From an uncultured Opitutaceae bacterium (GTDB lineage Bacteria; Verrucomicrobiota; Verrucomicrobiia; Opitutales; Opitutaceae), in assembly GCA_903929355.1 (NCBI GenBank), contig CAIYUN010000018.1, forward strand, positions 1 through 64,000: a stretch of DNA of 64,000 bases, given 5' to 3'. Positions 1-64,000 of this stretch are shown one piece after another. The first letter of the stretch is position 1; each line of letters begins with the position of its first letter. A program made the translations under genes and the position numbers. The notes under the pieces are model-generated. The model made no database searches, was not told the origin of the DNA, and worked only from the letters and a program-made list of their open reading frames with translations.

Positions 1-679
1 GAGCGGCCGGGAAGCGGAGGAGCCGATCTGCCGGATCAGGCGTCGAACGCCCGCGGCCCCGTCCGCGCAGCGGTGCGACGCGGTCGCGCCGCGCGTCCGC
101 GGCGCAAGGGGATTGCGGGCGTTCGCGCCCCGGCAGTGCGGCGACGGAGCGCACCGGCGGCGGAACGGACGCGCGCAGCGACCTGGAGGACGGGCGAGCG
201 CCGCCGTCTGCGGGCGGACAGCTTGGGCGTTCGCCAGGGCGCGTTAGCGTCGCGGGCGTTGTGGCGGGTGGACAACTTGGGGCACGCGCCGGCCGGGATC
301 GGGGGCGTTGTGGTGAGCACCGAAATCGGTGCGGGGGGATTTGCCCTGGGCGGGCGTTGCGGACCTTACGATCGGTTCTTCCGGTTTTTTAGTGGCTGGG
401 CTTTAGCCCGGCGTCCCCATGGTGTTCCCCTCTCGCTGCGTGGTGAATGAGAGACCCGGGCAAATCTCATACAGCCGGAATCCTCCACTTGCCCATTTCT
501 AAGCGTGCTTATTGAACAAGGTCTTACAAAAGCATCGGAGGCTTTGGAGGGAAGAAACCTGCCTTGTGGCACAAACGCAAATGCTTGTCCTTTAAAGCCT
601 CCGAATTCACCCACTAAGAAACCGGGAGAACCTTACGATCTCCTCCCCTGACCATACTTGTGGAGGCGTGTTGGTGAGA
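1..679. other. No confident gene; GC-rich to AT-richer transition
   Basis: I see no gene that I can support here. The first roughly 400 bases are very GC-rich, and the open frames on both strands are Arg/Ala-rich without recognisable motifs, as expected of chance frames in such DNA. After about position 450 the base composition becomes clearly more AT-rich, and this continues through the accessory genes to about 3.1 kb. The window edge may cut a gene or repeat that cannot be recognised from here. Confidence 0.4.
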
Positions 680-1549
680 ATGCCTCGACATCTGATTATT
701 GAGCGCCTCCAATTGCTGACTTCGTTTCCTATGCCGCCTGATCCTGCGTCCTCTCCAATTTTCAAGCTGCCCCACATCACATTCCCGACGTGGCATGAAA
801 TAATCACGTTTCTTGGCGACACTGATGGTTGGATTTTTAGAGGGCAGGAGGACTATGCCGAACATCCGCTCCAAACCTCACTTGAGCGGGCAGCTGCGCT
901 TCTCAAAGAGGATGCTTTGACGATTGAGCGTCGAATTCTCCGCGATTTTAAGAGACGCGCTTTCCTTTCTGGTGAGCCATTCCTTCCACTCAACGACGAC
1001 ATTTTGCAATGGCTTGCGCTACTTCAGCACCATGGTGCGCCGACCCGTCTTCTTGATTTTTCTCATTCGTTCTACGTTGCTCTGTTTTTCGCCATAAATC
1101 GAATGGAACGCGATTCTGTTATTTGGTGCATTCGTACTTCAGCACTATCTCCCCGGCTCGCCTCGCCTTGGAGCGGCGACAAGAATCATGTCTTAAAAAT
1201 GATTTTGGAGGATGAGCCAGCTCCGTCCAATGTTCCATTCGCAGTAATGAAGGACGAGCCATTCCATCTAAATCGGCGTCTCGCTCTTCAACAAGGATGC
1301 TTCTTGATTCCCCTAAATACTTCAGGGACGTTCGGTGACAATCTCAAATCAAACGAAACTGGCTTGGGGCTGGGCCATGACCCATGGATTAAGACGCTTC
1401 CAGATTTTACAGCGAAAACAAATGTTTTTAAGATTCTGATTCCTTTGAACCAGCATGCCGGAATTCGAAAGCAGTTGCGCAAGATGAATCTGACGAGTGA
1501 GCATTTGTTCCCTGGGTTAGATGGAATCGCCTCGTCATATTGGCAGTAG
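680..1549 (+). CDS. FRG domain-containing protein
   Basis: The FRG domain is named for an F-R-G motif and is found in many accessory and phage-related proteins; its biochemical role is not settled. Here the signature is clear: a WIFRGQEDY segment near residue 50, then QHHGAPTRLLDFSHS near residue 120 followed by a hydrophobic YVALFFAI stretch, both family hallmarks. There is no signal peptide or membrane segment, so it should be cytoplasmic. The start is uncertain: ATG codons exist at 680 and 731, and a GTG at 668; the domain fits all of them. The gene is convergent with the next gene and lies in AT-richer DNA than the core genome to the right, consistent with acquisition on the integrative element that ends near 6591. 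A defence-related role is only an inference from context. Confidence 0.85.
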   Translation: MPRHLIIERLQLLTSFPMPPDPASSPIFKLPHITFPTWHEIITFLGDTDGWIFRGQEDYAEHPLQTSLERAAALLKEDALTIERRILRDFKRRAFLSGEPFLPLNDDILQWLALLQHHGAPTRLLDFSHSFYVALFFAINRMERDSVIWCIRTSALSPRLASPWSGDKNHVLKMILEDEPAPSNVPFAVMKDEPFHLNRRLALQQGCFLIPLNTSGTFGDNLKSNETGLGLGHDPWIKTLPDFTAKTNVFKILIPLNQHAGIRKQLRKMNLTSEHLFPGLDGIASSYWQ

Positions 1550-1617
1550 CGTGATGGAAATAGGCGCCGCCTATTACCGGCATTGTCCCACATACTGGAT
1601 CTGAAGATTGGCGAGTA

Positions 1618-2523
1618 TTAATGGTTCAAGATGCCCTGAAAGTGTTCAGATGGGTACTTGAACCAGGCCTTTCGAGATGGAATGGGAGGGAGTTTCTGTC
1701 CAGGGGCGACTCCGGTCAGCCCATTGTCAAAGGCGACCGTTACCGCTCCATTAGGAGCAACAAAGATGCCCCTTACTTCTATCGAATCAGGAGCGAGGTA
1801 TCGAATCTGGAATACGGGTAAATGGGATTCATCCACAACCTCAAAGGAGTTTTCGTTAAAGTTTTTGTCCCATCCAGCTCGGAGTCGTACCGGCCACTCG
1901 TTATTCATGACAACGCTCTGATCGGGATCGCCAAACATGTTTTGAGTCTTAACGTAGATACGCTGATTTTCGACGTATGGAATTACAATTCGTCCGCCTG
2001 GAAGGATGATGGGGGCTGGCCTGTCTGGCGCATCACGTCCAAATTGTGCGGGCCACCGTGTAATCGCACCCCCAAAGTTGAGGGTGACTTGAGCCCCTTT
2101 TTGGGTGAAATCGTCCGGCAGTTGCGGGGGCAACCAACTGCGAGCTTGAGCTGTCTTGGAATAATAATTAACCTCGTCTTCAATCGAGGTAACTGGTTGG
2201 AGCGTTGCGCTTGGGATGGAAACAAGATCACTCCAGGTCTTGCACGCCACGAATAGGCTAACTACTCCTCCCGAGAAGAAAAGCCAGATGGATAGCCTCT
2301 TGTCGGCATGGGAATAAAGCATTCCGCAGCCGGCGAAAAGAAGCGCAGCCAATACACCACCGATGAGAATGATCATAAGATTTATACGTCTGCGGGGTTT
2401 CCGTTGGTTGATGGTGATGACTTTGGGGCCATGGTGTGGATGGGCACTTGTGCCCTCGGCGTGATGTTGCTCATGTGGCCGCAAGCGGTTCCGTTTCCGA
2501 CGCAGTCTGTTCTTGGAACTCAT
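1618..2523 (-). CDS. Hypothetical membrane protein with basic N-terminus
   Basis: I do not recognise this 301-residue protein. It starts with a strongly basic, Arg/Lys/His-rich segment of about 45 residues, followed by two hydrophobic segments (about residues 48-68 and 77-93). The remaining roughly 200 residues are soluble-looking, with many beta-prone stretches and no Cys-based motif. The layout suggests a short cytoplasmic tail, a two-helix membrane hairpin and a cytoplasmic C-terminal domain. The C-terminal part has repeated short phrases such as RIVIPYVENQRIYV and VRGIFVAPNGAVTVAF. The ATG at 2523 is well placed. It belongs to the accessory block left of the integrase and ends about 70 bases from the FRG gene, tail to tail. 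Confidence 0.65.
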   Translation of the reverse strand: MSSKNRLRRKRNRLRPHEQHHAEGTSAHPHHGPKVITINQRKPRRRINLMIILIGGVLAALLFAGCGMLYSHADKRLSIWLFFSGGVVSLFVACKTWSDLVSIPSATLQPVTSIEDEVNYYSKTAQARSWLPPQLPDDFTQKGAQVTLNFGGAITRWPAQFGRDAPDRPAPIILPGGRIVIPYVENQRIYVKTQNMFGDPDQSVVMNNEWPVRLRAGWDKNFNENSFEVVDESHLPVFQIRYLAPDSIEVRGIFVAPNGAVTVAFDNGLTGVAPGQKLPPIPSRKAWFKYPSEHFQGILNH

Positions 2524-2585
2524 TTATGGAATCCCATTCTGATTGCCAACAACGATCGATTCGTCATAGGAAGAGTTTCAGGCTT

Positions 2586-3026
2586 TTAGCCCAAACCGAG
2601 CTTCTTCCAGTTGTTGCGATATTTACCTTCTCGGCCTTTTGGAAGGTGCCATGCATTCCAAGTGTTAGTTTTGCGATATTCTGCCCGTCGCATGTGATTT
2701 TTGTTAGATCGATAAACTTCATTGCCGCTAACAACAAAAGATTCAAACTGATTTTCCCCGTTGTCACGGACAAAAACATAATACGAATTACGACCTCTCA
2801 TATACGGGGGAACAGCATTGGAGCCCAATAGCCAGGCCCCCACCTTTTTGCTTGAGGTCTTTACTTGAATGAAGACGTGCTTGCATTTCTTGGGGTTTGA
2901 TACTAATAGGTCGTACCCGGCAGTGTTCCGGACAGTATGCAATGCAATGTAACCATTTAAGGTCAATTCCAACGCGACAAAGTATACACCCGCAATTCCG
3001 GTTAAGCTGCTAGGAATATTATTCAT
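2586..3026 (-). CDS. PD-(D/E)XK-like nuclease fold protein, small
   Basis: This 146-residue protein has the ordered elements of a small PD-(D/E)XK nuclease-like domain. A Glu lies in an N-terminal helix (YFVALELTLNG), a Gly-Tyr-Asp pair starts a strand (AGYDLLVSN, Asp near residue 39), and a Q-x-K strand follows (VFIQVKTSSK, near residue 57). The same order is typical of Holliday-junction-resolvase-like and DUF4365-like proteins. The rest is rich in Tyr, Asn and Arg (YMRGRNSYYVFV), as in many DNA-binding accessory proteins. There are no membrane segments. It follows the two-TM hypothetical gene on the same strand (about 60 bases upstream of it) and could be co-transcribed. Nuclease activity is inferred from the motif only; the fold call is fairly likely, the substrate unknown. 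Confidence 0.6.
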   Translation of the reverse strand: MNNIPSSLTGIAGVYFVALELTLNGYIALHTVRNTAGYDLLVSNPKKCKHVFIQVKTSSKKVGAWLLGSNAVPPYMRGRNSYYVFVRDNGENQFESFVVSGNEVYRSNKNHMRRAEYRKTNTWNAWHLPKGREGKYRNNWKKLGLG

Positions 3027-3094
3027 AACTGGGTTGAGACGATATTGCTCTAAAGCACCCGATGTGGCTCATACGTAAAGGAAGGGGATCCGAT

Positions 3095-3532
3095 TCAACC
3101 GAGGGCAACTTGGTCCGGCGACGCCGGGGTTGCCGCCGCCGGTGCCACCGGGGCGGCGGCGCGGGGCTTTGTGAACCCGAAAGCCTTCTTGAGGGCCATA
3201 ACGCTGGCTGGGGAGATGCCGACCTCCTTGGCGATTGCCCCGGTCCGCTGGCCAGCCTCGAACGCCGCCTTGACGGCGGCCTTGATCTCCTCGGTGACCC
3301 TGGCGCGCTTCCGCTTGCGTGGTTTGGCAGGTTTGGCCGCCCGCGCACGGGCGGCCTTCGGCTTCGCCTGAGCGGCGGCTTTGAGAGCCTTGATGAAGCT
3401 CTTCAAGTCCGGGAAGCCGAATTCTGCCGGGAGGGCGGCCAGGGCGGCCGGACGTTGCGTGGCGAGGGAGGCCTCCAGCTTGGCAGCCTGAGCTTTGAGA
3501 CGGGAGAGGAGCTTGAGTTTGTCAGTGACCAT
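3095..3532 (-). CDS. Basic Ala/Lys-rich helix-turn-helix protein
   Basis: A 145-residue basic protein in three parts. Residues 1-55 are an amphipathic, probably coiled-coil helix (DKLKLLSRLKAQAAKLEASL). Then comes a Lys/Arg/Ala/Pro-rich linker like that of histone-H1-like nucleoid proteins. Next is a predicted HTH (EAGQRTGAIAKEVGISPASV, about residues 92-111), and a Pro/Ala tail. The architecture resembles H-NS-like or small nucleoid-associated proteins that combine an oligomerisation helix with a basic or HTH DNA-binding part; I cannot name a family. ATG at 3532. The gene is more GC-rich than its left neighbours. A role in silencing or regulating the AT-rich accessory genes beside it is possible but unproven. 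Confidence 0.6.
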   Translation of the reverse strand: MVTDKLKLLSRLKAQAAKLEASLATQRPAALAALPAEFGFPDLKSFIKALKAAAQAKPKAARARAAKPAKPRKRKRARVTEEIKAAVKAAFEAGQRTGAIAKEVGISPASVMALKKAFGFTKPRAAAPVAPAAATPASPDQVALG

Positions 3533-3869
3533 GGGGGAGTGGAGGAAGGTGGCAGGACGGAGGAGGACCGGGCGGTGCGCGCGGGTTGGGGTGCAGTGAT
3601 GGAAACAACTGGAAGCGTTCGGTCAAGCAGCGAGCGCGCTTCACCGGCCTCCATGCAAAGAATGACCCCGGCTCTGGGCGCCGCCCCGGTAGGCCGGGGT
3701 GGGGGTAGTGGGGGGGATGTGAGAAAGCGAATGGCGCTGGACCCTTGATCCGATTCGCTTCCGCAGTTTTTTGGACAAAAGGGCTTTGCCAACTCACACC
3801 CTGTCTGATTGGTCTGGCCGCGATGGCAGATTATACGAAGAAGCCGGATTCCCCGCACAGAAACTATTT
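3533..3869. other. Intergenic region between divergent genes, no feature seen
   Basis: About 340 bases between the divergent basic HTH gene and the membrane-anchored hypothetical gene. Both promoters should lie here. An in-frame upstream extension of the right-hand gene is open to 3771, but its residues look non-coding. I found no clear promoter hexamers or terminator. Confidence 0.4.
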
Positions 3870-4595
3870 ATGAAAGAGGCGATCAAATACCTTTTAGAGC
3901 ACCTTAACCACTACAAGGATGCGGTGGAAGCAATCGCTGTCGGTATTGGCGGGATGTGGGCACTTTTTCACTTCGTCATAAACCGGGAACGGTATCCACG
4001 AGCGATCCTCACTTGCCGCTACGAGCGGTTCCCGGACGTGGTGGGGAAGCAGGTAATTCGAACCGTTCTATGCATGAAGAATATCGGCCCAACGTTGATC
4101 GAGGTGATGCAAGTCGATCTTCGCCTGTATTTGGTGGCGCCGTACGAAAATACTGAATACGAGGCGCTAATCGGGAAACTATCCGCCGATTCGCCAGAGC
4201 TGGACCTGACCCTATTGGCTCGATACCTGAAGAATTTTTCCAGCGACGCCAAGTATGAGATTGAACCCGGCGAAGATCTCGAACTACCTTTTGATTTTGC
4301 AGTGTCGAAAGTCAGCCAAACAGTGGTCGTGTATGCCTACGTTAAAAACGCCACCAAGAGGCGAGCCTCGTGGCCCTACAAACGGTATTTTGGGCAATTG
4401 TCGTGGTGGTGGCCAATGGTGCGTGATGAAGGTGAATACGTGCATTGGTGGCCTGGCCTCCCAATCGATGGCTGGCGTTGTTGGTGGCAGCCGCTCAAGG
4501 GCCGAGAAATCGGATGGTTCTTGACCGAAACCGTAGATTTGGACTCCCTCAAGTCCTCCAAAAATGAGTGCAAAACACCCCCCTCCGTCACCTAA
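3870..4595 (+). CDS. Hypothetical membrane-anchored protein, Trp-rich C-terminus
   Basis: I do not recognise the family. The protein (about 241 residues from the ATG at 3870) has one hydrophobic segment near its N-terminus (AIAVGIGGMWALFHFVI, residues about 18-34). A roughly 130-residue domain follows with alternating strands (RAILTCRYERF, KNIGPTLIEVMQVDLRLYLV), resembling a beta-sandwich attached to the cytoplasmic face. The C-terminal 60 residues are very Trp-rich (LSWWWPMV, HWWPGLP, WRCWW). The reading frame is open further upstream to 3771, but the start at 3870 (MKEAIKYL) gives a sensible N-terminal helix. It is part of the accessory block; its 3' end overlaps a short proline-rich ORF in another frame. 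Confidence 0.6.
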   Translation: MKEAIKYLLEHLNHYKDAVEAIAVGIGGMWALFHFVINRERYPRAILTCRYERFPDVVGKQVIRTVLCMKNIGPTLIEVMQVDLRLYLVAPYENTEYEALIGKLSADSPELDLTLLARYLKNFSSDAKYEIEPGEDLELPFDFAVSKVSQTVVVYAYVKNATKRRASWPYKRYFGQLSWWWPMVRDEGEYVHWWPGLPIDGWRCWWQPLKGREIGWFLTETVDLDSLKSSKNECKTPPSVT

Positions 4596-4710
4596 TGTCC
4601 ACACGCGGCAAGGACCCCCGAAGACACTGGTCCAACCTCCAGCGAACGTGCATCTTCAAGGTCCGCCAAAGTCGGCACCTGTAAACGTGGCGCCCGTGCC
4701 AAAAAAGTAG
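4564..4710 (+). CDS. Possible 48-residue proline-rich small protein
   Basis: A short ORF that begins inside the last 32 bases of the upstream gene, in a different frame. It encodes a Pro/Lys-rich peptide starting MSAKHPPPSPNVH and ending VNVAPVPKK. It contains the pentapeptide QGPPK twice (TRQGPPKT and LQGPPKSA). The next tiny ORF, 13 bases downstream, contains QGPPK again, in the phrase GQGPPKP. This shared motif in consecutive ORFs with independent starts is the only evidence that they are real; there is no clear ribosome-binding site. The overlap with the upstream gene would allow translational coupling. Confidence 0.3.
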   Translation: MSAKHPPPSPNVHTRQGPPKTLVQPPANVHLQGPPKSAPVNVAPVPKK

Positions 4711-4723
4711 CCCCTTTCCAACC

Positions 4724-4792
4724 ATGAACATCAATAAGCCAAAGCCGGACGGAGACAAGGGGCAGGGTCCGCCCAAGCCAATTCGCCCATAA
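4724..4792 (+). CDS. Possible 22-residue proline-rich peptide
   Basis: A very short ORF that starts MNINKPKPDGDKG and ends with the phrase GQGPPKPIRP. The QGPPK motif matches the two copies in the ORF immediately upstream. It lies 13 bases downstream of that ORF's stop. Nothing else supports translation, so this is a tentative call. Confidence 0.2.
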   Translation: MNINKPKPDGDKGQGPPKPIRP

Positions 4793-5205
4793 GGCGTGTT
4801 GGGAATCTGCCTCGTACGGAGGCATGGTTGGTTGCTAAGACAGCCAGATTTCAACCAGCGGACTGTGGCGTGGCATGCGCGGCGGCGGGGGAAGCGGACG
4901 GACGGGCACTGTTCTGGGCCTCAAATGGGTGTCCCTCCCGAGCGAGCAGCCAACACACCAACAGGGTCCAGCGGGTGCTGGCCCTACTCGGCGGCCGCTG
5001 CGGTTAGACGAGGTAAAAGAAAGACAGGGCGACAGTTGCCAGGGCGGGCCGGGATCGGTTGCCGCGCGACGAAAGAACCACCAAAAGGCAACGCACCGGG
5101 TCAAGGATTCGGGCACGGCTGGCGGGTTGTGCCCCGCCGCCACCCCGCGCGCGGAGGGGCCTCAGCGCCCAGCGGCGAGGCCCTGCGCGACGCATTGGTG
5201 CGGGG
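4793..5205. other. Intergenic region downstream of integrase, no feature seen
   Basis: About 410 bases between the tiny proline-rich ORFs and the 3' end of the integrase gene. Open frames exist on both strands but are low in recognisable motifs and overlap each other, as expected of chance frames in GC-rich DNA. Confidence 0.4.
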
Positions 5206-6444
5206 TCAGGCTGTCTTGGCCGGAGTGATACGCGGCATGGCGGCGAAGGCTTTTTCCAGGCTGGCGATATCGTGGTGGGTGTAGGTGCGGTGAACGTCGG
5301 AGGCGTGGCCGACGTGCTCGCGGCGGAGTTCCTCGGACACCCCGGCGTTGGCCGCCGCGGAGACACAGGAGTGGCGGAGCGAGTGAAAGCCGAGATCAAA
5401 GAAGGCCTTGTTCGCCTGTTTGCCGGAGACGTCCTCGAATTTGATTTCAGCCTTTTTCATGAGGGCGCGGAACGTCAGCGACAGTCCATACTTCCCGCCG
5501 GAGCTTTTGCCGTTCAGGGAGGGGAAGACGGGGGCCTTGCCCACGGCCCGGCGCGTTTCAAGCCATTCGCGCAGCTCGGGCAGGATCAGGGTTTCGCGCT
5601 TGTGCGCCTTGCGGTGGCGGGCCTCCTTGGCCGGCCGCAGCGAGATCACCCGACGGTCGAGATCTACCTGGTCCCAGCGCAGACTGGCGGCGTCCTGAAT
5701 GCGGAAGCCGCAGCAGTAGCCGACCAGGATCATGCCGCGCCAGTCGGCGTCGGCCTCGGCGAGAAGCTTCTGCAGCTCGGCCGTGGTGAAGGTGCGGCGT
5801 TCGGCGGCCTCGTGCCCTAGGAGGTCGACGGCCTCGGCGGGGTTGTTCTTCAGGATGCCTTGTTTGCGCGCCAGGTTCAGCGGACCGCGCAGCACCTTGA
5901 CGGCCATGTTCGCAGAGGCATTGGAAACTTTCCGGTCAAGCTCGGCGTCGCGGAACGATTGCACGTCGCGAGCCGTGAGGCGCTCAAGCGGCTGGTCGGC
6001 GCGCTTGCCGAGGTGCTTGAGGAAGTCTTTCACGATGCGGGTATACCGCAGCGAAGTGCCGGTGGCGCGGGACTTGGTTTTCTCGGCGATGTAGGAGTCG
6101 AAGAAGGCGCGGGTGGTTTCGGTGCGGAGGCGGTCCTGGCCGGTAGATTCCAACAGGTCGGACACCAGGCCCTCGGCGTCGCCCAGCGTGAGAGAACCCT
6201 CGCGGGCGCGCTGGCTGAGGGTGATGAAGCGCTCAAGCAGTTCCGGAGCCTTGTCTCGGGGCACGAGGTTTTCCGTGGTGCCGGAGGCGGCGAGCGTGCG
6301 GGCCTCGCGGTGCCATTTTTCGACGATGGCGGCGGCACGCGCGCGGTCGGTCTCCTTGGTGGAGCGGGAGCAGCGCCGGCCTTGGTCGTCGTAGTAATGA
6401 CCGGCCCAGAAAGGGCTGCAGGAACGTCGGTGGATGGAGGGCAT
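5206..6444 (-). CDS. Tyrosine recombinase / integrase of integrative element
   Basis: A 412-residue site-specific tyrosine recombinase. The N-terminal about 100 residues carry a short zinc- or arm-binding-like segment ([13 protein letters not shown]). The core-binding (SAM-like) domain spans about residues 115-205. In the catalytic domain the box I Arg is in [15 protein letters not shown], the box II motif is HSLRHSCVS, the later His is in HVGHASD, and the nucleophile Tyr follows in VHRTYTHHD close to the C-terminus. The residue set is complete, so it should be active. The gene reads leftwards, and its start is only about 120 bases from a 3' tRNA fragment (6564-6591). That is the standard arrangement of an integrase next to the attachment site of an element integrated into a tRNA gene. 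The cargo genes to the left fit this reading. Confidence 0.93.
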
Positions 6445-6470
6445 GCGTAAAGTTCTAGTCTCCCCATTAC

Positions 6471-6490
6471 TGCTAACGCAAGTGCTAACG
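6471..6490. repeat. Direct repeat TGCTAACG x2, possible integrase arm site
   Basis: TGCTAACG occurs twice with a 12-base period (6471-6478 and 6483-6490) between the integrase start and the tRNA fragment. Short direct repeats at this place are typical of arm-type integrase or excisionase binding sites. That role is inferred from position only. Confidence 0.35.
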
Positions 6491-6563
6491 TTCGCCGATG
6501 ACGTAGAAAACGCAGATATTGGTTATTAACGTGTTCTGTAAGCACCGGGCGCAATCCAGATTC

Positions 6564-6591
6564 GAGAGTTCGAGTCTCTTCGCCTGCTCCA
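6564..6591 (+). other. 3' tRNA fragment, presumed attachment site
   Basis: The sequence folds as the T-arm and acceptor 3' half of a tRNA. The T-stem is GAGAG/CTCTT with one G-U pair around the loop TTCGAGT, followed by acceptor strand CGCCTGC, then T and CCA. Nothing upstream supplies the matching 5' acceptor strand, D-arm or anticodon arm, so this is a partial copy. The T before CCA suggests a glycine- or cysteine-type tRNA, but I cannot fix the isoacceptor. It lies right beside the integrase and is followed by an intrinsic terminator, as expected of the far attachment site of an element inserted in the 3' end of a tRNA gene. The intact tRNA should then lie left of this window. Confidence 0.75.
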
Positions 6592-6599
6592 TTCTTAAG

Positions 6600-6634
6600 C
6601 AAAACCCCGTTATCCAATAGGATGCGGGGTTTTG
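6600..6634 (+). terminator. Intrinsic terminator of the target tRNA gene
   Basis: A perfect 10-base stem, CAAAACCCCG with CGGGGTTTTG, encloses a smaller ATCC/GGAT stem and ends in T residues. It begins 9 bases after the tRNA CCA, where a tRNA terminator belongs. The A-rich and T-rich flanks would make it work in both directions. Confidence 0.75.
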
Positions 6635-6924
6635 TGTTGGGAGGAGTGGTCGCAAGTCCTAACGTCGACGTGGAAAACGCTGAAAACGGGGACGTGAAAG
6701 AATGACGTAAGTCGGGGCGGAAAGATCCGCCCCAGGAGGGGGAAACGTGTGATTGTTGCGGCTTGGCGGGACGGGGTCGGAGGGCGCTGATGCAGGGGCT
6801 GCGCGTAAGAGAGGAGAAGATCCCCCTCTCTCCAATCCCTGCGCGCCGGTCTGATCGCGGGGGGAGCATTTCCTGGACGAATACCTTTTCCGGCCCCGGC
6901 ATCCGTCCGTCCGTGCGTTTTCAC
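6635..6924. other. Intergenic region right of attachment site
   Basis: About 290 bases of presumed native chromosome. A segment near 6659-6683 (CTAACGTCGACGTGGAAAACG) resembles one near 6485-6511 on the other side of the attachment site. It may be a remnant duplication or a chance match. No gene seen. Confidence 0.35.
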
Positions 6925-7968
6925 CTATGAACAAGTCCGGATGAATGGGCCGCACCCGGTCGGGGCAACACGCAGGAGGGGGGTGGGGGGGGAGGCAGCT
7001 GCGGCCTCCGGTGCGGGAAATGGAGGTGCGCCGTGAACTCCATCGCTGACCGCAAGACCCGCTATCCCCCGATTTTTTCGCCGCCATGCCAGCACGCCAA
7101 AGAGTCCCAAAGCTCCGGCTACGGGCAGCCAAGCCCCCACTTCTGGAATGGGAATTCCATTGATCAGCATCCCATTGCCCCCCATTTGATAAACTAGCAA
7201 TCCGCTCGCGTTCAGGGTTATCGCGCTGGAGTTGCCGGTGATGCCATTGGAGTTGGTCACGACTATGGAGATCGTATTCGTGCCGATTTTGAACGTGGCG
7301 TTGGCACTGCTGTTGGAGTTGGTGTAATTTTGCAAAAATGTCGTGCTGGCGTTCGTCCAGGCGCTGGTTCCGGTGTCCGAGGCGGTGCTGTTGATGAACG
7401 AGCCATAGGTGCTGGAACTTTGTTTGGTATTGACCGCGCCTGGATTCACATAAATCGCATAATTGTCGTCGGCTGCGATCGTGAGGCTGATTGCCACGTT
7501 ATTGGTGACCGTCCCGGAGCCGGTGCCCGTGATCGAAAACGTCATCGTGTAGATGTACTCGGCGTCATTGCTCCCGGTCGTCCCGTTGCCGGGGAGGTAG
7601 TTGCCCCCTGAATTGGTGATGGTGCCCGACGCGTCGGTCGTGGCTCCTGGGGCCGTGATCCACTGGGCGCTGGCGGTGTTTTGCACATAGTTCAAGGACG
7701 TGATGTACGGGATATCGTTGATGACATAGGCGGCCCCGGTGAATTGGCTGTTCCCGGTGTAACTCGCTCCGGAGACTTGGGCATAGGTAACTTTCCAGAG
7801 CGGATCGGTGGATCCGCCGGCGAGCAGCGACCCATTGGCGGTTACACCCGTGTAGTCCAAGCCGGTTATATCGGTCGCGGTTCCATTCGCCGCCAAACCG
7901 AGGGGCAGGACGAGGAACAGCAACAGGGCGAACGGATTTTTGAAATTGATCATTGGCACCCGGAACAT
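6925..7968 (-). CDS. PEP-CTERM-like surface protein A, extended by frameshift
   Basis: A secreted Thr/Asn/Ser-rich beta-strand protein. It has an N-terminal signal peptide (LLLFLVLPLGLAANG), a domain with repeated TNSNG-type turns, and a C-terminal sorting-like tail: PEVGAWLPV, a hydrophobic helix GALGLFGVLAW, then RRK. This matches the layout of PEP-CTERM exosortase substrates, with V replacing the usual second P. It is paralogous to the protein at 35459-36361 (shared AANGTATDI, GLDYTG, TGNSQ, NSGGNYLPGN). The paralog stops soon after the RRK cluster, whereas this one runs on for about 46 residues of low-quality sequence. Removing one base from the T run at 7073-7078 would end it as WRRKIGG, so the tail is very probably a frameshift artefact. 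Start could also be the ATG at 7953. Confidence 0.8.
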   Translation of the reverse strand: MFRVPMINFKNPFALLLFLVLPLGLAANGTATDITGLDYTGVTANGSLLAGGSTDPLWKVTYAQVSGASYTGNSQFTGAAYVINDIPYITSLNYVQNTASAQWITAPGATTDASGTITNSGGNYLPGNGTTGSNDAEYIYTMTFSITGTGSGTVTNNVAISLTIAADDNYAIYVNPGAVNTKQSSSTYGSFINSTASDTGTSAWTNASTTFLQNYTNSNSSANATFKIGTNTISIVVTNSNGITGNSSAITLNASGLLVYQMGGNGMLINGIPIPEVGAWLPVAGALGLFGVLAWRRKNRGIAGLAVSDGVHGAPPFPAPEAAAASPPTPLLRVAPTGCGPFIRTCS

Positions 7969-8280
7969 ACGCCGCCGACGCCACGTCCGCGATGGGGCCT
8001 AACCCTCTTGGTATGCTGACAGCTGTTTAGGCGTGCGCGCAGCCAACGTCTGATTTGCTTCATCCCACCCTCGTCAAATTGGCCTTGGTCACGGGGTCAC
8101 ACGCTCCAAATGCCTCCGTGGTTCCACGGCCTTGACGCCTAACCAGCAATCCGGTGTTCGGGTCTTCTGCCCCTCCCTATGATTCAAACCAAGTTCAGTC
8201 ACCCATCGGGTGAAACCCGCAAGATATGCAACGGGTTGATTTTCCGTGCCCATCCGTGGTTTCAACAGCGGTTTTTTGGC
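7969..8280. other. Intergenic region with degenerate CACGGAT-type repeat
   Basis: About 310 bases upstream of the surface protein and downstream of the lectin-protease. Near 8245-8264 the sequence CCGTGCCCATCCGTGGTTT is a short, reversed match to the AACCACGGAT...CACGGAT repeat family seen at 48408, 49518 and 56298. The promoter of the surface protein should lie near its right side but no hexamers are convincing. Confidence 0.4.
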
Positions 8281-10038
8281 TCACGGTTTTAGATTGGCCT
8301 GGTAGGACTGAAAGTTGGTGTCCGCCTCTTCGAACGCCTTGATTTCCAACTTCCGGAATTTCTCCAGCTCGCCCACATTGTTTCCCGCGTAAACGCAGGT
8401 GTGAAAATAGTCGTAATAGTCGGCGCTGCCAAATTCCTTGACGCCTTGTTCGGCATAGGCGCGCACCTCCTGCAACAGACGGCGGATCAGGTCGGTCGAC
8501 GGCTTCGAGAGTGTGGTCGCAGTGTTCGTGCCGAGATCCACCCAGTTGGGCAGGACTTCGTATTTCTCGATCAGGCTGCGCAGATGAGGGTCGCCCGCCT
8601 TGGCGGCGGCATATTGGGCCTGGGCGCACGAGCGCAAAGCCAGGCAAACTCTTCTGAAATCCTCCACCCGCTTGAGTTGACGCTGCCATTCCGTCAGGTC
8701 GATCGTCTCCCAGCTGGCCACCGAATCGATGCGGTGGCCAAACCAGCGGATCCCCTGCCTGACCCCGAGGTCGTCCTTGGCCGTGGTCGCGGCTTGGTTG
8801 CCGAAAACCTCCACCAACATCACTTGATTGTAGGTCGCCACGCCAATCACCTGCTTGGTCGTCAGGTCGAAGACGGGACTGCCGCTGTTGCCGGCCTCGA
8901 ACGGGACATTCACCTCGATGCGGCCGGGGCCGATGCCGTCGATCTGGCCGTTGACCTGGGTGGCCACGCCGGCCCCCTGGCGATTGCCGACCACCACCAC
9001 CTTGTCCCCGATTTTTGCCGAATGGAAGACGTCCGTCGCGAGGCTCAGCACCGGCGGCCTGCCGGTGGGGGTGACCAACCGCAGGAGCGCGATGTCGGCC
9101 CCCTTTGCGCCGATCACACCTTGCACGGCCACCGACCCGCCGTTCAAACCAGTGACGGTCAGTTTCTGATCGTCACCCATCACCTCCAAGACATGCAGAT
9201 TGGTCACGACGCCCTCGACGTTGTGAATCCTGGACAGAAACCCGGTCGCCTGGCCCTTGCTGCCTGAGATCAAGACGATGCCCGACATCTGGTCCGGCGT
9301 GAGCAACTGGGCCTCGGTCTGGGCGGGTGATGGAGCCGCCTTCGCGGGGGCCTGCGCTCCGGTTTGGGCGGGCCCCGGGGCCGCCCCTTGTTTGGCTTTC
9401 GCATCGTCGTCGGCCAGTTGCTTCACCCGGGCCTCAATCACGACCAGTTTGCCGGCGGAGTCCAAATCAGGCTTGTCCAGGTATTCCGCGACAAATCCAT
9501 GCAGCCGGGTGGTGCCGTTCCGGTCATCCCAAACGGGTGCGGGCGTAGGGTCGGTCCCCGCGTTCATCGTCACATGATAAAAGATGCAAAACTCGTCATT
9601 CGTCTGGGAGCGGGGTGACCCCGGTTGCCAGGCGGAGAAGATGACCGGCTGCCCCTCGAGCCAGCGCCAGCCGCCCGCCGGCGACGGCGAGCCATTCAAG
9701 TGGCGGCCGCCCAGCCAGGGCCCGTCGGCATTGCCGGCGGATTTGTTCACCATCCAGTATTTGAGGTCCTTCACGAGGCTGAGGACAAATCGGTTGGTCG
9801 CCGCCGAATCAATCATGGCCAGGTGGCCGCCCCGCACCCAGGTCCAGCGTTCCGCGTCATACCAAGTGATCCCGTTGGGGGCCGCGACCGCTTGATAATA
9901 GTGATCGGTGGCCGACCATTGCACCAGCTGGGCCGGTTGCAGCGTAGGGTCCGTAAACGAGGCGGCGCGAGCGTGCCAGCCGAGGGTCGCCGCGAAAAAA
10001 CCCCCGCCAACCAGAGATTTGAGACGGGGTGGGATCAT
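8281..10038 (-). CDS. Secreted C-type-lectin-like / trypsin-like serine protease
   Basis: A 585-residue exported protein with two recognisable domains. After a signal peptide (SLVGGGFFAATLGWHARA), residues about 30-190 form a C-type-lectin-like fold. It has the entry phrase GITWYDAERWTWVRGGHLAMI, WLGGRHLNG, then the late motif DDRNGTTRLHGFVAEY. After a Pro/Ala/Gln linker comes a chymotrypsin-fold serine protease with a full triad: His in VVTNLHVLEV, Asp in GADIALLRL, Ser in FEAGNSGSPVFD. The roughly 120-residue C-terminal part is helical. The start at 10038 is chosen because it directly precedes the signal peptide; the frame is open upstream to 10245 but that part overlaps a heptad repeat array. 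Carbohydrate or surface binding that localises a protease is a reasonable inference. Confidence 0.82.
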   Translation of the reverse strand: MIPPRLKSLVGGGFFAATLGWHARAASFTDPTLQPAQLVQWSATDHYYQAVAAPNGITWYDAERWTWVRGGHLAMIDSAATNRFVLSLVKDLKYWMVNKSAGNADGPWLGGRHLNGSPSPAGGWRWLEGQPVIFSAWQPGSPRSQTNDEFCIFYHVTMNAGTDPTPAPVWDDRNGTTRLHGFVAEYLDKPDLDSAGKLVVIEARVKQLADDDAKAKQGAAPGPAQTGAQAPAKAAPSPAQTEAQLLTPDQMSGIVLISGSKGQATGFLSRIHNVEGVVTNLHVLEVMGDDQKLTVTGLNGGSVAVQGVIGAKGADIALLRLVTPTGRPPVLSLATDVFHSAKIGDKVVVVGNRQGAGVATQVNGQIDGIGPGRIEVNVPFEAGNSGSPVFDLTTKQVIGVATYNQVMLVEVFGNQAATTAKDDLGVRQGIRWFGHRIDSVASWETIDLTEWQRQLKRVEDFRRVCLALRSCAQAQYAAAKAGDPHLRSLIEKYEVLPNWVDLGTNTATTLSKPSTDLIRRLLQEVRAYAEQGVKEFGSADYYDYFHTCVYAGNNVGELEKFRKLEIKAFEEADTNFQSYQANLKP

Positions 10039-10185
10039 CGGGAAAAGGAAAAGACCGGTGGCAGATCGGTGGCTGGGAATAAACGGATGGACTGGCTGGG
10101 CGGGCAAGCAGATTGGTTCCGGGGAGTCCCAGCAAGCGGATTGGCAGCCGAGAGATCGGAGGGGGCTCGAAACAGAATTCGTGGG

Positions 10186-10213
10186 CAGAAGCCGGAAGCC
10201 GGAGGTCGGAGGG
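10186..10213. repeat. Heptad repeat array (CAGAAGC/CGGAAGC type)
   Basis: Four units with an exact 7-base period: CAGAAGC, CGGAAGC, CGGAGGT, CGGAGGG. It lies in the spacer between the 238-residue secreted protein gene and the lectin-protease gene. Confidence 0.7.
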
Positions 10214-10241
10214 GAGAGCGAAGAGGAGGGCCGGTGCCCCC

Positions 10242-10958
10242 TCACAAGCTGCGCAGCTTGGTCATCAGGTTCTTGGCGTTGGCCTTGGCGGCCGCCGTCT
10301 CCGTCGCGCGGGTGCTGATCGTTTGCGCCTGTTTGATTGCCGTGGTGACCGCGGAGAGGACCGAATCAGCCTGGACCTGCGTCGGGTGGTCGCCGGCATC
10401 CAGCACCGCTTGGGCGGCCGTGCCCACCGTGGCGAGGTCCGCCTTGAGGCCGGTGTGATTTTTGAGAAAGGTCGCGTCCGTGCCTTCAATGTCCTTGACC
10501 ATGGCGGCGGCTCTCGTCGCCTCCGCGATCGTCGCCTTGATGTCGGGTGGCGGCGGACCGGCCGGCGCCGCGGCGTGGGCGGTCTCCTCCGGCAGCTCGG
10601 CCAGTTTGCGCCACTGGTTCAAATAGGTCGTGAACGGACCCCGGAGCCAGGTGATGCTGGCCTGGAGCCGGGTCTTTTCCTGCGCGCTCACCCCGCTGGC
10701 CTTGGCCGCCGTCAGCTCATCCAGGTACTTGCCTTGGGTCTCCGTCGCATGGCGCACGGCGTCGTTGACCGCGGCGGTGGTGGTCAGGACCGTAAACCAT
10801 TTTTGGCATGCCGTGTAGATGTCGTCACGGACGCTGCCTTTTTCGGGGAAGGACTGGCGGAGCGCGATAATGGCGGGGTCGGTCTCGGTCGCAGCGCCAT
10901 CGGTGCGCAAGGCGAGCAGGCCACAGGCGACCAGAAAGGCGAGCAGCAGGGTTTTCAT
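10242..10958 (-). CDS. Hypothetical secreted helical protein
   Basis: I do not recognise this 238-residue protein. It has a clear signal peptide (MKTLLLAFLVACGLLALRTDG), and the mature part is almost entirely helical, rich in Ala, Thr and Lys, with a Pro-rich break (APAGPPPPDIKA) near residue 135. The helices before and after the break look like two helical hairpins, as in periplasmic scaffolding or cytochrome-like four-helix proteins, but there are no CXXCH or metal-binding motifs. It precedes the lectin-protease on the same strand with about 200 bases between them, so co-expression is possible. Confidence 0.7.
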   Translation of the reverse strand: MKTLLLAFLVACGLLALRTDGAATETDPAIIALRQSFPEKGSVRDDIYTACQKWFTVLTTTAAVNDAVRHATETQGKYLDELTAAKASGVSAQEKTRLQASITWLRGPFTTYLNQWRKLAELPEETAHAAAPAGPPPPDIKATIAEATRAAAMVKDIEGTDATFLKNHTGLKADLATVGTAAQAVLDAGDHPTQVQADSVLSAVTTAIKQAQTISTRATETAAAKANAKNLMTKLRSL

Positions 10959-11059
10959 TGGGGGTTAAGACGGGCCCGCCGGGGGCAAGTTTCATCCGCC
11001 GATGCGCCGAGAGAGGTTGATGCCGTCACCCTGCCGGGGAGATTGCCAGGGAGGGGGCC

Positions 11060-13909
11060 TCAGATCCCCGGTGGCTCGTCCAGGACGGCGCGGACGGTCT
11101 TGGCGAGGTCGGAGAATTTGTAGGGCTTGGGCACCATCCCGCAGAAGCCATGGGCGCGGTGGTTGGCCATCACGGGATCGCTCGAGTAGCCGCTCGACAC
11201 GATGACCTTCACCCCGGGGTCGAGGGCCTGCAGCTCGGCCATGGCCTCCTTGCCGCCCATGCCGCCGGGAACTGTCAGATCCATGATGACGAGATCAAAC
11301 GGCTCGCCGCGCGCGCGGGCCTCGGCGTAGAGGCGCACGGCCTCGGTGCCGTCGGCCGCCACGGCGACCGCAAAGCCAAGGTGGGCGAGCAGGGCGAGGG
11401 CCATGCGGCGGATGGGCTCCTCGTCGTCCATGAAAAGGAGGCGCCCCGGCGAACCCGCGGGGGAGGGGAACGGCGCGTTGGATTCCGGGCGCTCCGCCGG
11501 CCGGACGGCGGGCGCAACCGGGAGCCAGCAGCGGAAGGTCGCGCCGCGGCCCGGGGGAGACTCCACCTCGATGTGGCCGTGGTGACGGCGGACGATGGAG
11601 TAGACGGTTGCCAGGCCGAGGCCGCTGCCGGCCGGTTTGGTGGTGAAATAAGGTTCGAATATGCGGGCGAGGTTGGCGGGGGCGATGCCCGGGCCGTGGT
11701 CGGTGATCTCGAGCCGGAGGTAGCCGCCCTCCGCGAGGGGGTGGCCCGGGCGGGCGGCGATGGTTTCGTTGGCGAGGGTCAGGCGCACGTTGCCGCCGGC
11801 GGGCATCGCCTGGGCGGCGTTCAGCACCAGGTTCTGCACGACCTGGCCGATCTGGCCCTTGTCGGCCTGGGCGGTCCAGAGGTCATCCGGGAGGGTGAAC
11901 TCGGCGCGGACGTTGGAGCCGTGAAGCGCAAACTGCGCGGCGTCGCGCACCACCTCGGCGAGATTGACCGCGTCGAGCACGGGCTCGCCGCCCTTGGCAA
12001 AGGTGAGGAGCTGGCGGGTGAGGTCGCGGGCGCGGAGGAGGCCCTTCTCGGCGTCGCGCAGCCAGGCGAGGGGCCGCGAGCCCGACGGAAGCTCAAACGC
12101 CATGAGGGCGAGGTTGCCCATGATGACGGTGAGGATGTTGTTGAAATCGTGGGCGATGCCGCCGGCCAGGAGGCCGATGGACTCCAGTTTGGAGGCGCGG
12201 GCGAGCTCGGCCTCGAGGCGCACGCGCTGGGTGTTGTCGCGGAGGACCAGCACGGCGCCGGTGGGGCGGCCCTGGGGGTCGTGGATGGGCGCGCACCGGC
12301 CCTCGACCAGCCGGGTGCCGCCCTGGCGGTCCACGAGGCTGGTGGCGGGCGGCAGCTCGACCAGCGCGCGCGCGGCGAGCGCGGCCGCCACCGGCACGGG
12401 GACCGCGGCCCGCGTCTGTTCATGCCGCAGCCAGCAGACTTCGTCGACCTGCCGGCCGACCCCCGCGTCCTTCACCCAGCCCGTGAGCGTGATGGCGGCT
12501 CCGTTGAGAAAGCGCACGACCCCGTGCACGTCGGTGGTGATGACGCCCTCCGCCATGGCGTGCAGGGTCACGTCGAGCTGCTCGCGCTCGGCGGCCAGGG
12601 CGGTCTCGGCGGCGCGGATTTCGGTGAGGTCCACGAGCGTGAGCTGGGTGCGCTCGAACTGCGGGCGGCCGCCGATGACGGGCACCCACCAGTGCAGGTA
12701 GACCCGGCGGGCGACACCGTCGAGCGAGTGGAGCGTGATCTCGCCCTCGGTCTCGAGCCGGCCCGCCCAGAGGGCGAGGAGATTTTCATGCTGCATCCCG
12801 CTGTTCCCCCCGGGGAAGATGCGGGCGACGTTGGCGGCGACTTCCGCCAGGCTGGACGCGCCGAGCAGCCGCAGGGCCGCGCGGTTGGCGTGGAGGGCGG
12901 GGGACAGGGCCAGTCCCGCCGCCAGCCCGGCGGGGTTGGCGTCAAACCAGGCGGCCAGGTCGGTCACGCCGGCGACCCGCAGCTCATGCAGCCAGGCGGC
13001 CACCGCGCGGTAGTCGTGCTCGATGATGCCAAAGGAGGAATGCTCGGTGAGATGGCGGTAGTGCTCCTCGCTGGCGGCGAGCCGCTCCTGCGCCTGCTGG
13101 CGGTCGGTGACATCCTGCGCCACGACGAGCACGCCGGGCCGGCCGCCAAATTCGTGGTCGCAGGCGGTGAGCTCGACATGGATGACGGTGCCATCCTTGC
13201 GCCGGTGGCGGGCGGGCTGCATCGCGGTCGTGGGGCCGGTGGGGCCGGCCGGGGGTGCGGGGTCGCCCGGGGCCGCGAGGTCGTTGAGGGTGAGCCGGGC
13301 AAATTCGTCGCGGGTGTGACCGTAAACGCGGACGGCCGCGTCGTTGACCGTGAGAAAGCGGCGGGTCTCGCGGTCGTGCACCCACATCGGGCTGGGGTTG
13401 GCCTCGAAGAGCGCGCGGTAGCGCTCCCCGCTCTCGCGCAACGCCGTCTCGGCGCGGCGGGCCTCGTCGATGTCGGCGTGGGCCCCGACCATGCGCTGCG
13501 GCCGGCCGGCCGGGTCGAACTGGGCCTGGCCGCGCGAGCGCACCCATTTGTAGCGGCCGTCCTTGCAGCGCATCCGGCACTCGACGGTGTAGTGGGGCCG
13601 CCGACCGCCGAGGTGCTCGGCCATCGCAGCCTCCACCTCCGCGCGGTCGTCGGGATGGAGGCGGCTCCAGAACTCATCACGCTGGTTGGGGACCTCGCCG
13701 GGGATGTGGCCGAGAATTTCCTTCCACCGGTCCGAAAAGAACGCCTCCTCGGTGGCAAAGTTGTATTCCCAGACCCCAACCTTCAGCCCCAGGACGGCGA
13801 GGCGCCAGCGGTCCTCCCCGTCATCCGGCCCGGATCCTTCCGGGAAGGCGGCGGTGGGCGACGGCAGGGTCTCGCAGCTCGGACCGGGCGCTGGCGGGGT
13901 GGGATGCAT
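11060..13909 (-). CDS. Four-PAS hybrid histidine kinase with receiver domain
   Basis: A 949-residue soluble hybrid sensor kinase. It has four PAS-like blocks in the first 560 residues (first with VWEYNFATEEAFFSDRWKEI and the PAC motif CKDGRYKWVRSRG). The phospho-acceptor helix (GGIAHDFNNILTVIMGNLAL) is next. The ATPase domain has its N box (QNLVLNAAQAMP), a DHGPGIAP G1 box and a GSGLGLATVY G2 box. A C-terminal receiver domain has the acidic pair in LLFMDDEEP, the phospho-Asp in DLVIMDLTVPGG and Lys in MVPKPYKF. No membrane segments, so it senses a cytoplasmic signal. The His box belongs to the AHDFNN type common in hybrid kinases. No response regulator with a DNA-binding domain lies beside it, so its output partner is elsewhere. 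Confidence 0.93.
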   Translation of the reverse strand: MHPTPPAPGPSCETLPSPTAAFPEGSGPDDGEDRWRLAVLGLKVGVWEYNFATEEAFFSDRWKEILGHIPGEVPNQRDEFWSRLHPDDRAEVEAAMAEHLGGRRPHYTVECRMRCKDGRYKWVRSRGQAQFDPAGRPQRMVGAHADIDEARRAETALRESGERYRALFEANPSPMWVHDRETRRFLTVNDAAVRVYGHTRDEFARLTLNDLAAPGDPAPPAGPTGPTTAMQPARHRRKDGTVIHVELTACDHEFGGRPGVLVVAQDVTDRQQAQERLAASEEHYRHLTEHSSFGIIEHDYRAVAAWLHELRVAGVTDLAAWFDANPAGLAAGLALSPALHANRAALRLLGASSLAEVAANVARIFPGGNSGMQHENLLALWAGRLETEGEITLHSLDGVARRVYLHWWVPVIGGRPQFERTQLTLVDLTEIRAAETALAAEREQLDVTLHAMAEGVITTDVHGVVRFLNGAAITLTGWVKDAGVGRQVDEVCWLRHEQTRAAVPVPVAAALAARALVELPPATSLVDRQGGTRLVEGRCAPIHDPQGRPTGAVLVLRDNTQRVRLEAELARASKLESIGLLAGGIAHDFNNILTVIMGNLALMAFELPSGSRPLAWLRDAEKGLLRARDLTRQLLTFAKGGEPVLDAVNLAEVVRDAAQFALHGSNVRAEFTLPDDLWTAQADKGQIGQVVQNLVLNAAQAMPAGGNVRLTLANETIAARPGHPLAEGGYLRLEITDHGPGIAPANLARIFEPYFTTKPAGSGLGLATVYSIVRRHHGHIEVESPPGRGATFRCWLPVAPAVRPAERPESNAPFPSPAGSPGRLLFMDDEEPIRRMALALLAHLGFAVAVAADGTEAVRLYAEARARGEPFDLVIMDLTVPGGMGGKEAMAELQALDPGVKVIVSSGYSSDPVMANHRAHGFCGMVPKPYKFSDLAKTVRAVLDEPPGI

Positions 13910-14058
13910 GGAGTGGCGGCTGACCCCGCACGGTGTCCGACCGGAGCGACCCTGTCGAGACGTAGCTCGGTAAAAAAATTGTCAAAAAAGAGTCAGAAAG
14001 GCGGAAGGGTGTGCCATCCGACTTGCTGCCGCCGGGCGGGTGTGTTCCACTTGGTCGC

Positions 14059-15028
14059 ATGACGTTTCGTCTTCTTGGTCTCGGGCTGCTCGCGGCGGGC
14101 GGGGTGTGGGCGCAGCCGGCGACCATCCAACACAAGGTGGAGCGAAAGTTCACCGTGCCGGCCGGGGCGGCGCTGGCGGTGGACACGTTTTCCGGGGCAA
14201 TCAACGTGACGGAGGGCGAGGGGGACACGATCGAGATCACCCTCACGGAACAGTGTGCCGCCCAGGACGAGCCGGCCGCCGCGCCGAAGTTTGCGAACCT
14301 CGAGGTGGCCATCACGCAGCAGGACCGGCGCGTGGACGTGAAGGTGGCCTACAAGCAGAAGGTCAGCTTCACCTGGAACGACTGGCCGCCGGTGTTGCTG
14401 ACCTTTGACATCAAGGTGCCGCGCCAGTGTGACGCGGACCTGAGGACGATCAACGGCGACATCACGGTGGGCAAGCTGCGGGGCCGGCTGAACCTGCGGA
14501 ACGACGCGGGCACGATTTTCGCGGGGGGCGACGGACGGCACGGTGACGGCGCGCAGCCGGTTGGGAACGATCGCGGTGGCATCCTGCACGGGGCTGATCG
14601 ACGCCTTCTCAGTGTCGGGGGGTCTGCAGATCGGGCGGGCGGCGGGCGGGGTGCGGCTGGCGGCCGACGGCGGCCCGATCGACGTGCAGCAGGTTGGGGG
14701 CGAATGCAAGGTGAGCGGCAATGGCAGCGAGGTGAAGGTGCGTTTCGCGTACCCGGTGACCGGCGCATCCGAGGTGGCGACCTCGGGCGGGAGCATCACG
14801 GCAATTTTTGACCAGCGGAGCGCGGCCACGCTCGAGGTGGAGTCGTCCCCGCTGAGCACCGTGACCGCGCGCGGGCTGGCCCCGGCCGGCGTGCCGGACG
14901 GGGTGACGCGGGCGGCGCTGGGGGCGAAGCTGAACGGCGGCGGCCCGACGGTGGTGATCCGCGCGTCCGGGGGGCATGTGCTGCTGCGCGGTGAGGAGCC
15001 TCCGCCGCCGGCGGACCCGGCGACCTGA
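14059..15028 (+). pseudogene. DUF4097-like secreted protein, broken by frameshift
   Basis: The first part (14059 to about 14528) encodes a signal peptide (MTFRLLGLGLLAAGGVWAQ) and the start of a beta-helical, DUF4097-like domain: VDTFSGAINVTEGEGDTIEI, LRTINGDITVGKLRGRLNLR. The continuation (TVTARSRLGTIAVASCTGLI, LAADGGPIDVQQVGG, ATSGGSITAIF) is in the next frame. The switch lies at a run of six G at 14523-14528; with five G the two halves fuse smoothly (LRNDAGTIFAGATDGTVTAR). The combined product would be about 322 residues. This family forms repetitive right-handed beta-structures of unclear function, often in the envelope. Whether the break is a real mutation, a slippage site or an assembly error cannot be told from sequence alone. 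Confidence 0.8.
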
Positions 15029-15066
15029 GGCCAACCGGCCCTGGAGTCATCCCCATGGCCCGATGT

Positions 15067-16434
15067 TCAGGGCGTCGGGGCGGCGGCGCCGGGCACGGTT
15101 CCGGCCTCGATCAGCACCATCTTGTCGGGATCGAGGTGTTTTTTGATGGCGCCGTTGACCTGCTCCAGGGTGATCGCCTCCACTTTTCCCGGATACTCGT
15201 CGAGCCAGGTGATGGGCAGGCCCCGGTTCACGGCGGCGAGCAGCGCGGTGGCGAGCCCGTCGGTGGTGGCGAGGCCGACCTGGAAGGAGCCGGCCAGGTT
15301 GGTTTTGCGCCGCTCCAGTTCGGTGGCCGTCACGCCCTGCGCATACCACGCGGTCAGCTCGCGCTTGGTGGAGGTGAGGCCCTTCGGCAGCAGGGCGGGC
15401 GCGAAGGTCGCGCTGATGTGCCAGTCGCCGTCGGTAAAGGTGTCGTTGTTCACCACCGCGCCGATGCCGTAGGTCAGGCCTTCCTTGTCGCGCACCGTGG
15501 CCATGAGACGGCCGGTGAAACCGCTGCCCAGGATGGCCGTGCCCACCCGCAGGGGCAGCGTGTCGGGGTCGGTGTATTTGAGCCCCGTGGCCTGGCCCCA
15601 GAGGACGGTGACACTGGTTTTCTCCGCCATGAAAACGACCGAGGTCTGCGCCGGGCCCGCGGGAGCGGCGGGGGTGGCGGGGTCGAGCTTCACTCCACCG
15701 GTCCAACCCGCAAAGGCCTTGGCCACCTCGGCCTGGAGCGCGGGCCCGTCAACGTCGCCGACCACGACCAGGGTGCATTGCGCGGGGCCGTAGTATTTCG
15801 CGTGAAAGGCCTTGAGGTCGTCCACGGTCGCGACCTGGAGGGCGGCGAGCATCGTGGCGGTCGGCGGCTGGTAGTTGGGGTGGCCCGCCGGGTAAAGGGC
15901 TTCGGAAAACGCCTGGGCCGCACGGCTGTCGGTGCTTTCCAACTGGCGCTGAAAGTAACCCGTCAACTGCTGTTTGAGCTTGGTCAGCTCGGCCGGCGCA
16001 AACGCCGGCGTGCGGAGCTCCTCGGCGAGCAGGCCGATCACGAGCGGCAGATCCATGGCGAGGCACTTGCCGCTGAACTCCAGCATCGAGCTGCCGGGGT
16101 TGAAGCTGAGGGAGGCGCCCACGCCGTCGAGCTGGTTGGCGATGGCAAACTTGTCCTGCCTGGTCGTGCCCTTGTCGAGCATCGCGCCGACCAGCGTGGC
16201 GACGGCGCGGTTGTCCGCAGGGGCAAAGCGGTCGCCCGCCGGCAGCGAGCCGTGGAAGCTGACGACCTCCCTCACCCCCGTCGGGCAGACCAGCACGTCG
16301 AGTCCGGCGATGGAGCTGCGCACCACATGGTCGGCGATGCGGGCCGGCGCATCGGCCGCGGGGGCGGCGGCGAAGACCGGGGCTGGCGCAAGCACCGCAA
16401 GGAGAAGGGCAAAACCTCGGAAGGAATATTTCAT
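15067..16434 (-). CDS. M16-family zinc protease-like protein lacking HXXEH
   Basis: A 455-residue secreted protein (signal peptide MKYSFRGFALLLAVLAPAPV) with the two-domain layout of M16 peptidases. The second domain has the usual ALYPAGHPNYQPP and CTLVVVGDVDG phrases and a later GLTYGIGAVVNND motif, which in this family contributes to substrate binding. In the first domain, however, the zinc site helix where HXXEH should stand reads AVATLVGAMLDKGTTR, so neither His nor Glu ligands are present. It therefore resembles the non-catalytic subunit of heterodimeric bacterial M16 enzymes. No catalytic partner lies in the window. The start at 16434 precedes the signal peptide; the longer frame to 16488 overlaps an intergenic repeat fragment. 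Confidence 0.87.
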   Translation of the reverse strand: MKYSFRGFALLLAVLAPAPVFAAAPAADAPARIADHVVRSSIAGLDVLVCPTGVREVVSFHGSLPAGDRFAPADNRAVATLVGAMLDKGTTRQDKFAIANQLDGVGASLSFNPGSSMLEFSGKCLAMDLPLVIGLLAEELRTPAFAPAELTKLKQQLTGYFQRQLESTDSRAAQAFSEALYPAGHPNYQPPTATMLAALQVATVDDLKAFHAKYYGPAQCTLVVVGDVDGPALQAEVAKAFAGWTGGVKLDPATPAAPAGPAQTSVVFMAEKTSVTVLWGQATGLKYTDPDTLPLRVGTAILGSGFTGRLMATVRDKEGLTYGIGAVVNNDTFTDGDWHISATFAPALLPKGLTSTKRELTAWYAQGVTATELERRKTNLAGSFQVGLATTDGLATALLAAVNRGLPITWLDEYPGKVEAITLEQVNGAIKKHLDPDKMVLIEAGTVPGAAAPTP

Positions 16435-16572
16435 GACAGATTTGCGGAAGATGTTATAACCACGGATAGCCTGGAGGGGCACCGCCACGCTGCCTTTCCG
16501 CCACCGGGAGTGGCAAGTGCAATTGCCCTGGTCGCGAGGAACGGAGCCAAGGGCGGAAAGTTCGGTTCCCGG

Positions 16573-17472
16573 CTAAAAAAGCTCCGCCGGATATTCCCCC
16601 CGGGCGTGCAGCTCCGCGAGCGCGGCCTGCACGCGCGGCTTGTCCTCGCGGTAGGTCACGCCGAACCAGGTCGCAGTGGTCGGCCGCACCTGCACCTCGG
16701 CGGTGCCGGCCTCGATCTGCGCCGAGACGGCCTCCGGCAGGTAGAATTCGGCCTTGGGCGCGGGCCCCCCGCCCCCCTTCTCCTGCAAAAACGCGGAAAG
16801 CTGTTTTTCCAGGCGGGGGAAAATCTCCGGTGTGAACGCCCAGCAGTTCATCGAAACCGTCTCCTCGCCCGTGAACTCGCGGCCCGGTCCCACGTCCCCG
16901 GGGCGCAGGTTTGTGCGTTCGGTCACCCGGACGAGGTGGCCGTCCGACCCCACCGTGCACACGCCGCGCGCGACCGCCCCGTGCGCGGAGAGGGTGTGGG
17001 CCAGACGGTAACCAATCATACAGAATTGCGGATTGCGGATTGCGGATTGCGGATTGGCGGAGAAATAAGCGGCGAGTTGGACGAAGGCGTCGCGGCCGAA
17101 GAAGTCGTCGGCGCCGATGACGGCAAACGGACCGCTGAGGGCGGCGCGCGCGCACCAGACCGCGTGGCCGGTGCCCCAGGGCTTTTCGCGGCCGGCCGGG
17201 ACGGTGAAGCCCGGCGGCAGCGCATCCAGTGATTGAAACACGCAGTCCACCGCCAGGTGGGGCGCGTATTTGGCGGCGACCCGGGTGCGGAACTCCGCCG
17301 CGAACTCCTCCCGGATGACAAACACCACCTGCCCGAAGCCGGCGCGTCGGGCGTCGAACACCGCGTAATCGAGCAGGATCGCCCCCGCCGGCCCGACCGG
17401 GTCGAGCTGCTTGAGCCCGCCATAGCGGGAGCCGAGTCCGGCGGCAAGGACGAGCAGGGTGGGCACAGGCAT
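16573..17472 (-). CDS. Sugar-phosphate nucleotidyltransferase-like protein
   Basis: A 299-residue protein of the NDP-sugar pyrophosphorylase-like fold. The N-terminal nucleotide-binding motif is LVLAAGLGSRYGGLKQLDPVGPA (shown in parts: LAAGLGSRYGG, KQLDPVG), followed by ILLDYAVFDA and the metal-binding-type GADDFFGRDAF near residue 115. These enzymes activate sugar phosphates for envelope or capsule synthesis; the exact sugar is not evident. Between residues about 139 and 149 the protein contains NPQSAIRNPQ, encoded by four exact copies of a heptanucleotide (17028-17055). It looks like an insertion, since it falls just before a conserved-looking CMIGYRLAHTLS strand. Start at 17472 fits the family. 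The 3' end is about 140 bases from the M16 gene on the same strand. Confidence 0.85.
   Translation of the reverse strand: MPVPTLLVLAAGLGSRYGGLKQLDPVGPAGAILLDYAVFDARRAGFGQVVFVIREEFAAEFRTRVAAKYAPHLAVDCVFQSLDALPPGFTVPAGREKPWGTGHAVWCARAALSGPFAVIGADDFFGRDAFVQLAAYFSANPQSAIRNPQFCMIGYRLAHTLSAHGAVARGVCTVGSDGHLVRVTERTNLRPGDVGPGREFTGEETVSMNCWAFTPEIFPRLEKQLSAFLQEKGGGGPAPKAEFYLPEAVSAQIEAGTAEVQVRPTTATWFGVTYREDKPRVQAALAELHARGEYPAELF
17028..17055 (-). repeat. In-frame heptad array inside nucleotidyltransferase gene
   Basis: Four exact GCGGATT units (AATCCGC on the coding strand), with a further degenerate half unit on the left. Three units make 21 bases, so the array adds whole heptapeptides (SAIRNPQ) without breaking the frame. 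Confidence 0.85.
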
Positions 17473-17480
17473 GGGTTGGA

Positions 17481-17668
17481 TTTAACGCAAAGACGCCAAG
17501 AGGCAAAGGCGCAAAATGAAGGGTCGTGACGCATTTTGTAATGGTACCACCACGGTGGGGGCGTCTCTCCGAGCCGTCCGCGGACGCCACGGAGTGGCGT
17601 CCCTACCCAAAGACGGCAAAATGCGTCACCACCCGTCGGTTCCGCGCCTTGGCGTCTTTGCGTTGAAA
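17481..17668. repeat. MITE-like element with nested inverted repeats
   Basis: A 188-base element with 20-base near-perfect terminal inverted repeats, 17481-17500 (TTTAACGCAAAGACGCCAAG) and 17648-17668. A second perfect 13-base inverted pair is nested inside (GTGACGCATTTTG at 17526-17538, CAAAATGCGTCAC at 17617-17629). A REP-like palindrome lies in the centre. It occupies almost the whole space between the nucleotidyltransferase and moaE starts, so both promoters lie in or beside it. There is no coding capacity. The terminal sequence recurs in fragments at 19425, 42234 and 48340. Confidence 0.75.
17551..17608. repeat. REP-like bipartite palindrome, copy 1
   Basis: Two adjacent hairpins: TCTCCGAGCCGTCC, then the 21-base palindrome GGACGCCACGGAGTGGCGTCC at 17582-17602, ending in CTACC. 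The same unit recurs at 29707, 30747 and 59859. Confidence 0.75.
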
Positions 17669-17697
17669 TTCCGGATCTGGAATGTCTTTCTTCCGCC

Positions 17698-18132
17698 ATG
17701 TTCCGCCTCGCCACCACCCCGCTGGATCCCGCCGCGCTGACGCGCGAACTGGCCGACCCCGGGGCGGGGGCGGTGGTGACCTTCGAGGGCCGGGTGCGCA
17801 ACCAGCACGACGGTCGCCCGGTGGTCGCCCTCGAGTATGAGGTGTTTGCCGGCCTCGCCGAGCGCGAGGGGGCGCGGGTGCTCGCGGAGGCGCGGGAGCA
17901 GTTCCCGCTGCTCGCGGCGGTGTGTGTGCACCGCACCGGACGACTGGAAATTGGCGAGCTGGCGGTGTGGGTGGGGGTCGCGGCGGCGCACCGCGGGACC
18001 GCCTTCGAGGCCTGCCGCCACCTCATCGACGAGGTGAAGGCGCGCGTGCCAGTGTGGAAGAAGGAGCATTTTGCCGACGGCAGCCCCGCCGAGTGGGTCA
18101 ATTGCGCCACCCGGCCCTCGCCGACCTCATGA
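17698..18132 (+). CDS. moaE: Molybdopterin synthase catalytic subunit MoaE
   Basis: MoaE transfers sulphur from the MoaD thiocarboxylate to precursor Z to build the dithiolene of molybdopterin. The 144-residue product matches the usual length. It shows the conserved blocks: GAVVTFEGRVRNQHDGRPV near the N-terminus with the active-site Arg, LEYEVF, the central VCVHRTGRLEIGELAVWVGV, then AHRGTAFEACRHLIDEVKARVPVWKKEHF with the catalytic Lys. No moaD or other molybdenum-cofactor gene lies beside it, so the partner is elsewhere. The ATG is at 17698, about 30 bases beyond the end of the MITE-like element. The stop is immediately followed by a palindrome and T-run. Confidence 0.95.
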   Translation: MFRLATTPLDPAALTRELADPGAGAVVTFEGRVRNQHDGRPVVALEYEVFAGLAEREGARVLAEAREQFPLLAAVCVHRTGRLEIGELAVWVGVAAAHRGTAFEACRHLIDEVKARVPVWKKEHFADGSPAEWVNCATRPSPTS

Positions 18133-18182
18133 GGTGGAGCCGGTTGACCCAACCGGCTGGCTTGCGGCACCCCCCTTTTTTT
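18132..18182 (+). terminator. Palindromic repeat and T-run after moaE
   Basis: AGCCGGTTGACCCAACCGGCT (written in parts: AGCCGGTTG, ACC, CAACCGGCT) forms a 9-base stem directly after the moaE stop, followed at a distance by eight T. The hairpin with its flank is repeated, inverted, at 55585-55612 after the GH2 gene, so it is both a likely terminator and a dispersed repeat. Confidence 0.6.
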
Positions 18183-19282
18183 CACTCCACCTCCCCGCCC
18201 GTGCTGTCCGCCGCGGGCGCGAGGGACGGGTCGGCCACATGGAGGCGGATGGACTCGAGGTTTTCGCGCACCAGCGCGGCCATGGACTCGCAGCGCAGGT
18301 AGGCGTCCCGGCGGTAATGCGCGGCCAGGGCGGCGCGCAGCTCGTGCAGGTGCGCGGCCGGCGCCAGGAGGTCGCCCGCCATGGCGGCGAGCAGCAGGTC
18401 AAACCGCTCCTCGGCGACCGCCTTGCGCTGGAGCATGAGCACCTGCTCCTCGCGCTGGTACTGGCGCGCGGTCTCGAGCCGCAGGTGTTTCACGCAGAAG
18501 AGCGCCAGCGGGCGGTTGTCCTTGAAGAACTGGGGCCGGTAAAAATTCATCCGCCCCTCGTAGGACTGCTGGTCGAAGTCCATCGCGCGGATCCGGATTT
18601 GCGCGTCCTCAAAGTCGGGGGTGACGACCACGACAAAATTGTAGCTCCGCATGTCGCCGAGCAGGCGGACAAAGCAGCGCTCGTTGAATTTCACCAGCTC
18701 CTTGGCCAGCCGGATCGGCTTGATCTCGCGGTGGCCGAGCCATTGCGCGGTGAACATGTCGCCCGGGATGCCCGCGATGTGCTCCTCGACCAGGGTGCCG
18801 CCGCAGGTGAGATAATTCAGGCGGTTGGGCGACAGGACATGCTCCAGCTCGAGGCCGTAGATGCGCGAGGCGTCGGCGCGCTTGACGTAAAAATGGTCGG
18901 CGTTGTCGTTGTAGGCATTGACGATCCGGATGCGAAACGGGGCGGAGTTGCCGAACGCGCAGAAATCTATCCGGTCCACATACAGGTGCTGCATCACCGA
19001 GAGATCACCGTCCACGCGCAGGATCGCATAGACGCGCTTGAGGCCGTCCTGCAGTGATTCCATCTCGAGCTGGTTGAACAGGACGGTCTCCCACAGGGAG
19101 GGGCGGCCGGCGGCGTCGGGCAGGGGGGCGGATTCGGCAAAGCGGCGCAGGCGCTCGTAGGTCACCGGCAGCTCGCGCTCGCGCCGGTAGCGGCGCAGGT
19201 AGTCGCGCAGCCGTTCGCCCACCGGGCAGCTCGGTTTGCGCTGCTGCGTGCGCAGCGGGGGCACGGGCGGCGGAGCATCCAT
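18182..19282 (-). CDS. Conserved hypothetical protein, unrecognised fold
   Basis: A 366-residue soluble protein of a family I do not recognise. It is well-ordered throughout, with no low-complexity region after the first 15 residues. Notable phrases are LWETVLFNQLEMESLQDGLK, MQHLYVDRIDFCAFG, RLNYLTCGGTLVEEHIAGIP, RAMDFDQQSYEG (an acidic DFD that could bind metal) and a helical C-terminus. The pattern of a His-Ile-Ala-Gly-Ile-Pro-Gly-Asp loop followed later by an acidic D-F-D strand recalls kinase-like folds, but this is speculation. The ATG at 19282 is chosen because the preceding open frame opposes the small membrane protein gene. It is convergent with moaE and divergent from the next gene. 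Confidence 0.75.
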   Translation of the reverse strand: MDAPPPVPPLRTQQRKPSCPVGERLRDYLRRYRRERELPVTYERLRRFAESAPLPDAAGRPSLWETVLFNQLEMESLQDGLKRVYAILRVDGDLSVMQHLYVDRIDFCAFGNSAPFRIRIVNAYNDNADHFYVKRADASRIYGLELEHVLSPNRLNYLTCGGTLVEEHIAGIPGDMFTAQWLGHREIKPIRLAKELVKFNERCFVRLLGDMRSYNFVVVVTPDFEDAQIRIRAMDFDQQSYEGRMNFYRPQFFKDNRPLALFCVKHLRLETARQYQREEQVLMLQRKAVAEERFDLLLAAMAGDLLAPAAHLHELRAALAAHYRRDAYLRCESMAALVRENLESIRLHVADPSLAPAADSTGGEVE

Positions 19283-19489
19283 GCGCGCAGCGTGGGGCGG
19301 CGGCGGGGCCTTGGCAACGACGGAGCCGTTTTCCTTAATCAGCCGTGCCTCGGATGAAGCCCACCCTCGCTTCCGATCTTCGCGGCCTTCTTGGCGCGCC
19401 GAAGTTTTAACGAAGGCGGCTGCAGCCTTGGCGTCTAGGCGCTTAAACTCTCCGCGCGCTTTGCGCTCGATTTCCCCGCGCGGGCCGCC

Positions 19490-19822
19490 ATGCTGCCGGT
19501 GACCATGCGGTTGCTCGCCCAAACCACCCTCGAAAAGCTCAAGCAGGTGCCCGCGCACACCTGGTGGATGATTGCGCTCGGGGTCGGCGCGTTTTTCGTC
19601 CTCCTGCTGCTCGTCCGCCTCGCCGGCCAGGTCAACAAGTTCCTGTTGGGCGGCATCGTCGTGATCATCGTGTTCGTGGTGGGCATGGAGTGGGTTTACG
19701 ATCGCAACGAGCCGGCCTGGGCCACGCCGTTCGTGGACACGCTGGCCGGCAGCGGCTTTTTGCCGACGGCGGGCAAGCATCCGCCGAAGCCCGGCGAGAA
19801 AACGCCGCCGCCCGGGCACTGA
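19490..19822 (+). CDS. Small two-TM membrane protein
   Basis: A 110-residue protein with two hydrophobic helices (WWMIALGVGAFFVLLLLVRLA and FLLGGIVVIIVFVVGMEWVY) joined by a short loop, and a Pro/Lys-rich soluble C-terminal tail (HPPKPGEKTPPP). I do not recognise a named family. ATG at 19490; an internal ATG at 19505 is also possible. It stands alone between the divergent conserved hypothetical gene and the adaptor gene of the export operon, about 325 bases away. Confidence 0.65.
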   Translation: MLPVTMRLLAQTTLEKLKQVPAHTWWMIALGVGAFFVLLLLVRLAGQVNKFLLGGIVVIIVFVVGMEWVYDRNEPAWATPFVDTLAGSGFLPTAGKHPPKPGEKTPPPGH

Positions 19823-20147
19823 CCCGCCGCGGGGGGAGATTTTGGAATTTGGAATTTCGATTTTGGATTAAGGGTCTCCCGGCGCCGGTTGGTGCAGGGG
19901 CGCACGGTTCCGATCCGGGGGGTGGGGGGCGTGAGCCTCTGTCGCGTCGCATTGACCTCGACCGCTCCCAATCGCGGGGTGAGGGCACCCCGCCTGCATT
20001 TTCAATCAACTTGACCCGACCGCGATGTGGGCGTCGCGGCTCCATGCCAGGCGGCGGCAAGAAAGAGAGGTGCGCCGGGTTCGCCGGGCTGCGATTTTCC
20101 GCGTGCCTTTGGGCGCGCATCCTTGTCAGGATGGGGGCAATCCTGCC
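19823..20147. other. Upstream region of export operon with heptad array and hairpin
   Basis: About 325 bases without a gene. At 19841-19868 lie four 7-base units. A 6-base stem, 4-base loop hairpin (CATCCT-TGTC-AGGATG, 20118-20133) sits 14 bases before the adaptor start and could affect its translation. The operon promoter should lie here but is not recognisable. Confidence 0.45.
19841..19868. repeat. Heptad repeat array (TTTGGAA type)
   Basis: Four units with a 7-base period: TTTGGAA, TTTGGAA, TTTCGAT, TTTGGAT. It begins 18 bases after the stop of the small membrane protein. Confidence 0.75.
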
Positions 20148-21506
20148 ATGTCCACACCCGCCGCGCCGCCGCCCCCCGCCCTCCGTCCGAAAAAACGCCG
20201 CCGGTGGTGGCTCGCTGCCGTCGCGGCACTGTTGCTGGTTGGCGGAGGCGTGGCGGTCGGGGTGGCCCGGCGGGGCGAGCCTCCGGTGGTCGTTACCGTT
20301 GAGCCGGCGGTGATCAAGACCATCACGCAGCTCGTCTCGGCCACGGGGAAAATCCAACCCGAGGTCGAGGTGAAGATCGCGCCCCAGGTGGGAGGGGAGA
20401 TTGTCACGCTCCCGCTCCGCCAGGGCGCGGCCGTGAAAAAGGGCGACCTGCTCCTGCGCATCAAGCCCGACAACCTCCAGTTCCAGGTCGCCCAGCAGGA
20501 GGCCTCACTCGCGTCGGCCAGCGCGATGAGCCTGGACAGCAAGGCCCGGCTGCAGAAGGCCACGGATGACCTGAAGCGCAGCACCGACCTCCACGACAAG
20601 AAGCTGGTCAACGATGCGGATTTTGCCACCGCGCAGACCACGTTGCAGAGCGCGCAGGCCGCCTACGACAGCGCGCAGGCCAATATCAAGGGCATGGAGG
20701 GGCAGTTGAGCCAGTCGCGGGTCCTGCTGGGTGAAACCACCATTTATTCGCCCATCGACGGCACCATCAGCTCGCTGTCCAACGAGCTCGGGGAGATGGT
20801 CGCCGGCACCGGCCAGTATGGGGGGGCAGAGGTCATGCGCGTGGCCGACCTCACCAGCATGGAGCTGCGCGTGAACATCAACGAAAACGACATCGTCAAC
20901 GTGAAGCCAGGCGACCACGCGCGGGTGAGCATCGACGCCTTCCCCAAGCGGAAATTCGCCGGGGTCGTCAAGGACATCGCCGCCTCCGCCCAGACCACCG
21001 GCAACGGCACCCAGGACGAGGTCACCAACTTCCTCGTCAAGATCCGCATCCTCGACAAGGACGCGCCGCTCAAGCCCGGCATGAGCGCGAGCGCCGACGT
21101 GGAGACCCAGACGGTGGCCGGCGTCGTCGCCGTGCCCATCCAGTCGGTGACCGTGCGTTCCCGCGACGCGGCCAAGACCATCGACCAGGCCGCCGCCGAC
21201 CGCGCGGTGCTCACCCAGAAGAACCAGGGGGACGGTGCCGCCATCGCCGTCAGCGCCAAGCAGCAGAAGGAACAGGCGGAGGCGGACCGCGAGGCGTTCG
21301 TGCGGGTGGTGTTTATCCTGGCTGACGGCAAGGTGCGCCAGGTGCCGGTCGAGACCGGCATCGCCGACGCCACCCACTTTGAGATCAAGTCGGGCGTGAA
21401 GGCCGGGGATCAGGTGGTGAGCGGCAGTTACGCCGCCATCACGCGCACGTTGAAGGACGGCCTGGCCGTCACCCTCGCCCCCCCGTCCGGGTCGGACAGG
21501 AAATAG
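20148..21506 (+). CDS. MacA-like periplasmic adaptor (membrane fusion protein)
   Basis: A 452-residue HlyD/MacA-type adaptor that should connect an inner-membrane ABC exporter to an outer-membrane channel. It has a Pro-rich cytoplasmic start, one membrane anchor (WWLAAVAALLLVGGGVAVGV, residues 18-37), and a biotinyl-lipoyl half motif (GKIQPEVEVKIAPQVGGEIV). The long alpha-hairpin follows (residues about 95-200, with DLKRSTDLHDKKLVNDADF), then the second lipoyl half (TTIYSPIDGTISSL) and beta-barrel and membrane-proximal domains (LKPGMSASADV). An unusually long insert of about 45 residues (AKTIDQAAADRAVLTQ...AKQQKEQAEADRE) interrupts the last domain. It leads an operon with an ATPase and two FtsX-like permeases, so MacAB-like export is the best reading. 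ATG at 20148 precedes the anchor. Confidence 0.9.
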   Translation: MSTPAAPPPPALRPKKRRRWWLAAVAALLLVGGGVAVGVARRGEPPVVVTVEPAVIKTITQLVSATGKIQPEVEVKIAPQVGGEIVTLPLRQGAAVKKGDLLLRIKPDNLQFQVAQQEASLASASAMSLDSKARLQKATDDLKRSTDLHDKKLVNDADFATAQTTLQSAQAAYDSAQANIKGMEGQLSQSRVLLGETTIYSPIDGTISSLSNELGEMVAGTGQYGGAEVMRVADLTSMELRVNINENDIVNVKPGDHARVSIDAFPKRKFAGVVKDIAASAQTTGNGTQDEVTNFLVKIRILDKDAPLKPGMSASADVETQTVAGVVAVPIQSVTVRSRDAAKTIDQAAADRAVLTQKNQGDGAAIAVSAKQQKEQAEADREAFVRVVFILADGKVRQVPVETGIADATHFEIKSGVKAGDQVVSGSYAAITRTLKDGLAVTLAPPSGSDRK

Positions 21507-21530
21507 GGCGCGCCGCGTCCCTCCGCCGCC

Positions 21531-22292
21531 ATGACTGCGCCCCCCCTGTCACCGTCCGTCCCGCGCGCCGTGCGTCCTCCCGGGGCCTTGGTGATCGACA
21601 TCGAGGGCGTGACCAAGCTCTACCCCATGGGGATGGAGACGATCCATGCCCTGCGCGGGGTCGCGCTCCAGATCTGCCGCAACGAATACCTCGCCGTGAT
21701 GGGCCCCTCCGGCAGCGGCAAGTCCACGCTGATGAACATGCTCGGCTGTCTCGACACGCCGACGGCGGGACACTACGAGTTCAACGGCCGCGATGTCGCC
21801 CAGATGGATGACGACGAGCTCGCGGGCATCCGCAACCGCGAGATCGGCTTTGTCTTCCAGACCTTCAACCTGCTGCCGCGCTCCGACGCGTTGCGCAATG
21901 TCGAGCTGCCGCTGATTTACGCCGGGGTGGCGCGGTCCGAGCGGCTGGATCGCGCGCGCGAGGCCCTGGAACATGTCGGCCTGGGCGACCGGGTGTATCA
22001 CCGGCCCAACGAGCTCTCCGGCGGCCAGCGGCAGCGCGTGGCGATCGCGCGCGCGCTGGTCACCCGGCCCTCCATCATCCTCGCCGACGAACCCACCGGC
22101 AATCTGGACTCGAAAACCGGGGTGGAGATTCTCGCGCTGTTCGAGCGCCTCTACGAGCAGGGCCAGACGCTGATTGTTGTGACCCATGAGGAGGACGTCG
22201 CCCGGCACGCGCGCCGCATCGTCCGCCTGCGCGACGGCCTGGTCGAGTCGGACCAGACCAATGAGGAGTCTGGAGTGCGGGGCGCGGAATAA
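21531..22292 (+). CDS. MacB/LolD-type ABC transporter ATP-binding protein
   Basis: A 253-residue ATPase of the MacB/LolD/FtsE group. It has Walker [11 protein letters not shown]-loop [10 protein letters not shown], signature [15 protein letters not shown], Walker [17 protein letters not shown] and switch VVTHEED. In MacB the ATPase is fused to the membrane domain; here it is separate, as in many bacteria. It starts 25 bases after the adaptor. The last codons (ESGVRGAE) lie in DNA with GGAGTGCGG-like sequence that resembles the reverse of the heptad repeat filling the following spacer, so the C-terminus may have been replaced by repeat sequence. Confidence 0.93.
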
Positions 22293-22313
22293 AGCCCATC
22301 GTCCGCCTCCGAC

Positions 22314-22395
22314 CCTTCCGCATTCCGCAATTCTGCAATTCCGCTTCCGCCCATTCCGCACTCCGCAATCCGCAATCCGAATTCCGCCATTCCCC
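22314..22395 (+). repeat. Heptad repeat array before first permease
   Basis: About 80 bases made of degenerate ATTCCGC/ACTCCGC/AATCCGC units with a 7- or 8-base period, running directly up to the ATG at 22396. It stays open in the frame of the permease, where it would read RTPQSAIR. There is no Shine-Dalgarno sequence in it. Confidence 0.8.
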
Positions 22396-23640
22396 ATGCG
22401 CTTTCTTTATGAGCTGACCGAGAGTGTGCGGATCGCGTTTGCGCAGATCGCGGCCCACAAGCTCCGCTCGGCGCTGACCGCGCTGGGGGTCATCATCGGC
22501 ATCGTGGCGGTCACGCTGATGGGCACGGCCATCGCCGGCATCAACGCCGGGGTGGATCGCAGCCTGGCGGGCTTTGGCGACGACGTGTTCTTTGTCTCGA
22601 AGTGGCCGTGGCGCGACGTCAGCGACTGGTGGAACTACCGCAACCGCCGCAACATCCTGATCACCTACGCCAAACCGATGAACGAGTGGATCGCCGCCCA
22701 TCCCGACGGCCCGTTGAAGCTCGCCGTGCCCGACGCCAACACCATGACCACGGTCGTGCATGGCGACTACCGGGTGGACAACATCTACCTGATGGGGACC
22801 TCCGCCGACTATGTCCGCATCGCCCGCTCGGACCTGAAGGAGGGCCGGTTTTTCAGCGAGCCGGAGTCCCAGTCGGCGGCCAACGTCGTCGTCATCGGCT
22901 ACGATGTGGCCGACGCGTTGTTTCCCGGGCGATCCTCGCTGGGAGAGACCCTGCGCGTGGGCGGCCACCTCTTCCGCGTGGTGGGGGTGGCCGCGCGGCA
23001 GGGCAGCTTCCTCGGGCTGTTCAGCTGGGACTCCATGGTACTGATGCCGCTCCCCATCTACCGCCGCTATTTCATGTGGAACGACGCGGGCGAGCTCCGG
23101 GTGCAGGCGGATGTGAAAAGGATGGGGGAGGCGAAGGAGGAGCTGCGCGGCCTGATGCGGCGGGTCCGCCAGCTCGACCCGGCGGTGCCGGATGACTTCG
23201 AGCTGAATGAGCAGGCGACGATCCGCGCCCAGCTCGACCCGATTGAGTACGGCATTGCGATCGGCGGGCTCTTCATCACGGGCCTGGCCCTGTTTGTGGG
23301 GGCGATCGGCATCATGAACATCACCTTTGTGAGCGTGAAGGAGCGCACCCGCGAGATTGGCACCCGCAAGGCGCTGGGCGCGCGGCGGCGCACCATTTTG
23401 CTCCAGTTTCTGATCGAGGCGGTGGCGATCTGCCTCGTCGGCGGGCTGCTCGGGCTGGGGCTGACCGGCGCGCTCGCGGCCCTGGTGTCCGCCCTGGCCC
23501 CGAGTTTCCCAGTGGCCTTTCCCTTCTGGCTGGTGCTGCTGGCGCTGGGCGCGGCGGTGACCACCGGCGTGGTGAGCGGCTTCGCCCCCGCCTGGAGCGC
23601 CAGCAAGCTCGACCCCGTGGAGGCGCTGCGCCATGAATGA
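22396..23640 (+). CDS. MacB-like ABC transporter permease 1
   Basis: A 414-residue FtsX/MacB-type permease. The N-terminal transmembrane helix (LRSALTALGVIIGIVAVTLM, residues about 18-37) is followed by a periplasmic MacB core domain of about 230 residues. Three closely spaced C-terminal helices end it (GGLFITGLALFVGAIGIMNI; VAICLVGGLLGLGLTGALAAL; LVLLALGAAVTTGVVSGF). The cytoplasmic loop SVKERTREIGTRKALGARRR is a diagnostic signature, as is the ending PVEALRHE. It works with the upstream ATPase and adaptor. The start lies at the end of a heptad array and has no ribosome-binding site. Confidence 0.92.
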   Translation: MRFLYELTESVRIAFAQIAAHKLRSALTALGVIIGIVAVTLMGTAIAGINAGVDRSLAGFGDDVFFVSKWPWRDVSDWWNYRNRRNILITYAKPMNEWIAAHPDGPLKLAVPDANTMTTVVHGDYRVDNIYLMGTSADYVRIARSDLKEGRFFSEPESQSAANVVVIGYDVADALFPGRSSLGETLRVGGHLFRVVGVAARQGSFLGLFSWDSMVLMPLPIYRRYFMWNDAGELRVQADVKRMGEAKEELRGLMRRVRQLDPAVPDDFELNEQATIRAQLDPIEYGIAIGGLFITGLALFVGAIGIMNITFVSVKERTREIGTRKALGARRRTILLQFLIEAVAICLVGGLLGLGLTGALAALVSALAPSFPVAFPFWLVLLALGAAVTTGVVSGFAPAWSASKLDPVEALRHE

Positions 23641-23682
23641 AGTGCGGAGTGCGGAATGTGCAAACCTTGAACCCTGAACCAA
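23641..23682 (+). repeat. Heptad repeat array before four-helix-bundle gene
   Basis: The 42-base spacer after the first permease reads as 7-base units: AGTGCGG, AGTGCGG, AATGTGC, AAACCTT, GAACCCT, GAACCAA, ending at the ATG at 23683. The first units are the reverse orientation of the ACTCCGC type. Confidence 0.7.
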
Positions 23683-24129
23683 ATGAACAACGAGGAACTG
23701 AAACAAAGAACCAAAGCCTTTGCGCTGCGAGTGATTCGGATGAGTGAGGCGCTGCCGAAGAAAATGACGGCCGACGTGCTGGGCCGGCAGATCGTGCGCT
23801 CGGCCACCTCGGTGGCCGCAAACTACCGCTCCGCCTGTCGGGCAAAATCGCGCGCCGACTTCGTCGCCAAAATGGGTCTGGAGGAGGAGGAGGCTGATGA
23901 GTCGTGCCTCTGGCTGGAGCTCATCACCGAATCCGGCCTTCTTCCTCCGGAAAAAACCTCCGCCCTGCACGCCGAGGCCGGCGAACTCACCGCCATCGCG
24001 GTCGCCTCAATCCGCACCGCGCGCACGGTCCGCCCCACTCCGCACTCCGCAATCCGCACTCCGCAATTTCCCCCTTCTGCTTCCGACCATTCCGCACTCC
24101 GCAATCCGCACTCCGCAATTCCAAAATGA
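23683..24129 (+). CDS. Four-helix-bundle (23S rRNA IVS-like) protein with repeat-encoded tail
   Basis: Residues 1-115 match the four-helix-bundle family first described from 23S rRNA intervening sequences and related to Avd, the accessory protein of diversity-generating retroelements. Family hallmarks are FALRVIRMSEALPK, VLGRQIVRSATSVAANYRSA, the K-S-R-A-D-F motif and the helix EEEADESCLWLEL. Residues after about 118 are entirely encoded by a heptad DNA repeat (PTPHSAIRTPQF, then DHSALRNPHSAI). The TGA stop overlaps the ATG of the next permease (ATGA). The gene interrupts the two-permease export operon and is unlikely to work in export. Its function is unknown; the association with heptad repeats is notable. 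Confidence 0.88.
   Translation: MNNEELKQRTKAFALRVIRMSEALPKKMTADVLGRQIVRSATSVAANYRSACRAKSRADFVAKMGLEEEEADESCLWLELITESGLLPPEKTSALHAEAGELTAIAVASIRTARTVRPTPHSAIRTPQFPPSASDHSALRNPHSAIPK
24036..24125 (+). repeat. Heptad array forming the tail of the four-helix-bundle gene
   Basis: Two sub-arrays of ACTCCGC/AATCCGC units (about 24036-24068 and 24090-24118) separated by TTTCCCCCTTCTGCTTCCG. The second sub-array closely matches 22343-22378 in front of the first permease. The array is coding for the gene it ends, and runs up to the ATG at 24126. Confidence 0.85.
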
Positions 24130-25355
24130 CTTTCTGGGAGACCTTGCGCCTCGCCTTTGCCGCGCTCGCCGCCAACAAGCTGCGTTCGGTGCTCACCATG
24201 CTCGGCATCTCCGTCGGGGTGTTCTCGGTCATCGGGGTGATGACGGTCATCAGCGGGCTGCGGGCGTCGATTGAGTCGGGCATGAGCACGCTCGGGGCCA
24301 ACACGTTTCAGATCGGCAAGTATCCCTCGCTCACCTTCAGCCGCAACGCCCGTTCGCTCTATGCCAACCGCCGTGACATCGACTACCCGGAGGCCACGCG
24401 TTTCAAGGAACTGATGGCGGGCGGGGCGGCCGTCTGCCTCCAGCTTTCGCGCGGTGGCATCACCGCCGCCTATCTCGACCGCAAGACCAACCCCAACGTG
24501 TCCCTCATCGGCTCCGATGAGAATTACGCCGCCAACCTCAGCTATGACCTCGCCTCCGGCCGCAACCTGGAGTCCGGCGATGTCGAGCTGGGCCGCCCGG
24601 TGTGCGTGATCGGGGCTGATTTGGTGGCGCAGCTCTTTGCGGACGAAAACCCGCTCGGCCACATCCTGCGGCTCGGGGGGCAGAACTACACCGTCGTCGG
24701 CACCCTCGCCGCCAAGGGCACCGCCTTCGGCCAGTCCCAGGACAACCTGCTGGTCACGCCCCTCACCCGCTGGCTGGAGATCTACAGCCGGGCCGGCCGC
24801 TCCATCAAGATCAGCGTGCAGGCGGCCAGCGCGCCGGCGCTGGCCGCGGCGCAGGAGCAGGCGGTCGGGGCGATGCGCCTGGTGCGGGGTCTCCAGCCGG
24901 AGGACGCCAACGACTTCGAGCTGACCTCCAACGAATCGATGATCGCGGCCTTCAACTCCATCGCGGGGGTGGTGGCGGTCGGGGCGTTTGTCGTCAGCGC
25001 CATCGCGCTCGTGGCCTCGGGCATCGGGGTGATGAACATCATGCTCGTCAGCGTGACGGAGCGGACGCGCGAGATCGGCATCCGCAAGAGCATCGGGGCG
25101 CGCCGGCGGAGCATCCTCGTGCAGTTTTTGCTCGAGGCGGTGACGCTGTCGCTCATCGGCGGGGTGACGGGCATCGCGGCGGGGGTGGTCGCCGGCAACC
25201 TCGGCGCGCTGGTGATGCACTACGCGCTCATCTTCCCGTGGGGCTGGGCCCTGACGGGCCTGCTGGTGTGCGGCTTCATCGGCGTCACGTTCGGCCTCTA
25301 TCCCGCCTGGAAGGCCGCCCGCCTCGACCCGATCGAGGCCCTGCGGCACGAGTGA
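24126..25355 (+). CDS. MacB-like ABC transporter permease 2
   Basis: A 409-residue second MacB/FtsX-type permease with the same architecture as the first. It has an N-terminal helix (LTMLGISVGVFSVIGVMTVI), a periplasmic core, and three C-terminal helices, with the signature loop SVTERTREIGIRKSIGARRR and the ending PIEALRHE. Two non-identical permeases with one ATPase suggest a heterodimeric transporter. The ATG overlaps the stop of the four-helix-bundle gene (ATGA), so translation is probably coupled to it. The stretch before the ATG is a heptad array without a Shine-Dalgarno sequence. Confidence 0.92.
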   Translation: MTFWETLRLAFAALAANKLRSVLTMLGISVGVFSVIGVMTVISGLRASIESGMSTLGANTFQIGKYPSLTFSRNARSLYANRRDIDYPEATRFKELMAGGAAVCLQLSRGGITAAYLDRKTNPNVSLIGSDENYAANLSYDLASGRNLESGDVELGRPVCVIGADLVAQLFADENPLGHILRLGGQNYTVVGTLAAKGTAFGQSQDNLLVTPLTRWLEIYSRAGRSIKISVQAASAPALAAAQEQAVGAMRLVRGLQPEDANDFELTSNESMIAAFNSIAGVVAVGAFVVSAIALVASGIGVMNIMLVSVTERTREIGIRKSIGARRRSILVQFLLEAVTLSLIGGVTGIAAGVVAGNLGALVMHYALIFPWGWALTGLLVCGFIGVTFGLYPAWKAARLDPIEALRHE

Positions 25356-25427
25356 GCCCCGGAAGCGGGGGCGCGGCCCGCGCATCCCGCTGGCAATCTC
25401 CCGGTCGCGCGGCAAATCTGGCTGGAG

Positions 25428-26789
25428 ATGTCCGCGCCCGCCTTTCACGACCCCGACCCCTACGCCGCGCTGCGCGTGCCGAACTACCGCGCCTACCTTC
25501 TGGGGAGCTTTCTCGCCAACCTCGGGCGGCAGGCGGTCACGGTCGCGGCGGCGTGGGAGATCTACACGTGGACCCACTCGGCCACGGCGCTCGGCCTCGT
25601 CGGGCTGGTCAATGTCATCCCGCTGCTGGTGCTGTCGCTGCCGGCGGGCGTGCTGGCCGACCGGGTGGACCGGCGGCGGATCATCGGGTGGTCGCAGCTG
25701 GCGGCCGCGGTCATCTCGGGCGCGCTGGTGGCGCTGTCGGTCGGCCGCGACCGCGGCTGGATTCCGGCGTGGGGGCCGTTGCGCGCGGGTAACGCGCTGG
25801 TGCGGGCCGTCGCGGGGGTGTTCGAGCGCCACGCGGCGCCGGGCGAGCTGCATTTCGACGAGCCGGCGCTGCCGCTCATGTTCGTGCTGCTGTTGGTGCT
25901 GGCGTGCGTGCGCATCCTGGCCTGGCCGGCGCGCGCCTCCCTCCTCCCGCGGCTCCTGCCCCGCTCCGCGCTGGGCAACGCGATCACCTGGAACGCGAGC
26001 GCGTTTGAGATCGCGACCGTGGCCGGGCCCGCGCTGGCCGGGTTCCTGGTGGCCGGGCTGGGTTACCGCGCGGTGTACCTGCTCGACGTGGTGCTGGGCG
26101 TGACGTTTTGCGTGCTGCTGCGGCGGGTGCGCTACCTGGACGCGGGCGGCCCCGCGTCCGGGCCGGCCGCCAGACCGCACTGGCTGGAGGGGGCGAAATT
26201 CATCTGGAGCCGGAAGGTGATCCTGGGCGCCAGTGCGCTGGACCTTTTTGCCACGCTGCTCGGCGGGGCCACGATGCTGCTGCCGGTGTTTGCCGACCAG
26301 ATCCTGCACACCGGCCCGATCGGCCTCGGCTGGCTGCGGGCCGCGCCCAGCCTCGGGGCGTGTGTCATGGCCATGCGGCTGGCGCACCGGGACCCGATGG
26401 TGCGGCCGGGCCGGTCCATGCTGTGGGCGGTGGCGGGGTTCGGCGGGGCGATCCTCGTCTTTGGGCTGTCACACTGGTTCTGGCTGTCGTTTGCGGCGCT
26501 GGTGGTGAGCGGGGCGTGCGACAATGTGAGCGTGGTCGTGCGGTCGTCGCTGGTGCAGTTTCTCACCCCTGACGCGCTGCGCGGGCGGGTCACCGGCGTG
26601 AACCAGATGTTCATCGGCTCGTCGAACGAGATCGGGGCGCTGCGGGCCGGGCTGATGGGCGCGCTCGTCGGCCCGGTGGCCGCGGTGCTGATCGGCGGGG
26701 CGGGCACGCTGGCCGTGGTGGCCGCGGTGGCGTGGGCCGTGCCGCCGCTGCGCCGGCTCCCGGCCTTGCACACCCTGCGGGCCGGCTAG
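25428..26789 (+). CDS. MFS transporter, enterobactin-exporter-like group
   Basis: A 453-residue major facilitator with about twelve hydrophobic segments. The MFS signature between helices 2 and 3 is GVLADRVDRRRI, and the N-terminus (YAALRVPNYRAYLLGSFLANLGRQ) is typical of the MFS_3 / EntS-like group. A loop of about 50 residues carries sequence between helices 4 and 5 (LRAGNALVRAVAGVFERHAA). The C-terminal half shows GVNQMFIGSSNEIGALRAG, the usual family motif. The substrate is unknown. It begins 72 bases after the second permease and could be in the same transcription unit. Confidence 0.92.
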   Translation: MSAPAFHDPDPYAALRVPNYRAYLLGSFLANLGRQAVTVAAAWEIYTWTHSATALGLVGLVNVIPLLVLSLPAGVLADRVDRRRIIGWSQLAAAVISGALVALSVGRDRGWIPAWGPLRAGNALVRAVAGVFERHAAPGELHFDEPALPLMFVLLLVLACVRILAWPARASLLPRLLPRSALGNAITWNASAFEIATVAGPALAGFLVAGLGYRAVYLLDVVLGVTFCVLLRRVRYLDAGGPASGPAARPHWLEGAKFIWSRKVILGASALDLFATLLGGATMLLPVFADQILHTGPIGLGWLRAAPSLGACVMAMRLAHRDPMVRPGRSMLWAVAGFGGAILVFGLSHWFWLSFAALVVSGACDNVSVVVRSSLVQFLTPDALRGRVTGVNQMFIGSSNEIGALRAGLMGALVGPVAAVLIGGAGTLAVVAAVAWAVPPLRRLPALHTLRAG

Positions 26790-26828
26790 GGCGGCGGGCC
26801 CGCCCCGGCGGTTTCATCCCGCCCGTCC

Positions 26829-28040
26829 TCACCCGCGCCGGATTTCCGAGCCGTGGAAGCGGACGTGGAGCCGGTAGACTTTTTTCAGCCGGCAGGTGAT
26901 GGCCCCGGTCGTCAGGTCCACCTTTTCCGGGAGCTCGATCCGGTGCAGGTCGATCGCGGCGTGGTAGCCGCGCTCGGAGAACACGTCGATCAGCATCGCC
27001 ATCGCCAGCGGGTCGTCGAGCAGCGGGTCTTCGGTGTTGACCGAGGCCACCCCCGAGATCGCGTGCCGCAGCACGATGGGGATGATCTTCTTCTCGATGA
27101 ACCCGACCACCCGGCCCAGCAGCTCGCCATGCTCGAACTCGTACTCGTCGAGTCGCCGCACCATCTCCTGCCGAGCGTGCACGATGATCTCCCCCGCCAC
27201 CGGGATCGCGCGCAGCCGGTCGTAGGTCCGCGGGTCCAGTTCCAGCGTGCTCTGGTATTGGAGCTCGTTGAGGATGTTCTGCTCGACCTCCCCGATGGCG
27301 CCCTGCGCGTTGATGAAGTGATAGTGGAAGATCTCCTTGAGCGACTGGAGCGCGTCCCAGGTCTGCTCCTTGAACACCCGGTAGCGGCGCTGGGCCAGCC
27401 CCGGGTCGTAGTCGGTCGCGCGCTCTTCCGCCAGCTCGCCGATGCCGGTGCGGCGCACCTCGGCGTTCTGCGCGCGGATCTCGCGCCCGCGCTTGAGCTG
27501 GCGCTCGATCGAGGTGGCCTCGTCGACAAACAGCACCATGATGTGGATGGTGGGCTGGCGGAAGTGCCGGCCGAGCGGCGTCTGGTAGAATTCACGCCGC
27601 AGGGCATGCATTTTGTCGACCAGCAGCTTCAGGCACTCGACCTGCACCGTCGTGCGCGGGAAGCCGTCGAGGATGACGCCGTCGCGGTATTCGGTCCGCA
27701 ACAGGTGGCGGAACACGATGCCCACGGCCTCGCGGTCCCCGACCATGTGGCCGGCGTCCTTGATCCGGCGGGCCTCGGGCGAGTCGAGCAGCGTGCTCAC
27801 CACCAGGGGCTGGCAGGTCAGGTCGCGGGCCTTCAGGATGAAGAGGGTTTGCGTGCCCTTGCCCGCGCCCGGCGCGCCGCCGAGGAGGATGATTTCCTTC
27901 GGGAAACGCAGTTGCTCGCGGCCGAACTCAGCCACCAGCGAGGCCCACACGGCGTCAAAGATCAGCTGCGCGTCCTTGATCTCAAGGTCGTGGTGGCGCG
28001 TGGCGCCGGTGGCGGGCTGGTTGGGCGGATTGGAGGACAT
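26829..28040 (-). CDS. Adenylate-kinase-like protein with long C-terminal extension
   Basis: A 403-residue protein with an N-terminal nucleoside monophosphate kinase domain (about residues 10-220). Its P-loop is LLGGAPGAGKGTQTLFIL, the NMP-binding region contains LLDSPEARRIKDAGHMVGD, and the adenylate-kinase motif is VILDGFPRTTVQ. The LID region is followed by EERATDYDPGLAQRRYRVF. After that about 180 residues form an extra domain (HYHFINAQGAIGEVEQNI, RARQEMVRRLDEYEF-like helices) not found in normal 220-residue adenylate kinases. Such long AdK-like proteins occur in Verrucomicrobiota and Planctomycetes; the role of the extension is unknown. Start at 28040 fits the domain. It is convergent with the MFS gene over a GC-rich palindrome (26793-26804). 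Confidence 0.85.
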   Translation of the reverse strand: MSSNPPNQPATGATRHHDLEIKDAQLIFDAVWASLVAEFGREQLRFPKEIILLGGAPGAGKGTQTLFILKARDLTCQPLVVSTLLDSPEARRIKDAGHMVGDREAVGIVFRHLLRTEYRDGVILDGFPRTTVQVECLKLLVDKMHALRREFYQTPLGRHFRQPTIHIMVLFVDEATSIERQLKRGREIRAQNAEVRRTGIGELAEERATDYDPGLAQRRYRVFKEQTWDALQSLKEIFHYHFINAQGAIGEVEQNILNELQYQSTLELDPRTYDRLRAIPVAGEIIVHARQEMVRRLDEYEFEHGELLGRVVGFIEKKIIPIVLRHAISGVASVNTEDPLLDDPLAMAMLIDVFSERGYHAAIDLHRIELPEKVDLTTGAITCRLKKVYRLHVRFHGSEIRRG

Positions 28041-28421
28041 ACGCGGGAGGGCGGGTGACACTAGAACGGTCTTGGCCTGGAGTTCGACAACAGAAATCAC
28101 CACCACATCGGGGCCACTGCTGATTCACGAAGGGATGAATATCGAGGCCACAAAGGCTTGGCGTTCGTCCGTGACCTCATCAGACAAAAAACTGTAACCA
28201 CTTATGCGCGTTAACTTACAATTATCCGATCCTCTGAATCAGTGTTTATCAGTGTCCCTCAGTGGTTCAAATCAGCCCGTTCGAAAAGTTTTCGTACCGG
28301 GTTTCTAAAAATGTTTTGCCACTCATAATCATTATTTTATGTCCTGCATGAATCGGCACAGCGCGGGGCTTTTGCCTTGCCTCGGGCCTGAGATTCGTCC
28401 CCATCAGGGACCCCTTTCCCC
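28041..28421. other. Intergenic region with CACTGAT-type dispersed repeat
   Basis: About 380 bases between divergent genes. At 28237-28267 lies ATCAGTGTTTATCAGTG followed by TCCCTCAGTGGTT, and its partner at 28196 reads GTAACCACTTATG, so the two ends form an imperfect inverted pair about 70 bases apart. The same motif occurs at 32065-32095 in the metH spacer. The rest is AT-rich and probably carries the promoters for both genes. Confidence 0.5.
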
Positions 28422-29678
28422 ATGCACCCGGCCAAATTGTCTCCGTTGCTCGCGCTTGCCGCGCTTTTCCTTGCCCCCGCCCTGCCTGTCTCCGCCCAGC
28501 CTGCCGCCAGCGCGGTTGGCCGCGGTGTGCCCCAGGTCGTCTCACCCCAGGTCAACGCCGACCGCACGATCACCTACCGGCTCTACGCCCCCAACGCGAA
28601 GAGCGTGGGCTTCACCGGCGATTTCTACACCAGCGCCGCCGCCATGACCAAGGGCGACGACGGCGTGTGGACTTTCACCTCCAAGGTCATGCCGCCCGGC
28701 GTGTTTGGCTACTACTTCAATGTGGACGGCGTCCGCTTCACCGACCCCACCAATCTCGACAGCTTCGGCGGCGCGCACTATGTAAAAAGCTACGTCGAGG
28801 TGGCGGGCGACGGGAAACAGTTTTGGGCCGAACGCGATGTGCCCCATGGCGAGGTCCATGAGCTGTGGTACAAGAATCCCACTCTGGGCGCGCGCCGGGT
28901 GCTGGTTTACACCCCGCCGGGCTACGATGCCGGCGGGACCAAGACCTACCCCGCCGTCTATCTGTATTCCGGCTCCGGTGACAACGAGACCTACTGGACC
29001 AAGATCGGCCGCGCCAATTTCATCATGGACAACCTGATCGCCGACGGCCTCGCCAAGCCGGCCGTCCTCGTCATGCCCTACGGCTCGACGGTGGTGCCCT
29101 CGCCGCCGGACGGTCAGGAAGACACCGGTGGCGCGGGCGTCTATGGGGTCGATGCAATCGGTCGGGATCTGGTTGGCAGCGTGATTCCGGTCGTCGAGCA
29201 AAACTTCAAAGTCGGCCACGATCCCAAAGATCGGGCCATCTTTGGCTTCTCGATGGGCGGCTACCTCGCGCCGACCATCGGCCTGAACCACCCCGAGCTG
29301 TTTGGCTGGGTCGCCAGCTCCAGCGCCGACTACCGCAATCCAGGCGGCGCGCCCAAGAACTTCCCCGGCCTTGTCGCCGGTCTGGACCTCGCCAAGAAGA
29401 ACCTCCGCTGGGTCGGTTTCATGGTGGGCACCGACCGGACATCCGGCGAAAGCGGGCACACCACCGCCAGCAAGGGCGCGGCGGATTTCATCAACAGCCT
29501 CGGGCTCCAGGCCGAGTGGGCCACGCCAACCGGCGGCAGCCACACCTGGTTCAGTTGGCGCGGCTATTTCCGCGACCTCATGGCGCAAAAGTTTTTCGTG
29601 GACGATCCCTATCACACCCCTGCGGTCGGCGTCACCGCCGCCGCCCAGGCCGCCGCCATGGCACCCCCCGCCCCCTGA
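28422..29678 (+). CDS. Secreted esterase with N-terminal CBM48-like domain
   Basis: A 418-residue exported esterase of the esterase-D / feruloyl-esterase-like group. After a signal peptide (LLALAALFLAPALPVSAQ) comes an E-set/CBM48-like beta domain (ITYRLYAPNAKSVGFTGDF, GVFGYYFNVDGVRF). An alpha/beta hydrolase domain follows, with the entry RRVLVYTPPGYDAGG, oxyanion loop PAVYLYSGSGDNE, nucleophile elbow GFSMGGYLAP, and a late His in GGSHTWFSWRGYF. Enzymes of this layout remove acyl groups such as ferulate or acetate from plant or algal polysaccharides. It is followed by another secreted protein gene with a REP-like repeat in the spacer. The start directly precedes the signal peptide. Confidence 0.9.
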   Translation: MHPAKLSPLLALAALFLAPALPVSAQPAASAVGRGVPQVVSPQVNADRTITYRLYAPNAKSVGFTGDFYTSAAAMTKGDDGVWTFTSKVMPPGVFGYYFNVDGVRFTDPTNLDSFGGAHYVKSYVEVAGDGKQFWAERDVPHGEVHELWYKNPTLGARRVLVYTPPGYDAGGTKTYPAVYLYSGSGDNETYWTKIGRANFIMDNLIADGLAKPAVLVMPYGSTVVPSPPDGQEDTGGAGVYGVDAIGRDLVGSVIPVVEQNFKVGHDPKDRAIFGFSMGGYLAPTIGLNHPELFGWVASSSADYRNPGGAPKNFPGLVAGLDLAKKNLRWVGFMVGTDRTSGESGHTTASKGAADFINSLGLQAEWATPTGGSHTWFSWRGYFRDLMAQKFFVDDPYHTPAVGVTAAAQAAAMAPPAP

Positions 29679-29706
29679 TAAAGATATATTTTGACCTGAC
29701 ATCCCA

Positions 29707-29759
29707 ACGGTAGGGGCGGCTCTCCGAGCCGTCTGCGGACGCCACGGAGTTACATCCCT
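29707..29759 (+). repeat. REP-like bipartite palindrome, copy 2
   Basis: The palindrome CGGCTCTCCGAGCCG (29717-29731) is followed by GCGGACGCCACGGAGTTACATCCCT, here given as GGACGCCACGGAGT plus a degenerate right arm. It sits shortly after the esterase stop and matches 17551-17608. Confidence 0.7.
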
Positions 29760-29818
29760 CCCCCCTTTCCGTTGACCACCCCCGCCACTTCCCTTCTGCT
29801 TCCCAGCCCCACCCACCC

Positions 29819-30703
29819 ATGAAAACCACCCCTGCCGCCCTGTTCGTGCTCCTGTCCGGAGCATTGGTTGCCTCGCTCTCCGCCCAAAACGCCGCTCCCG
29901 CCGCCGCTCCCGCGCCGGGCTCGGCCCCGGCCCCCACCGCCACTCCCACCACTCCGGCCCCGGTCCCCGCCGCCACCGCCACCGGCGCCCTGTTTATTTC
30001 GGAAGACTTCGAGTCGGGCAAAATCAACCCGGACCTCTGGGACCTGCGCGTGAGCGGCGCGGCGACGGCGACGATTGTGCAGGACAAGGTCGCTCACGGC
30101 AAAAACGCGCTCAAGATCCACTATCCGGCGGGCACCCGCGGCGCGTATGCCATGCTCGCCGCCAAACTGCCGGCGGGCGTGCATGACCAGCTTTATGGCC
30201 GCGCCTACTTCCATGCGACCAACCTTCCCGTGCAGAATCATAGCGTGTTTCTCTCCGCCGGCACGCCGGGCTGGCCGAAAGCCAACTTTCTCGAAATCGG
30301 CGACGACACCGGTGCGTTCAAACTTTCGTTCAAGCTGGACAACCGGGCGGTGGCGGTGAACGGCTATACCAACGGCGAGGTCAATCCCAAGGGGGGAACC
30401 ATCCCGCAGGACCGCTGGATCTGCCTGGAGTGGGAGTTCACCGACAAACCGGCGGACCGCATCATCATCACCGTGGACGGCAAGCCGGTGGTGGACAAAA
30501 ATCAGGTCTTCCACAACGTCACCGGTGGCCTGGTCAACGGCTTTGTGGAGTTCGCCATCGGCTTCCGCACCTTTGCGGCGGCCAACCTCGTTCCCAAGGA
30601 TGTGGACATCTATTACGACGACATCGCCATCAGCGACAAACCCATCGGCCAGCTGGCTCCGGTGCCCGCCGAGGCCAAGCCGGTCGCGGCGGTCACGCCG
30701 TAA
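29819..30703 (+). CDS. Secreted concanavalin-like lectin/lyase-like protein
   Basis: A 294-residue exported protein. A signal peptide (TPAALFVLLSGALVASLSA) is followed by an Ala/Pro linker (residues about 25-55) and a beta-sandwich domain of about 220 residues. The domain begins LFISEDFESGKINPDLWDLR, a common entry for concanavalin A-like folds, and ends with VDIYYDDIAISDKPIG, the terminal strand also typical of this fold. PQDRWICLEWEFTDKP and IIITVDGKPV are the central strands. A carbohydrate-binding or polysaccharide-lyase role is plausible, but no family could be assigned with certainty. The gene follows the secreted esterase on the same strand. Confidence 0.78.
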   Translation: MKTTPAALFVLLSGALVASLSAQNAAPAAAPAPGSAPAPTATPTTPAPVPAATATGALFISEDFESGKINPDLWDLRVSGAATATIVQDKVAHGKNALKIHYPAGTRGAYAMLAAKLPAGVHDQLYGRAYFHATNLPVQNHSVFLSAGTPGWPKANFLEIGDDTGAFKLSFKLDNRAVAVNGYTNGEVNPKGGTIPQDRWICLEWEFTDKPADRIIITVDGKPVVDKNQVFHNVTGGLVNGFVEFAIGFRTFAAANLVPKDVDIYYDDIAISDKPIGQLAPVPAEAKPVAAVTP

Positions 30704-30746
30704 GGGCACAGAGGTGTAGGGTGACGCTCGCCCAATCCGAGGGTAG

Positions 30747-30767
30747 GGACGCCACTCCGTGGCGTCC
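30747..30767 (+). repeat. REP-like palindrome, copy 3
   Basis: A perfect GGACGCCAC-TCC-GTGGCGTCC palindrome of 21 bases, preceded by GGTAG and followed by GCAGAT, located between the secreted protein gene and the first metH gene. It has the opposite orientation to copies 1 and 2. Confidence 0.75.
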
Positions 30768-30860
30768 GCAGATCGTTGTTGGGGCCATTGCAAGCCGTCC
30801 CACCCCCCCACCCCTGACGCCTTGGCTTGTCAGCGGGCGTTCGGGGCCTAAGTTGGGGGC

Positions 30861-31937
30861 ATGAACGCCCTCACGCCTCGCCAGCTCTCCGCCGACGCCG
30901 ATCTGCGCGCGCTGTTTGCGCGGCGCATCGCCATCCTCGACGGCGCGATGGGCACCATGATCCAGCAGCATGCGCTCACCGAGGCCGATTTCCGGGGCGA
31001 CCGGTTTCGCGCGCATCCGCACGACCTACGCGGCAACAACGACCTGCTCTGCCTCACCCGCCCGGACGTCATTCAGGACATCCACGCACAGTATTTTGCC
31101 GCCGGGGCCGACCTCGTCGAGACCAACACCTTCAGCTCCACCGCGATCGCCCAGGCCGACTACAAGCTCGAGCCGGTCGTGACCGAGCTCAACCTCGCCG
31201 CCGTCGCCTGCGCCCGCCGGGCCGCCGACCAGGCCGAGGCCGCCACCCCCGGCCGACGCCGCTATGTGGCCGGCGCCATCGGCCCGCTCAACCGCACCCT
31301 CTCGCTCTCCCCCGATGTCAACCGGCCCGACTACCGCGCCGTCACCTGGGAGCAGGTCGTCGCCGCCTACGACGAGCAGGCCCGCGCACTCATCACTGGC
31401 GGCGTCGATGTGCTGCTGGTCGAGACCATCTTCGACACCCTCAACGCCAAGGCCGCCCTGTTCGCCCTCGACCACATCTTCGACGAGCTCGGCGCCCGCC
31501 TGCCGGTGATTGTCTCGGTCACCATCACGGACCTTTCCGGCCGCACCCTCTCCGGCCAGACCACCGAGGCGTTTTACAACTCCATCCGCCACACCCGCCC
31601 GTTTTGCGTGGGGCTCAATTGCGCGCTCGGGCCGAAACAGATGCGCCCCTTCGTCGCGGAGCTCGCCCGCGTCGCCGAGTGCTTCGTGAGTTGCTACCCC
31701 AACGCCGGCCTGCCCAATGCCTTTGGCGGCTACGACGAGACCCCCGCCGATGTCGCCGGCGCGCTCGCCGAGTTTGCCGCCGCCGGCTGGCTCAACCTCG
31801 TCGGTGGCTGCTGCGGCACCACGCCCGCGCACATCGCCGCAATCGCCCAGGCCGTCGCGCCCTTCCCCCCGCGTGTCGCGCCGGAACGCCCGCCCGTGCT
31901 CCGCCTCAGCGGCCTCGAGCCCCTCCTGGTCGCGTGA
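30861..31937 (+). CDS. metH: Methionine synthase part 1: homocysteine-binding domain
   Basis: A 358-residue homocysteine methyltransferase module of cobalamin-dependent methionine synthase. It starts with the expected phrases [20 protein letters not shown], then [16 protein letters not shown]. The zinc ligands are present: Cys in [12 protein letters not shown], and the Cys-Cys pair in [17 protein letters not shown]. In most bacteria this domain is fused to the folate, cobalamin and reactivation domains; here it ends with its own stop, and the remaining domains are encoded 216 bases downstream. The spacer is made almost wholly of repeats. Sum of the two products (about 1285 residues) matches full-length MetH. 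The start is the first ATG of the conserved domain. Confidence 0.95.
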
Positions 31938-31948
31938 CGCAAGCAGGG

Positions 31949-32004
31949 GTCAGGGGACAGAAGCCGGATGCCAGAAGCCAGACGTCCGAGACCAGATGTC
32001 AGAA
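31949..32004 (+). repeat. Heptad repeat array in the metH spacer, block 1
   Basis: Eight units with an exact 7-base period: GGTCAGG, GGACAGA, AGCCGGA, TGCCAGA, AGCCAGA, CGTCCGA, GACCAGA, TGTCAGA. It starts 12 bases after the stop of the first metH gene. Confidence 0.85.
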
Positions 32005-32029
32005 AAACTTTCCGATCCGCAGGCGCTCC

Positions 32030-32064
32030 TTCTGATCTCCGAACTTCGAGTTCCCTCCTTCTAT
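32030..32064 (+). repeat. Heptad repeat array in the metH spacer, block 2
   Basis: Five units of 7 bases: CTTCTGA, TCTCCGA, ACTTCGA, GTTCCCT, CCTTCTA. Degenerate, but in strict period. Confidence 0.65.
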
Positions 32065-32096
32065 TAGTGTTCATCAGTGCCCATTAGTGGTTAACC
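32065..32096 (+). repeat. CACTGAT-type dispersed repeat in the metH spacer
   Basis: TTAGTGTTCATCAGTGCCC followed by ATTAGTGGTTAAC. It matches 28237-28267, showing a dispersed family with ATCAGTG and AGTGGTT cores. Confidence 0.65.
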
Positions 32097-32100
32097 TCTC

Positions 32101-32149
32101 TGAATTCCGCACTCCGAAATCCAAAATCCAAAATCTAAAATCCAAAATC
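32101..32149 (+). repeat. Heptad repeat array in the metH spacer, block 3
   Basis: Seven units of exactly 7 bases: TGAATTC, CGCACTC, CGAAATC, CAAAATC, CAAAATC, TAAAATC, CAAAATC. It ends 4 bases before the TTG start of the second metH gene and provides the in-frame stop (TAA at 32136) that separates that gene from the upstream sequence. Confidence 0.85.
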
Positions 32150-32153
32150 TGCT

Positions 32154-34937
32154 TTGACCCAATCCGCCTCCAGCTTCCTCGTCATTGGTGAGCGCACCAA
32201 CATCACCGGCTCGCCCAAGTTCGCGAAGGCGTTGAAGGCGGGTGACTGGGACGCGTGCCTCGCCATCGCGCTGCAGCAGGTCGAGAGCGGGGCCAACGTG
32301 ATCGACATCAACGTCGACGAGGCGCTCATCGACGGCGAGGCCACGATGACCAAGTTCCTCAACCTCATCGCCGCCGAGCCCGACATCGCGCGCGTCCCGG
32401 TGATGGTGGACTCCTCCAAATGGAGCGTGCTCGAGGCCGGCCTGCGCTGCCTGCAGGGGAAGGGCATCGTCAACTCCATCTCGCTCAAGGACGGCGAGGC
32501 CGAGTTTCTTCGCCGCGCCAAACTCGTCCTCCGTTACGGTGCCGCCGCCGTGGTCATGGCCTTCGACGAGCAGGGCCAGGCCGCCACCCGCGACGAAAAG
32601 GTCCGCATCTGCACCCGCGCCTACCAGCTCCTCACCCAGCGGATCGGCTTTCCGCCCACCGACATCATTTTCGACCCCAACATCCTCACCGTCGCCACCG
32701 GCATCGAGGAGCACAACAACTACGCGGTCGATTTCTTCGAGGCCACCAAGCTCATCAAGGCCACGCTGCCCCACGCCAAGGTCTCCGGCGGGGTGTCCAA
32801 CGTCTCCTTCTCCTTCCGCGGCAACAACCCGGTGCGCGAGGCGATGCACACCGCTTTCCTCTACCATGCGATCCGCGCCGGCATGGACATGGCCATCGTC
32901 AACGCCGGCATGCTCGGCGTCTATGCCGAGATCGAGCCGGAGCTGTTGCAGCTCGTCGAGGACGTGCTCCTCAACCGCCGGTCCGACGCCACCGAGCGCC
33001 TCGTCACCTTCGCCGACGAGCTCAAGGCCGCGGAGACCGCCGCCAAGGCCGGGGGCACCGGCGCGGTGGCCGCGGGGCCGGCGGCCGCCAAGGACGCCTG
33101 GCGCTCGGCCCCCGTCGAGGAGCGCCTCAAGCATGCGCTCGTGAAAGGCCTTGACGCCCACGTGGACGCCGACACCGAGGAGGCCCGCCAGAAATACCCG
33201 CGCCCGCTCGACATCATCGAGGGACCGCTGATGGACGGCATGCGCGTCGTCGGCGACCTCTTCGGCGCGGGCAAGATGTTTCTCCCCCAGGTGGTCAAGT
33301 CCGCCCGCGTGATGAAAAAATCCGTCGCCTACCTCACGCCCTTCATGGAGGCGGAGAAGGAGGCGGCCCGGCAGCGGGCGCTGGAGGAGGCCGCCCGGAA
33401 TCCATCGCTCAAGGCCGAGGCGGTCCGGCCGCAGTCCGCCGGTCGCGTCATCCTCGCCACCGTCAAGGGCGACGTGCATGACATCGGCAAGAACATCGTC
33501 GGCGTCGTCCTCGCCTGCAACAACTACGAGGTCACCGACCTCGGGGTTATGGTGCCGTGTGAAAAGATCCTCGCCGCCGCGCTGGAAAAGCAGGCCGACA
33601 TCATCGGCCTCTCCGGCCTCATCACCCCCTCGCTCGACGAGATGGTGCATGTCGCCAAGGAGATGACGCGGACGAAAATGACGCTGCCGCTCCTCATCGG
33701 CGGCGCGACCACCAGCGCCAAGCACACTGCGGTCAAGATCGCCCCCGAATACGCCGAACCCGTCGTCCATGTGCTCGACGCCTCGCGGGTCATCGGGGTC
33801 GTGAGCGCGCTGCTCTCCGCCGGGCAGAAGCCCGCCTTTGCCGCCGAGAACCTGGCGCGGCACGAGCGCCTGCGCGCGGAGTTCGCCGCGCAGCGTGGCG
33901 CCCGCAAGTTGCTCGCCCTCGCCGAAGCCCGCGCCCGCCGCCAGCCCACCGACTGGGCCACCGTGGACATCCCCACCCCCGAGTTCACCGGCACCCGCAT
34001 CTACTCCTCCGACCCCACTCCGCACTCCGCACTCCGCACTCCGCATTCCATCGAGCGTCTCACGCTCGATGAAATGGTCCCCTACATCGACTGGGGTCCG
34101 TTCTTCTCCGCCTGGGAGCTGCACGGCCGCTTCCCCGAGATCCTAAAGGACCCGGTCGTCGGCGAGGAGGCCACCAAGCTCTACGCCGACGCGCAGACCA
34201 TGCTCGCGCAGATCGTCGCCGAAAAACGCTACACCGCCCGCGCCGTCATCGCCTACTGGCCCGCCAACGCCGTCGGCGACGATGTCGAAATCTACACCGA
34301 CGCGACCCGCACCAAAGTCCACGCGACCTTCCATTTCCTCCGCCAGCAGGGCGAGAAGCCGGCGGACCAGTTCAACCACTGCCTCGCCGATTACATTGCG
34401 CCCAAGGACACAGGCCGCGCCGACTGGCTCGGCGGCTTTGCCGTGACAAGCGGGCATGGCGTCGAGGATTTTGCCCGGGAGTTTGAGGCCAGGCACGACG
34501 ACTACGGCGCGATCATGGCCAAGGCGCTCGGGGACCGGCTGGCCGAGGCCCTCGCCGAGCTTATGCACAAGCGCGCCCGCGACCTCTGCGGCTTTGGCCG
34601 CACGGAGAACCTCACCATGGCGCAGATGCTCCGGGAGCAATACCGCGGCGTCCGCCCCGCGCCCGGCTACCCCGCGTGCCCCGACCACACCGAGAAACGC
34701 CTCCTCTTCGACCTGCTGGAGGCGGAGGCCGCCACCGGCATCACGCTCACCGAGAGTTTTGCCATGACCCCGCCCAGCGCGGTGAGCGGCCAGTATTTCA
34801 ACCACCCCGACGCCAAGTATTTCGCCGTCGGCAAGCTCGGCCGCGACCAGGTCGCGGACTACGCGCAGCGCAAAGGCACGCCCCTCGCCGAGGTGGAGAA
34901 ATGGCTCGGCCCGTATCTGGATTACGATCCGGCCTGA
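32154..34937 (+). CDS. metH: Methionine synthase part 2: folate, cobalamin and activation domains
   Basis: A 927-residue product with the remaining MetH modules. The pterin-binding domain begins [20 protein letters not shown]. The cobalamin cap and B12 domain have the axial-ligand motif [20 protein letters not shown]. The reactivation domain shows [20 protein letters not shown] and [20 protein letters not shown]. The start must be the TTG at 32154: an in-frame stop lies 18 bases upstream, and no ATG or GTG precedes the conserved FLVIGERTN block. There is no Shine-Dalgarno sequence. Between the B12 and reactivation domains the protein contains [18 protein letters not shown], encoded by an in-frame heptad DNA array. 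An expanded Ala/Gly-rich loop ([18 protein letters not shown]) lies in the cap region. Confidence 0.96.
34017..34044 (+). repeat. In-frame heptad array inside metH part 2
   Basis: Four exact ACTCCGC units followed by ATTCCAT. It is translated as two copies of the heptapeptide SALRTPH in the linker between the B12 and reactivation domains. Confidence 0.9.
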
Positions 34938-34998
34938 GCCGGAATCTTGCCGAAGGGTGGGGCGCGTTGTCCCTAACGCGCCGTGTTTGAGCGCCGCA

Positions 34999-35370
34999 CT
35001 ATTTTTCGTCCAACGGGTCCGACAGGTCGCCCTTTTCCGACCGCGGCGCCATCAGCATGATGATGCCCTGGGTGATTTTCCACCCACCCCCCACGCAGAG
35101 GGCACCCCCTCCGAACAAGCACGTAGTCGAATAACTGAGGTCAAACACGACGATCCCCAGGGCGATCAGGCCGACCCCCCAAAGCACCTTCACGATGCCG
35201 TCCATGCGAACCTGGGCGGAACGCTCCTGCTGCAATTGGGCCATAAACGCCGACGCGTCAGGTTCGCCCATGCCCGTGGTTTTCAGGTAATCGAGCACCT
35301 TCTCCGGCGCTTCACCCCAGGTGATCCTCGCCCGGGCCTCGTCGGCAAAAGCGGTCGGTGGTGGAGGCAT
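34999..35370 (-). CDS. Small membrane protein, hypothetical
   Basis: A 123-residue protein with an N-terminal soluble helical part (DEARARITWGEAPEKVLDYL) and two hydrophobic segments near the C-terminus (VLWGVGLIALGIVVFDLSY and CLFGGGALCVGGGWKITQGI). The soluble part contains a short helix pair that resembles membrane-associated domains described from other hypothetical proteins of this phylum; I cannot name it. Start at 35370 avoids a Pro-rich upstream extension. It is convergent with metH, about 60 bases away, and lies just upstream (on the same strand, downstream in reading) of the second surface protein gene. Confidence 0.65.
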   Translation of the reverse strand: MPPPPTAFADEARARITWGEAPEKVLDYLKTTGMGEPDASAFMAQLQQERSAQVRMDGIVKVLWGVGLIALGIVVFDLSYSTTCLFGGGALCVGGGWKITQGIIMLMAPRSEKGDLSDPLDEK

Positions 35371-35458
35371 GGAAAGTGGGGGTGGATACGGAGATGACGA
35401 CAACCGCCCTTGCTTGAGCGCCCTGCCACGTGGTGGCCACTGCGGCCAACCGCCGAGG

Positions 35459-36361
35459 TTAGGCGGCAACGGTGGAGGACCACCGTTTGCGACGCCAGCC
35501 TAAAACCCCGAACAGGCCCAACGCACCCGCCACCGGCAGCCAGGCACCGACCTCCGGCACGGGTTGACCGTTGACGAGCATCCCCGCGCCGCCGATCTCA
35601 TACAGCAGGAGGCCGCTCGGGTTGGTGTCAGTCGCACTGGAGGTGCCGGTGATGGAATTGGAGTTGGTCACCACGATGGAGATGGTGTTCGTGCCAATCC
35701 TGAAACTACTGTTGTTGCTGAGGGTGCCGGAGGTGTAATTGGCCAGCCAGGCCGTGGTGGAATTGGTCCACGAACTTGTGCCGGAGAGCGCGGCGACGTT
35801 CGAACCCTTGATGCTCCCATTGCCATTGGTCGTGGGATTCACGTAGATGGAGTAGCTGTCATCAGACGCGATGGTGAGATTGATCGCCACGTTGTTGGTC
35901 ACCGTGTTGGAACCGGTGCCCGTGATCGAAAATGTCATGGTGTAGATAAAGTAGGCGGAATTGGTCCCGGTATCACCGTTGCCCGGCAGGTAGTTGCCAC
36001 CGGAATTGGTGCCGGTGGTCGAGTTGGTGCTCGTGGTGGAGGTGGTGGCGGCCCCAGGGGCGGTGATCCACTGCGATTCAGAAGAAATCTGCACATAACT
36101 TTCCGACGAGATGTCGGGGCTGTTGTCGATGACGTAGGCCGCCCCGGTATACTGGCTGTTGCCGGTGTAACTCACGCCATACACATTGGCGTAGGTGACC
36201 TTCCAGTTCGGATCATTGGAACCGCCCGCCAACAACGACCCATTGAAACCGGTGTAGTCCAACCCGTAGATGTCCGTCGCGGTGCCGTTCGCAGCCAGAC
36301 GCGCCAAGCCCACGCAAAGGGCAAGGATAGCCATGACGAGCGGGTGCCTAAGCCGGTACAT
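35459..36361 (-). CDS. PEP-CTERM-like surface protein B
   Basis: A 300-residue exported protein, paralog of the one at 6925-7968. It has a signal peptide (VMAILALCVGLARLAANG), a beta-rich domain with TNSTTGTNSGGNYLPGN and FSITGTGSNTVTNNVAI, and an intact sorting-like tail: PEVGAWLPV, hydrophobic GALGLFGVLGW, then RRKRW and a short end. The tail matches PEP-CTERM layout apart from a V in place of the second P. Proteins of this kind are processed by an exosortase and linked to extracellular polysaccharide; no exosortase is in the window. The polysaccharide export protein lies just upstream on the same strand, which is suggestive. Confidence 0.83.
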   Translation of the reverse strand: MYRLRHPLVMAILALCVGLARLAANGTATDIYGLDYTGFNGSLLAGGSNDPNWKVTYANVYGVSYTGNSQYTGAAYVIDNSPDISSESYVQISSESQWITAPGAATTSTTSTNSTTGTNSGGNYLPGNGDTGTNSAYFIYTMTFSITGTGSNTVTNNVAINLTIASDDSYSIYVNPTTNGNGSIKGSNVAALSGTSSWTNSTTAWLANYTSGTLSNNSSFRIGTNTISIVVTNSNSITGTSSATDTNPSGLLLYEIGGAGMLVNGQPVPEVGAWLPVAGALGLFGVLGWRRKRWSSTVAA

Positions 36362-36370
36362 GGCCTAAAC

Positions 36371-36388
36371 CTAGGTATAACACCCTAG
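36371..36388. promoter_or_regulatory. Inverted repeat upstream of surface protein B
   Basis: CTAGGTATAACACCCTAG is an inverted repeat (CTAGG/CCTAG) about 10 bases before the start of surface protein B, and TTGACA lies next to it on the minus strand (36395-36390). The spacing does not give a standard promoter, so an operator or leader structure is the best guess. Confidence 0.3.
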
Positions 36389-36473
36389 ATGTCAAGTGCT
36401 CGTTAAAGATTTCTTTCTCCATTCTAATCATTACGGAACAATAACTTTTGAGTTTAGGGTTCCGTGCGGGTTT

Positions 36474-37199
36474 TTATTCGAGGCAAAGGCACTCCTCGAT
36501 CATCAGAACGTCCTTCGGCTGAAGGGGAAGGTTGACTTTGGGGTCGGTGAATTGGTCCCCCGTCTTTGCGGCGAAGTTGATCACGATGGTGGTGGTTTCT
36601 CCTTCACGGTCCACGCGGCGAAGTTTGACCCCCTTGAGAACAGCCAGGATATTGGGCTTGGCGACGGTAATGAGATCCAAAACGGTCTTGGGGGTGACGT
36701 CGGGCAGCAAGTATTTGCCGGGGGTTTCGGCCTCCCCCGCCACCTGAACCTCGAAGTGATCGGTCGGCGGCGCCAGAGCCCCGAGAACGAGCTCGACCGG
36801 GCCCTCCCGCCTGCCGGATTTGGCCTCGGCTTGCTCGAGCATGGATTCCGCCCCGGGCAGTGTCAGGCCGGCGATTTTCTGCGGGCCGACGACCGGCAGC
36901 ACGATTGAGCCCGCCGGGTCGACTTTGAGGGGGCCGGGATCGGCGGGTCCGGCTTGAGCCGGGCCGGCAAAGCGCACACTCACCCAATCCCCGGGTGCGA
37001 GGTGGTATTCGCGCGGTGGAATGATCCCCTCGGCGGTGGAGGAATTGGCCCCGGCGTTCTCAAATGTTGGCCGCCGTCGAGGGCCGGTGATCCCCACGGA
37101 TGGATCACTGCGGGCGCCGCCACCGGCGACGACGGTCAAGACCGTCGAGAGCAGGCCAAAGGCATGCGGGAGCGTGAGGAGAAGGCGGCGGAACGACAT
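36474..37199 (-). CDS. Polysaccharide export protein (Wza-like, SLBB)
   Basis: A 241-residue exported protein of the polysaccharide biosynthesis/export group. A signal peptide (LLLTLPHAFGLLSTVLTVVA) is followed by the entry motif YHLAPGDWVSVRFAGPA, typical of the Poly_export domain, and VDPAGSIVLPVVGPQKIAGL. The C-terminal half has an SLBB-like domain (FEVQVAGEAETPGKYLLPDV, KTVLDLITVAKP, VKLRRVDREGETTTIVINF). It is shorter than E. coli Wza and lacks the C-terminal outer-membrane helix, as in many homologues from this phylum. It lies between the RND pump and the PEP-CTERM-like protein on the same strand. A polysaccharide export role fits that context. Confidence 0.83.
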   Translation of the reverse strand: MSFRRLLLTLPHAFGLLSTVLTVVAGGGARSDPSVGITGPRRRPTFENAGANSSTAEGIIPPREYHLAPGDWVSVRFAGPAQAGPADPGPLKVDPAGSIVLPVVGPQKIAGLTLPGAESMLEQAEAKSGRREGPVELVLGALAPPTDHFEVQVAGEAETPGKYLLPDVTPKTVLDLITVAKPNILAVLKGVKLRRVDREGETTTIVINFAAKTGDQFTDPKVNLPLQPKDVLMIEECLCLE

Positions 37200-37269
37200 T
37201 GGCGGACGAGGGGACGTCCGCTGCGGTGGACAGCGCCGCGAAGCCGGGGTTGCAAAAAATCGGACCCCC

Positions 37270-40200
37270 TCACTTCGCCAGCGCCGGGGCGAGGCCGGGG
37301 GCGTCGGCCTCGGGACGGGTGTGGCGGACGGTCAGTTTGCTCAGGTAGACATAGATGACCGGCGTGATGTAGAGGGTGAGAAACTGGGAGACCACGAGGC
37401 CGCCGACCACCGCGAGGCCGAGCGGGCGGCGCGATTCCGCACCCGCGCCGAGGCCGAGGGCGATGGGCACGGCGCCGGCGAGCGCGGCGAAGGTGGTCAT
37501 CATGATCGGGCGGAAGCGGACGAGACAGGCCTCAACAATCGCCTGCTCCGGCGAGAACGCCGCGCCATGCTCGCGCTCCTGGGCGACGGCAAAATCCACC
37601 ATCATGATGGCGTTTTTCTTCACAATGCCGATCAGCATGATGACGCCGACATAGCCCATGATGTTCAACTCCGCGCCGAAAAGCCAGAGGGTGAAGAGCG
37701 CGCCGAAGCTGGCCGCCGGCAGACCGGACAGAATGGTGAGGGGATGGATGAAATCCTCGTAGAGGATGCCGAGCACAATGTAGATGACCACGACGGCGGC
37801 GAAGAGCAGCAGGCCCATGCCCTCGCGCGAGGCGGCAAATGCCTGGGTCGAGCCGACGAAGCTGTAACTGACGGTGGGTGGCAGATCGGCGCCGACGGCC
37901 CGTTGGATGGCCCCGGTGGCGTCGCTCAGCGAGATCCCCGGCGCGAGGTTGAACGAAAGGGTGACAGCCGGGAGTTGGCCGAGATGGTTGACGGTGAGCG
38001 GACCCACGTCGGTGCGCAGGGAGGCCACGGCGTCGAGGGGCACGAGCTTGCCGCCGGCGGCGCGCACATAGAGCAGCGCCAGCGCCGCAGCGTCGTGCTG
38101 GAACTCGGGGGCCACCTCCATGATGACGTAATACTGGTTGGTCGGCGTGTAGATGGTGGAGACCTGCCGGGTGCCGAAGGCGCTGTAGAGGGCGTCTTCG
38201 ATCTGCTGTGGGGTGATGCCGAGCACGGCGGCGCGGTCGCGCCGGATGTCCACGCGGAGCTGCGGGCTGGTGATCTGGAGGTCGGTGTTGACGTCGGCGA
38301 GCTGGGGCAGGGTGCGGAATTTGGCCTCGACCCGCTGGGCGATGGCGTAGAGCTGATTGAGGTCGCTGCCGTAGAGGGCGAACTGATAGAGCGACTTGGT
38401 GAGGGTGCCACCGATGCGGATGGCGGGGGGGACCTGGGGATAGGAGCGCAGTCCGGGAATGACCGAGAGCTGGTTGCGCAACTGGTCGAGGACGACGTTG
38501 ACGGGCGGACGCTGGTCGCGGGGCTTAAGGCGGATGAAAATGCGGCCGTTATTCACCGTGGTCACAATGACGCCGCCGGCGCCGATGGAGGACATGGTGT
38601 CCTCGACATAGGGGTTGGCGGCGACAATTTGGGCCGCCTGCTGCTGGTGACGCACCATTTCGTCGAACGAGACATCCTGCGCCGCCTCGGTGAAGACCAG
38701 GGCCATGCCGGTGTCGTCGGTGGGGATGAAGCCCTGGGGCAGCACATTGGCCACGAGGACGGTGAGGACGACCATGAGCAGGGCGACCGCGAGGGTGGTG
38801 CGGCGCCAGACCATGCAAAACGCCAACGTGCGCTGGTAGCAGCCGTGCATCACCCCGAAGAGGCCCTCGCTCCACTGGTAGAGCCGCCCGTGGTCGGCCG
38901 CGCCGTGGCCGGCGTGAGGCCGCAGAAACCGGCTGCACAGCATGGGCGTGAGGGTGAGGGAAACGACCCCCGACACCAGGATCGCGGCCGTGATGGTGAC
39001 GGCAAACTCATGGAGCAGCCGGCCAAGGATCCCGCCCATGAACATGAGGGGGATGAAGACCGCGACCAGCGAGAGGGTCATCGAGATGATCGTGAATCCG
39101 ATCTCGCGCGAGCCCTTGAGCGACGCCGCGCGCACCGGCAGGCCCAGCTCGATGTGGCGCACGATGTTCTCGAGCATCACGATGGCATCGTCGACGACGA
39201 ACCCCACCGAGAGCGTGAGCGCGAGCAGCGAGAGATTGTCCACGGTGTAGCCGCAAAAATACATCGCCACGCAGGTGCCCAGCAGGGCCATGGGGATCGC
39301 GACGGCCGGGATGATGGTCGCCGTCAACGTGCGCAGGAAGAGGAAGATCACGAGCACGACGAGCGCGATGGCCAGCGCGAGGGTGAACTGCACATCATGC
39401 ACGGACTCGCGCACCGCCACGGCCTGGTCGCGGAGCACGCCAAGCCGGACTGAAGGGGGCAGCTGCGACTGAAACACGGGGAGGAGTTTGCGCACGGCGG
39501 CCACGACCTCGACGGTGTTGGTGCCGGGCTGCTTCTGCACGGCGAGGACGATGGCGCGGGTGCCGTCATACCAGCTGGCCACCCGGGTGTCCTGCACGCT
39601 GTCAATGACCTGGGCGAGCTCGCCGACGCGCACGGGCGCGCCGTTGCGCCAGGCGACGACGATGTCGCGGAAGCCGGCGGCGTCGGTCAGCTGGCCGCTG
39701 GCAAGGATCTGCTGCGAGCGGTGGGCGCCGTCGAGCTGGCCGGTGGGCAGGTCCACGTTGTGGGCGGCGAGGGCGGTGCTGAGCTCTTCGAGCCCGATGC
39801 CGCGGCTGGCGAGCAAATGGGGGTCGAACCGCACGCGCAGCGCGTATTTTTGCGAGCCGAAGACCTGCACCTGCGAGACCCCGCTGATGGTGGAGAGGCG
39901 CTGCGCCATCATCGTCTCGGCATACTCATCCACCACCGACAGCGGCAGCGTGGGCGAGCTGAGCGTGAGGTAGATCACCGGCTGGTCGGCGGGGTTGGTC
40001 TTGCGGAAGGATGGCGGCGCGGGCATCTCGACCGGCAGGCGGCGCTGCACCGCGGCGATCGCGGACTGCACGTCCTGGGCGGCGGCGTCGATGTTGCGGT
40101 CGAGGGCGAACTGAAGGGTGATCGAAGTGGAGCCCTGGCCGCTCGACGAGGTCATCGAGTCAATGCCGGCGATGGTGGAGAACTGCTGCTCCAGCACCGT

Positions 40201-40392
40201 CGCCACGGCGCTCGCCATCGTCTCAGGCGTGGCTCCGGGCAGCGAGGCGCTGACTACAATGGTCGGGAAATCGACGTTGGGCAGGTCGCTCACCGGCAGG
40301 AGGCGGTAGGCGAACAGGCCGAACACCAGGAGCGCCAGCGACAGCAGCGTCGTCATCACCGGCCGGCGGATGCAAAGCTCGGGGAGATTCAT
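37270..40392 (-). CDS. RND efflux pump, MdtB/MdtC-like
   Basis: A 1040-residue hydrophobe/amphiphile efflux (HAE1) pump with the usual twelve-helix, two-porter layout. It starts MNLPELCIRRPVMTTLLSL, and has the periplasmic phrase LPNVDFPTIVVSASLPGATP. The proton-relay Asp pair is in helix 4 (VGFVVDDAIVMLENIVRH) and the partner Lys in helix 10 (IGIVKKNAIMMVDFAVAQ). The sequence QEREHGAAFSPEQAIVEACL and the RPIMMTTFAALAGAVPIALG block are typical of MdtB/MdtC. It begins 9 bases after the adaptor gene and forms a MarR-controlled pump operon with it. No outer-membrane TolC-type gene is adjacent. Confidence 0.95.
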   Translation of the reverse strand: MNLPELCIRRPVMTTLLSLALLVFGLFAYRLLPVSDLPNVDFPTIVVSASLPGATPETMASAVATVLEQQFSTIAGIDSMTSSSGQGSTSITLQFALDRNIDAAAQDVQSAIAAVQRRLPVEMPAPPSFRKTNPADQPVIYLTLSSPTLPLSVVDEYAETMMAQRLSTISGVSQVQVFGSQKYALRVRFDPHLLASRGIGLEELSTALAAHNVDLPTGQLDGAHRSQQILASGQLTDAAGFRDIVVAWRNGAPVRVGELAQVIDSVQDTRVASWYDGTRAIVLAVQKQPGTNTVEVVAAVRKLLPVFQSQLPPSVRLGVLRDQAVAVRESVHDVQFTLALAIALVVLVIFLFLRTLTATIIPAVAIPMALLGTCVAMYFCGYTVDNLSLLALTLSVGFVVDDAIVMLENIVRHIELGLPVRAASLKGSREIGFTIISMTLSLVAVFIPLMFMGGILGRLLHEFAVTITAAILVSGVVSLTLTPMLCSRFLRPHAGHGAADHGRLYQWSEGLFGVMHGCYQRTLAFCMVWRRTTLAVALLMVVLTVLVANVLPQGFIPTDDTGMALVFTEAAQDVSFDEMVRHQQQAAQIVAANPYVEDTMSSIGAGGVIVTTVNNGRIFIRLKPRDQRPPVNVVLDQLRNQLSVIPGLRSYPQVPPAIRIGGTLTKSLYQFALYGSDLNQLYAIAQRVEAKFRTLPQLADVNTDLQITSPQLRVDIRRDRAAVLGITPQQIEDALYSAFGTRQVSTIYTPTNQYYVIMEVAPEFQHDAAALALLYVRAAGGKLVPLDAVASLRTDVGPLTVNHLGQLPAVTLSFNLAPGISLSDATGAIQRAVGADLPPTVSYSFVGSTQAFAASREGMGLLLFAAVVVIYIVLGILYEDFIHPLTILSGLPAASFGALFTLWLFGAELNIMGYVGVIMLIGIVKKNAIMMVDFAVAQEREHGAAFSPEQAIVEACLVRFRPIMMTTFAALAGAVPIALGLGAGAESRRPLGLAVVGGLVVSQFLTLYITPVIYVYLSKLTVRHTRPEADAPGLAPALAK

Positions 40393-40401
40393 GGCGCGGG
40401 C

Positions 40402-41583
40402 TCAGGATTTCGGGTCGGGCGCCGCGGCGGCATCCTTGGCGACGGGCTGGCCGGAAGGCGTGCGGACCTCGGTTTTGGCGCCGGGCAGTAGCCGGAGCTG
40501 GCCGTCGGTCACGACGGTTTCGCCGGCGGCGACGCCGGCGGCGAGCAGCGCCTGGTCACCCGCGACCCGGGTGACCTTGACCGCGCGCAGCTCGACGGTC
40601 TGGTCGGGTTTCACGACGTAAAGGGTGGAGCCGGTCTGGCCGGTCATGATGGCGGCGGCGGGCACGACCATGGCGTCGTGGTCGAGGCCGACCTGGGTGA
40701 CCACCGACACAAACCGGCCCGGCCAGAGCGAGTGGTCCGCGTTGGGAAACACGGCCTTGAGCGTGATGGTGCCGGTGGTCGTGTCCACCGCGTTGTCCAC
40801 AAACTCCAGGGTGCCGTCGGTGCGCACGAGGCCGGAGGAATTTTCGGTGACGGTCACGGTCGCCCGCCGGGCGGCCAGCGCCGCGTGGATCTCCTCCAGC
40901 ATGTCCTCGGGGACCGCGTAGGCCACGGCGATGGGGGCGAGCTGGTTGAGGGTGACCAGGGGGTAGGCGTTGTCGTTGGCCTTCACCAGCGCGCCCTCGT
41001 GCAGCAGCAACTGGCCGGTGCGGCCGGCGATGGGGGCGCGGATCTCGGTGTAGCTGAGCAGCAGCTCCGCGTTGGTCACGGCGGCCTCCATGGCCTGGAC
41101 CTGGGCCTTCGCGGTCTCGGCCTTCGTGAGGAATTGGGTGTAATCGGACTTGGCGATCGCGGCGCTCTGGTCGAGGCGTCGGTAACGCTCGGCGTCGGCG
41201 TCGGCCTGGGCGGCCCCGGCGCGGGCGTTGGCGAGATTGGCGCGGGCGATGGCAAGCATGTTCTCAAACGGCCGACGGTCGAGGGTCACGAGCAGGTCGC
41301 CGGCCCGGACCTCGTCGCCCTCCTTGAAATGGATCTCGGCAATGAGGCCGTCGGCCTGGGATTTCACGCTGACGGTGCGCAGGGCCTGCACCGCGCCGAT
41401 GGACTCGAACTGGCGCGGCACGTCCTGCCGGACCGCCCGGGCCACCTGCACGGGCACCGGTGGCGGCGGCGGGGTGGTGGTGACAGCCGGCTGGCAGCCG
41501 GCGCAGACCGCGAGCAGGGCGGTGGCCGGAAACAGCCGGGCGGACCGGAGGGCACGGACGGAAAAGGGCTCAGTTTTTTTCAT
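40402..41583 (-). CDS. RND adaptor protein (MdtA/AcrA-like)
   Basis: A 393-residue periplasmic adaptor. It has an export signal ending LLAVCAGCQPA, whose Cys could be lipidated although the lipobox is not ideal. The lipoyl halves are VSVKSQADGLIAEIHFKEGDEV and IRAPIAGRTGQLLLHEG (given here in parts: KSQADGLIAEI; RAPIAGRTGQL), with an alpha-hairpin between and a beta-barrel with VDNAVDTTTGTITLKAVF. The start overlaps the marR stop by 14 bases on the same strand, so the genes are translationally linked. It connects the RND pump to an outer-membrane channel encoded elsewhere. Confidence 0.93.
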   Translation of the reverse strand: MKKTEPFSVRALRSARLFPATALLAVCAGCQPAVTTTPPPPPVPVQVARAVRQDVPRQFESIGAVQALRTVSVKSQADGLIAEIHFKEGDEVRAGDLLVTLDRRPFENMLAIARANLANARAGAAQADADAERYRRLDQSAAIAKSDYTQFLTKAETAKAQVQAMEAAVTNAELLLSYTEIRAPIAGRTGQLLLHEGALVKANDNAYPLVTLNQLAPIAVAYAVPEDMLEEIHAALAARRATVTVTENSSGLVRTDGTLEFVDNAVDTTTGTITLKAVFPNADHSLWPGRFVSVVTQVGLDHDAMVVPAAAIMTGQTGSTLYVVKPDQTVELRAVKVTRVAGDQALLAAGVAAGETVVTDGQLRLLPGAKTEVRTPSGQPVAKDAAAAPDPKS

Positions 41584-42058
41584 GGGCAGAGGTTCCACGG
41601 GTGCCGGCGTCGAGCGCGAGAAGGTTGCGTTTGATCCGCAGCAAGTCGGCCATCAGGCGGTCGGCCCGGCCGGCCGGCAGGCCCCCGAAATACTCGGTCC
41701 GCAGGCGGGCGGCGATGCGGTGCATCCGGCCGAGCGTGCGCCGCGCCTTGGGCTGGAGCGTCAACCGCCGGGCCCGCCCGTCCCGCCGGTCGCGGGCCCG
41801 CCCAATCCAGCCGGCGGACTCGAGCAGCCCCACATGGCGGCCGATGGTCGCAGGCTTTTGGCGCAGGGTGCTGGCGAGAGCGGACTGGGAGCAGCCCTCG
41901 CGGTCGGATAGATAGAGCAGCAGGCGCCATTGCGCCCGCGTCAGCCCGATGGCCTGCCGCCGCAGGCGGCGCTCAAACTCCCGGCGCAGCAGGAAGCTGA
42001 GCTCGGTCAGAAGGGAGCCGAAGCGGTGCTCGGGATCGGGGGTGCGGCGGGCGGACAT
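41570..42058 (-). CDS. MarR-family transcriptional regulator
   Basis: A 162-residue winged-helix regulator of the MarR family. The N-terminal dimerisation helices (LTELSFLLRREFERRLRRQA) are followed by the HTH with LTRAQWRLLLYLSDREGCSQ and ALASTLRQKPATIGRHVGLL, and the wing with RARDRRDGRARRLTLQPKA, the MarR wing signature. It heads the operon with adaptor and RND pump and is the likely repressor of the operon, released by a pump substrate. The stop overlaps the adaptor start. Confidence 0.93.
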   Translation of the reverse strand: MSARRTPDPEHRFGSLLTELSFLLRREFERRLRRQAIGLTRAQWRLLLYLSDREGCSQSALASTLRQKPATIGRHVGLLESAGWIGRARDRRDGRARRLTLQPKARRTLGRMHRIAARLRTEYFGGLPAGRADRLMADLLRIKRNLLALDAGTRGTSAHEKN

Positions 42059-42458
42059 GAGGACAAAAGGGGAAAATCAGTAAGCTGGCTGACGATTCAA
42101 GGCAAGGGCGATTTTACCGGCCCCCGTTTCGCCCGCGCCTCTCAGTTTCTTGTCGGCAGACTCGCATCCCCCTGGTTCCTCCTTTGGTCAGCACGCTCGC
42201 GACGACCAGCGGAGCAATCCCGGAAGAGGACTTAACGCGAAGCCGCTGAGACGCAGAGGCGCAAAGCCCCATATTCCCCTCCGCCCCTCCGTACTCCGCA
42301 TTCCGTCCTTCCGCGCCTTCGCGGCTTGGCGTTGATGGATTGATCGGCGGTGTTCTCGGTGTCCAAATCTGGGTTGGATTCCACCCCGCCCGCTGGCCGC
42401 AAAATTCCCCGCTTCCCAAACACGGCGAGTCTGGCATGATGGCCGCCGAAGCCCGCCC
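42059..42458. other. Intergenic region with inverted repeat element
   Basis: About 400 bases between the divergent marR and LysM genes. It contains a repeat element at 42231-42335 (separate entry). The sides should hold both promoters; no hexamers are convincing. Confidence 0.45.
42231..42335. repeat. AACGCGAAGCCGC inverted-repeat element with heptads
   Basis: TTAACGCGAAGCCGC at the left (from 42233) pairs with GCGGCTTGGCGTT at the right (to about 42335). Between them are AGACGCAGAGGCGCAAAG and degenerate 7-base units ending in CTCCG or TTCCG (about 42280-42312). The ends match the terminal repeats of the element at 17481-17668. Confidence 0.65.
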
Positions 42459-44009
42459 ATGAAAATATTTCCCGTCCTCCCCCGCGTCCTGTGGACCCTG
42501 CTGCTCGCCACCGCCGTGCCCGCCGCCCTGGCGGCGGGCAACGCGCCCGCCTCCGCCCCGGACCTCGCCAGCTCGCAGCTCTACGCGGACCTCGCCGCCG
42601 CCACCCGGCAAAACGAACAGCTGAAGGCCGCGCTCGCCGAAACGCAGGTGCGGCTCTCATTGCGCGAAGGCGACCTCGCGGGCCTCAGCCGCCAGCTGGC
42701 GGCACTCACCGCCGCGGCCGGATCACCCACCGCCGCGACTGCCGGCCTGAAAACGGAAATCGACCAGCTCCAACAGGAGCTGGACCAGGCCCGCGCCGTG
42801 GCGGCGGCCCAGGCCCAAGTCGCGGCCACCTCGCCCGCCCCGTCCGTGGCGGCCCCGGCGAACCCGCTCCCGGCCCCCGCGCCCGAACTGGCCCAGCTCC
42901 ACCAAGACCTTGATCAGGCCCGCGCGGCGGCGGCCGCCGCCCAGATTGCTCAGGCGGACCTGCAGAGCCAGCTGCAGCAGGCGGGCAAACAACTTGCCGA
43001 CGCCCAGGCCCAGCTCGCCGCCGTCCGCTCCGCCCCGCCGGCCCCCGCCCCTTCCGCCGAACTGGCGCAGCTCCATCAGGAGCTGGACCAGGCCCACGCG
43101 GCGGCCGCCGCCGCCCAGATTGCGCAGGCGGACCTCCAGAACCAGCTGCAGCAGGCGGGCAAACAACTCGCCGACGCCCAAACCCAGCTCGCCGCCGCGC
43201 GCACCGGCCCCGACGAGGCCAAGGCGCTGGCCGCCGAACGGGACGGGTTGAAGGAGCACCTGGCCTCGCAGCAGGCGCAGATGGACCGGTTGATCGCCGA
43301 GCTCGCCGCCGTCCCGCCCAAACCCGAGCCGGCCGACGCGGCCGCCCCGCCAGCCCCTCCGGCCCCGACCACGGCGCGGGACCAGCAGCTCGCCGACGCG
43401 AACGAAAAACTCACCGAAGTACTGCGGGCCTTCACGCTCCAGCAAACCGAGCTCGACCGCGTGAAGACCATGCTGGCCGACACCGACGCCGCCCGGGTCA
43501 CCGCCACGGACCAGCTCGCCGCCGCGAGCAAGACCACCGACGACCGCGCGGCTGCCCTCACCGGGGTCCAGCAGGATCTCGCCGCCCAGCGCGCCACCAC
43601 CGCGACCATCGCAGGTGAGCTGGCGAACGTCCGCGAGCAGCTCCGCCTCGCCCAGGCAACCGCCGAGGCGGCGACCGCCGAGAACCAAGACTTGAAAACC
43701 CGCCTCGCGCTCGCCGGTGGACCCATGGCCACGAGTCCGAACGGGGTGACCCTGCCGAGCCCGGACCGCCCCGCGATGCCCCTGGTGATCGCGCCCGTGG
43801 CTGAACCGGCCCCGCCTGTCTCCGAGTCACCGGCCGTGGCCGTGGCTGAGCCGCGCGTGCATGTGGTCGCGGCGGGGGACACGCTCGGCGGCCTCGCCAA
43901 GAAATATTACGGCAACGCGGCCCGCTGGAACACTATCCTGGAGGCGAATCGCGCCCTGCTCAAGAACCCGAACGTACTCCCGCTCGGGGCCAGGCTGCAG
44001 ATTCCGTGA
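42459..44009 (+). CDS. Secreted coiled-coil protein with C-terminal LysM domain
   Basis: A 516-residue exported protein. The signal peptide (VLWTLLLATAVPAALAAG) is followed by about 420 residues of Ala/Gln/Leu-rich coiled coil with Pro/Ala breaks, and a C-terminal LysM peptidoglycan-binding domain (VHVVAAGDTLGGLAKKYYGN...NPNVLPLGARLQIP). Within the coiled coil a 58-residue unit is duplicated in tandem (from about 42884 and 43058): each has LAQLHQ(D/E)LDQA, AAAAAQIAQADLQ and QLQQAGKQLADAQ. The unit is nearly identical at DNA level, so the duplication is recent or maintained by conversion. The architecture resembles envelope-spanning scaffold or division-associated proteins. Confidence 0.88.
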   Translation: MKIFPVLPRVLWTLLLATAVPAALAAGNAPASAPDLASSQLYADLAAATRQNEQLKAALAETQVRLSLREGDLAGLSRQLAALTAAAGSPTAATAGLKTEIDQLQQELDQARAVAAAQAQVAATSPAPSVAAPANPLPAPAPELAQLHQDLDQARAAAAAAQIAQADLQSQLQQAGKQLADAQAQLAAVRSAPPAPAPSAELAQLHQELDQAHAAAAAAQIAQADLQNQLQQAGKQLADAQTQLAAARTGPDEAKALAAERDGLKEHLASQQAQMDRLIAELAAVPPKPEPADAAAPPAPPAPTTARDQQLADANEKLTEVLRAFTLQQTELDRVKTMLADTDAARVTATDQLAAASKTTDDRAAALTGVQQDLAAQRATTATIAGELANVREQLRLAQATAEAATAENQDLKTRLALAGGPMATSPNGVTLPSPDRPAMPLVIAPVAEPAPPVSESPAVAVAEPRVHVVAAGDTLGGLAKKYYGNAARWNTILEANRALLKNPNVLPLGARLQIP

Positions 44010-44013
44010 GGCG

Positions 44014-44055
44014 GCCGGCCAGATGCCAGATGCCAGAAGTCAGAGGCCAGAGGAT
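44014..44055 (+). repeat. Heptad repeat array after LysM gene
   Basis: Units of exactly 7 bases: AGATGCC, AGATGCC, AGAAGTC, AGAGGCC, AGAGGAT (44021-44055), preceded by a degenerate GCCGGCC. It begins 5 bases after the stop codon and uses the same CAGA-type unit as the metH spacer block 1. Confidence 0.8.
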
Positions 44056-44330
44056 GGAATTCGAAGGCATCGCAAAACTCGGCGAGAACCCCTCTGCTTG
44101 TCGGCAAGATTATCCGATGAATCAGCAGTCGGTCACGGTGAGCACCGAGATAAAACCCGAGTTCGCGTATTTCCGGTGTCCACTAAATCGAGGCAATCTC
44201 AGACATGAGGTTTAAAGGAGGAAGCCATGAAGCCAGGAAAAAGAAATGCCGAATTCTTGATCGGTTCCTGGTTTCCCCCTTAATGCCCTGTGTAACCCTG
44301 CTGTGCTTTTAGGATCGGGGCCAGGCGCAG
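44056..44330. other. Intergenic region, GAAGCCATGAAGCCAG repeat
   Basis: About 275 bases between convergent genes. GGAAGCCATGAAGCCAGGAA at 44222-44241 is an 8-base-period repeat that recurs at 48298-48317. No gene seen. Confidence 0.5.
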
Positions 44331-45836
44331 CTAGGGCAGGTCCTCCGTCCAAAGCACGACGCGATCGAGCGGTTCCCGCGTGTGGGCGGGGCCGATGCCT
44401 TCCCACATGAAATTGACCTGGAGCGAAACCATCCGCTCGTTGCCGGAGTGGGTGCGGTTCCAGTCGCGGCCCACGTACAGCGCAAAGGGCTCCAGGTAGC
44501 CTTGCGCCCCGGGATACCATAACTGGACCAACAGGGCGGCCCAGCGTTGGTCGCGGTAGGTCGCCGGCACCCAGTCAGGATGGGAAAAATTCGCCGGCGA
44601 GACGCCGGTGAAGGCATCGACCGTGCGCCCGTCGGCCATGGTGCCGCAAAGGACAAACCAACCATCGTCCGTCTGCGGGTCGGTGCCGAACATGTCGAAT
44701 TGCTGGTCCAATCCCAGGTCCCAGCCGATCCAATGCCAGGATCGCGGCAGCACCGGTTCATGCCCGGGGAGGCTGTCGTGATCCCACGCCGCCGCAAATC
44801 CGGCCAGGAAAAGCAGCGCCCCGTCGCGGAGCCAGCGCAGCCCCGTAACTGGACTCAGGCGGGATGGCTCCACGGGTGAGACCGGCGGCGGCACTGCGGC
44901 CAATCCTGCCCCGGACCATCCGCGGAGGAACGGGAACCGGCCCGCCAGCCAGCGCCAGACGGGCTCGGCGCAGCCGGTCCAAAACTCCGCCGGGAGCAAG
45001 GCGGCCATGACCACGACCATGACCGCCCCGAACAGGCCAAGGGTCATGGTGAGGTTGAAGCCGAGCTGGAGGAGGAAAAAGAGGGCGAAGGCCACCAGCC
45101 GCGCGCGCCCGGTCCACCACGGGAGGATGAAAAGCACGGGGCCGTAAAATTCGAGGTAGGGGACGACCGCCGACAGCCACTGGTTGAGCGTGTCGAACTG
45201 GTTGAGCCAGGTTCCCAGCGGCCGGGCATACATCTCCAAGGCCAGTGCCTCATAGACTGCCGTGTGGCTGACCTGCCAGGTGAGACCCGATTTGACCGCT
45301 CCGTTGGTCAGGTAGATCAGCAGGAACTGGAGGATGAAACAAAACCCGGCCACGCCGAAATAATCCGGCTCCGCCGGGGGTCGCTCCCGGCCCGCAGCGG
45401 CGTCCAGCGAAAACCGTCGGCCGAGCGGGAGAAACATGCCCCAGAAGAGGCCGAGACGAAGGATGATGTCGGGGCCGAAGAGGAGGAGCGGGTTGCGGGC
45501 CTGCCGCGAGAGGAGCAGGAGCCAGGAGCCGGCCGTGACCCACCGGGTGCGCCAGCCGACGAGGAGCAGCAGGGCAAAAACCGCCTCCAAGGCCAGCAGC
45601 CCGGCCTCAAACCCCGCGCCGCCGGCGAGGTAGTGGAGCCGCATGAGCGGATTGGCCGGAATGGGCAGCCAGTCTCTTGGCATCACCCCGTCGTCGCTGT
45701 AGAACGCGCGGAGGCTCCGGCCGCAGACGTAGAGGTCGCACAGCACGATGACGGCCAGCCCGATGCGGAGCAGGGCCAGCGAGCGCCAGTCCAGGCTGAA
45801 CATGTTCCGGAGAAGTCGTGACCCGGTCTTGCCCAT
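44331..45836 (-). CDS. HTTM-domain membrane protein (gamma-carboxylase-like)
   Basis: A 501-residue membrane protein of the HTTM (horizontally transferred transmembrane) family, related to the membrane domain of vitamin-K-dependent gamma-carboxylase. It has about six N-terminal hydrophobic segments with the family phrases SLALLRIGLAVIVLCDLYV, RLHYLAGGAGFEAGLLALE and the W-R-T-R-W loop. Next come ARNPLLLFGPDIILRLGLFW and YLTNGAVKSGLTWQVSHTAV (the latter containing the conserved K-x-G-x-x-W). The C-terminal part is soluble (FDMFGTDPQTDDGWFVLCGT), as in bacterial members. Its reaction is unknown. ATG at 45836 avoids an implausible upstream extension. Confidence 0.88.
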   Translation of the reverse strand: MGKTGSRLLRNMFSLDWRSLALLRIGLAVIVLCDLYVCGRSLRAFYSDDGVMPRDWLPIPANPLMRLHYLAGGAGFEAGLLALEAVFALLLLVGWRTRWVTAGSWLLLLSRQARNPLLLFGPDIILRLGLFWGMFLPLGRRFSLDAAAGRERPPAEPDYFGVAGFCFILQFLLIYLTNGAVKSGLTWQVSHTAVYEALALEMYARPLGTWLNQFDTLNQWLSAVVPYLEFYGPVLFILPWWTGRARLVAFALFFLLQLGFNLTMTLGLFGAVMVVVMAALLPAEFWTGCAEPVWRWLAGRFPFLRGWSGAGLAAVPPPVSPVEPSRLSPVTGLRWLRDGALLFLAGFAAAWDHDSLPGHEPVLPRSWHWIGWDLGLDQQFDMFGTDPQTDDGWFVLCGTMADGRTVDAFTGVSPANFSHPDWVPATYRDQRWAALLVQLWYPGAQGYLEPFALYVGRDWNRTHSGNERMVSLQVNFMWEGIGPAHTREPLDRVVLWTEDLP

Positions 45837-45951
45837 TTCGTGGTTGCGGACCGACTCCGGCGGGAGGGACGGGACCGCCGGGCGATGGTGCCGGGCCGGC
45901 CGCGCCACGCAAGCTCCGCCCATCGCGCCCCACCGCTTTCTGTTGCCAATG

Positions 45952-45979
45952 TCAGCCTTCAACATTCAGCCTTCGACCC
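45952..45979 (+). repeat. Heptad repeat array (TCAGCCT type)
   Basis: Four units of exactly 7 bases: TCAGCCT, TCAACAT, TCAGCCT, TCGACCC, between the HTTM gene and ppnP. Confidence 0.7.
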
Positions 45980-46085
45980 TCTCGTCGCGCCGACCTGTCC
46001 GCCGTAGCTTCAGCGCAGGTGGATGCTCTCGCTCTGGGGGACCCTCCTTTCCACCGTTCAACTTTTCAACCTTCTCCTCCCCCCC

Positions 46086-46415
46086 ATGTCCTCATCACCC
46101 ACCGCGTTTGCCCATGTCACCGTAACAGCCAAGGCCAACGTCTATTTCGACGGCAAGGTCGTGAGCCATGCGCTGCTCCTGCCCGATGGCACGAAAAAGA
46201 CGCTCGGCCTGATTTATCCCGGCTCCTATCACTTCGGCACCGGCGCGCCCGAGCGGATGGAGATCATCGCCGGTGCCTGCCAGGTGACGCTCGACGGCCA
46301 GACGGTCGCCAAGGAATATCCCGCCGGCACCGCCTTCGACGTGCCGGGCCAGAGCGGCTTCACCATCGCCGTCGCGTCGGGCATCTGCGAATACATCTGC
46401 TCGTTCCTGGGCTGA
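46086..46415 (+). CDS. ppnP: Pyrimidine/purine nucleoside phosphorylase PpnP
   Basis: A 109-residue cupin matching the PpnP (formerly DUF1255, YaiE) family, which phosphorolyses several nucleosides. Characteristic phrases are VTAKANVYFDGKVVSHALLL near the start, KKTLGLIYPGSYHFGTGAPE with the conserved G-x-Y-x-F-x-T, MEIIAGACQVTLDG, and the final FDVPGQSGFTIAVASGICEY. The length equals the family norm of about 95-110. The start at 46086 is selected because the upstream extension is non-conserved. A pyrimidine-rich stretch precedes it instead of a Shine-Dalgarno. It is convergent with the ABC-2 genes, 6 bases apart. Confidence 0.93.
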   Translation: MSSSPTAFAHVTVTAKANVYFDGKVVSHALLLPDGTKKTLGLIYPGSYHFGTGAPERMEIIAGACQVTLDGQTVAKEYPAGTAFDVPGQSGFTIAVASGICEYICSFLG

Positions 46416-46421
46416 GCTCCC

Positions 46422-47213
46422 TCACCGCCGCCAGTTGAAATTAGTCGCGCCGAGGCTGGAGTCGTCCTCGCCGCGGTTGAAGATGCGCACCGCCACCCAC
46501 GTCAGCAGCGTGATGATCACGGCCAGCGCTCCGAGCGAGAGCCAGGGGTTGAAGTAAAACCGCCCCAAGAGCGCGCCCCGCATCAGGTCCACCGCATAGG
46601 CCACCGGGTCGAAAAAGACCGCCACCTTCATCCAGGGTGGGGCCATGTCCAGCGGGAACATTGCTCCGGAGAGAAAATACATCGGCAGCAGCACCGCGTT
46701 GCTCACGATGGGAAACACCGTGGTCGAGGTGAACCGCGCCGCCACCGCCACCCCCAGCGCCGAGAAGGTGATGGAAGCCAGCGCCATCGCGCCAAGCAGG
46801 GCGATGGTCGAGCCCACGGTGAACGGCACCTGCGCGATCCAGGCGAAGGGCAGCACCACCACGCCCTGCAAAAACGCCTGCAGGGCGCCGGCGGCGATCT
46901 TGCCAATGGCAATGGCCGGGCGCGGCACGGGCGAGACGAGCACGGCCTTGAAGAACCCGATCTGCCGGTCGAACACGATGGTGATCGCCGCGAAGGTCGC
47001 GGTGAAGAGCTGCGACAGGCCCAGCACGCCGGGGAAGATGAACGGCTGGTAATTGCCGCCACCCATGCGCCCACCCATGCTCGCACCGATCCCCGCGCCG
47101 AGCACGAAGAGATAGAGCAGCGGCTGCGCCAGCCCGGCAAACAGCCGGGCGCGGTTCAGCCAGAACCGTTTCATGTCGAGCACGACGATGGCGTAGATCC
47201 CGCGGAGCATCAT
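46422..47213 (-). CDS. ABC-2 type transporter permease
   Basis: A 263-residue ABC-2 permease with six hydrophobic segments. The N-terminus carries LNRARLFAGLAQPLLYLFVL, and a Gly-rich loop (GASMGGRMGGGNYQPFIFPG) follows. AITIVFDRQIGFFKAVLVSPVPR is the family signature, and the C-terminus shows FLSGAMFPLDMAPPWMKVAV, typical of drug/antibiotic exporters of the DrrB group. The start overlaps the stop of the ATPase gene by 4 bases, so they form one exporter. Substrate unknown. Confidence 0.92.
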   Translation of the reverse strand: MMLRGIYAIVVLDMKRFWLNRARLFAGLAQPLLYLFVLGAGIGASMGGRMGGGNYQPFIFPGVLGLSQLFTATFAAITIVFDRQIGFFKAVLVSPVPRPAIAIGKIAAGALQAFLQGVVVLPFAWIAQVPFTVGSTIALLGAMALASITFSALGVAVAARFTSTTVFPIVSNAVLLPMYFLSGAMFPLDMAPPWMKVAVFFDPVAYAVDLMRGALLGRFYFNPWLSLGALAVIITLLTWVAVRIFNRGEDDSSLGATNFNWRR

Positions 47214-48226
47214 GGCCGGCCCCTCCCGCCTTTGCCACCCCGCCAGCCGCCGGCCTTTTCCGCCGGGGCATCGGCCCCCAGCTTGCGGCCGGTGAGCTTC
47301 AAAAAGACATCCTCCAGGCTGGGCTCGTGGACCTCGGCCCGGCGGACCTTGACCGGCAGATGGCGCAACAGCTCCGGCAGCACCGCCGCCGGATCGGCGT
47401 GCAGCAGCATCAGCTCCGCCGTGCCCGGCTCGGGCGCGAGGCCGCGCTCCGTGAGCCAGGCGCGCGCTTGAGTGTCATCCTCGGTCTGGAGGCGGATGAC
47501 GCCGCCGCCGAGGCGGGACTTGAGCGCGCGTGGCGTGTCGAGCGCGACGATGCGGCCGGCGTCGATCAGCGCGATGCGGTCGGCGACCTCGGCCTCCTCC
47601 ATGTAGTGGGTGGTGAAGAATACCGTGCGGCCCGCCGCCGCCAGCCCGCGCACATGGCCCCAGAAGCCGCGCCGCCCTTCGACGTCGAGGCCGAGGGTGG
47701 CCTCGTCGAGAAACAGGATGCGGGGGTCGGTGACGAGCGCGCGCGCCAGCTCCAGCTTGCGGCGCTGTCCGCCGGAGAGGGTCTTGGCGGGACGGCCGGC
47801 CGAGTCGGCGAGGCCGAGCTGGCCCAGGATCTCGTCGGCGCGGCGCCGGGCCGCCGGCGTGGTCAGGCCGTAGAGGAGGCCCATGAGAAGCAGGTTGTCC
47901 CGACCGCTCAGCTGCTGCTCGATGGCCGGCTCCTGGAACACGATGCCCATCTCGCGCCGCACGGCGTCACGCTCGGCGACGACATCGCGGCCAAGGACGC
48001 GCGCTCCCCCCTCGGTCGGAGCGCGCAGCGTGGCGAGGATCGAGAAAAGGGTGGTCTTGCCGGCGCCGTTGGGCCCGAGGAGCGCAAACCGCTCGCCGGC
48101 TTCCACGGTAAGATCAATCCCGCGCAGCGCCTCGACCTCGCCATAACGCTTGACGAGTCCCCGCACCTCGATGGCCGGGGCCTGGGACGCGGCGGAGACG
48201 GCGGGGGCTGGGGCGGTTTCGGTCAC
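47210..48226 (-). CDS. DrrA-type ABC transporter ATP-binding protein
   Basis: An ATPase of the DrrA/CcmA group, about 338 residues from the GTG at 48226 (an ATG at 48268 gives a longer start that is less conserved). It has Walker A LLGPNGAGKTTLFS, signature LSGGQRRKLELARAL, and Walker B ILFLDEATLGLDVEGR, with A instead of the usual P after LDE. The switch His is in FFTTHYMEEAEV. A C-terminal extension (GGVIRLQTEDDTQARAWLTE, VRRAEVHEPSLEDVFLKLTG) is typical of the DrrA group. It overlaps the permease start by 4 bases. Confidence 0.93.
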   Translation of the reverse strand: MTETAPAPAVSAASQAPAIEVRGLVKRYGEVEALRGIDLTVEAGERFALLGPNGAGKTTLFSILATLRAPTEGGARVLGRDVVAERDAVRREMGIVFQEPAIEQQLSGRDNLLLMGLLYGLTTPAARRRADEILGQLGLADSAGRPAKTLSGGQRRKLELARALVTDPRILFLDEATLGLDVEGRRGFWGHVRGLAAAGRTVFFTTHYMEEAEVADRIALIDAGRIVALDTPRALKSRLGGGVIRLQTEDDTQARAWLTERGLAPEPGTAELMLLHADPAAVLPELLRHLPVKVRRAEVHEPSLEDVFLKLTGRKLGADAPAEKAGGWRGGKGGRGRP

Positions 48227-48346
48227 GGCCCGCCAGCAGAGCGGGCGCGGGGCGCATGGCAATCCCATATCGGGGCAGGGAGGCCGCGTTTATAGGGGGA
48301 AGCCATGAAGCCAGGAACGGAGGGGGCGAAGTTTTAGCGCAAAGTT

Positions 48347-48390
<44 letters not shown>

Positions 48391-48407
48391 TCAGACGAAG
48401 GAGGTTC

Positions 48408-48554
48408 AACCACGGATTGCACGGATGGACACGAATGGACACGGATGCGAAATGGCATCGGCATTATCCCAGATTGATTCATTTTCCGTCAGGCAGGATG
48501 TGTCTGACCTGAGTTCCTGAGTTCCACATTCGGAATTTGAATGGGGAAATCAGG
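48408..48554 (+). repeat. Long dispersed repeat, copy 1
   Basis: Begins AACCACGGATTGCACGGATG and ends near GGGGAAATCAGG, with ACCTGAGTTCCTGAGTTCC in the last third. Copies 2 and 3 (49518-49680 and 49690-49830) share the same order of segments. Non-coding. Confidence 0.75.
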
Positions 48555-48580
48555 AAAGCTGAAACGGCCAGGGCGGAGTT

Positions 48581-49303
48581 TTAGCGCGAAGGCGCGGCTG
48601 GCGTGACCTCGACAGAGAGGTCTGGCGGAACTTCGCCGGCTGGGAAATTCTGAAAGATGTCCCCTGTGATTTTGAACACCCCCGCCTGGTCGGGGATGAT
48701 CGTCCATACCTGTCGATCATAATGGTAGGTGGAGTTGATTCTGAACGAGCCACCACCGCCGCCGTTCATCGGGATGGTGAAGCCTGCATCGCGTCGGAGC
48801 GAGAAATTCTTTTGCGGGGGCGCCGTCGGTTTGAGCCAGGTTTCAAGGACCAGCTGAAATTCCTCCCCCAGGGCAATTTTGGTTTTGTCCACATGGTAGA
48901 CCGGGCCAAATTTCCCATCCCAGTCAGGCAAAACCTGGAGATGGATCACGTTGGAGGTCAGCTTCTGCCCGTTGAACGTGATGGTGTACGGCCCGAGGGT
49001 GAAATCACCCTCGCGTTTTGGCTCAAAGGTAAAGGCATGGACGAAGCCCTGCGCGTCCGGCGGAATGGAATACATATCGGGCACACCTTCAGTGCCGGCG
49101 ACGATATGGTCGATGCCCGGCCCATAAATCGCGAGTCTGACCGATGTTTCCTGGCCCAGCCGAAGGGTGGTGATGGAAGGGATCAGTTTTAGGGTCAGCC
49201 CGGAGTGATCGGCGGTCGGTGAAGGCGTGGGGGAATTCACACAACCAGTGGCACCCGCCAAGCAGATGGCCAACGCGAGCGATCCTAAGCGTTTGTTTTT
49301 CAT
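48581..49303 (-). CDS. Lipoprotein with Ig-like/oxygen-tolerance-like domain
   Basis: A 240-residue lipoprotein. A signal peptide ends in the lipobox ATGC (LALAICLAGATGCVNS), followed by a Pro/Ser/Thr linker and two beta-sandwich domains. Phrases such as LRLGQETSVRLAIYGPGIDH, GDFTLGPYTITFNGQKLTSN (given as parts of a G-x-Y-x-x-T-F-x-G motif) and VDKTKIALGEEFQLVLETWL resemble the repeated Ig-like domains of BatD/oxygen-tolerance proteins, but the match is not firm. The start at 49303 precedes the signal peptide. It stands alone, flanked by copies of a long dispersed repeat on both sides. Confidence 0.75.
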   Translation of the reverse strand: MKNKRLGSLALAICLAGATGCVNSPTPSPTADHSGLTLKLIPSITTLRLGQETSVRLAIYGPGIDHIVAGTEGVPDMYSIPPDAQGFVHAFTFEPKREGDFTLGPYTITFNGQKLTSNVIHLQVLPDWDGKFGPVYHVDKTKIALGEEFQLVLETWLKPTAPPQKNFSLRRDAGFTIPMNGGGGGSFRINSTYHYDRQVWTIIPDQAGVFKITGDIFQNFPAGEVPPDLSVEVTPAAPSR

Positions 49304-49517
49304 TCGAAGCTTTGCTTGAAGCAGGTTAGGCAAGGGGTCTCGTCCGGTATTTCCATATCGAACACTACCTGATGGCGGTCAATCGCCATTTTATTGGCTG
49401 ACTCGGACCTGGGTTCGTTTTTGCGGTCGTTTCAGTCCAGCTCCAATAAGTGGACAGATGAAGGAATTTGAATGGGGAAATCAGGAAATCAGGAATGGAA
49501 ACCGGGCGACAGTTTTT

Positions 49518-49680
49518 AACCACGGATTGCACGGATGGACACGGATGCGGATACGGAAAGGCATCCGGATGGTCCCAGACTGTTTCATTTGGCCTCACGC
49601 GTGATCGGGCCGACCTGAGTTCCTGAGTTCCAGATACGGAATTGAATGGTGAAATCAGGAAATCAGGAACGGAATCAGGA
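49518..49680 (+). repeat. Long dispersed repeat, copy 2
   Basis: Starts AACCACGGATTGCACGGATG, continues with ACACGGATGCGG, GGCATCCGGATGGTCCCAG, CGACCTGAGTTCCTGAG and ends with GAAATCAGGAAATCAGGAAC. Same order as copy 1. Confidence 0.75.
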
Positions 49681-49689
49681 CAAAATCAT

Positions 49690-49830
49690 TTACCCCGGAT
49701 CCCGCGGATGGACCCGGATCCGAAATGGTATCCGGATTTTCGCGGACCGATCCTTTTTCTTCAGGCAGCACCCGTCTGACCTGAGTTCCTGATTTCCACA
49801 TTCCACATTCCTGATTTCCACATTCCACGT
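49690..49830 (+). repeat. Long dispersed repeat, copy 3, ending in heptads
   Basis: More diverged: TACCCCGGATCCCGCGGATG, GGTATCCGGATTTTCGC, TTCAGGCAGCACCCGTCTG, ACCTGAGTTCCTGATTTCC, then TTCCACA-type heptads to about 49830. It abuts copy 2. Confidence 0.65.
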
Positions 49831-49898
49831 TGAATGCGGCAACCGGACGATTGACAGGGTGACGGGGCTGAGATTCCTCTTGGGAGGCCTCCCACCCC

Positions 49899-51311
49899 AT
49901 GTTTCGACCCCGCTTTTGCCTGCTCGCCCTGGTCGCCGGCTTGGCCGTCGCCGCCCTGCGCGGCCAGACCAGCCCAGCCCCGGAGCCCGGCCTCATGGTG
50001 GGCCAGGTCTGGGCCGGCAACCCGGTGAGTTTTGCGTTCCTCACCCAGGGAGACCGCCAGTTTGTCGCCTATTACGACCCGGACCGCAAAATCACCGTCG
50101 CCAGCCGCCGGCTGGGTTCGCCGGTCTGGACTACGACCAAGCCGGAGGGGCAGTATCTCGAAAAAGCCCGGCGCAACTCCAACGTGACCGGCTGGGACAG
50201 CCACAACTACCTGGCGCTGGTGCTCGACCACGAGGGGCTCCTGCACTTGTCGGGCAACATGCATGTGGACGCGCTCGTGTATTACCGCAGCAGCCGTCCG
50301 TTTGACATCACCAGCCTGGAGCGGCTCGACCGCATGACGGGGGAGCGGGAGACCAGCTGCACTTACCCGGTGTTTTTCCAAAACACCGCGGGCGACCTTT
50401 TCTACCGCTACCGCGACGGCGGCAGCGGCAACGGCAGCGATCTCTACAACACCTACGACCCCGCGACGCACACCTGGCACCGGCTGGTCGACACCGCGCT
50501 GCTCGATGGTGAGAAGCAGCGCAACGCCTACGCCCTCGACCCGACGCCGGGCCCGGACGGCCGCTTCCACCTGGTGTGGATGTGGCGCAACACGCCCGAC
50601 TGCTCGACCAACAACACCCTCTCCTACGCCCGCAGCCGCGACCTGATCCATTGGGAGGACCATCTCGGCCGGCCGATCAACCTCCCGGTCACGCTCGCGC
50701 GCGGAGACGTGATCGATCCCGCGAAGGTGCACGAGGGACTCATCAACATGACCTTCGCCCTCGGCTTCGATGCGTTGCAGCAACCGGTCGTGGTCTATCA
50801 CCGCTACGACGCGGCCGGGCACTCGCAGCTCTTTGCCGCCCGCCCCGAAGGCGACGGCTGGCGCACGCGCGCCCTGACGGATTGGACGTTCAAGTGGGCG
50901 TTTTCCGGCAACGGGTCCATCACCGGCGATGTGCTGCTCGCCGCGCCCCAGCCGACCGGCGACGGCCTGATGACCGTGCCCTATCAAACCGCGGCCCTGG
51001 GGGCGGGCCGCGTCTGGTTCCGCGCCGCCGACCTGACCCCGCAGCCGGCGCCAACGCCGACCGCGGGCGCCACGGCGCAATCGGCGGCGGCCGCCGCGCT
51101 CACCGCGGTGCGGATTCCGCACAACGCCGGCATGGAGGTGAGCCTCAAGCTCTCGCACCAAAACGGGGTCTGTTATGTGCTCCGTTGGGAAACGCTCCCC
51201 CGGAATCGCGACCTGCCGCGCGCTCAAATCTCCCCGCCCACTGAACTGCGGGTGTATGAGATCCCCGACCCCGCCAACGAGTTGGTGCTGCCGGCGGCGG
51301 TGGGTTCGTGA
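49899..51311 (+). CDS. BNR-repeat protein, ulvan/rhamnogalacturonan lyase-like
   Basis: A 470-residue exported beta-propeller protein of the BNR_4 group, which includes polysaccharide lyases such as PL24/PL25 ulvan lyases. A signal peptide (LLALVAGLAVAALRGQ) is followed by the family hallmark GWDSHNYLALVLDHEGLLHL and SGNMHVDALVYYRS, in which His residues act in catalysis in known relatives. Propeller blades follow: TYPVFFQNTAGDLFYRYRDG, GRFHLVWMWRNTPDCSTNNT and the later VVVYHRYDAAGHSQLF. The predicted substrate is a uronate-containing polysaccharide. It is alone, with a repeat-rich leader. Confidence 0.85.
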   Translation: MFRPRFCLLALVAGLAVAALRGQTSPAPEPGLMVGQVWAGNPVSFAFLTQGDRQFVAYYDPDRKITVASRRLGSPVWTTTKPEGQYLEKARRNSNVTGWDSHNYLALVLDHEGLLHLSGNMHVDALVYYRSSRPFDITSLERLDRMTGERETSCTYPVFFQNTAGDLFYRYRDGGSGNGSDLYNTYDPATHTWHRLVDTALLDGEKQRNAYALDPTPGPDGRFHLVWMWRNTPDCSTNNTLSYARSRDLIHWEDHLGRPINLPVTLARGDVIDPAKVHEGLINMTFALGFDALQQPVVVYHRYDAAGHSQLFAARPEGDGWRTRALTDWTFKWAFSGNGSITGDVLLAAPQPTGDGLMTVPYQTAALGAGRVWFRAADLTPQPAPTPTAGATAQSAAAAALTAVRIPHNAGMEVSLKLSHQNGVCYVLRWETLPRNRDLPRAQISPPTELRVYEIPDPANELVLPAAVGS

Positions 51312-51339
51312 GGGTGGGGCGGCTGACTGGATGGGGAAT

Positions 51340-51460
51340 TACAGATTGAATGTGGAAATCAGGAAATCAGGAACGGATGGGGATTTGTAGCCCAAAGGCG
51401 CGGAGGGAGGAGGAACGGTTGAGGGGCTGAATGAGGAAAGCAGGAAACTAGGAACGGAAG
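51340..51460 (+). repeat. GAAATCAGG / GGAAAGCAGG octamer repeat region
   Basis: GATTGAATGTGGAAATCAGG, then AAATCAGGAACGG, and further on GCTGAATGAGGAAAGCAGG, AAACTAGGAACGG. These are two diverged copies of the segment that ends the long repeats near 48554 and 49680. They fill most of the convergent spacer between the BNR gene and the next gene. Confidence 0.65.
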
Positions 51461-51520
51461 GGGCGGTGGCGCGAACGGACGGACCAGACGTCGCGGTCGG
51501 ATCGGGATGGCTACAATGCT

Positions 51521-52102
51521 TTAACGCCGTTGTTGGCGGCCGTAGGTTCCGTTGTTCCGCAGACCACCAAAGCGGTTTTGCTGATAACCGTAAAAACCGG
51601 TCGTCAGAACTTGGGGCATGGTCATCTGCCAATGCTGGGGCGGGGCGTAAGTATAATTATAGGTCACGATTCCCGGCGTGGGCCGCGGGGTGTAAGCAGG
51701 AGTGGGCGGCAGCGCCAGACGCACCGAGTCGGCGTAATAGTTTGAGGGTGGGTAAGAGGCGGGCCTATACCCTGGCGGCTGGAAGGAGGGTTGGAACGCC
51801 GGGGCCGACCGGCCATACGAGTCTGCCGCCGCCGGATTTGCGGCACCGGCCGACATCGCCATCCGCGCGAGGGTCTGTGTGGCCTCCACCAGCGCCATGG
51901 TGTTGGTATTGGCCGTGGCCACCGCCTCGCGCTGGGTCGCAGCGGCCTGAACTTGGGCGGTCAGGTCGCGTTGCTGCACCGCCAGATCCTCGGCCGGAAT
52001 CAGCACCGCATGAACGTAAAAGGCGTAACCACCCAGGACAGCGGCGGTGAAAACCGCCGAGACGGCAATCGAGGGCCAGGAAAAGGTGAGGTTGTTCGAC
52101 AT
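51521..52102 (-). CDS. Membrane-anchored Pro/Tyr-rich protein, paralog A
   Basis: A 193-residue protein with an N-terminal membrane anchor (NLTFSWPSIAVSAVFTAAVL, then GGYAFYVHAVLIP). A short coiled coil follows (AVQQRDLTAQVQAAATQRE), and a Pro/Tyr-rich outer part with VLTTGFYGYQQNRFGG. It is clearly paralogous to 58883-59692, sharing the anchor almost word for word, the Q-rich coil, NTMALV/MQ, YYAD and PQVLTTGF. I do not know the family; similar proteins may be confined to relatives of this organism. The ATG at 52102 is preceded by heptad-like units (CGAATCA, AGAACTC, CGAACCC). Confidence 0.72.
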   Translation of the reverse strand: MSNNLTFSWPSIAVSAVFTAAVLGGYAFYVHAVLIPAEDLAVQQRDLTAQVQAAATQREAVATANTNTMALVEATQTLARMAMSAGAANPAAADSYGRSAPAFQPSFQPPGYRPASYPPSNYYADSVRLALPPTPAYTPRPTPGIVTYNYTYAPPQHWQMTMPQVLTTGFYGYQQNRFGGLRNNGTYGRQQRR

Positions 52103-52223
52103 GGGGGTGTGGGGTGCTGGGTTCGGAGTTCTTGATTCGGGGTGGGGGGGGGCCGAGGGGCGGGAACGATCCTCCATCGCCAAGGCTTTGGCGGATAGCG
52201 AGCGATTGGAGACAATAGTTAGG

Positions 52224-52244
52224 ACGTCTGGTAGAGGCAGACGT
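52224..52244. promoter_or_regulatory. Perfect inverted repeat upstream of toxin-antitoxin genes
   Basis: ACGTCTG-GTAGAGG-CAGACGT is a perfect 7-base inverted repeat with a 7-base spacer. It lies 80 bases before the antitoxin start and could be its operator. It lies between divergent genes, so it could also serve the other one. Confidence 0.35.
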
Positions 52245-52323
52245 TACGGACTAAGATTAGGACCTCAAATGGTCATTGCAGACGGAGTTTGCCATCCGCG
52301 CCCGCGATGCCATCTTGAGCCCC

Positions 52324-52725
52324 ATGCCATCCACCACCTATCGTTATCTGGTCAGCCTGCCCGGAGTACGCGGCGGAAAAACCATCATCGAAGGCACGCG
52401 CATCGGCGTGCATGACGTGGTGGGGCTGCTGCAAAACGGCGAGACCATCGACACTTTGACCGCCCGTTGCTTCCCCGATCTGACGCGCGCGCAGGTTTAC
52501 GAATGCCTCGCCTACTACGAGGATCATCGCATTGAGATCGATGCCCTTGTCGCGGAGCAGATGAGTGAAGGTCCGGTGCGAAGTTTTTTCTCGATCATGA
52601 CGTGCCGGGAGACATCGCGCTCCTGCTGCGCCACTGGGGCCATGAGGCGACGGTATTGCGCGACGTGCTGCCCGTCGCCACGACCGACGAGGAGGCGTTC
52701 GCCTATGCCCGGGCTCACACGATGA
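52324..52725 (+). CDS. DUF433 antitoxin, reading frame over-run by frameshift
   Basis: DUF433 proteins are small HTH antitoxins of type II modules, usually 70-110 residues. The first about 85 residues are normal: YRYLVSLPGVRGGKTIIEGT, RIGVHDVVGLLQNGETIDTL, FPDLTRAQVYECLAYYEDH. As written, the frame continues to 52725 with a Cys/Arg-rich tail (SCCATGAMRRRYCATCC) that is merely the out-of-frame reading of the toxin gene. Removing one T from the run at 52584-52589 would end the protein as VRSFSRS and restore the toxin. The conserved start is the ATG at 52324. Confidence 0.8.
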   Translation: MPSTTYRYLVSLPGVRGGKTIIEGTRIGVHDVVGLLQNGETIDTLTARCFPDLTRAQVYECLAYYEDHRIEIDALVAEQMSEGPVRSFFSIMTCRETSRSCCATGAMRRRYCATCCPSPRPTRRRSPMPGLTR

Positions 52726-52901
52726 TTACGATCACCTGCAATCGCAACGACTACCTCGCTCTCGCGGCCCAGCTGCCGGAACATCCCGGCTTGATCATCC
52801 TGGTGCGCCGCCGTTCGCGACAGATCGAGACCAGCCGCCTGCTGATGCTGCTCAAAAAAGCCGGCGAACAGGGCCTCGCCCACAACATCAACTTCGCCTG
52901 A
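52565..52901 (+). pseudogene. DUF5615 PIN-like toxin, start region broken by frameshift
   Basis: DUF5615 proteins are PIN-like putative ribonuclease toxins that pair with DUF433. The body from 52602 is intact: VPGDIALLLRHWGHEATVLR, TTDEEAFAYARAHTMITITC, NRNDYLALAAQLPEHPGLII, and a C-terminal helix. The first acidic motif LDHDVPGD is read in this frame from about 52590, but no start codon lies in that frame after the preceding stop. With one T fewer at 52584-52589 the gene would start at the GTG at 52565 and read VKVRCEVFLDHDVPGD, overlapping the antitoxin stop. This is the normal layout of such pairs. A minus-one shift at the T run could alternatively fuse the two proteins. Confidence 0.75.
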
Positions 52902-53034
52902 GCGCAAATCCGGCTTCCAACTAATCTTGCCCATAATCAGCGTTGGTTTGCGGATGCGACCGGCCGCGTTTACCGCTTTCCTTGGCGAGGGAAAGAGGGT
53001 TGGATGGCCGAAGATCAACCCCGTCCAAGCCGCC

Positions 53035-55551
53035 ATGAAACCCCTGCTCCTAACCCTGGCCCTCGTGCTGGCCGCCGTCAGCGCGCCCGGCCAAATCGCC
53101 CCCTCGGCTCCGTCCGCGCAAGACGCCCCGGGCAACATCTCGGCCATTCCCGCCAACCCGGCCGACCAGCGCCTGACGCTGCCGCTTGAAACCAACTGGC
53201 TGTTCCAGCGGGTGGATGGGCCGGCCGAGGCGGCCAAGTGGACCACGGTCACCCTGCCGCATGACTGGGCCATCGCGGGTCCGTTCAGCGCGGACGCCAC
53301 CACCAAGCGCGGCGGGGCCTACTTGCCCGCCGGCGTCGCGAACTACCGGAAGTTCTTCACGCTCCCGGCCGCCGACGCGGGCCAGCGGGTGGAAATCCAG
53401 TTCGACGGCATCCAATCCAACGGGGAGGTATTTATCAACGGGCATTCGCTCGGCCTGCGGCCCTACGGCTATGTGGGCGTGAACTATGACCTGACTCCTT
53501 ACCTGACGTTTGGGCCGGACAAACCGAATGCCATCGATGTCCACGTGAACAATTCGTTCCAGCCGCTCTCGCGCTATTACACGGGCTCGGGGATCGAGCG
53601 CCATGTGCGGCTCGTGGTCACTAATCCCGTCCATGTGGAGACCTGGGGGCTGTATGTGACGACGAAGGACATCCGCCCGGTGACACTTGATTCCGGGCTG
53701 GGAGGAATCATCTCCACCCTGCATGTCCAGACTAAGGTGACCAACAGTTCCAACGCACCGCACACGGTGACGGTGACGCCAACGGTGACCGGACCCGACG
53801 GCAAGCCGGCGACGATTTATGTTATGGCAGTGGGTGGCTTCCCCTTGGCCCCGCCCCCCCCGCAAACCATCGCCGCCGGCCAGTCTGCCACCTTTGAGCA
53901 GGACATTGCGGTGCCCTCGCCCCAGCTCTGGGATCTCGAACACCGCAATCTCTATCAGGTAACCGCTACCGTGATGGAAAACAGCCTGGCCAGCATGAGG
54001 ATCGACAGCGAGCGAACAACGGTCGGCATCCGGCAGACCGAGTTCAAGCCGGAGACGGGGTTCTGGCTCAACGGGAAGAATGTCAAAATCCTCGGTGTGT
54101 GCCTGCACGAGGAAGGCGGCGCCATCGGCGAGGCGGTGCCACGCAGCGTGTATGAGGAGCGTTTCGGCGCGATGCAGGCGCTCGGGGTGAACGCGATCCG
54201 CTTCGCGCACAACCCGCCCAACCCCGTCGAGCTCGACGTCTGCGACCGCATGGGGATCCTGGTCATGGATGAAATGTTTGACTGCTGGATCGCGGCCAAG
54301 AACAACGCCGACAAGGGCTACAACCTGTTTTTCAACGAGTGGTCACTGAAGGATCTGCGCGACGCCGTTCGCCGCGACCGCAACCACCCCTCGATCGTGC
54401 TGTGGAGCACGGGCAACGAGATCCACGACTCGAGCAACAACCAGAAGACCCGCGACATTCTCAAGGGGCTGGTCGCCGCGTTCCATGAGAACGACCCTTC
54501 GCGCCCGGTGACGCAGGCGCTGCTGCAGCCGGACAAAAACAAGGACTATAGCAACGGCTACGCGGACACCCTCGATGTCATCGGCTCCAACTACCGCGAC
54601 TCCTACATGGTCAGCAGCCAGGCGGCCATCCCGACGCGCAAGCTCATCAACACCGAGGAGCACGAGGACGCGAGGACCTGGGATTTTCTGAGCAAACACC
54701 CACAACTGGCCGGCTGCTTCCTCTGGTCCGGCATCGATTATCTGGGCGAGGGCTTTGTCCCCAAGCAGCCCGGGGTGGACGACCCGGGCGGCGCCTGGCC
54801 GAACATCACGAGCGGCGCCGGACTCGTGGACCGCACGCTGGTGGTCAAGGGCAACGGCTACGAGCGCGAGGCGTTCTGGTCCAAGCAACCGGTGGTGCGC
54901 ATCGTGCGCACCAATGACCGGCCCACAGAAATCGGCGCGGGCGGGGACACGCCGCCGCCCACGGTCAAGCTGGTGGACAACTGGACGCCGCAGGGCAACT
55001 ACGCCCAGGCCGATGTGTCGATATTCAGCAATTGCGAGCAGGTGGAGCTGTACCTCAACGGGAAGTCGCTCGGGGTGAAGCCGCAGACGAACAACTCGTC
55101 GCCCCGCGAATGGAAATTCGCCTACGCCGCCGGCACGCTGCGGGCGGTGGGCCGCAATGGCGGCCAGGATGTGGCCAATGACGAACTCCGCACCGCCGGC
55201 GCCCCCGCGGCCATCGCGCTGACGGCCAGCCATACGACGGCCCGGCCGGAGTTTGACGACGTGGTTTTCGTCCGTGGGGCCATCACCGACGCCAACGGGG
55301 TGCGCATTCCCGATTGGGACACGACGGTCAGTTTCAAGGTCAGCGGGCCCGGTGTCATCCTGGCCACCGACAACGGCAAGCTGAACGACCTCACCCCTTT
55401 CCCCAGCCCGGAACGCACGGTCAAGGATGGCCGCATCCTCGCGCTCGTGCGGGCGACTGCTGCCACGGGGAAAATCGTGATCACGGCGACGGCCAAAGGG
55501 CTGCCGGCGGGGACGATCACGCTGGAAGCGGCGCCGGTGGCAGGGGAATGA
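53035..55551 (+). CDS. Glycoside hydrolase family 2 (beta-galactosidase-like)
   Basis: An 838-residue exported GH2 enzyme. A signal peptide (LLLTLALVLAAVSAPGQ) precedes the sugar-binding jelly-roll (NWLFQRVDGPAEAAKWTTVT, LPHDWAI), the Ig-like domain and the catalytic barrel. The barrel has the acid/base Glu in VLWSTGNEIHDSS and the likely nucleophile Glu in KLINTEEHEDARTWDF. It then has further C-terminal Ig-like domains (WTPQGNYAQADVSIFSNCEQ, VELYLNGKSLGVK; DVVFVRGAITDANGVRIPDW). GH2 enzymes with this type of tail remove galactose, mannose or glucuronic acid from polysaccharides; the exact specificity is unclear. The start directly precedes the signal peptide. Confidence 0.93.
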   Translation: MKPLLLTLALVLAAVSAPGQIAPSAPSAQDAPGNISAIPANPADQRLTLPLETNWLFQRVDGPAEAAKWTTVTLPHDWAIAGPFSADATTKRGGAYLPAGVANYRKFFTLPAADAGQRVEIQFDGIQSNGEVFINGHSLGLRPYGYVGVNYDLTPYLTFGPDKPNAIDVHVNNSFQPLSRYYTGSGIERHVRLVVTNPVHVETWGLYVTTKDIRPVTLDSGLGGIISTLHVQTKVTNSSNAPHTVTVTPTVTGPDGKPATIYVMAVGGFPLAPPPPQTIAAGQSATFEQDIAVPSPQLWDLEHRNLYQVTATVMENSLASMRIDSERTTVGIRQTEFKPETGFWLNGKNVKILGVCLHEEGGAIGEAVPRSVYEERFGAMQALGVNAIRFAHNPPNPVELDVCDRMGILVMDEMFDCWIAAKNNADKGYNLFFNEWSLKDLRDAVRRDRNHPSIVLWSTGNEIHDSSNNQKTRDILKGLVAAFHENDPSRPVTQALLQPDKNKDYSNGYADTLDVIGSNYRDSYMVSSQAAIPTRKLINTEEHEDARTWDFLSKHPQLAGCFLWSGIDYLGEGFVPKQPGVDDPGGAWPNITSGAGLVDRTLVVKGNGYEREAFWSKQPVVRIVRTNDRPTEIGAGGDTPPPTVKLVDNWTPQGNYAQADVSIFSNCEQVELYLNGKSLGVKPQTNNSSPREWKFAYAAGTLRAVGRNGGQDVANDELRTAGAPAAIALTASHTTARPEFDDVVFVRGAITDANGVRIPDWDTTVSFKVSGPGVILATDNGKLNDLTPFPSPERTVKDGRILALVRATAATGKIVITATAKGLPAGTITLEAAPVAGE

Positions 55552-55584
55552 TAGGACGGAGCCGAATTGTAAGATCGGGTGAGG

Positions 55585-55612
55585 AAAACCGGTTGGGTCA
55601 ACCAGTTCCACC
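55585..55612. repeat. Palindrome ACCGGTTGGGTCAACC, second copy
   Basis: AACCGGTTGGGTCAACCAGTT, about 34 bases after the GH2 stop, is the reversed copy of the palindrome at 18132-18160, with the outer flank GGTGGA/TCCACC also shared. It may work as a terminator hairpin. Confidence 0.65.
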
Positions 55613-55689
55613 TTGGGCTGCGGCGAGGTCGCCGTAGCCCCAGTTCGGCAGAGTGTGAGTAGAAGGTGAGGGGAGAACTCAATCTTCTA

Positions 55690-55719
55690 TTGACATTGAA
55701 ACTGAGTCTCAGTCATATT
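55690..55719 (+). promoter_or_regulatory. feo promoter with Fur-type operator
   Basis: TTGACA at 55690-55695 is a consensus -35, and CATATT at 55714-55719 is a fair -10 with 18-base spacing. Between them TGAAACT-G-AGTCTCA (55697-55711) is an inverted repeat with the 7-1-7 layout of a Fur box, and 6 of 7 arm positions pair. The position between the hexamers and before an iron-uptake operon makes iron-responsive repression likely. Confidence 0.6.
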
Positions 55720-55737
55720 GAGCCCCCCCCGTTCCTG

Positions 55738-56001
55738 ATGCCCAACACTGAAAGACACCGTCCGCCGCCGAAGATGCCGCTCACCGAACTGCCGGTGGGG
55801 GAATCGGCGCGGGTGTGCGCACTGGAAGGGGGGCCGGATCTGTGCCAGCGGCTGAGGGAGATCGGGTTCGGTGAATCGGTGGTGATAGAGAAGATTTCGG
55901 GCACAGGCACCCTGCTTTGCCGGGTATGTGGCACCCGAATCGCACTGAGCGACCGGGCGGCGCGGCACATCGTGGTTGAGCCGATCCGGCATAAAGGTTG
56001 A
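55738..56001 (+). CDS. feoA: FeoA, ferrous iron transport accessory protein 1
   Basis: An 87-residue SH3-like FeoA-domain protein: LTELPVGESARVCALEGGPD, LCQRLREIGFGESVVIEKIS, then LLCRVCGTRIALSDRAARHI. All three match the FeoA pattern of leading strand, R-L-x-x-(M/I)-G-(F/L) and final strand. FeoA assists FeoB. It has two extra Cys (LLCRVCG), unusual for this family, which may bind metal. It is the first gene of a feoA-feoA-feoB operon and starts about 20 bases after the predicted promoter. Confidence 0.93.
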   Translation: MPNTERHRPPPKMPLTELPVGESARVCALEGGPDLCQRLREIGFGESVVIEKISGTGTLLCRVCGTRIALSDRAARHIVVEPIRHKG

Positions 56002-56019
56002 AAAGCCCGACGTCTCCTC

Positions 56020-56262
56020 ATGGCCAGTACCATCAAGCTGTCTGAGCTCGCCGTCGGCGCGTCCGGAGTGGTGTGCGGGCTGCCCGCCACGGGAAGCACT
56101 TTTTTGCGGTTGCGCGAGATGGGGGTGTTGACCGGAACCACCGTCAAACTGGTGCGGGCCGCGCCGATGGGCGACCCGCTCGAAATCAAGGTGCGAGGCT
56201 ACCACCTTACGGTGCGGAAAAGCGAGGCGGAGCACATACTGCTCGAACCGCTGAAGGACTGA
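56020..56262 (+). CDS. feoA: FeoA, ferrous iron transport accessory protein 2
   Basis: An 80-residue second FeoA-domain protein: IKLSELAVGASGVVCGLPAT, FLRLREMGVLTGTTVKLVRA, then LEIKVRGYHLTVRKSEAEHI. It is closer to the standard FeoA pattern than its neighbour and lacks the Cys pair. It begins 18 bases after the first feoA. Two separate FeoA proteins upstream of feoB are common outside enterobacteria. Confidence 0.93.
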   Translation: MASTIKLSELAVGASGVVCGLPATGSTFLRLREMGVLTGTTVKLVRAAPMGDPLEIKVRGYHLTVRKSEAEHILLEPLKD

Positions 56263-56297
56263 AGACTGAAGGGTGGAACCTGAAAACCTGATTTGAA

Positions 56298-56433
56298 ACC
56301 ACGGATATCACGGATGAACACGGATTATCAATCAATGGTGGATTCTGCTCCCTTCATCGCAAGGGTGACTGAGATTGGCTCAAATCAAATCCCGTATCTT
56401 TCTGGATCCGTGCCTATCGGTGTAATCCGTGGT
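56298..56433. mobile_element. MITE-like element between feoA and feoB
   Basis: A 136-base element with about 28-base imperfect terminal inverted repeats: left ACCACGGATATCACGGATG plus AACACGGAT (56298-56325), right the reverse of ACCACGGATTACACCGATAG plus GCACGGAT (56406-56433). The inner part is AT-richer and has no coding capacity. The ends match the left part of the long repeats at 48408 and 49518. It splits the feo operon and lies 45 bases before the feoB start. Confidence 0.65.
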
Positions 56434-56477
56434 GGAATCCGACTGCCGGGTTTTGGCTGAAAGCAAACGGAGCAAAC

Positions 56478-58613
56478 ATGGCGTTGCCATCACATCTACA
56501 AACGGGAACCCCCAACCCGCCGGCAGCCGAACGACGGACGCCGGTGTATGCGCTGGTGGGGAATCCGAACTGCGGAAAAAGCACGCTGTTCAACGCGCTC
56601 ACGGGGCTGAAGCAGAAGGTCGGCAATTATCCCGGGGTGACGGTGGAGAAGAAGACGGGCACGGCGTGGTCCCAGCATGGGCAGCCGCTCACGGTGATCG
56701 ACCTGCCCGGCACCTACTCGCTGGCCGCGCGCTCGCCCGACGAGGCGGTGACCCGCGACGTGCTGCTGGGCCGCCGGGCCGACACGGCCCAGCCCGACCG
56801 CATCCTGTGCATCGTGGACGCGACGAACCTGGAGCGAAACCTCTACCTCGTCCACCAGGTGTTGGACCTGGGCCGGCCGGTCATCGTGGTGCTGAACATG
56901 ATGGACCTGGCGGTGGCGGCGGGGCTGCGCATCCGCGCGGCGCGGATGGAGCAGACACTGGGGGTGCCGGTGATCCCGTGCGAGGCGGTCAACGGCAAGG
57001 GGCTGATCGAGCTGACGCTGGCGATGAGCCGGCCCGACCTGCCGCTCTCGCGCCATGCGTGGGACGTGCCGGCGGCGATCGCGCCGGCCGTCGCGGAGCT
57101 GCAGGCTTCACTGCATGAAAACGACCGCCGCGCGCCCCTGATCGCGCGGGCCGAGGCCCTGCTGCTGCTGACCGATCAGGACAGCGTGCGGGTGGCCGGT
57201 TCGACGCCGCTGAGCGCGCGCACCACGGAGATCCTGCAAAGCTGGCGCGACCGGTGGACGGCCACGAACACCGACTGGGCGGGCACGCTCGTCAACTCGC
57301 GTTACGAGGCCATCACGCGCCTTTGCGCCGGGCTGGTGGAGGACGACGGCACGGCGGTCGGCCCGAGTGTGAGCGACCGGATCGACGCGGTGGTGACGCA
57401 CCGCCGGTGGGGCTGGCTGGTGCTTGTGGTGGTGATGGCGGCGCTGTTTCTCTCCATTTTCACCCTGGCGCAATATCCGATGGACTGGATCGCGGCCGGC
57501 ACCGACGCACTGGCGAACGGGGTGAAACACCACATGGCCGAAGGGGATTTGCGGAACCTGATCACGGACGGCGCGATTGCCGGGGTGGGCAGCGTGGTGA
57601 CCTTTCTCCCGCAGATCCTGATCCTGTTTTTTTTCATCGGTCTGCTGGAGAACACGGGCTACATGGCGCGGGCGGCGTTCATCATGGACCGGCTGATGAG
57701 CCGGGTCGGTCTGAACGGCAAGAGCTTCATCCCCCTGCTGAGTTCGCACGCCTGCGCGATCCCGGGCATCATGGCGACCCGCACGATCGAGGATCCCAAG
57801 GACCGGCTGGTGACGATCCTGGTCGCGCCGTTCATGAGCTGTTCGGCCCGGCTCCCGGTTTACCTGCTGATGATCGCCGCGCTGGTGCCGAACGGGGCGG
57901 TGCCGTTGGCCACCAAGGTCGGCCTGATGCTGCTCATGTATTCGCTGGGCGCGGGCGGAGCGTTCTTCTTTGCGTGGTTGTTCAAGCGGACACTGCTCAA
58001 GGGCGAGCCGCCGATGATGATCATGGAGCTGCCGCCTTACCGCCTGCCCGGTCTGAAGGACGTGGCGCTGCACATGGTCCAGCGCGCGGGAATCTTTCTC
58101 AAACGGGCGGGGACGGTCATTCTCGGCATCAGCATCGTGCTGTGGTTTCTCACCGCCTACCCCAAGGGGCCGGCGGGGGCGACCCCGGCGCAGCAAATCG
58201 CGCAGAGCTACGCCGGGATGGCCGGCCACGCGCTTGAGCCCGTGATCCGACCGCTGGGCTTCGACTGGCAGATCGGCATCGGGCTCATCAGCTCGTTCGC
58301 CGCGCGCGAGGTGTTTGTCAGCTCGATGGGAGTCGTGTTCAACGCCCAGACGAGCGACGAGGACACCACGCCGCTGCGCGACGCGCTGCGCCAGGCCCGC
58401 TGGCCGGACGGCCGGGCGCTATTCACCCCGCTCGTCTGCCTGACGTTGATGATATTCTATGTCTTTGCGCTCCAGTGCATGAGCACGATTGCGGTGGTGC
58501 GGCGGGAGACCAACTCGTGGCGCTGGCCGCTTTTTCAACTCATCTACCAGACTGGCACGGCCTGGGGGGTTTGTTTTGTGGTCTATCAGACCGGCCGCGC
58601 GCTGGGGTTCTGA
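56478..58613 (+). CDS. feoB: Ferrous iron transporter FeoB
   Basis: A 711-residue FeoB. The N-terminal G-domain has P-loop LVGNPNCGKSTLFNALTG, switch II DLPGTYSLAARS, and specificity motif VLNMMDLA. After the helical guanine-dissociation-inhibitor part come the membrane domain with FLPQILILFFFIGLLENTGY (a diagnostic FeoB phrase), Gate motifs MDRLMSRVGLNGKSFIPLLS and SHACAIPGIMATR, and ISSFAAREVFVSSMGVVF in the second half. Complete length and residues. It imports Fe2+ across the inner membrane with the FeoA proteins. The start is the first ATG before the G-domain. It is followed by a small Cys-rich protein typical of feo operons. Confidence 0.97.
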   Translation: MALPSHLQTGTPNPPAAERRTPVYALVGNPNCGKSTLFNALTGLKQKVGNYPGVTVEKKTGTAWSQHGQPLTVIDLPGTYSLAARSPDEAVTRDVLLGRRADTAQPDRILCIVDATNLERNLYLVHQVLDLGRPVIVVLNMMDLAVAAGLRIRAARMEQTLGVPVIPCEAVNGKGLIELTLAMSRPDLPLSRHAWDVPAAIAPAVAELQASLHENDRRAPLIARAEALLLLTDQDSVRVAGSTPLSARTTEILQSWRDRWTATNTDWAGTLVNSRYEAITRLCAGLVEDDGTAVGPSVSDRIDAVVTHRRWGWLVLVVVMAALFLSIFTLAQYPMDWIAAGTDALANGVKHHMAEGDLRNLITDGAIAGVGSVVTFLPQILILFFFIGLLENTGYMARAAFIMDRLMSRVGLNGKSFIPLLSSHACAIPGIMATRTIEDPKDRLVTILVAPFMSCSARLPVYLLMIAALVPNGAVPLATKVGLMLLMYSLGAGGAFFFAWLFKRTLLKGEPPMMIMELPPYRLPGLKDVALHMVQRAGIFLKRAGTVILGISIVLWFLTAYPKGPAGATPAQQIAQSYAGMAGHALEPVIRPLGFDWQIGIGLISSFAAREVFVSSMGVVFNAQTSDEDTTPLRDALRQARWPDGRALFTPLVCLTLMIFYVFALQCMSTIAVVRRETNSWRWPLFQLIYQTGTAWGVCFVVYQTGRALGF

Positions 58614-58692
58614 CCAACGATCACCCCTGCGGATTTCATCACCGGCTCCTCGCTTTCGAAACCTTTCCGGCTTTCCTGTCTGAGGACAAACC

Positions 58693-58848
58693 ATGACACC
58701 TGAAGTCCAAACCCTCACCGCGCTCGCACTCGTGGCCTTGGCTGCAATCTGGCTCGTGCTGAGCCTGCTGGCCAAGCGCCGGAGGCCCGGCTGCGGCGGG
58801 AACTGCGGGTGCGCGACGGATGAGCTGAAGGCCAAGCTGCGGCGTTGA
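58693..58848 (+). CDS. FeoB-associated Cys-rich membrane protein
   Basis: A 51-residue protein with one N-terminal membrane helix (LTALALVALAAIWLVLSLLA) and a Cys-rich tail (CGGNCGCATDELKAK), the hallmark of the small FeoB-associated Cys-rich membrane proteins. Such proteins may deliver or sense iron at FeoB. It starts 80 bases after the feoB stop, probably in the same operon. Confidence 0.85.
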   Translation: MTPEVQTLTALALVALAAIWLVLSLLAKRRRPGCGGNCGCATDELKAKLRR

Positions 58849-58882
58849 ACGACCTTGGACCCGCCAAAGGGCGTGCCGGGAA

Positions 58883-59692
58883 TCAGCCCCCGCCGGGGCG
58901 GTTGCCAGGCCGGTTGGAGGTGGTCACTGTGATCAACGGGGCGGCCCCGGGGAGGGTGTTTTTCGGGATGGAATTGGGGGGCGGGTTCACCCAATGGCCG
59001 GGAATCAGCGTGTAGGCCCCGTTTCGCACCACCCATTCGGTTGGCATGTAGAGGGAGGAGCTGCTGATGTAGGCCGCCGGCGTCGGTTCGACCTGACCTT
59101 GCTTCCAGTTGAAACGGCCCTGATTGTAATTCCAATACCCCGGCGACCAATGGAAGCCGGTGGTCAGCACTTGGGGCACGGTCTCGTTTATAGGCGGCGG
59201 CGGGGCGACCGTCACCGTCACGATTCCCGGAGCCTCGGGAGCGGCCCTGGGCTCCGGCGCGGGTGGCGGGGTGTAGAGCGGGGGCGGGGGCGGGACCGGG
59301 GGCGCCATGTCGGCGTAATAGCCCATGGCCGGCGCCGGAACGGGAACGGGAATATACCCGGGGGCCTGGGCCGGTTGGACCGCCGGCCCGGGCTCACCAT
59401 AAGCGGCCGCCACCGCGGAATCCGAGGTGCCGCCCGCCATCGCCATCGGCGTCACCGCCTGGGTGGTCTGCATCAACGCCATGGTGTTGAGAATGGCATT
59501 GCCGACGGTCTCGACATCGCGCTGCACCGCCTGGTCCCGGATTTGGGCGGCCAGGGCGCGTTGCTGCTCGGCCAGTTCCCGGGCGGGAAGCTCCACGGCG
59601 TGGACGTAAAAGGCGTAACCGCCGAGGACGGCGCCGGTGAAAACCACCGATGCACCCACAGCGGGCCAGGAGAAGGTGAGGTTCTTCCACAT
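58883..59692 (-). CDS. Membrane-anchored Pro-rich protein, paralog B
   Basis: A 269-residue protein, paralogous to 51521-52102. The N-terminal anchor (NLTFSWPAVGASVVFTGAVL, GGYAFYVHAVELP), coil (EQQRALAAQIRDQAVQRDVE) and NTMALMQTTQ are followed by a strongly Pro-rich outer region (PPVPPPPPLYTPPPAPEPR) and PQVLTTGFHWSPGYWNYNQG. It then has a segment with WVVRNGAYTLIPGHWVNPPP that resembles the YXWXPGXW motif of envelope proteins. The extra C-terminal domain is missing in paralog A. Function unknown. It is convergent with the feo operon, 34 bases away. Confidence 0.73.
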   Translation of the reverse strand: MWKNLTFSWPAVGASVVFTGAVLGGYAFYVHAVELPARELAEQQRALAAQIRDQAVQRDVETVGNAILNTMALMQTTQAVTPMAMAGGTSDSAVAAAYGEPGPAVQPAQAPGYIPVPVPAPAMGYYADMAPPVPPPPPLYTPPPAPEPRAAPEAPGIVTVTVAPPPPINETVPQVLTTGFHWSPGYWNYNQGRFNWKQGQVEPTPAAYISSSSLYMPTEWVVRNGAYTLIPGHWVNPPPNSIPKNTLPGAAPLITVTTSNRPGNRPGGG

Positions 59693-59858
59693 CGCAGGGA
59701 GGGGGTTAAGGGGGGAGGGCCTGGTTCTTGGTTCCTAGTGCCGGAGAATCTGAGGGGCGGGAACGAGAACGATTGGAGGGGGCAAGGGTTACGACGCCTG
59801 AGGATGGTATATGTTACAGGCGAAGACGGGGTTCGCAAATTATTTTTCCGTGGATGGC

Positions 59859-59879
59859 AGACGCCACGAAATGGCGTCC
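59859..59879. repeat. REP-like palindrome, copy 4 (degenerate)
   Basis: AGACGCCACGAAATGGCGTCC, with GCA before and CAACC after: the same palindrome as at 17582 and 30747 with three changes. It lies just after the 3' end of the zinc-ribbon gene. Confidence 0.65.
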
Positions 59880-59885
59880 CAACCC

Positions 59886-60590
59886 TCAGGCCTCCCACCA
59901 GACGATGCGGCCACACTGGTCGCAGGTGGCGAGCTGATCGCCCTTGCGGGCGACGGAGTCGGCCTCGCCGGAAACCTTGAGATGGCAGCCGCCGCACTTG
60001 CCGTCGTGGATGGCCACACACACAGGCTGGCCGTTGGTGGCGATGCGGTCGTAGAGACGCAGCGCCGGCGGATCCAGCGGGATGCGCGCCGCAGCGAGCG
60101 CCTCCCGCGCCTCAACGAGCTCGGTGCGCAGGCCGACCTCGCGCTCGCGCAGGGTGCGGATGCGGGTCTCGTGGCCGACGATGTTGGCCTTCATCTCGGC
60201 CTCGGCGTGGGCAAATTTCTTTTTCGCCCCGTCGATGGCGAACATCACCTCCAGCTCGCGCTCCTCCAGCTCGGCGACCGCCTTCTGGGCGGTCTCAATC
60301 TCGTGGCCCAGCGCCTGATATTCGTCGTTCTTGCGGACCTCCAACTGCTGGGTGCGGTATTTGCCCGCCCTCGCCTCAATCGAGCCGATCTCGGTCTCGA
60401 GGGACTTTTTCCTGACCTCCAGTTCAATGTGCTCGGCGCGGGCGGAGTCGATGGCGCCGCGCTCGGTGGCGATCTTTCCCTCCACCTCGGCGATCTCGGC
60501 GGGGAGGGACGCGAGCTGGGCCTCCAAGCCCAGTCGGCGCTGGTCGCGATCTTGGAGGACGAGCAGTTTTTCAAGGGCGGGGTGGCGCAT
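59886..60590 (-). CDS. Coiled-coil protein with C-terminal C4 zinc ribbon
   Basis: A 234-residue protein of the DUF164-type group: a long N-terminal coiled coil (residues about 1-175, LEAQLASLPAEIAEVEGKIA, EVMFAIDGAKKKFAHAEAEM) with a C-terminal zinc ribbon. The ribbon has two Cys pairs, CGGCHLKVS and CDQCGRIVWW. Members are found in many bacteria and may bind nucleic acid or proteins; the function is not settled. The start at 60590 (MRHPALEKLLVLQDRDQRRL) matches the family; the upstream open frame contains no conserved sequence. It is divergent from gyrB. Confidence 0.9.
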   Translation of the reverse strand: MRHPALEKLLVLQDRDQRRLGLEAQLASLPAEIAEVEGKIATERGAIDSARAEHIELEVRKKSLETEIGSIEARAGKYRTQQLEVRKNDEYQALGHEIETAQKAVAELEERELEVMFAIDGAKKKFAHAEAEMKANIVGHETRIRTLREREVGLRTELVEAREALAAARIPLDPPALRLYDRIATNGQPVCVAIHDGKCGGCHLKVSGEADSVARKGDQLATCDQCGRIVWWEA

Positions 60591-60708
60591 GCGGGCTTGG
60601 TGATGCTGGCATTGGGGCCAAAGGCAACACTCGGGGTTTTCAGCTTGGAGCGCCGGCCGACCAGGTCGTTCGTTATTATATATTAACCATGTATTTGCGA
60701 AGACCATG

Positions 60709-63370
<2,662 letters not shown>

Positions 63371-63478
63371 AACCCGGGATTTGAACAGAAGGCAACGAAG
63401 GGAACGAAGCGCCGCCAACGTCCATCCCATCATTCCGCCAACGTTGACCAGCTCCCCGTCCGCAAACGAAACGCCCTC

Positions 63479-63520
63479 ACTTCTCTGACTTCTGACTCCT
63501 GACCTCTGGCTTCTCTCTGA
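63479..63520 (+). repeat. Heptad repeat array ending at the gyrA start codon
   Basis: Six exact 7-base units: ACTTCTC, TGACTTC, TGACTCC, TGACCTC, TGGCTTC, TCTCTGA, immediately followed by the gyrA ATG at 63521. There is no Shine-Dalgarno sequence in the leader. Confidence 0.85.
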
Positions 63521-64000
63521 ATGTACACCGCCAACGAAAAGCTCTCGTCCGCCAACATCACCGACATCATGCAGTCGGCCTACATCGAGTACTCGATGTC
63601 GGTCATCGTGTCGCGCGCCCTGCCCGACGCCCGCGACGGGCTCAAGCCCGTCCAGCGCCGCATCCTCTATGCGATGCTCCGTGAGGGGCTGGTGCACAAC
63701 CGCGCCTTCGACAAGTGCGCCGGTGTCGTTGGGGAGGTGCTCAAGAACTACCACCCGCATGGCGACTCCTCCGTCTATGACACGCTCGTGCGGATGGCCC
63801 AGCCGTGGGTCATGCGCTACCCGTTGATTGACCCACAGGGCAACTTCGGCTCGGTCGACGGCGATCCGCCCGCCGCCTACCGTTACACCGAGGCCCGCCT
63901 CAAGGACATTGCGGAGGACCTCCTGAAAAACATCGAGGAGGACACGGTTGATTTCGTCCCCAACTACAAGGAGTCCACCACGGAGCCGACCGTCCTGCCC
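63521..64000 (+). CDS. gyrA: DNA gyrase subunit A, 5' part
   Basis: The first 160 residues of GyrA; the gene is cut by the window end. It starts [20 protein letters not shown] and shows [29 protein letters not shown] and the quinolone-resistance region [19 protein letters not shown]. Ser and Asp, which correspond to Ser83 and Asp87 of E. coli, are both present, so this copy has the sensitive-type residues. The catalytic Tyr is in [10 protein letters not shown]. It lies 150 bases after gyrB, with a heptad array directly before its start codon. Confidence 0.97.

Follow-up and report, generated by a model that had tools for sequence, protein, structure and literature searches.

Many S23/IVP four-helix-bundle genes lie between inverted, locus-specific heptad arrays and may form intervening-sequence-like cassettes at operon junctions

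The DNA analysed here (the window, 64,000 nucleotides) comes from an uncultured Opitutaceae bacterium whose genome assembly comprises 3.80 Mb in 91 contigs and is 96% complete. It contains a MacAB-like operon in which an HlyD-like protein and an ABC ATPase are encoded upstream of two MacB-like permeases, with a small open reading frame of the IVP (S23) family between the two permease genes. The features of this locus are as follows.

21531-22292, + strand: operon ABC ATPase (domain match), its last residues encoded by the 5' arm of an ORF-less hairpin
22272-22290, + strand: 5' arm of that hairpin at the ATPase/permease-1 junction, same heptad as the window cassette, aligning to 22353-22371 with a score of 11.5
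22353-22371, + strand: 3' arm of the ORF-less hairpin (TRF and arm alignment), within an array (22302-22397) that ends at the permease-1 ATG (22396)
22396-23640, + strand: MacB-like permease 1, upstream neighbour (MacB_PCD and FtsX domain matches)
23643-23658, + strand: 5' arm of the IVP cassette (TGCGGAGTGCGGAATG), 16/16 complementary to 24088-24103
23667-23680, + strand: second heptad, two units (TTGAACC CTGAACC), just 5' of the IVP start codon (direct reading)
23683-24129, + strand: IVP/S23 ORF, 148 aa (TIGR02436 and PF05635 profile matches, PDB 2rld match)
24036-24066, + strand: inner 3' heptad array, CACTCCG-type, within the tail of the IVP ORF (sequence and TRF)
24088-24103, + strand: 3' arm, part of the outer 3' array (about 24089-24122), exact reverse complement of the 5' arm
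24126-25355, + strand: MacB-like permease 2, downstream neighbour (domains matched on the longer ORF 23904-25355)

An earlier sequence-only reading had placed this ORF in the IVS-type four-helix-bundle family, and profile searches bear this out: the protein scores 78.3 bits against TIGR02436 (cut-off 24; model positions 2-108 of 109) and 59.2 bits against PF05635 (cut-off 33.8), and PDB 2rld is a homologue by sequence match alone (E 2e-16). In Pfam it matches only the IVP family, with no transposase or nuclease family at E 0.01, and its two NCBIfam matches are TIGR02436 and a hypothetical-protein model far under its cut-off. Avd of the diversity-generating retroelements presumably belongs to the same protein superfamily; the retroelement connection that had been drawn from this is not supported here in that, unlike a diversity-generating retroelement, the window's 96%-complete genome has no reverse transcriptase match (PF00078).

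The insert fits tightly between its neighbours. The upstream permease stop codon occupies 23638-23640 and the 5' arm begins two bases later; the outer 3' array ends shortly 5' of the downstream permease ATG, and the IVP stop (24127-24129) overlaps that ATG (24126-24128) as ATGA. The gene thus sits in the operon as first described, although it interrupts it only in the sense of lying at a junction, both permease ORFs being intact and on the same strand as the IVP gene. Arrays do flank the gene on both sides, with the correction that the two flanks are inverted copies of one heptad. Tandem Repeats Finder (TRF) reports period-7 arrays at 22316-22393 and 24036-24117. The cassette measures 461 bp from arm to arm, and in an RNA fold of 23636-24130 the arms are paired in both the minimum free energy and centroid structures (z -3.98). 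No Rfam family reaches its gathering score in the window, where the insert lies outside 16S and 23S rRNA, and scanning 15 further IVP loci (of 175) for Rfam families returned just a tRNA. The assembly of the window's genome contains no 23S rRNA.

The last ∼33 residues of the window protein, after about position 116, are indeed encoded by the 3' heptad arrays, since the ORF has no stop codon ahead of them; a 7-base repeat that contains no stop leaves every reading frame open, and the ORF therefore reads on to the TGA at the next ATG. Of 114 loci with inverted arms (defined below), 85 have the IVP stop at or ahead of the inner edge of the 3' arm, 25 have it inside the arm and four have it beyond the arm. 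A functional role for the heptad-encoded tail was thus rejected: the tail is incidental read-through and no family trait.

The window's genome contains six matches to the IVP family, one of them weak. Reading of the flanks shows that the five strong loci each have a heptad of their own, inverted across the two sides: TCAGAGG, TTAATGC/TTATTGG, GTGCGGA (the window cassette), GATTTAC and AAGTAAC. Four of these (L001-L004) pass the numerical threshold for inverted arms given below and the fifth (L005) was judged by eye. A strict lag-7 scan flagged just two of the five; arms are therefore often degenerate. Heptad arrays also occur away from IVP genes. Arrays of the CCGCAMT type are found at 40 sites in this genome, 38 of them away from any IVP gene, and of 17 sites inspected, eight are matched by an inverted copy no more than 300 bp away (scores 11.5-25; controls reach 10 at most). 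One of the eight is the ORF-less hairpin at the ATPase/permease-1 junction of the window operon, the RNA fold of which is not significant (z -1.50, with 14 of 200 shuffles as good). Across the phylum, CCGCAMT arrays are present in nine of 115 genomes, all nine of which have IVP genes, a weak association given that 81 of the 115 do. Heptad arrays occur in genomes lacking IVP genes too, and array density (8 in 669 kb from 20 genomes with IVP genes and 3 in 730 kb from 20 without) does not differ significantly (p=0.18); the stretches compared were non-random, being the opening 20 kb of each of the first two contigs, several of which were short, and for single-contig genomes the second stretch was taken further in.

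Within the window, period-7 arrays away from any IVP gene lie at 17025-17061, 32113-32149 and 34016-34049 (ATTGCGG, TCCAAAA, CACTCCG), the last in an open frame that reads through it. A 174-bp tandem repeat at 42883-43212 (1.9 copies, 88% matches) has its third + frame open, rich in alanine and glutamine.

For a family-wide comparison we collected 175 loci, selected by protein similarity and blind to their flanks: five from the window's own genome, 90 from Verrucomicrobiota (30 plus 60 stretches from about 150 places, the 60 picked by HMM score) and 80 on named contigs of other groups (the best 80 of at least 583 tblastn matches). The weak own-genome match (L006) was left out and L005, which falls below the HMM threshold, was added by hand. 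The resulting 181 IVP genes were reduced to 170 by dereplication at 80% identity and to 165 by requiring at least 120 bp on either side, 90 of these being from Verrucomicrobiota and 75 from named contigs. Arms were called inverted where the 5' flank aligned to the reverse complement of the gene's own 3' flank with a score of at least 14.

A lag-7 repeat is present in 40% of 5' and 45.5% of 3' IVP flanks, compared to 2.5% of 2582 windows at least 700 bp away. Lag 8 is seen in 9% and 7% of flanks (0.5% in the distant windows) and lag 15 in 3.0% and 2.4% (0.5%); lag 14 follows lag 7, and lags 4-6 and 9-13 show no comparable excess. Lag-7 arrays occur in either flank of 92/165 IVP genes and 27/357 other genes of the same loci, and in both flanks of 49/165 and 1/357, respectively. 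Inverted flanks were scored for 114 of the 165 IVP genes, but for only 9/357 other genes of the same loci, 1/165 when the 3' flank of another locus was substituted, 1/165 distant window pairs and 18/165 in direct orientation. At the threshold used, 51 of the 165 genes are without arms, and the arm alignments have a median of 36 columns. The inverted heptad flanks of IVP genes are thus far beyond chance, and the family-wide enrichment of heptad arrays suggested by the sequence-only reading is real.

Armed loci were recovered from Verrucomicrobiota (63/90) and, among the named contigs (the best 80 of at least 583 matches), from Bacteroidota (16/28), Bacillota (12/15), Pseudomonadota (7/9), Planctomycetota (5/6) and Acidobacteriota (3/3); the remaining groups contribute one or two loci each, some without arms. 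With one query at E 1e-5, IVP matches were found in 36 of 72,556 plasmid records and in none of 50,697 phage records. Of eight cyanobacterial plasmid loci examined from these 36 records, six are bracketed by inverted heptad arrays; two of these are near-copies of each other, carried by different plasmids of a single strain. These plasmid cassettes resemble the cyanobacterial STRRs in carrying heptad arrays, here as arms. On plasmid pANA02 of Anabaena sp. 90, the cas6 and cas4 genes of a type I-D CRISPR operon are separated by an IVP cassette (L293, 1471-1839).

The heptad itself is specific to the locus. Where both arms could be called (49 loci), the 5' heptad is the same as the 3' one in 25 loci and differs from it by no more than one base in 39; the figures for comparison are 3.5% for heptads of different loci and 3/49 in direct orientation. 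There are 59 distinct heptads among 66 5' arms, and none of nine pairs of IVP genes within the same genome share one. Pairs of IVP proteins at least 55% identical nevertheless share a heptad (no more than one mismatch) in 27 of 231 cases, compared to 6.6±2.6 upon permutation and a maximum of 19 in 2000 permutations. Heptad type therefore tracks IVP protein similarity, as fits a protein and arms that travel together. A conserved terminal inverted repeat common to all copies, as in insertion sequences or MITEs, was not found; the heptads differ by locus. The 5' arm heptads are G-rich and C-poor. In 92 loci a stop codon appears on circular reading of 0.587 of the 5'-sense heptads (0.487±0.041 for shuffled letters) and of 0.402 of their reverse complements (0.255±0.039 shuffled). 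In one Flavobacterium metagenome-assembled genome (L120, 4300-4499) the 3' array, built of ACATTATACAACA units, is strongly expanded relative to that of its relative L144 and runs to the end of the stretch examined. Recent transposition was considered for this pair and rejected, their upstream flanks being homologous.

Neighbouring genes, called with a crude longest-ORF picker, could be assigned on both sides of 156/165 IVP genes for end distances and of 109/114 armed loci for orientation and flushness. The 5' arm starts a median of 1 bp past the same-strand upstream stop codon (55/83 within 15 bp). Between the 3' arm and the downstream ORF start the median gap is 7.5 bp (57/82 within 40 bp), and the median arm-to-arm length is 473 bp. 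Of 69 co-directional loci, 41 are flush at both ends. Among flush loci the upstream stop is TAG unusually often (22/57 vs 89/424, p=0.007), as if the 5' arm sometimes supplied it. Armed cassettes between co-directional neighbours are sense in 69 cases and antisense in 13; this preference equals that of resident genes (both neighbours in the same sense in 101/156 vs 259/418) and would not be given by orientation-blind insertion.

The neighbours are diverse, with 95 Pfam families among 69 downstream neighbours and likewise 95 among 69 upstream neighbours. Those that recur (names read off the families) include glutamate synthase, succinate dehydrogenase, sugar-epimerase, leuA/isopropylmalate and BREX genes, partly because related genomes have the same junction hit, and the sdhA-sdhB junction is used in hosts as distant as the window's genome (L004) and a Mucilaginibacter contig (L146). 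Four IVP cassettes in three genomes lie inside BREX-1 pglX genes, with the PglX model matched on both sides of the insert. In L038 and L147 the first half reaches model position 290 or so and the second begins at 318; in L037 and L041 the first half ends at about 1013 and the second starts at 1025 (a recurring position, about 1005-1026). Each of the two positions is occupied in two genomes, and L037 and L147 are 2.7 kb apart in one genome, apparently in one pglX gene. The support is weaker for L062, a cassette that divides a methylase-like gene of which one half alone is matched (E 1e-8).

Comparison with related genomes shows sites without the cassette. In 11 relatives the two permease genes are adjacent without an insert, with junction lag-7 scores of 2-7 (17 in the window) and no heptad array in the 150 bp before the second permease gene; arrays left at operons of the same type in the absence of the gene, which would have counted against a tie between the two, are therefore absent at the window's junction, although exceptions exist elsewhere. 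At the sdhA-sdhB junction, occupied in the window's genome, seven same-family genomes have short array-free spacers (by eye), and of 30 sdhB loci read, one (L229, from the 22 beyond these genomes) has a heptad array beside a different ORF with no IVP gene. Two genomes carry cassettes between nuoF and nuoG; six same-family genomes lack them, and in three of the six (L238-L240) the junction has short ORF-less repeats (by eye). In L238 and L239 the repeats upstream of nuoG are, by eye, 8-base units of the ACGCCAAG type, arranged in arrays that lack an ORF and have inverted counterparts. In other Verrucomicrobiota the same junctions hold a different type of gene, read as ORF6N-like (L246, L252 and L262 upstream of nuoG, L229 upstream of sdhB). 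We considered whether these ORFs belong to the same element and rejected this, since none of the four loci read has inverted arms (L229 carries an array on the 3' side alone).

In one close pair the same site is empty in L158, which reads stop-C-ATG, and filled in L160, where an arm, the IVP gene and a second arm separate the stop from the start. This single close pair shows no visible target-site duplication (flanks 86-87% identical, 1-nt spacer). Pre-existing arrays as landing sites were also considered and rejected, in that the near empty sites (macB, sdh and L158) are array-free. L199 and L205 have flanks that are 93.6% and 91.0% identical around an arm-to-arm block that does not align, with IVP proteins that are 57% identical; in L199 the shared flanks run to within 12 bp of the 5' arm on one side and resume where the 3' arm ends on the other, and in L205 they stop 54 bp short of the 5' arm. 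By sequence comparison this is the one clean cassette swap. Other pairs (L188/L200, L169/L187 and L176/L187) align straight through at 83-84% with arms that are mutually unmatched, and L053/L155 align as far as the arms on both sides, again with unmatched arms. In 17 of 33 same-site pairs with both members well-armed, the arms fail to pair with those of the other member in either combination; these pairs are non-independent and were counted before dereplication. Mutually unmatched arms at one site indicate that the two arms change together, by either cassette swapping or concerted turnover. The gene and its arms thus form a unit with defined ends that is gained in one piece and whose complementary arms change together.

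We favor an explanation in which the S23/IVP gene and its inverted, locus-specific heptad arrays constitute an intervening-sequence-like cassette, a looped unit of ∼470 bp at stop/start junctions, and we put the probability of this at roughly 60%. The cassette would insert after the stop codon of one operon gene and ahead of the next gene's start codon, its arms arriving together with the gene, as the empty sites show, and apparently being exchanged with it, cleanly in one genome pair and possibly elsewhere, to judge by the concerted arm changes. On transcription the arms could fold the cassette into a stem-loop that brings the neighboring stop and start codons close together, and the cassette RNA would probably be cut by RNase III and tolerated as a looped-out insert, by analogy with intervening sequences (IVSs) in rRNA. 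That the complementarity acts in RNA is our preferred, albeit unproven, view because of the geometry, the sense bias and the rRNA parallel. The simplest guess from the association of protein and heptad is that the four-helix protein binds its own arms; it would probably do so with the stem as RNA or single-stranded DNA and in this way aid mobility or persistence, and this binding step and its effect are the weakest parts of the scheme. Hairpins without an ORF and solitary arrays built of the same heptads probably derive from such cassettes.

Instead, the arms could act in single-stranded DNA as structure-specific hairpins at the ends of the element, much like REPIN/RAYT or integron attC sites, such that the IVP protein or a host nuclease recognises them in a DNA-level mobile element, any RNA hairpin is incidental, and flush positions are simply the insertions that survived. 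The mismatches within the arms make this a serious rival: on the sense RNA, wobble-type (G.U) mismatches number 137 and mirror-type (A.C) 216 (p=3e-5), a bias against RNA pairing that is still present beyond 25 nt from the start codon (125 vs 178) and stands out most when the IVP gene and both its neighbours point the same way (73 vs 125). We had looked to a G.U excess as a sign of selection for pairing in the sense RNA, and the result goes against it; the asymmetry suits the opposite strand at least equally well. Occurrence in both orientations (13/82 antisense), heptads that follow protein lineage, and ORF-less hairpins that resemble non-autonomous copies (eight of the 17 sites inspected have an inverted partner) would all fit a DNA element. 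REPIN/RAYT elements and MITEs are small, intergenic and hairpin-forming, with inverted ends and ORF-less copies, and IVP cassettes share the size, the intergenic position, the inverted ends, the hairpin formation and the ORF-less copies; however, IVP arms are locus-specific heptad arrays rather than one conserved palindrome, and the protein matches no transposase family, nor a nuclease family at E 0.01. The close pair lacks a visible target-site duplication and the sense orientation is strongly preferred between same-direction neighbours. On balance we consider an element acting in DNA unlikely.

That the arrays are independent repeats, spread by slippage and template switching, where IVP genes merely landed, is improbable. 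Most CCGCAMT sites (38/40) in the window's genome do lie away from IVP genes, arrays exist in genomes without them (3 in 730 kb) and at the IVP-free junctions L229 and L238-L240, and many inverted heptad pairs are described in Xanthomonas without an S23 link (PMC4692102). Several same-site pairs have also changed both arms while the gene stayed alignable, a pattern that concerted repeat turnover could equally produce. Against these stand the array-free empty sites at macB, sdh and L158, the rarity of inverted arms at other genes of the same loci (9/357), and heptads that follow the protein (27/231 vs 6.6 permuted) and not the genome (0/9), and for armed IVP loci this explanation is already hard to hold. 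An even more doubtful proposal is that the arms are regulatory, the stem controlling translation or termination of the downstream operon gene with the IVP protein as an autoregulator. The position between stop and start would suit this, as would the inner edge of the 5' arm, which lies a median of 50 bp before the start of the HMM match and so close to the likely ribosome-binding region; but the same layout recurs beside unrelated genes (95 Pfam families on each side) and inside BREX pglX, and the cassette is absent from those near relatives of the host operon that were read.

The intervening-sequence-like cassette has its closest precedent in the rRNA IVSs. One account (PMC4990558) describes the S23/IVP family as having no known function, and rRNA IVSs as containing an S23 ORF, being bordered by inverted repeats and being cut by RNase III without ligation. 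The Coxiella burnetii IVS has an S23 ORF, a 28-bp terminal stem and a length of 428-444 nt, with tandem heptamers ahead of the ORF, the first of which is cut and the copy number of which varies by strain (PMC4990558). The window cassette likewise has an S23/IVP ORF sense to the host transcript and terminal inverted repeats that form a stem (16 bp, vs 28 bp in Coxiella); it is similar to the Coxiella IVS, as described there, in size (461 bp arm to arm) and in having tandem heptamers that adjoin the S23 ORF. Unlike rRNA IVSs, the cassettes are located between protein genes or inside pglX, and their heptads differ at nearly every locus and occupy both arms. We read the cassette as a cousin of the rRNA intervening sequences that lives at operon junctions. 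S23 ORFs are best known from inserts in rRNA genes; in the loci compared here, many bacterial groups carry them in apparently portable cassettes between protein genes.

Heptad arrays have themselves been reported as 70 and 75 inverted heptad pairs in two Xanthomonas genomes and a few in Nostoc (PMC4692102) and as TAACTGA repeats in Beggiatoaceae (PMC4679880), and repeats of the cyanobacterial hyp operon are also described (PMC2408588); the 2015 paper on Xanthomonas states that detailed literature on heptameric repeats was unavailable (PMC4692102). The IVP arms resemble the arrays of Xanthomonas and Nostoc and the TAACTGA arrays in being intergenic 7-bp arrays and, for Xanthomonas, also in forming inverted pairs. 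Neither S23 nor four helix appears in the main text of PMC4692102 or PMC4679880, and in the open-access literature that we searched no paper connects inverted heptad arms with S23/IVP genes located elsewhere than in rRNA. The gene is accompanied by its own arms, and IVP may account for most arrays; the proposal of the sequence-only reading that the protein helps to spread or maintain them is plausible. More tentatively, S23/IVP cassettes could be widespread transposase-less mobile elements of stop/start junctions, for which the rRNA IVS is merely a ribosomal niche, with ORF-less and solo remnants making up much of the unexplained intergenic heptanucleotide repeats of bacteria, including cyanobacteria, and with a protein that reads, and perhaps helps to write, its own heptad; we would not yet give this wider claim even odds.

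Tying the S23/IVP family to heptad repeats provides a cassette with clear ends and a known place of insertion, flush between stop and start, and makes the heptad stem a concrete candidate binding partner for the IVP protein. A further prediction is that looped-out inserts, now annotated as 'four helix bundle protein' or 'hypothetical protein', are present in many operon transcripts. Such cassettes could account for an orphan protein family and, at the same time, for some repeats that have long lacked an explanation.
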